Below are positions 1 to 8,446 of a stretch of DNA of 8,446 nt, one piece after another. The stretch lies in the NCBI GenBank assembly GCA_003641555.1, contig QNAT01000034.1, positions 1 through 8,446 of the forward strand, given 5' to 3'. The notes below the pieces were generated by a model that was not told where the DNA came from, searched no databases, and saw nothing but the letters and a program-made list of their open reading frames with translations. Each line of letters starts with the position of its first letter. Positions within the stretch are counted from its first letter, which is position 1. Source of the stretch: Thermotoga sp. (GTDB taxonomy: Bacteria; Thermotogota; Thermotogae; B3-G13). The position numbers and the translations under genes were made by a program.

Positions 1-148
1 GATGAGACTCAGAAATAAGAGCCTCGCTTTGCATTTCTCTAATCCATTCCTCCTTTAATTTTGCCGCCTCTAAAAATCCTCTTGCTCTTTCTATTTCAAG
101 AAGAGCATTATTTATACTATGAGTGATTGTAAATCTTGGTTTGAACAT
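1..148 (-). CDS. Fic family protein, N-terminal fragment (cut by window edge)
   Basis: Only the first 49 residues are inside the window, beginning MFKPRFTITHSINNAL and ending at a Ser-His. This opening, with the later LEIERARGFLEAAKL stretch and a Trp-Ile-x-Glu-Met segment, matches from memory the helical N-terminal region (Fic_N type) of many Fic/DOC proteins. In those proteins the text continues into a His/Thr-rich segment ending in an inhibitory-type Glu-Gly, but that part and the catalytic HPFxxGNGR motif lie beyond the edge. Fic enzymes typically transfer AMP from ATP to a hydroxyl of a target protein. The ATG shares its A with the stop of the methyltransferase gene (TAATG), and a strong ribosome site (GGAGGGG at 157-163) sits 8 bases upstream, so the start is secure. 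It is the third gene of a coupled operon. A toxin or regulatory role is inferred; the family call rests on a short fragment. Confidence 0.8.
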   Translation of the reverse strand, partial: MFKPRFTITHSINNALLEIERARGFLEAAKLKEEWIREMQSEALISESH

Positions 149-3100
149 TACTTCTGCCCCTCCACAATCTTTATCTCTTCATCTGTCAAGCCATAAAGTT
201 TATAGACCATCTGATCAATCTGGCGTTCGAGTTCTTTTACACTTCTGTTATCTTTGCTGTCTCCCTCTGGATCGTAATCTTCTTTTTGAGTGATAGAAAG
301 AATTTTATCAACAAGTTCAATAAATGGTTTTTGGTCTGATTCAGAGATTTTTGGGATGGGAAGTTGTTCTAAAAATGCTTTTTTATATCTATACCCATTT
401 TCTCCAAGGCCGCCACCTGCATAAAATTGCTTGAAGAAAAATGTTGCGGGTTTTGAGTTTAATATTGCAATTAAATATCTTAAGCTTTTCCCTGTCATTA
501 AGAAAGTTGTTGCTTCGCAATAGAAATTTTTATTATCAAAAGCAAAACTTGGTTCTCTAACTATTTCCTGCCACACAATCTTTTCTTTTTCAAATTCAGG
601 GTAGTAAGTTGCAGCACACCTTTGCAAAGCATACCATTCATAGCGTATCCCTGTTTCAGTTTTATTTCTATTAGATAACTGCTCTTTATATTGTAATAAA
701 TGATTGTAGATAGCAGGATACTGTCCCTTAAACTTATATTCTGCTTTTTGTGAAGCTCCCTGAATAGAATTATCTTTGTTCAACGGGAAATGCCAGGGAA
801 TAAAGATCACCCACAACCCTGCCCATTTATAATAATATCTTCCAATATCTCTGCCTCTTAATATTGGTTTTAATATTTCAGCACTTTTGGGGTCTTCTTC
901 GCATAATCTTTCTTTTGTTTTTGTATCAATGATAAATGCTTTGTTAAAACCTGTTTTAATTCCAAAGTAAATTTTCACATCCCATTCTTTTAATGGCTTT
1001 CCGATGCTTTCTATCTTTTCTTTCAGTTTCAATATTCTTTCGCCTGCCAATGTCCAGCATTTATTGTCAAGTTTTTCCTGATAAATCGTATTTTGACTCT
1101 TCTCAATATAATCAACTATATCACCATCGATCTTGCTTTGCACATTTGCATATTTTACCCGATGCTCTTTATCTGCTTTTATTTTCTGAATCAAGATTAT
1201 ATTCGTATCCACTGTTGCCTCAAATACAGGGTATCCACCAAAATCTATGAGGTTTATAACTTTCGTGTTCCCTTTAAAGAATTCGCGTAATTTTTCTCCA
1301 TATCTCGCTCGCATCCATTTGTTGCTTGAAATAAAGCATAGATGTCCCTTTTCTTTTAAAATATCGTATGCCTTTTCATAAAAATATGTGTAAAGGTCAG
1401 AAGTTGAATTGAAAACTTTATATCTTGCTTTTTGAAGGAATGGTTTGTATTCTTTTATCTTTTCCTGCCTTACATACGGTGGATTTGCGATCACCACGTC
1501 AAAGCCACCTTTTTCTTTTTCATGGAATACTTCAGAAAAATGAACACGAAAATCAAAATTAACTTCTTCCATCTCCTTGAAAAACTTCTTTGCTTGTTCA
1601 ACTAACTCATCAAAAAGTGCATTGATCTTGTTTCTGATTTTAACCTTTTCAGACAGGTTTGTTTTATTAGTGTATTTTTCTTTAAGTTGCTCAATTTCTT
1701 CATTTATTGTAAAATTCCTTAAAACGTTGGAGGGAAAACCTAAAAGGGAATTCCCAAATACGATCTTGTAATCCAGATTCGGCAGTGGTTTTATCTTCGT
1801 TACGTCTTCCTCATCCACGATGAGCGAGAGCCATAGGCGGAGTTTTGCAACTTCACAGGCCCCGGCATCTACATCCACACCATAGAGGGAATTCTCTATA
1901 CATTCCCATTTGAAGTTGTAAGAAGTCCTTTCCGGCTCTTTTACGTGTACTGAGAGTACGTTCCTCGCATTCACGATCTCATGCATCATACCCACAAGGA
2001 ACGCTCCACTGCCAACTGCAGGGTCACAAACCTTGATATCTCTTAGTTTTTCGTCAATGAGTTTTGCATTTTCTCTTATACTCTCAGGAAGTTTAGGGCC
2101 ATAGTTTGAAGTTTTCTGTTTACCTTCTTTAATTCGTTGCTCTTTAATTAACGCTGTGCCATCATTTTCGATGTATTGTTCGCCGTGCTTGATGAAGTCT
2201 TCGATATCCTCTCGAGTGCACTTTCCCTCGAGCTCCGTCGATAAGTAGTTGATTAAACTCTCCTGGCACATGTAGTGAACGATCTCGCGAGGTGTATAGT
2301 AAACACCGAATTTCTTATTGAATTTCCTTTCTTCTAAACTCTTCTTGCTTTTCAAAGCCTTTTTGTATTCACCAAAATTATCGGGTCTTATGGCGTTGAA
2401 TTTCTCATACAATTTACCCAAAAGTTCGGGGTCTATTGCCACCTCTTTTTCAAGTGGTTCATCTTCTTTCACGGTGAAATTAAAACGATCGAATACGTCG
2501 AGAATACCGTCTCCAATATCCCCTTCAGGAGTTCTATGACTATTGGAAAAAAGGTCATCTGGAAGGAGTATGTCCGTATGTACCCAATCGTATTCACCGA
2601 TCGGTTCGAAAAGTCCACCATTTAAGAATGGAATCTTGCAGTTGAACCTGCTGTAAAAATCCTCATCGCGCTGATGAGCAAGTGCTTCATAAAACAAGGG
2701 CTCCAGGATGTCGTTGAAGAAATTCTCATAGTTACCATATTTTTTATCGAACAGCCTTCTCAAAAAATTCTTCGGTCCTGTACCCCATCTGTCATCTCTA
2801 TCTACCCCAAACCACCCTTTTTTCTGCAGGAAATACAGGAATACGATCTGCTCTAAGAGTTTCTTGGCGAAGTCAACGGTATTGATATTCCTGGATTCGA
2901 AGTTACTCTTTACCTTTTCGTCGCTCTCAACTATCTTGTCCAATTCGTTTACCGTGCGTATGAGAAGGTCACGATATCCTTCAAAAAATTCCTTTGTAAC
3001 AGACTCAATGTTGAATGCTTCTTCTAACTGTACAAGTGTAGGGTTATGCTCATCATCCTCAAGGATATGTATGAGTCTGCTTTGTGCTGTATGACTTGCT

Positions 3101-3570
3101 TCATTTTTCCCAACAAGGAAAGACCATCTACGCGCTGGGGATTTCTTTTCTATTACCTCTCCATTCTCGATGATATAATCTACCTTCACAAGAGAGAATC
3201 GCCAATCTTCCTCATCCGGAGGGACGAAGGCAACTAATGCCGCATTCTTCCTACTCGAAGATCCGTATTCTCCTTTCAGAAAGCCTGCAACGAAGTTACG
3301 CTGCCTGGAACGAGCACGTTCAATCGATGTTTGCTTCTTAAGATAGGTGATCAGGACATCGATGCGATTTTTGCCATCGTTGTATTTTCCAATTCGTTTA
3401 TATCTGCAGATGTGATCTTTGTAAGGATCGGGTATGTAGGCACCGAAGTAATCGAAATGGGTAGATTCCATGGTATTCAAGAGTTCACTTATGAATCGAT
3501 TGAATCTCTCTTCATTGAATTCATTTTCGAATGTTTTTCTGATCAGAGCCTTCGCTTGTGCTTCATCCAT
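148..3570 (-). CDS. Eco57I/COG1002-type adenine-N6 DNA methyltransferase with TaqI-like specificity domain
   Basis: About 1140 residues. It should methylate adenine in a specific DNA site using S-adenosylmethionine. Visible motifs, numbered from the ATG at 3570: FGVYYTP at 421-427 (motif X region), DPAVGSGAF at 516-524 (motif I, cofactor loop), NPPY at 696-699 (catalytic motif IV), GIKTGFNKAF at 870-879, ILRGRDI near 903-909 and LPIP at 1070-1073. The last three are hallmarks of the TaqI-like C-terminal specificity region. The N-terminal 200 residues hold a conserved-looking block (RIDVLITYLKK, then ERARSRQRNF at about 84-93) seen in large COG1002 proteins, but no clear PD-(D/E)xK nuclease. 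The start could instead be GTG at 3573; ATG at 3570 fits the ribosome site better. It overlaps the helicase gene by 8 bases and abuts fic. G+C falls sharply in its 3' half, from about 1740 onward. The family is secure; the target site is unknown. Confidence 0.93.
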   Translation of the reverse strand: MDEAQAKALIRKTFENEFNEERFNRFISELLNTMESTHFDYFGAYIPDPYKDHICRYKRIGKYNDGKNRIDVLITYLKKQTSIERARSRQRNFVAGFLKGEYGSSSRKNAALVAFVPPDEEDWRFSLVKVDYIIENGEVIEKKSPARRWSFLVGKNEASHTAQSRLIHILEDDEHNPTLVQLEEAFNIESVTKEFFEGYRDLLIRTVNELDKIVESDEKVKSNFESRNINTVDFAKKLLEQIVFLYFLQKKGWFGVDRDDRWGTGPKNFLRRLFDKKYGNYENFFNDILEPLFYEALAHQRDEDFYSRFNCKIPFLNGGLFEPIGEYDWVHTDILLPDDLFSNSHRTPEGDIGDGILDVFDRFNFTVKEDEPLEKEVAIDPELLGKLYEKFNAIRPDNFGEYKKALKSKKSLEERKFNKKFGVYYTPREIVHYMCQESLINYLSTELEGKCTREDIEDFIKHGEQYIENDGTALIKEQRIKEGKQKTSNYGPKLPESIRENAKLIDEKLRDIKVCDPAVGSGAFLVGMMHEIVNARNVLSVHVKEPERTSYNFKWECIENSLYGVDVDAGACEVAKLRLWLSLIVDEEDVTKIKPLPNLDYKIVFGNSLLGFPSNVLRNFTINEEIEQLKEKYTNKTNLSEKVKIRNKINALFDELVEQAKKFFKEMEEVNFDFRVHFSEVFHEKEKGGFDVVIANPPYVRQEKIKEYKPFLQKARYKVFNSTSDLYTYFYEKAYDILKEKGHLCFISSNKWMRARYGEKLREFFKGNTKVINLIDFGGYPVFEATVDTNIILIQKIKADKEHRVKYANVQSKIDGDIVDYIEKSQNTIYQEKLDNKCWTLAGERILKLKEKIESIGKPLKEWDVKIYFGIKTGFNKAFIIDTKTKERLCEEDPKSAEILKPILRGRDIGRYYYKWAGLWVIFIPWHFPLNKDNSIQGASQKAEYKFKGQYPAIYNHLLQYKEQLSNRNKTETGIRYEWYALQRCAATYYPEFEKEKIVWQEIVREPSFAFDNKNFYCEATTFLMTGKSLRYLIAILNSKPATFFFKQFYAGGGLGENGYRYKKAFLEQLPIPKISESDQKPFIELVDKILSITQKEDYDPEGDSKDNRSVKELERQIDQMVYKLYGLTDEEIKIVEGQK
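157..163 (-). promoter_or_regulatory. Ribosome binding site of the Fic gene
   Basis: GGAGGGG on the - strand, eight bases before the fic ATG and inside the last codons of the methyltransferase gene. It is the strongest ribosome site of this operon. It suggests that the Fic protein is made efficiently and not only by read-through from the upstream gene. Confidence 0.65.
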
Positions 3571-6500
3571 CACTGTCTCCTGCCAAATATACCGATAGTA
3601 TGACTTCTCTCTTTCCAGATCTCATCGCATAATTTTCCGAATAATGCTTTTCAAGCAGCCTTCGGGGAATGTTTTTGCTAACAATCGCGTAGACCTTGAG
3701 AGGATTGTCCAACTCTGGTTTTAAATCCTTCAACGCCTTCAGAGTCTTCATCAATCTCCGCTTCGGTATGGCACCGTCTTTGAGTCGCTCTTTGACTCTT
3801 TCAAGATTCGCTTCTTGCTCATCAGTTAATCGCTTCCCGTTTTTCAAGGTGGCTCTCAGGATATTCTCGAGTCTTGCCGAACTATCCCTGCCAGAACGTT
3901 TTTGAAAGGATTCATTATTCGTTGCGTTGAAAAATGCCCCTTTATTTCTTCTGAGAAGTGCATAGTAATCGTCAAGTGGGATCTTCTCGCACCTTTCTGT
4001 GACTGAACTCTCGAGGACCTTTGCGGCAGTGATGAAATCGAGTTCTTGCGTCTCCCCCATCGCATTCGTTATGAAGAATTTCTGGAGTTTACCCTTTCTG
4101 AAGTATGTGAGAAGGGAATTCGTTCGAATAGACCTTTTTGCAGAACGAGCCTTTTTGGGAAGGCGTTTTATCTTCTCGAAAAGTTGAGGATTTTTATCCC
4201 TGATATCCTTTATAACATTTAGATATTTCAATTCACTTTCCTCCTCCAGTTCTTCATCAAGTATCTTTGTGGAAAGAAGCCGATCGAAGAGTTCGTGATG
4301 GCCAATCGGTTCTCCCTCAGTTAATATGGAGGCATCACCGCCCAAAAGAGTTAGGAATGTTTCGATCTTAGAACGTGCTATCTTCGTGAGTTCTATCTCA
4401 TCATCCGATTGTTTGGTGGGAAAGAAGTTAAAGGTGTATATGGTATCGAAGTCGGTATCGATACGGTTGACCCTTCCAACTCTCTGCATCATGCGGGTTG
4501 GATTCCAGGGAATATCGTAGTTTACCACTACATTTGATCTGTGAAGATTAACGCCTTCGGAAAGGACCTCGGTGGATATGAGGATCTGATAATCGTTTCT
4601 TTTGTATCGTGCCCTCGCATCGAAGTTATCTATTACCTTGTTAGCGATCTCTTTAGAGGAACTGCCAGTATAACAGAGGGCTTTGTCTCCGACGTTTTCC
4701 GTAAGGTATTCAGCCGTTTCTTTCGATTCGGTGAAAATGATGACTTTATTTTTCCTCAGGATCTCGTTCTTCGAAAGATTCCTTTGCAATTCCTCGAGTT
4801 TTGGATCTCTCTTCACATCGTTCCACATATCTTTTATCCTCTTCAATATGGCGAGGTCGTTCTCCAGATCTCTTCTGAAATCTTCCCTGAATTCTTCTTT
4901 GCTATATTCTTTTGCCTTTTCTTCATCGAGAAGATGTTGTATCTCTTCGTCATTGTCACTCTCGATCAATTCGAAGATCTTGTTGATGTATTTCTTACTT
5001 ACGAAGACACGACCGTTATCAAAGGCCTTGAGAAATTGCTGGTAAGAATTGATGAATCTATCGATGGTTCGCTTGAAGGCATAGAAACTGCTCTCCAGGC
5101 GTTTCACAAGCAGCACCTTCATGAATCCCTCCATGTTTCTCTGGGATTGCTTCTCTAAGACCTTGATCTCTTGTTTGAGATAGAGTAGAGGTGTATAGCG
5201 GGCGTACTTGAATTCTTGCGTGATCGATCTCATCGTTTCCATGAAGATCCTATCTTCTCGCTCGTTGAGTTGATAGTAGATGGGATGCGGGGGTTTGACC
5301 TCTGGGAATTTTATCTTGTTCTTCTCGAGATCGCTTTTGTAGTATTTTCTTATCTCAGCCCTCGTCCTCCTTACCATAATGTATTTCAACACTTTTTCCC
5401 TGATCTCTTTTGCATTTTCTTTAGTGATTTTGATATATTCATCGTAATTTCCCTTGCGATCGACTTCATTCAATCTTTTATTAAGCCGTTTGAAGAATCC
5501 TTCGAGACCTGGCAAGCCTGGTATGGTGCTTTTCCTCGGATTTTGGAAGAGTTTAATTTGATTCAAGAGGTCATTGGGGGAATTGTTATACGGAGTGGCA
5601 GTTACAAGAATAACCCGTTTTCCTCGGCATATCTGTGCGAGTTTATCATAACCGATTGTTGTCTCCGACCTGAAACGGTGTGATTCATCGATAATTACAT
5701 TATCGTATTCTCTCTCTTCCATCTTCTTCAAGGCTTCATCTAATTTACCAATGGATACACAATCGGCAGGGATGTTAAAATCGGAAAAGACATTCCTCCA
5801 GGACCCAGGATTCTCTTCTCTAAGCAAGGCAGGAGGAGCTATAACGAGTGTTCTCCCTTCGATCTCTTTTGCCAATATTGCCGATATATATGTTTTTCCT
5901 AATCCCACAACGTCGGATATGAATACACCACCGTACTCTTCGAGAATTTCCTTCGCATTCAGCACCGCTTGTTTCTGATATTCGAGTTTTTTGAAATCCT
6001 GTGGTAGATACCTCATGGAGAATTCGTATGGAGGCTTCAACTCGTCTCTGAAGTATTCGTACAGGAATTTGAGATACAGTTCGTATGGAGTTATATCCTC
6101 TTTCAACCATGTCTTCGTCTGAATAGTCTGTACGTATTTCTCACTTACGTTTACTGAATCTTTCCACAACTCTTCGAACTTCTGTCTGGCAAATTCGTAA
6201 TCTGCAGGATTTTTCAACTCGACGTTGAATTCGAGATTTTCCTTGAGTCCCGATCGGGTGAGATTACTCGAGCCAGTTATGATTCTGCCTACGTCTATGT
6301 AGCCCTGCGGAAATGTGAAGATGTATAGTTTTGCATGTATATCAGATGGATACGCCCTTATCTCCAATTTCTTATTCTTTATCCACTCGATGAATTTTTT
6401 AACGCCGAGTTCAACGTCTTTATCATCTTCGGATTCTTCCATCTCTTCTTTAACTTCTTCCTCTACAATCTGTTTCGTCTCGTAAGATGTATGCCAATTC

Positions 6501-6745
6501 TTTTGTTTGCTCTCTTCTACTGATTCATAGCCTTTTCTGCCCATGCCAATACCAACGAGTATACGAATCCTATCTGCCTTTTCTAATGCGGGATATATCA
6601 AACGAAAGCCACTCAGGTAAAAATATCCGATCAAACAATCGAAAAACCTTGATTCTTTGCACAGCACATTAAATCTGTCTTTAAGGATACGCCCGGGTTC
6701 GTTAGTTATAAACGTTAAATCGGTAACAGTTTTTCTTTCCATCAT
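3563..6745 (-). CDS. PLD/HKD-nuclease domain fused to SNF2-like helicase
   Basis: 1060 residues. The N-terminal 200 or so residues form a phospholipase-D-like domain with one HxK motif (His137, Lys139), GSSNLT at 158-163 and a following NLEFNVE. The helicase core follows: YQKQAV at 256-261, Walker A DVVGLGKT at 278-285, Walker B as DESH at 353-356, TATP at 382-385, a roughly 280-residue charged helical insert, VIIFTES at 668-674, STEVLSEGVNL at 724-734 and the arginine-finger motif QRVGRVNR at 754-761. All ATPase motifs look intact. Residues 770-1060 match nothing I recognise and are basic and helical. The expected role is ATP-driven movement on DNA, with the HKD domain as nuclease; HKD enzymes cut without metal and usually pair two motifs by dimerising. 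It is first in the operon, with GAGG at 6754-6757 eight bases before the ATG; a second ATG follows directly. Its pairing with a methyltransferase points to restriction. Activity is inferred. Confidence 0.92.
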   Translation of the reverse strand: MMERKTVTDLTFITNEPGRILKDRFNVLCKESRFFDCLIGYFYLSGFRLIYPALEKADRIRILVGIGMGRKGYESVEESKQKNWHTSYETKQIVEEEVKEEMEESEDDKDVELGVKKFIEWIKNKKLEIRAYPSDIHAKLYIFTFPQGYIDVGRIITGSSNLTRSGLKENLEFNVELKNPADYEFARQKFEELWKDSVNVSEKYVQTIQTKTWLKEDITPYELYLKFLYEYFRDELKPPYEFSMRYLPQDFKKLEYQKQAVLNAKEILEEYGGVFISDVVGLGKTYISAILAKEIEGRTLVIAPPALLREENPGSWRNVFSDFNIPADCVSIGKLDEALKKMEEREYDNVIIDESHRFRSETTIGYDKLAQICRGKRVILVTATPYNNSPNDLLNQIKLFQNPRKSTIPGLPGLEGFFKRLNKRLNEVDRKGNYDEYIKITKENAKEIREKVLKYIMVRRTRAEIRKYYKSDLEKNKIKFPEVKPPHPIYYQLNEREDRIFMETMRSITQEFKYARYTPLLYLKQEIKVLEKQSQRNMEGFMKVLLVKRLESSFYAFKRTIDRFINSYQQFLKAFDNGRVFVSKKYINKIFELIESDNDEEIQHLLDEEKAKEYSKEEFREDFRRDLENDLAILKRIKDMWNDVKRDPKLEELQRNLSKNEILRKNKVIIFTESKETAEYLTENVGDKALCYTGSSSKEIANKVIDNFDARARYKRNDYQILISTEVLSEGVNLHRSNVVVNYDIPWNPTRMMQRVGRVNRIDTDFDTIYTFNFFPTKQSDDEIELTKIARSKIETFLTLLGGDASILTEGEPIGHHELFDRLLSTKILDEELEEESELKYLNVIKDIRDKNPQLFEKIKRLPKKARSAKRSIRTNSLLTYFRKGKLQKFFITNAMGETQELDFITAAKVLESSVTERCEKIPLDDYYALLRRNKGAFFNATNNESFQKRSGRDSSARLENILRATLKNGKRLTDEQEANLERVKERLKDGAIPKRRLMKTLKALKDLKPELDNPLKVYAIVSKNIPRRLLEKHYSENYAMRSGKREVILSVYLAGDSDG
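3577..3581 (-). promoter_or_regulatory. Ribosome binding site that decides the methyltransferase start
   Basis: On the - strand AGGAG lies six bases before ATG (3570) but only three before the in-frame GTG (3573). The spacing favours the ATG, giving ATGGATGA, in which the new start precedes the helicase stop codon by two bases. Ribosomes finishing the helicase can therefore re-initiate. Confidence 0.7.
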
Positions 6746-6830
6746 CAGTTTTGCCTCATCGATTCATTATTTTTCCCTTTTACACAAATCCCTTAAGACA
6801 TCCATACATCCTGAATGAATGAGTTCGTAG

Positions 6831-6850
6831 ATAATCCATAATCCAATTAT
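6831..6850. repeat. Operator-like palindrome and tandem repeat over the leftward -10
   Basis: ATAATCC occurs twice in tandem (6831-6844). The second copy is also part of ATAAT-CCA-ATTAT (6838-6850), a palindrome with perfect 5-bp arms. Together they cover the -10 element and the predicted start point of the leftward transcript, where a bound repressor would block initiation. No regulator gene is visible in the window. AT-rich DNA yields such motifs by chance, so confidence is modest. Confidence 0.35.
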
Positions 6851-6854
6851 ATCA
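6846..6854 (-). promoter_or_regulatory. Extended -10 promoter of the defence operon
   Basis: Reading the - strand, TGATATAAT is a perfect extended -10 element (TG, one base, TATAAT). No good -35 hexamer is present at 16-18 bp, which is typical of extended -10 or activator-dependent promoters. Transcription would begin near 6839, leaving a leader of about 95 bases before the helicase ATG at 6745. It is the best leftward promoter in the intergenic region; another TATAAT on the same strand at 7054-7059 lacks these supports. Confidence 0.6.
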
Positions 6855-6861
6855 CAACTCT

Positions 6862-6901
6862 TGCCACGAACTTCGACCTAAAATTGTTAGCCTGCCACAA
6901 A
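6862..6901. repeat. Pair of 9-bp direct repeats upstream of the leftward promoter
   Basis: TGCCACGAA (6862-6870) and TGCCACAAA (6893-6901) differ at one base, and each is preceded by a pyrimidine. They start 31 bp apart, about three helical turns, so proteins bound to them would face the same side of DNA. The nearer copy occupies the place of the missing -35 element. Two activator or repressor sites would fit; function is inferred from position only. Confidence 0.4.
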
Positions 6902-7185
6902 GTACGGGGTCACAGAAAGGAGTATGTAATGCACTTTTTATAAAAACGGCATCTTGTTCGGTGGATCAGGATTGGGTTCGGAGTCTTTTCTCATTCACAT
7001 AAATACAGGAAAAAACTTGAGAATAACGAATTTCCTTTCTGAAAATTGTCCAAATTATATATCCCAAAATCCCGGTTAGAAACCAAAAAGAGGGTAAACC
7101 CATAAAATTTGTCCGTTTTTTTGAGTAGTGTAAAATAAAATTGATCCACAAAAGACGAAATATCCTATGTGGAACCGTAAGACTC

Positions 7186-7214
7186 TTGAAATGGGTTGTA
7201 TGAAAGGCTATAAT
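7186..7214 (+). promoter_or_regulatory. Sigma-70-type promoter of the DUF177-rpmF-plsX operon
   Basis: TTGAAA at 7186-7191 and TATAAT at 7209-7214 are separated by exactly 17 bp, one base away from a full consensus promoter. Transcription should start near 7221. This rules out an in-frame ATG at 7167 for the first gene, since that codon lies upstream of the promoter, and leaves a leader of about 30 bases before the ATG at 7254. Strong, constitutive expression would be expected for this housekeeping operon. Confidence 0.85.
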
Positions 7215-7241
7215 TTCTTTAAGGTGCAAATGAGAAACGAG

Positions 7242-7247
7242 AAGGTG
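7242..7247 (+). promoter_or_regulatory. Ribosome binding site that decides the DUF177 start
   Basis: AAGGTG six bases before the ATG at 7254. The alternative in-frame ATG at 7230 has a similar AAGGTG only three bases away and lies almost at the predicted transcription start, so 7254 is preferred. Confidence 0.65.
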
Positions 7248-7253
7248 AAAAAC

Positions 7254-7796
7254 ATGTTAATCATAAAAGTTGAAGAGCTTAAAAGTGAAAGAAGAATGCT
7301 TCGAATAAGAGAAGTGTTGCCCTGGAAAACATTTGAGTTCAGGGGAGAACCCCACAAGGTTTTACAACCAGTTACAGTAGACATATCAGCTCGCAGAGAG
7401 GGACAAAATATAATAGTGAAGGGTGATTCAAGCACTGTTTTAGAAGCCAGGTGTGATAGGTGCCTGACAAGATTAGAATTACCCTTAAAGGGTAAGATAG
7501 AAGCGATATACAAGCGTTATGACCCTGATAAAAAACCTATAGTTGAAAGTGGAGAACTAAAAGATTACGAGAATGTGATATACTATTCCGAAGATGAGAT
7601 AGATCTTACAGATAGGGTAGAGGAATCTCTCTTATTAGAGATTCCAATGAAGATATTGTGTAAAGAAGATTGTAAAGGTATATGTCCACATTGTGGGATA
7701 AACCTGAATGAGCATCCGGAACATGTATGCATGAAAACATCCAGAGTTAGAGCAAATAAATCAAGGTTTTCTATCTTAAAGACACTTGAACTTTGA
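7254..7796 (+). CDS. DUF177 / YceD family protein
   Basis: 180 residues starting MLIIKVEEL. DUF177 proteins are encoded next to rpmF across bacteria; E. coli YceD is needed for normal accumulation of 23S rRNA, so a role in large-subunit ribosome assembly is likely here. The family signature is a CDRC pair (Cys67, Cys70) after a beta-rich N-terminal half. The C-terminal part has further cysteines (136, 140, 144, 147, 159) in a KGICPHCGINLNEHP-type segment typical of Gram-positive and other anaerobe versions, probably a small metal-binding knuckle. It ends 16 bases before the rpmF ATG with the rpmF ribosome site between them, so the two are co-transcribed. Family assignment is strong from both motif and synteny; no enzymatic activity is claimed. 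Confidence 0.93.
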   Translation: MLIIKVEELKSERRMLRIREVLPWKTFEFRGEPHKVLQPVTVDISARREGQNIIVKGDSSTVLEARCDRCLTRLELPLKGKIEAIYKRYDPDKKPIVESGELKDYENVIYYSEDEIDLTDRVEESLLLEIPMKILCKEDCKGICPHCGINLNEHPEHVCMKTSRVRANKSRFSILKTLEL

Positions 7797-7812
7797 GGAA
7801 GGAGGTATAGAA

Positions 7813-7989
7813 ATGGCTGTACCAAAGAAAAAAATGTCCAAATCCAGGATGCGACGAAGGAGAGCAAGATTTTACGCGGCGCGTTCTGTAAACCTTGTGA
7901 AGTGCCCAAAATGCGGTGCACTCAAACTACCACACAGAGTCTGCAGAGAATGTGGTGAATACAACGGAAGGCAGGTCCTGGAAGTTTGA
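7813..7989 (+). CDS. rpmF: Large-subunit ribosomal protein L32 (bL32)
   Basis: 58 residues opening with MAVPKKKMSKSR, the diagnostic L32 start, then a very basic RMRRRRARF run that contacts 23S rRNA. Cys31-x2-Cys34 and Cys44-x2-Cys47 form the zinc ribbon of the cysteine-containing (C+) form, with the conserved KLPHRVC between them. An eight-base ribosome site, AAGGAGGT at 7799-7806, lies six bases before the ATG. An in-frame ATG at 7786 falls inside the DUF177 gene and is rejected. The stop TGA shares its A with the plsX ATG. Full length, no anomalies. Confidence 0.98.
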   Translation: MAVPKKKMSKSRMRRRRARFYAARSVNLVKCPKCGALKLPHRVCRECGEYNGRQVLEV

Positions 7990-8446
7990 TGAGTGGGGAA
8001 AAGATAAGGATTGCAGTTGACGGTGTTGGCGGAGATCGAGCTCCAGGAGAGGTGATCAAAGCCAGCGTTGATGCCTGTAAGAAATATGATACGGAGATCA
8101 TTCTCCTTGGCCCTAAGGAACTGCTGGAAAGAGAGATGTTGAATTACGGTGATGTTTCGAATATAAGCATAGAGGATGCTTCTCAAGTCGTATCTATGGA
8201 TGAAAAACCGACTAATGTTCTCCATGACTTCAAGGATTCAGCCTTTTTTAAAGGTGCCGAACTCGTAAAAGAAGGCAAAGCAGATGCGTTTGTAAGTGCA
8301 GGTAATACGGGAGCAATGCTTGCGGTATCGACATTCGTTATAGGCAGAATAAAAGGTGTGGAACGCCCTGCAATAGCGACCGTTGTTCCATCCATCAAAG
8401 GTGATGTTATCATCATAGATGCAGGGGCGAACGTTACCTGTAAACC
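7989..8446 (+). CDS. plsX: Phosphate acyltransferase PlsX, N-terminal part (cut by window edge)
   Basis: The first 152 residues of a protein usually about 330 long. PlsX makes acyl-phosphate from acyl-ACP and phosphate, which feeds PlsY in phosphatidic acid and membrane lipid synthesis; it is a peripheral membrane enzyme. Visible hallmarks are IAVDGVGGDRAP at 8-19 (usually DAMGGD), SMDEKP at 69-74, VSAGNTGAMLA at 102-112, ERPAIA at 125-130 and DAGANVTCK at 144-152 (usually DVGANVDCKP). The start overlaps the rpmF stop in TGATG with only a weak GGAAG ribosome site, so translation is probably coupled to rpmF. A segment around 80-87 reads DFKDSAFF where most homologues carry a KKDSS-like sequence, a mild departure. 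The rpmF-plsX order is widespread in bacteria and supports the call. Confidence 0.96.
   Translation, partial: MSGEKIRIAVDGVGGDRAPGEVIKASVDACKKYDTEIILLGPKELLEREMLNYGDVSNISIEDASQVVSMDEKPTNVLHDFKDSAFFKGAELVKEGKADAFVSAGNTGAMLAVSTFVIGRIKGVERPAIATVVPSIKGDVIIIDAGANVTCK

Follow-up and report, generated by a model that had tools for sequence, protein, structure and literature searches.

The window, i.e. the whole stretch of 8,446 nucleotides that was analyzed, carries three genes on one strand: an HKD-SNF2 helicase gene, an Eco57I-type N6-adenine methyltransferase gene, and the start of a Fic-family gene (Table 1). Base 1 of the contig is also base 1 of the window and the Fic-family gene is therefore represented by only 49 codons. 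A preliminary description of this DNA had reported three genes in the same direction with overlaps of 8 and 1 bases, and both were confirmed from the ORFs and their starts. The 8-base overlap of the helicase and methyltransferase genes applies when the latter starts at ATG 3570, which is the likelier start because the residue at this position is Met in 32 of 33 aligned methyltransferases. The ATG of the Fic fragment at position 148 overlaps the methyltransferase stop by 1 base. Purine-rich runs resembling ribosome-binding sites are located upstream of the methyltransferase and Fic starts. As for the composition given in that description, the helicase and methyltransferase were established by their domains, and the Fic assignment is tied to the 49 codons and a 349-aa relative described below.

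Table 1 Genes and features at the locus.
Feature	Position	Strand	Remarks
HKD-SNF2 helicase gene	3563..6745	-	1060 aa ORF
Eco57I-type N6-adenine methyltransferase gene	148..3573	-	1141 aa from GTG 3573, 1140 aa from ATG 3570
Extra domain at the methyltransferase N-terminus (~190 aa)	3004..3570	-	
Fic-family gene start	2..148	-	49 codons; rest beyond contig end

Conservation of the helicase and methyltransferase genes

The set of near loci consisted of 37 members, one being the window itself, which leaves 36 relatives from bacteria, archaea, and viral contigs. The helicase is 41–61% identical to its relatives (tblastn). Both genes are present on the same strand in 34 of the 36 related loci, and in the two without a methyltransferase gene (L042 and L074) the contig stops there. 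Gene order and strand are identical in all 34 relatives having both genes, indicating a pairing beyond chance, and 27 of them have the two genes −17 to +15 bp apart. When the search was started from the methyltransferase side, the helicase gene adjoined in all five loci, whose genomes are already among the 36.

Domains and conserved residues of the two proteins

The helicase protein contains the Pfam domains PLDc_2 (residues 107–194), ResIII (254–386), SNF2 (335–470), and Helicase_C (649–762). Conservation was assessed for 38 helicases including that of the window (31 near and 7 distant; ORFs of more than 900 aa with an uncut 5' end). The HKD residues His137, Lys139, Ser159–Asn161 (GSSN), and Glu172 are invariant in all 38, as are the SF2 residues Lys284 (Walker A), Asp353-Glu354-His356, Gln754, Arg755, Gly757, Arg758, and Arg761. 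Judging from these sequence features, the protein is predicted to be a restriction subunit that combines a nuclease and a motor. The HKD stretch aligns with the SauUSI structure (7CLG). Where SauUSI has an acidic residue (Glu126) following the HKD lysine, the near helicase family has Thr, Arg, Ser, or Gly, which counts against the restriction reading given below. The predicted structure is of moderate confidence (pLDDT 70, pTM 0.45). The best PADLOC model was candidate C3a139 (HKD+Snf2; 170.7 bits), a name that was not found in the literature searched. No SRA domain was matched in the helicase protein.

The methyltransferase contains the Pfam domains Eco57I and TaqI_C, and its motif residues and NPPY are kept in 39 of 39 methyltransferases including that of the window (33 near and 6 distant; ORFs of at least 1000 aa with an uncut 5' end). 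It is predicted to be the modification and target recognition subunit with a TaqI-like specificity domain. The nearest solved folds are CamA and M.BseCI for residues 603–1129, and BrxX and MmeI for residues about 190–1140. The best PADLOC model was type IIG REase_MTase (PDLC03596; 1279.7 bits).

The extra N-terminal domain occupies the position of the MmeI nuclease; the alignment with MmeI (5hr4) begins at MmeI residue 164, which corresponds to residue 195 of the methyltransferase model. In the predicted model, the domain has the order helix, strands, helix, and strands. Among the 33 aligned sequences, Asp66 is kept in 30 and Asp72 in 29. No E/Q-x-K is conserved in the domain of these 33, and position 74 is Leu in 32; the nuclease lysine expected at this place is not conserved. 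Because both aspartates are mostly kept and position 80 is Lys or Arg in 23 of the 33, the nuclease lysine may be displaced.

The specificity part of the methyltransferase is far more divergent than the rest: for 125 pairs of methyltransferases with 60–70% identity over residues 1–611, the mean identity after residue 680 is 28.6%. At L109, L106, L107, and L099, inverted repeats tie the NPPY or specificity region to opposite-strand copies beside recombinase genes, suggesting that the specificity part is invertible. This evidence comes from one near relative and from Prevotella and Lactococcus plasmids, with 4 of the 16 matches of one search inspected, including 2 of the 4 Lactococcus plasmids.

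The pair as a probable restriction-modification system

The pair is probably a two-gene, ATP-dependent restriction-modification system that resembles a split type ISP enzyme but has a nuclease of the HKD type. It is accompanied by a variable third gene, which in the window is the beginning of a Fic gene. The preliminary description had likewise seen the core of a restriction system in the nuclease-helicase and the methyltransferase, the latter bearing a specificity region, and had compared it to a split type ISP enzyme with an HKD domain; the domains and motifs support this as a prediction. Type ISP enzymes such as LlaGI and LlaBIII are described as having an ATP-dependent motor, a gamma-type adenine methylase, and a C-terminal specificity domain (PMC3874165). 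The SF2 motor and the gamma-type adenine methylase with a C-terminal specificity domain are common to the pair at the level of motifs and domains. However, a type ISP enzyme is one polypeptide, whereas the parts are encoded by two genes both in the window and in all 34 relatives with the pair, and its nuclease is of the Mrr type (PD-QxK), whereas the nuclease on the helicase of the window is PLDc_2/HKD.

We infer that the two proteins work together as a complex in the following way. The methyltransferase would find a short site via its C-terminal TaqI-like domain and methylate an adenine, by which the host DNA is marked. At an unmarked site, it would load the helicase or switch it on, and the SNF2 motor would track along the DNA; where two complexes meet, two HKD domains would join and cleavage would follow. 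As for the N-terminal domain of the methyltransferase, its role would be docking rather than that of a second nuclease.

A different division of labor, which we consider unlikely, would have the methyltransferase work by itself as a type IIG enzyme, with nuclease and methylase in one chain, next to an independent HKD-helicase of a type IV-like kind such as SauUSI. The high type IIG score mentioned above, the domain at the position of the MmeI nuclease with its two aspartates, and the resemblance of the HKD stretch to SauUSI are in its favor. On the other hand, the N-terminal domain has Leu at position 74 and no conserved E/Q-x-K, and the two genes are on one strand in 34 of 34 relatives, mostly abutting, and in 5 of 5 loci found from the methyltransferase side. 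SauUSI is described as a dimer of a PLD-family nuclease with an SF2 motor and ATP-driven translocation (PMC7913695), but its chain also includes an SRA domain that reads methylated DNA, for which the helicase of the window gave no match. Moreover, SauUSI-like type IV systems have no methylase of their own, whereas a methyltransferase adjoins the helicase in all 34 relatives with room.

It is quite improbable that the locus is a reduced BREX-related system (DUF499/Hma, Type-2 BREX-related) from which the DUF499 ATPase and DUF3780 were lost. In the account of these systems, an HKD + Swi2/Snf2 helicase and an N6 methylase are the restriction and modification parts, with auxiliary backup effectors alongside, and BREX helicases are likened to RapA (PMC12839542). 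The two remaining parts match those of the window by domain and motif, residues 190–1140 of the methyltransferase align with BrxX, and RapA tops the Foldseek list for the helicase, though not the VIA-align list. However, neither DUF499 nor DUF3780 had a Pfam match among 39 flanking proteins of the relatives (32 near and 7 distant). The two-gene form itself is conserved in very distant hosts; therefore, decay within a single genome does not account for it.

Other systems share parts of this composition. DISARM class 1 (DrmD and DrmMI) has an SNF2 helicase and an adenine methylase in common with the pair, and the scores were 135 bits for NCBIfam DrmD, against a cut-off of 610, and 140 bits for PADLOC DrmMI. 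No match to MZB/DUF1998 (DrmB-type) was found in the genome of the window, which is 72% complete. MZB occurred in 3 of the 29 pair-bearing genomes searched (that of the window included), always on a contig other than that of the pair, while 8 of 14 control genomes were positive. These results agree with the preliminary description, which had set the locus apart from DISARM. The systems centered on a CxC ABC ATPase, including PbeABCD, are described with an HKD domain fused to an SF2 helicase and, in some loci, a DNA methylase (PMC10853773), but their core is the CxC ABC ATPase together with a DndE protein. The window has no such gene, though an SMC/ABC-type gene follows the methyltransferase in some relatives (e.g. 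L069). In CglI, the endonuclease and helicase are separate subunits (PMC5737866), whereas nuclease and motor are fused here. In PADLOC, the two proteins of the pair fall under separate models (PDLC03596 and C3a139).

If the pair is a split type-ISP-like system, proteins now annotated as type IIG in many genomes would be the modification subunits of systems with two genes and a need for ATP, and their predicted sites, cofactors, and cleavage would change.

The third gene

The slot after the methyltransferase was examined in 31 relatives; L042 and L074 (no methyltransferase) and L009, L075, and L077 (no room after it) were excluded. In none of the 31 does a Fic gene adjoin the pair, as judged by a motif pattern applied to ORFs of at least 80 aa; this pattern would miss a Fic gene that is degenerate or runs off the end of its contig (L096, with 481 bp left). 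In L066, a Fic-domain protein is encoded approximately 1.6 kb upstream of the helicase gene with two ORFs intervening, and this was scored as non-adjacent. The preliminary description had taken the three genes as a unit and named co-occurrence in relatives as the check. The neighborhoods of the 31 relatives do not bear this out, and a three-gene system with Fic as a core part was rejected. A true three-gene system that requires Fic is thus very improbable, even though the Fic and methyltransferase genes overlap by 1 base. Among 103 genomes of the phylum, the (N-terminal) Fic fragment matches only the genome of the window, and in a Thermoplasmata genome having both a Fic relative and the pair, the two are on different contigs.

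The Fic identity of the fragment derives solely from a 349-aa protein, to the start of which it is 58% identical over 48 residues (E 7e-14); the fragment itself matched no Pfam, PADLOC, or NCBIfam model. The 349-aa protein carries a Fic domain (PF02661, 74 bits) and scored 216 bits with PADLOC SoFic and 82 bits against an NCBIfam SoFic cut-off of 550. Sofic is reported to act through abortive AMPylation (PMC12249575), and the PADLOC match likens it to the 349-aa relative, while the window itself has 49 codons only. The Fic product is likely an abortive-infection enzyme. It would form a separate, probably abortive second line via protein AMPylation, as with Sofic, and the evidence for this arm is one truncated gene.

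The suggestion of a second arm in the preliminary description is tenable in a changed form: Fic is not conserved, but a different ORF abuts or overlaps the methyltransferase end in 16 of the 31 relatives, and several of these are defence-related. More tentatively, such loci might make up an unnamed, widespread class of split ATP-dependent restriction systems. Its members would combine an HKD-SNF2 cutter, a methylase with a swappable specificity cassette (exchanged in some relatives by inversion at the NPPY codons), and an interchangeable suicide gene such as Fic, SIR2, Dsr1, KAP, or PDC-S06, which would stand guard over the pair and act once a phage disables it. The variable third gene makes it testable whether abortive-infection genes docked to restriction systems serve as guards triggered by a block of restriction. 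The third slot may also be partly ordinary defence-island traffic, because a coupled third gene is absent in 15 of the 31 relatives, three of the 16 with one (L069, L071, and L072) share the same gene as judged by its first residues, and no PADLOC model was matched by three (L092, L095, and L097) of the nine accessory proteins that were compared. The ORFs in the slot are of the SIR2, SMC/ABC (L069), PDC-S06, KAP, DUF3800, UvrD-like, and unknown kinds. Individual matches were PDC-S06 in L032 (835 bits), a QatA/PifA-like KAP protein in L100 (60 bits), a GajB-like protein in L091 (80 bits), SIR2 in L094 (27 bits), and Dsr1 in L079 (412 bits), the last with a 119-bp gap from the methyltransferase.

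Identity and layout of the genes

The helicase contains PLDc_2, ResIII/SNF2, and Helicase_C domains (Pfam), and the methyltransferase contains Eco57I and TaqI_C domains. PADLOC assigned the methyltransferase to the type IIG enzymes with 1279.7 bits, and a far weaker match (170.7 bits) was obtained for the helicase with the model C3a139 'HKD+Snf2'. The scores were far below the NCBIfam cut-offs for DrmD, PglX, and DpdE and far short of that for 'phospholipase D-like domain-containing anti-phage protein'. In two methyltransferase homologs (P0034 and P0065), a Y1 transposase domain (PF01797) was observed in the same protein record.

The coordinates of the genes and related features are listed in the table. 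The ATG is the better conserved start of the methyltransferase, and with it the overlaps claimed in the preliminary description (8 bases and then 1 base) were confirmed. The sequence to the left is unreadable because position 1 of the window is also the first base of contig C34; the genome is 72% complete. To the right of the helicase, yceD and what we take to be rpmF and plsX are located on the opposite strand. An intergenic sequence at 7049–7122 has at least 18 other matches of 30–65 bp on further contigs of this genome (78–96% identical among the matches listed); 40 of 87 candidates were scored, and the copy number is thus a lower bound. It can be read as a dispersed repeat or a small mobile element. 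Another short repeat, at 7126–7166 and likewise upstream of yceD, has three other copies in the genome (85–94%).

Coordinates and positions of features (L numbers are fetched neighbourhoods of relatives)
Feature	Sequence	Position	Strand	Remark
HKD-SNF2 helicase	window	3563–6745	minus	1060 aa
Methyltransferase	window	148–3573	minus	1141 aa from GTG; 1140 aa from ATG at 3570
Third gene, first 49 codons	window	2–148	minus	
Inverted arrangement	L099	8370–10152		
Opposite-strand methyltransferase/specificity copies and invertase	L109	5800–13473		
Opposite-strand methyltransferase/specificity copies and invertase	L106	4365–9170		
Opposite-strand methyltransferase/specificity copies and invertase	L107	4365–9047		
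AAA_13/PDC-S06	L032	third slot		835 bits
SMC/ABC-type	L069	third slot		
DUF3800	L065	third slot		
UvrD-like	L091	third slot		
SIR2	L094	third slot		
KAP	L100	third slot		

Conservation of the pair and its specificity region

Both genes are present in 34 of the 36 fetched neighbourhoods of near relatives (helicase 41–61% identical by tblastn), always in the order helicase–methyltransferase on one strand (34/34). In 27 of these the genes are separated by −17 to +15 bp; the remaining seven have longer gaps, all but one with an extra ORF inside. A small ORF sits between the two genes in L009, L067, and L100; those of L009 and L067 are alike in their first residues, and that of L100 is an NYN-domain protein (64 bits). 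A search starting from the methyltransferase found the helicase at all five loci, whose genomes belong to the 36. Of eight distant loci (31–35%), all from the same phylum as the window, seven have the pair, with the methyltransferase preceding the helicase in L038 and L040, and the eighth is a 4.7-kb contig. Helicase searches gave 14 matches at 1e-60 in 103 genomes of this phylum, counting the own genome and weaker relatives. The corresponding numbers, each including the centre genome, were 12 in 395 at 1e-180 for the phylum of G104 (Bacteroidales, L011), 3 in 292 for that of the Thermoplasmata genome, 1 in 298 (the centre genome itself) for that of the Nitratiruptor genome, 2 in 30 for that of genome G105, and 11 in 286 for that of genome G107 (small genomes).

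Two IMG/VR viral contigs carry the helicase and, with it, the pair; the observation groups L028 and L029 with L094, L095, and L096. In L096 the pair adjoins a ParB/DNA-methylase gene, and the surroundings of L094 and L095 resemble it by eye. A neighbouring 507-aa protein in L096 appears terminase-like by eye, yet it matched no Pfam family. The pair at these loci is possibly prophage cargo.

In the methyltransferase, residues 1–611 and those beyond 680 differ greatly in evolutionary rate: in 125 pairs with 60–70% identity in the former, the mean identity in the latter is 28.6% (17–63%). In L109 (Prevotella nigrescens), a 47-bp inverted repeat (96% matched) lies across the NPPY codons and those of the opposite-strand copy, and a nearby gene is annotated as an Mpi-family DNA invertase. 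The placement of this repeat at the catalytic codons suggests that methylation specificity may be switched by inversion. The same annotation accompanies an inverted copy in L106 and L107 (Lactococcus plasmids), the repeat of L107 being seen by blastn only and absent from the repeat listing. The helicases of L106, L108, and L109 have the HKD motif. Relatives with opposite-strand copies and invertases were observed on Prevotella and Lactococcus plasmids. In the near relative L099, a 70-bp inverted repeat (83%) joins the specificity region to an opposite-strand copy adjoining a serine-recombinase-like ORF. Such a repeat was found in L099 alone, both in the repeat listing of eight near loci and, as one touching the methyltransferase, by blastn of 37 near and 8 distant loci including the window, which has no such inverted repeat or recombinase. 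The rate contrast, together with the inverted repeats and recombinases, supports the specificity region being a replaceable module.

Predicted mode of action and relation to known systems

From the anatomy, motifs, and conservation observed for this system, the pair is probably an ATP-dependent restriction-modification system that resembles a split type ISP enzyme and uses an HKD nuclease, which is the most likely reading. The helicase and methyltransferase would form a complex, translocate along DNA, and cleave it, and a Fic arm may be added. SauUSI, which combines a nuclease of the PLD family and an SF2 motor, is reported to translocate and shred DNA as a dimer (PMC7913695), and CglI illustrates that nuclease and helicase can be separate subunits (PMC5737866). 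The working mode is predicted to be similar to that of type ISP enzymes, but the pair is placed outside them because it consists of two chains and its nuclease is HKD rather than Mrr. The pair would also work like the restricting part of Type-2 BREX-related systems, but the tests made set it apart from these, since neither DUF499 nor DUF3780 was found among 39 flanking proteins scanned in relatives. The earlier view that the locus is not DISARM was upheld. A literature search covering few subscription papers returned no named two-gene system of such composition.

The third slot

The 49-codon Fic fragment had no match to Pfam, PADLOC, or NCBIfam models; over 48 residues it aligns with the beginning of a 349-aa Thermoplasmata protein at 58% identity. 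The latter carries PF02661 and scored 216 bits with SoFic of PADLOC and 82 bits with that of NCBIfam (cut-off 550). Sofic reportedly acts by AMPylation, which leads to abortive infection (PMC12249575).

With mechanical ORF calls, a same-strand ORF overlaps the methyltransferase or begins within 10 bp of its stop (the third slot) in 16 of 31 relatives with sequence there, and the same coupling ahead of the helicase occurs in 3 of 32. The 16 loci are not independent because L069, L071, and L072 have one gene in common; the ORFs of L071 and L072 begin like that of L069 and are shorter. The genes in the slot differ between loci; the table lists those assigned to a family, and the others include unassigned ORFs. 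In a PADLOC scan of nine third-slot proteins, three (L092, L095, and L097) had no match, and those of L069 (47 bits) and L094 (27 bits) matched weakly. By a motif scan, the third-slot genes of relatives include no Fic, and the proposal of a conserved trio was therefore abandoned. We read the third slot as a putative changeable accessory position, by analogy with the 'auxiliary and backup effectors' reported to accompany BREX and BREX-related systems (PMC12839542). Judging from this one case, the Fic gene of the window may occupy such a position. In L079, a Dsr1-like gene lies 119 bp after the methyltransferase, and in the distant L041 a SIR2 gene overlaps the methyltransferase by 4 bp and is followed by an abutting TIR gene.
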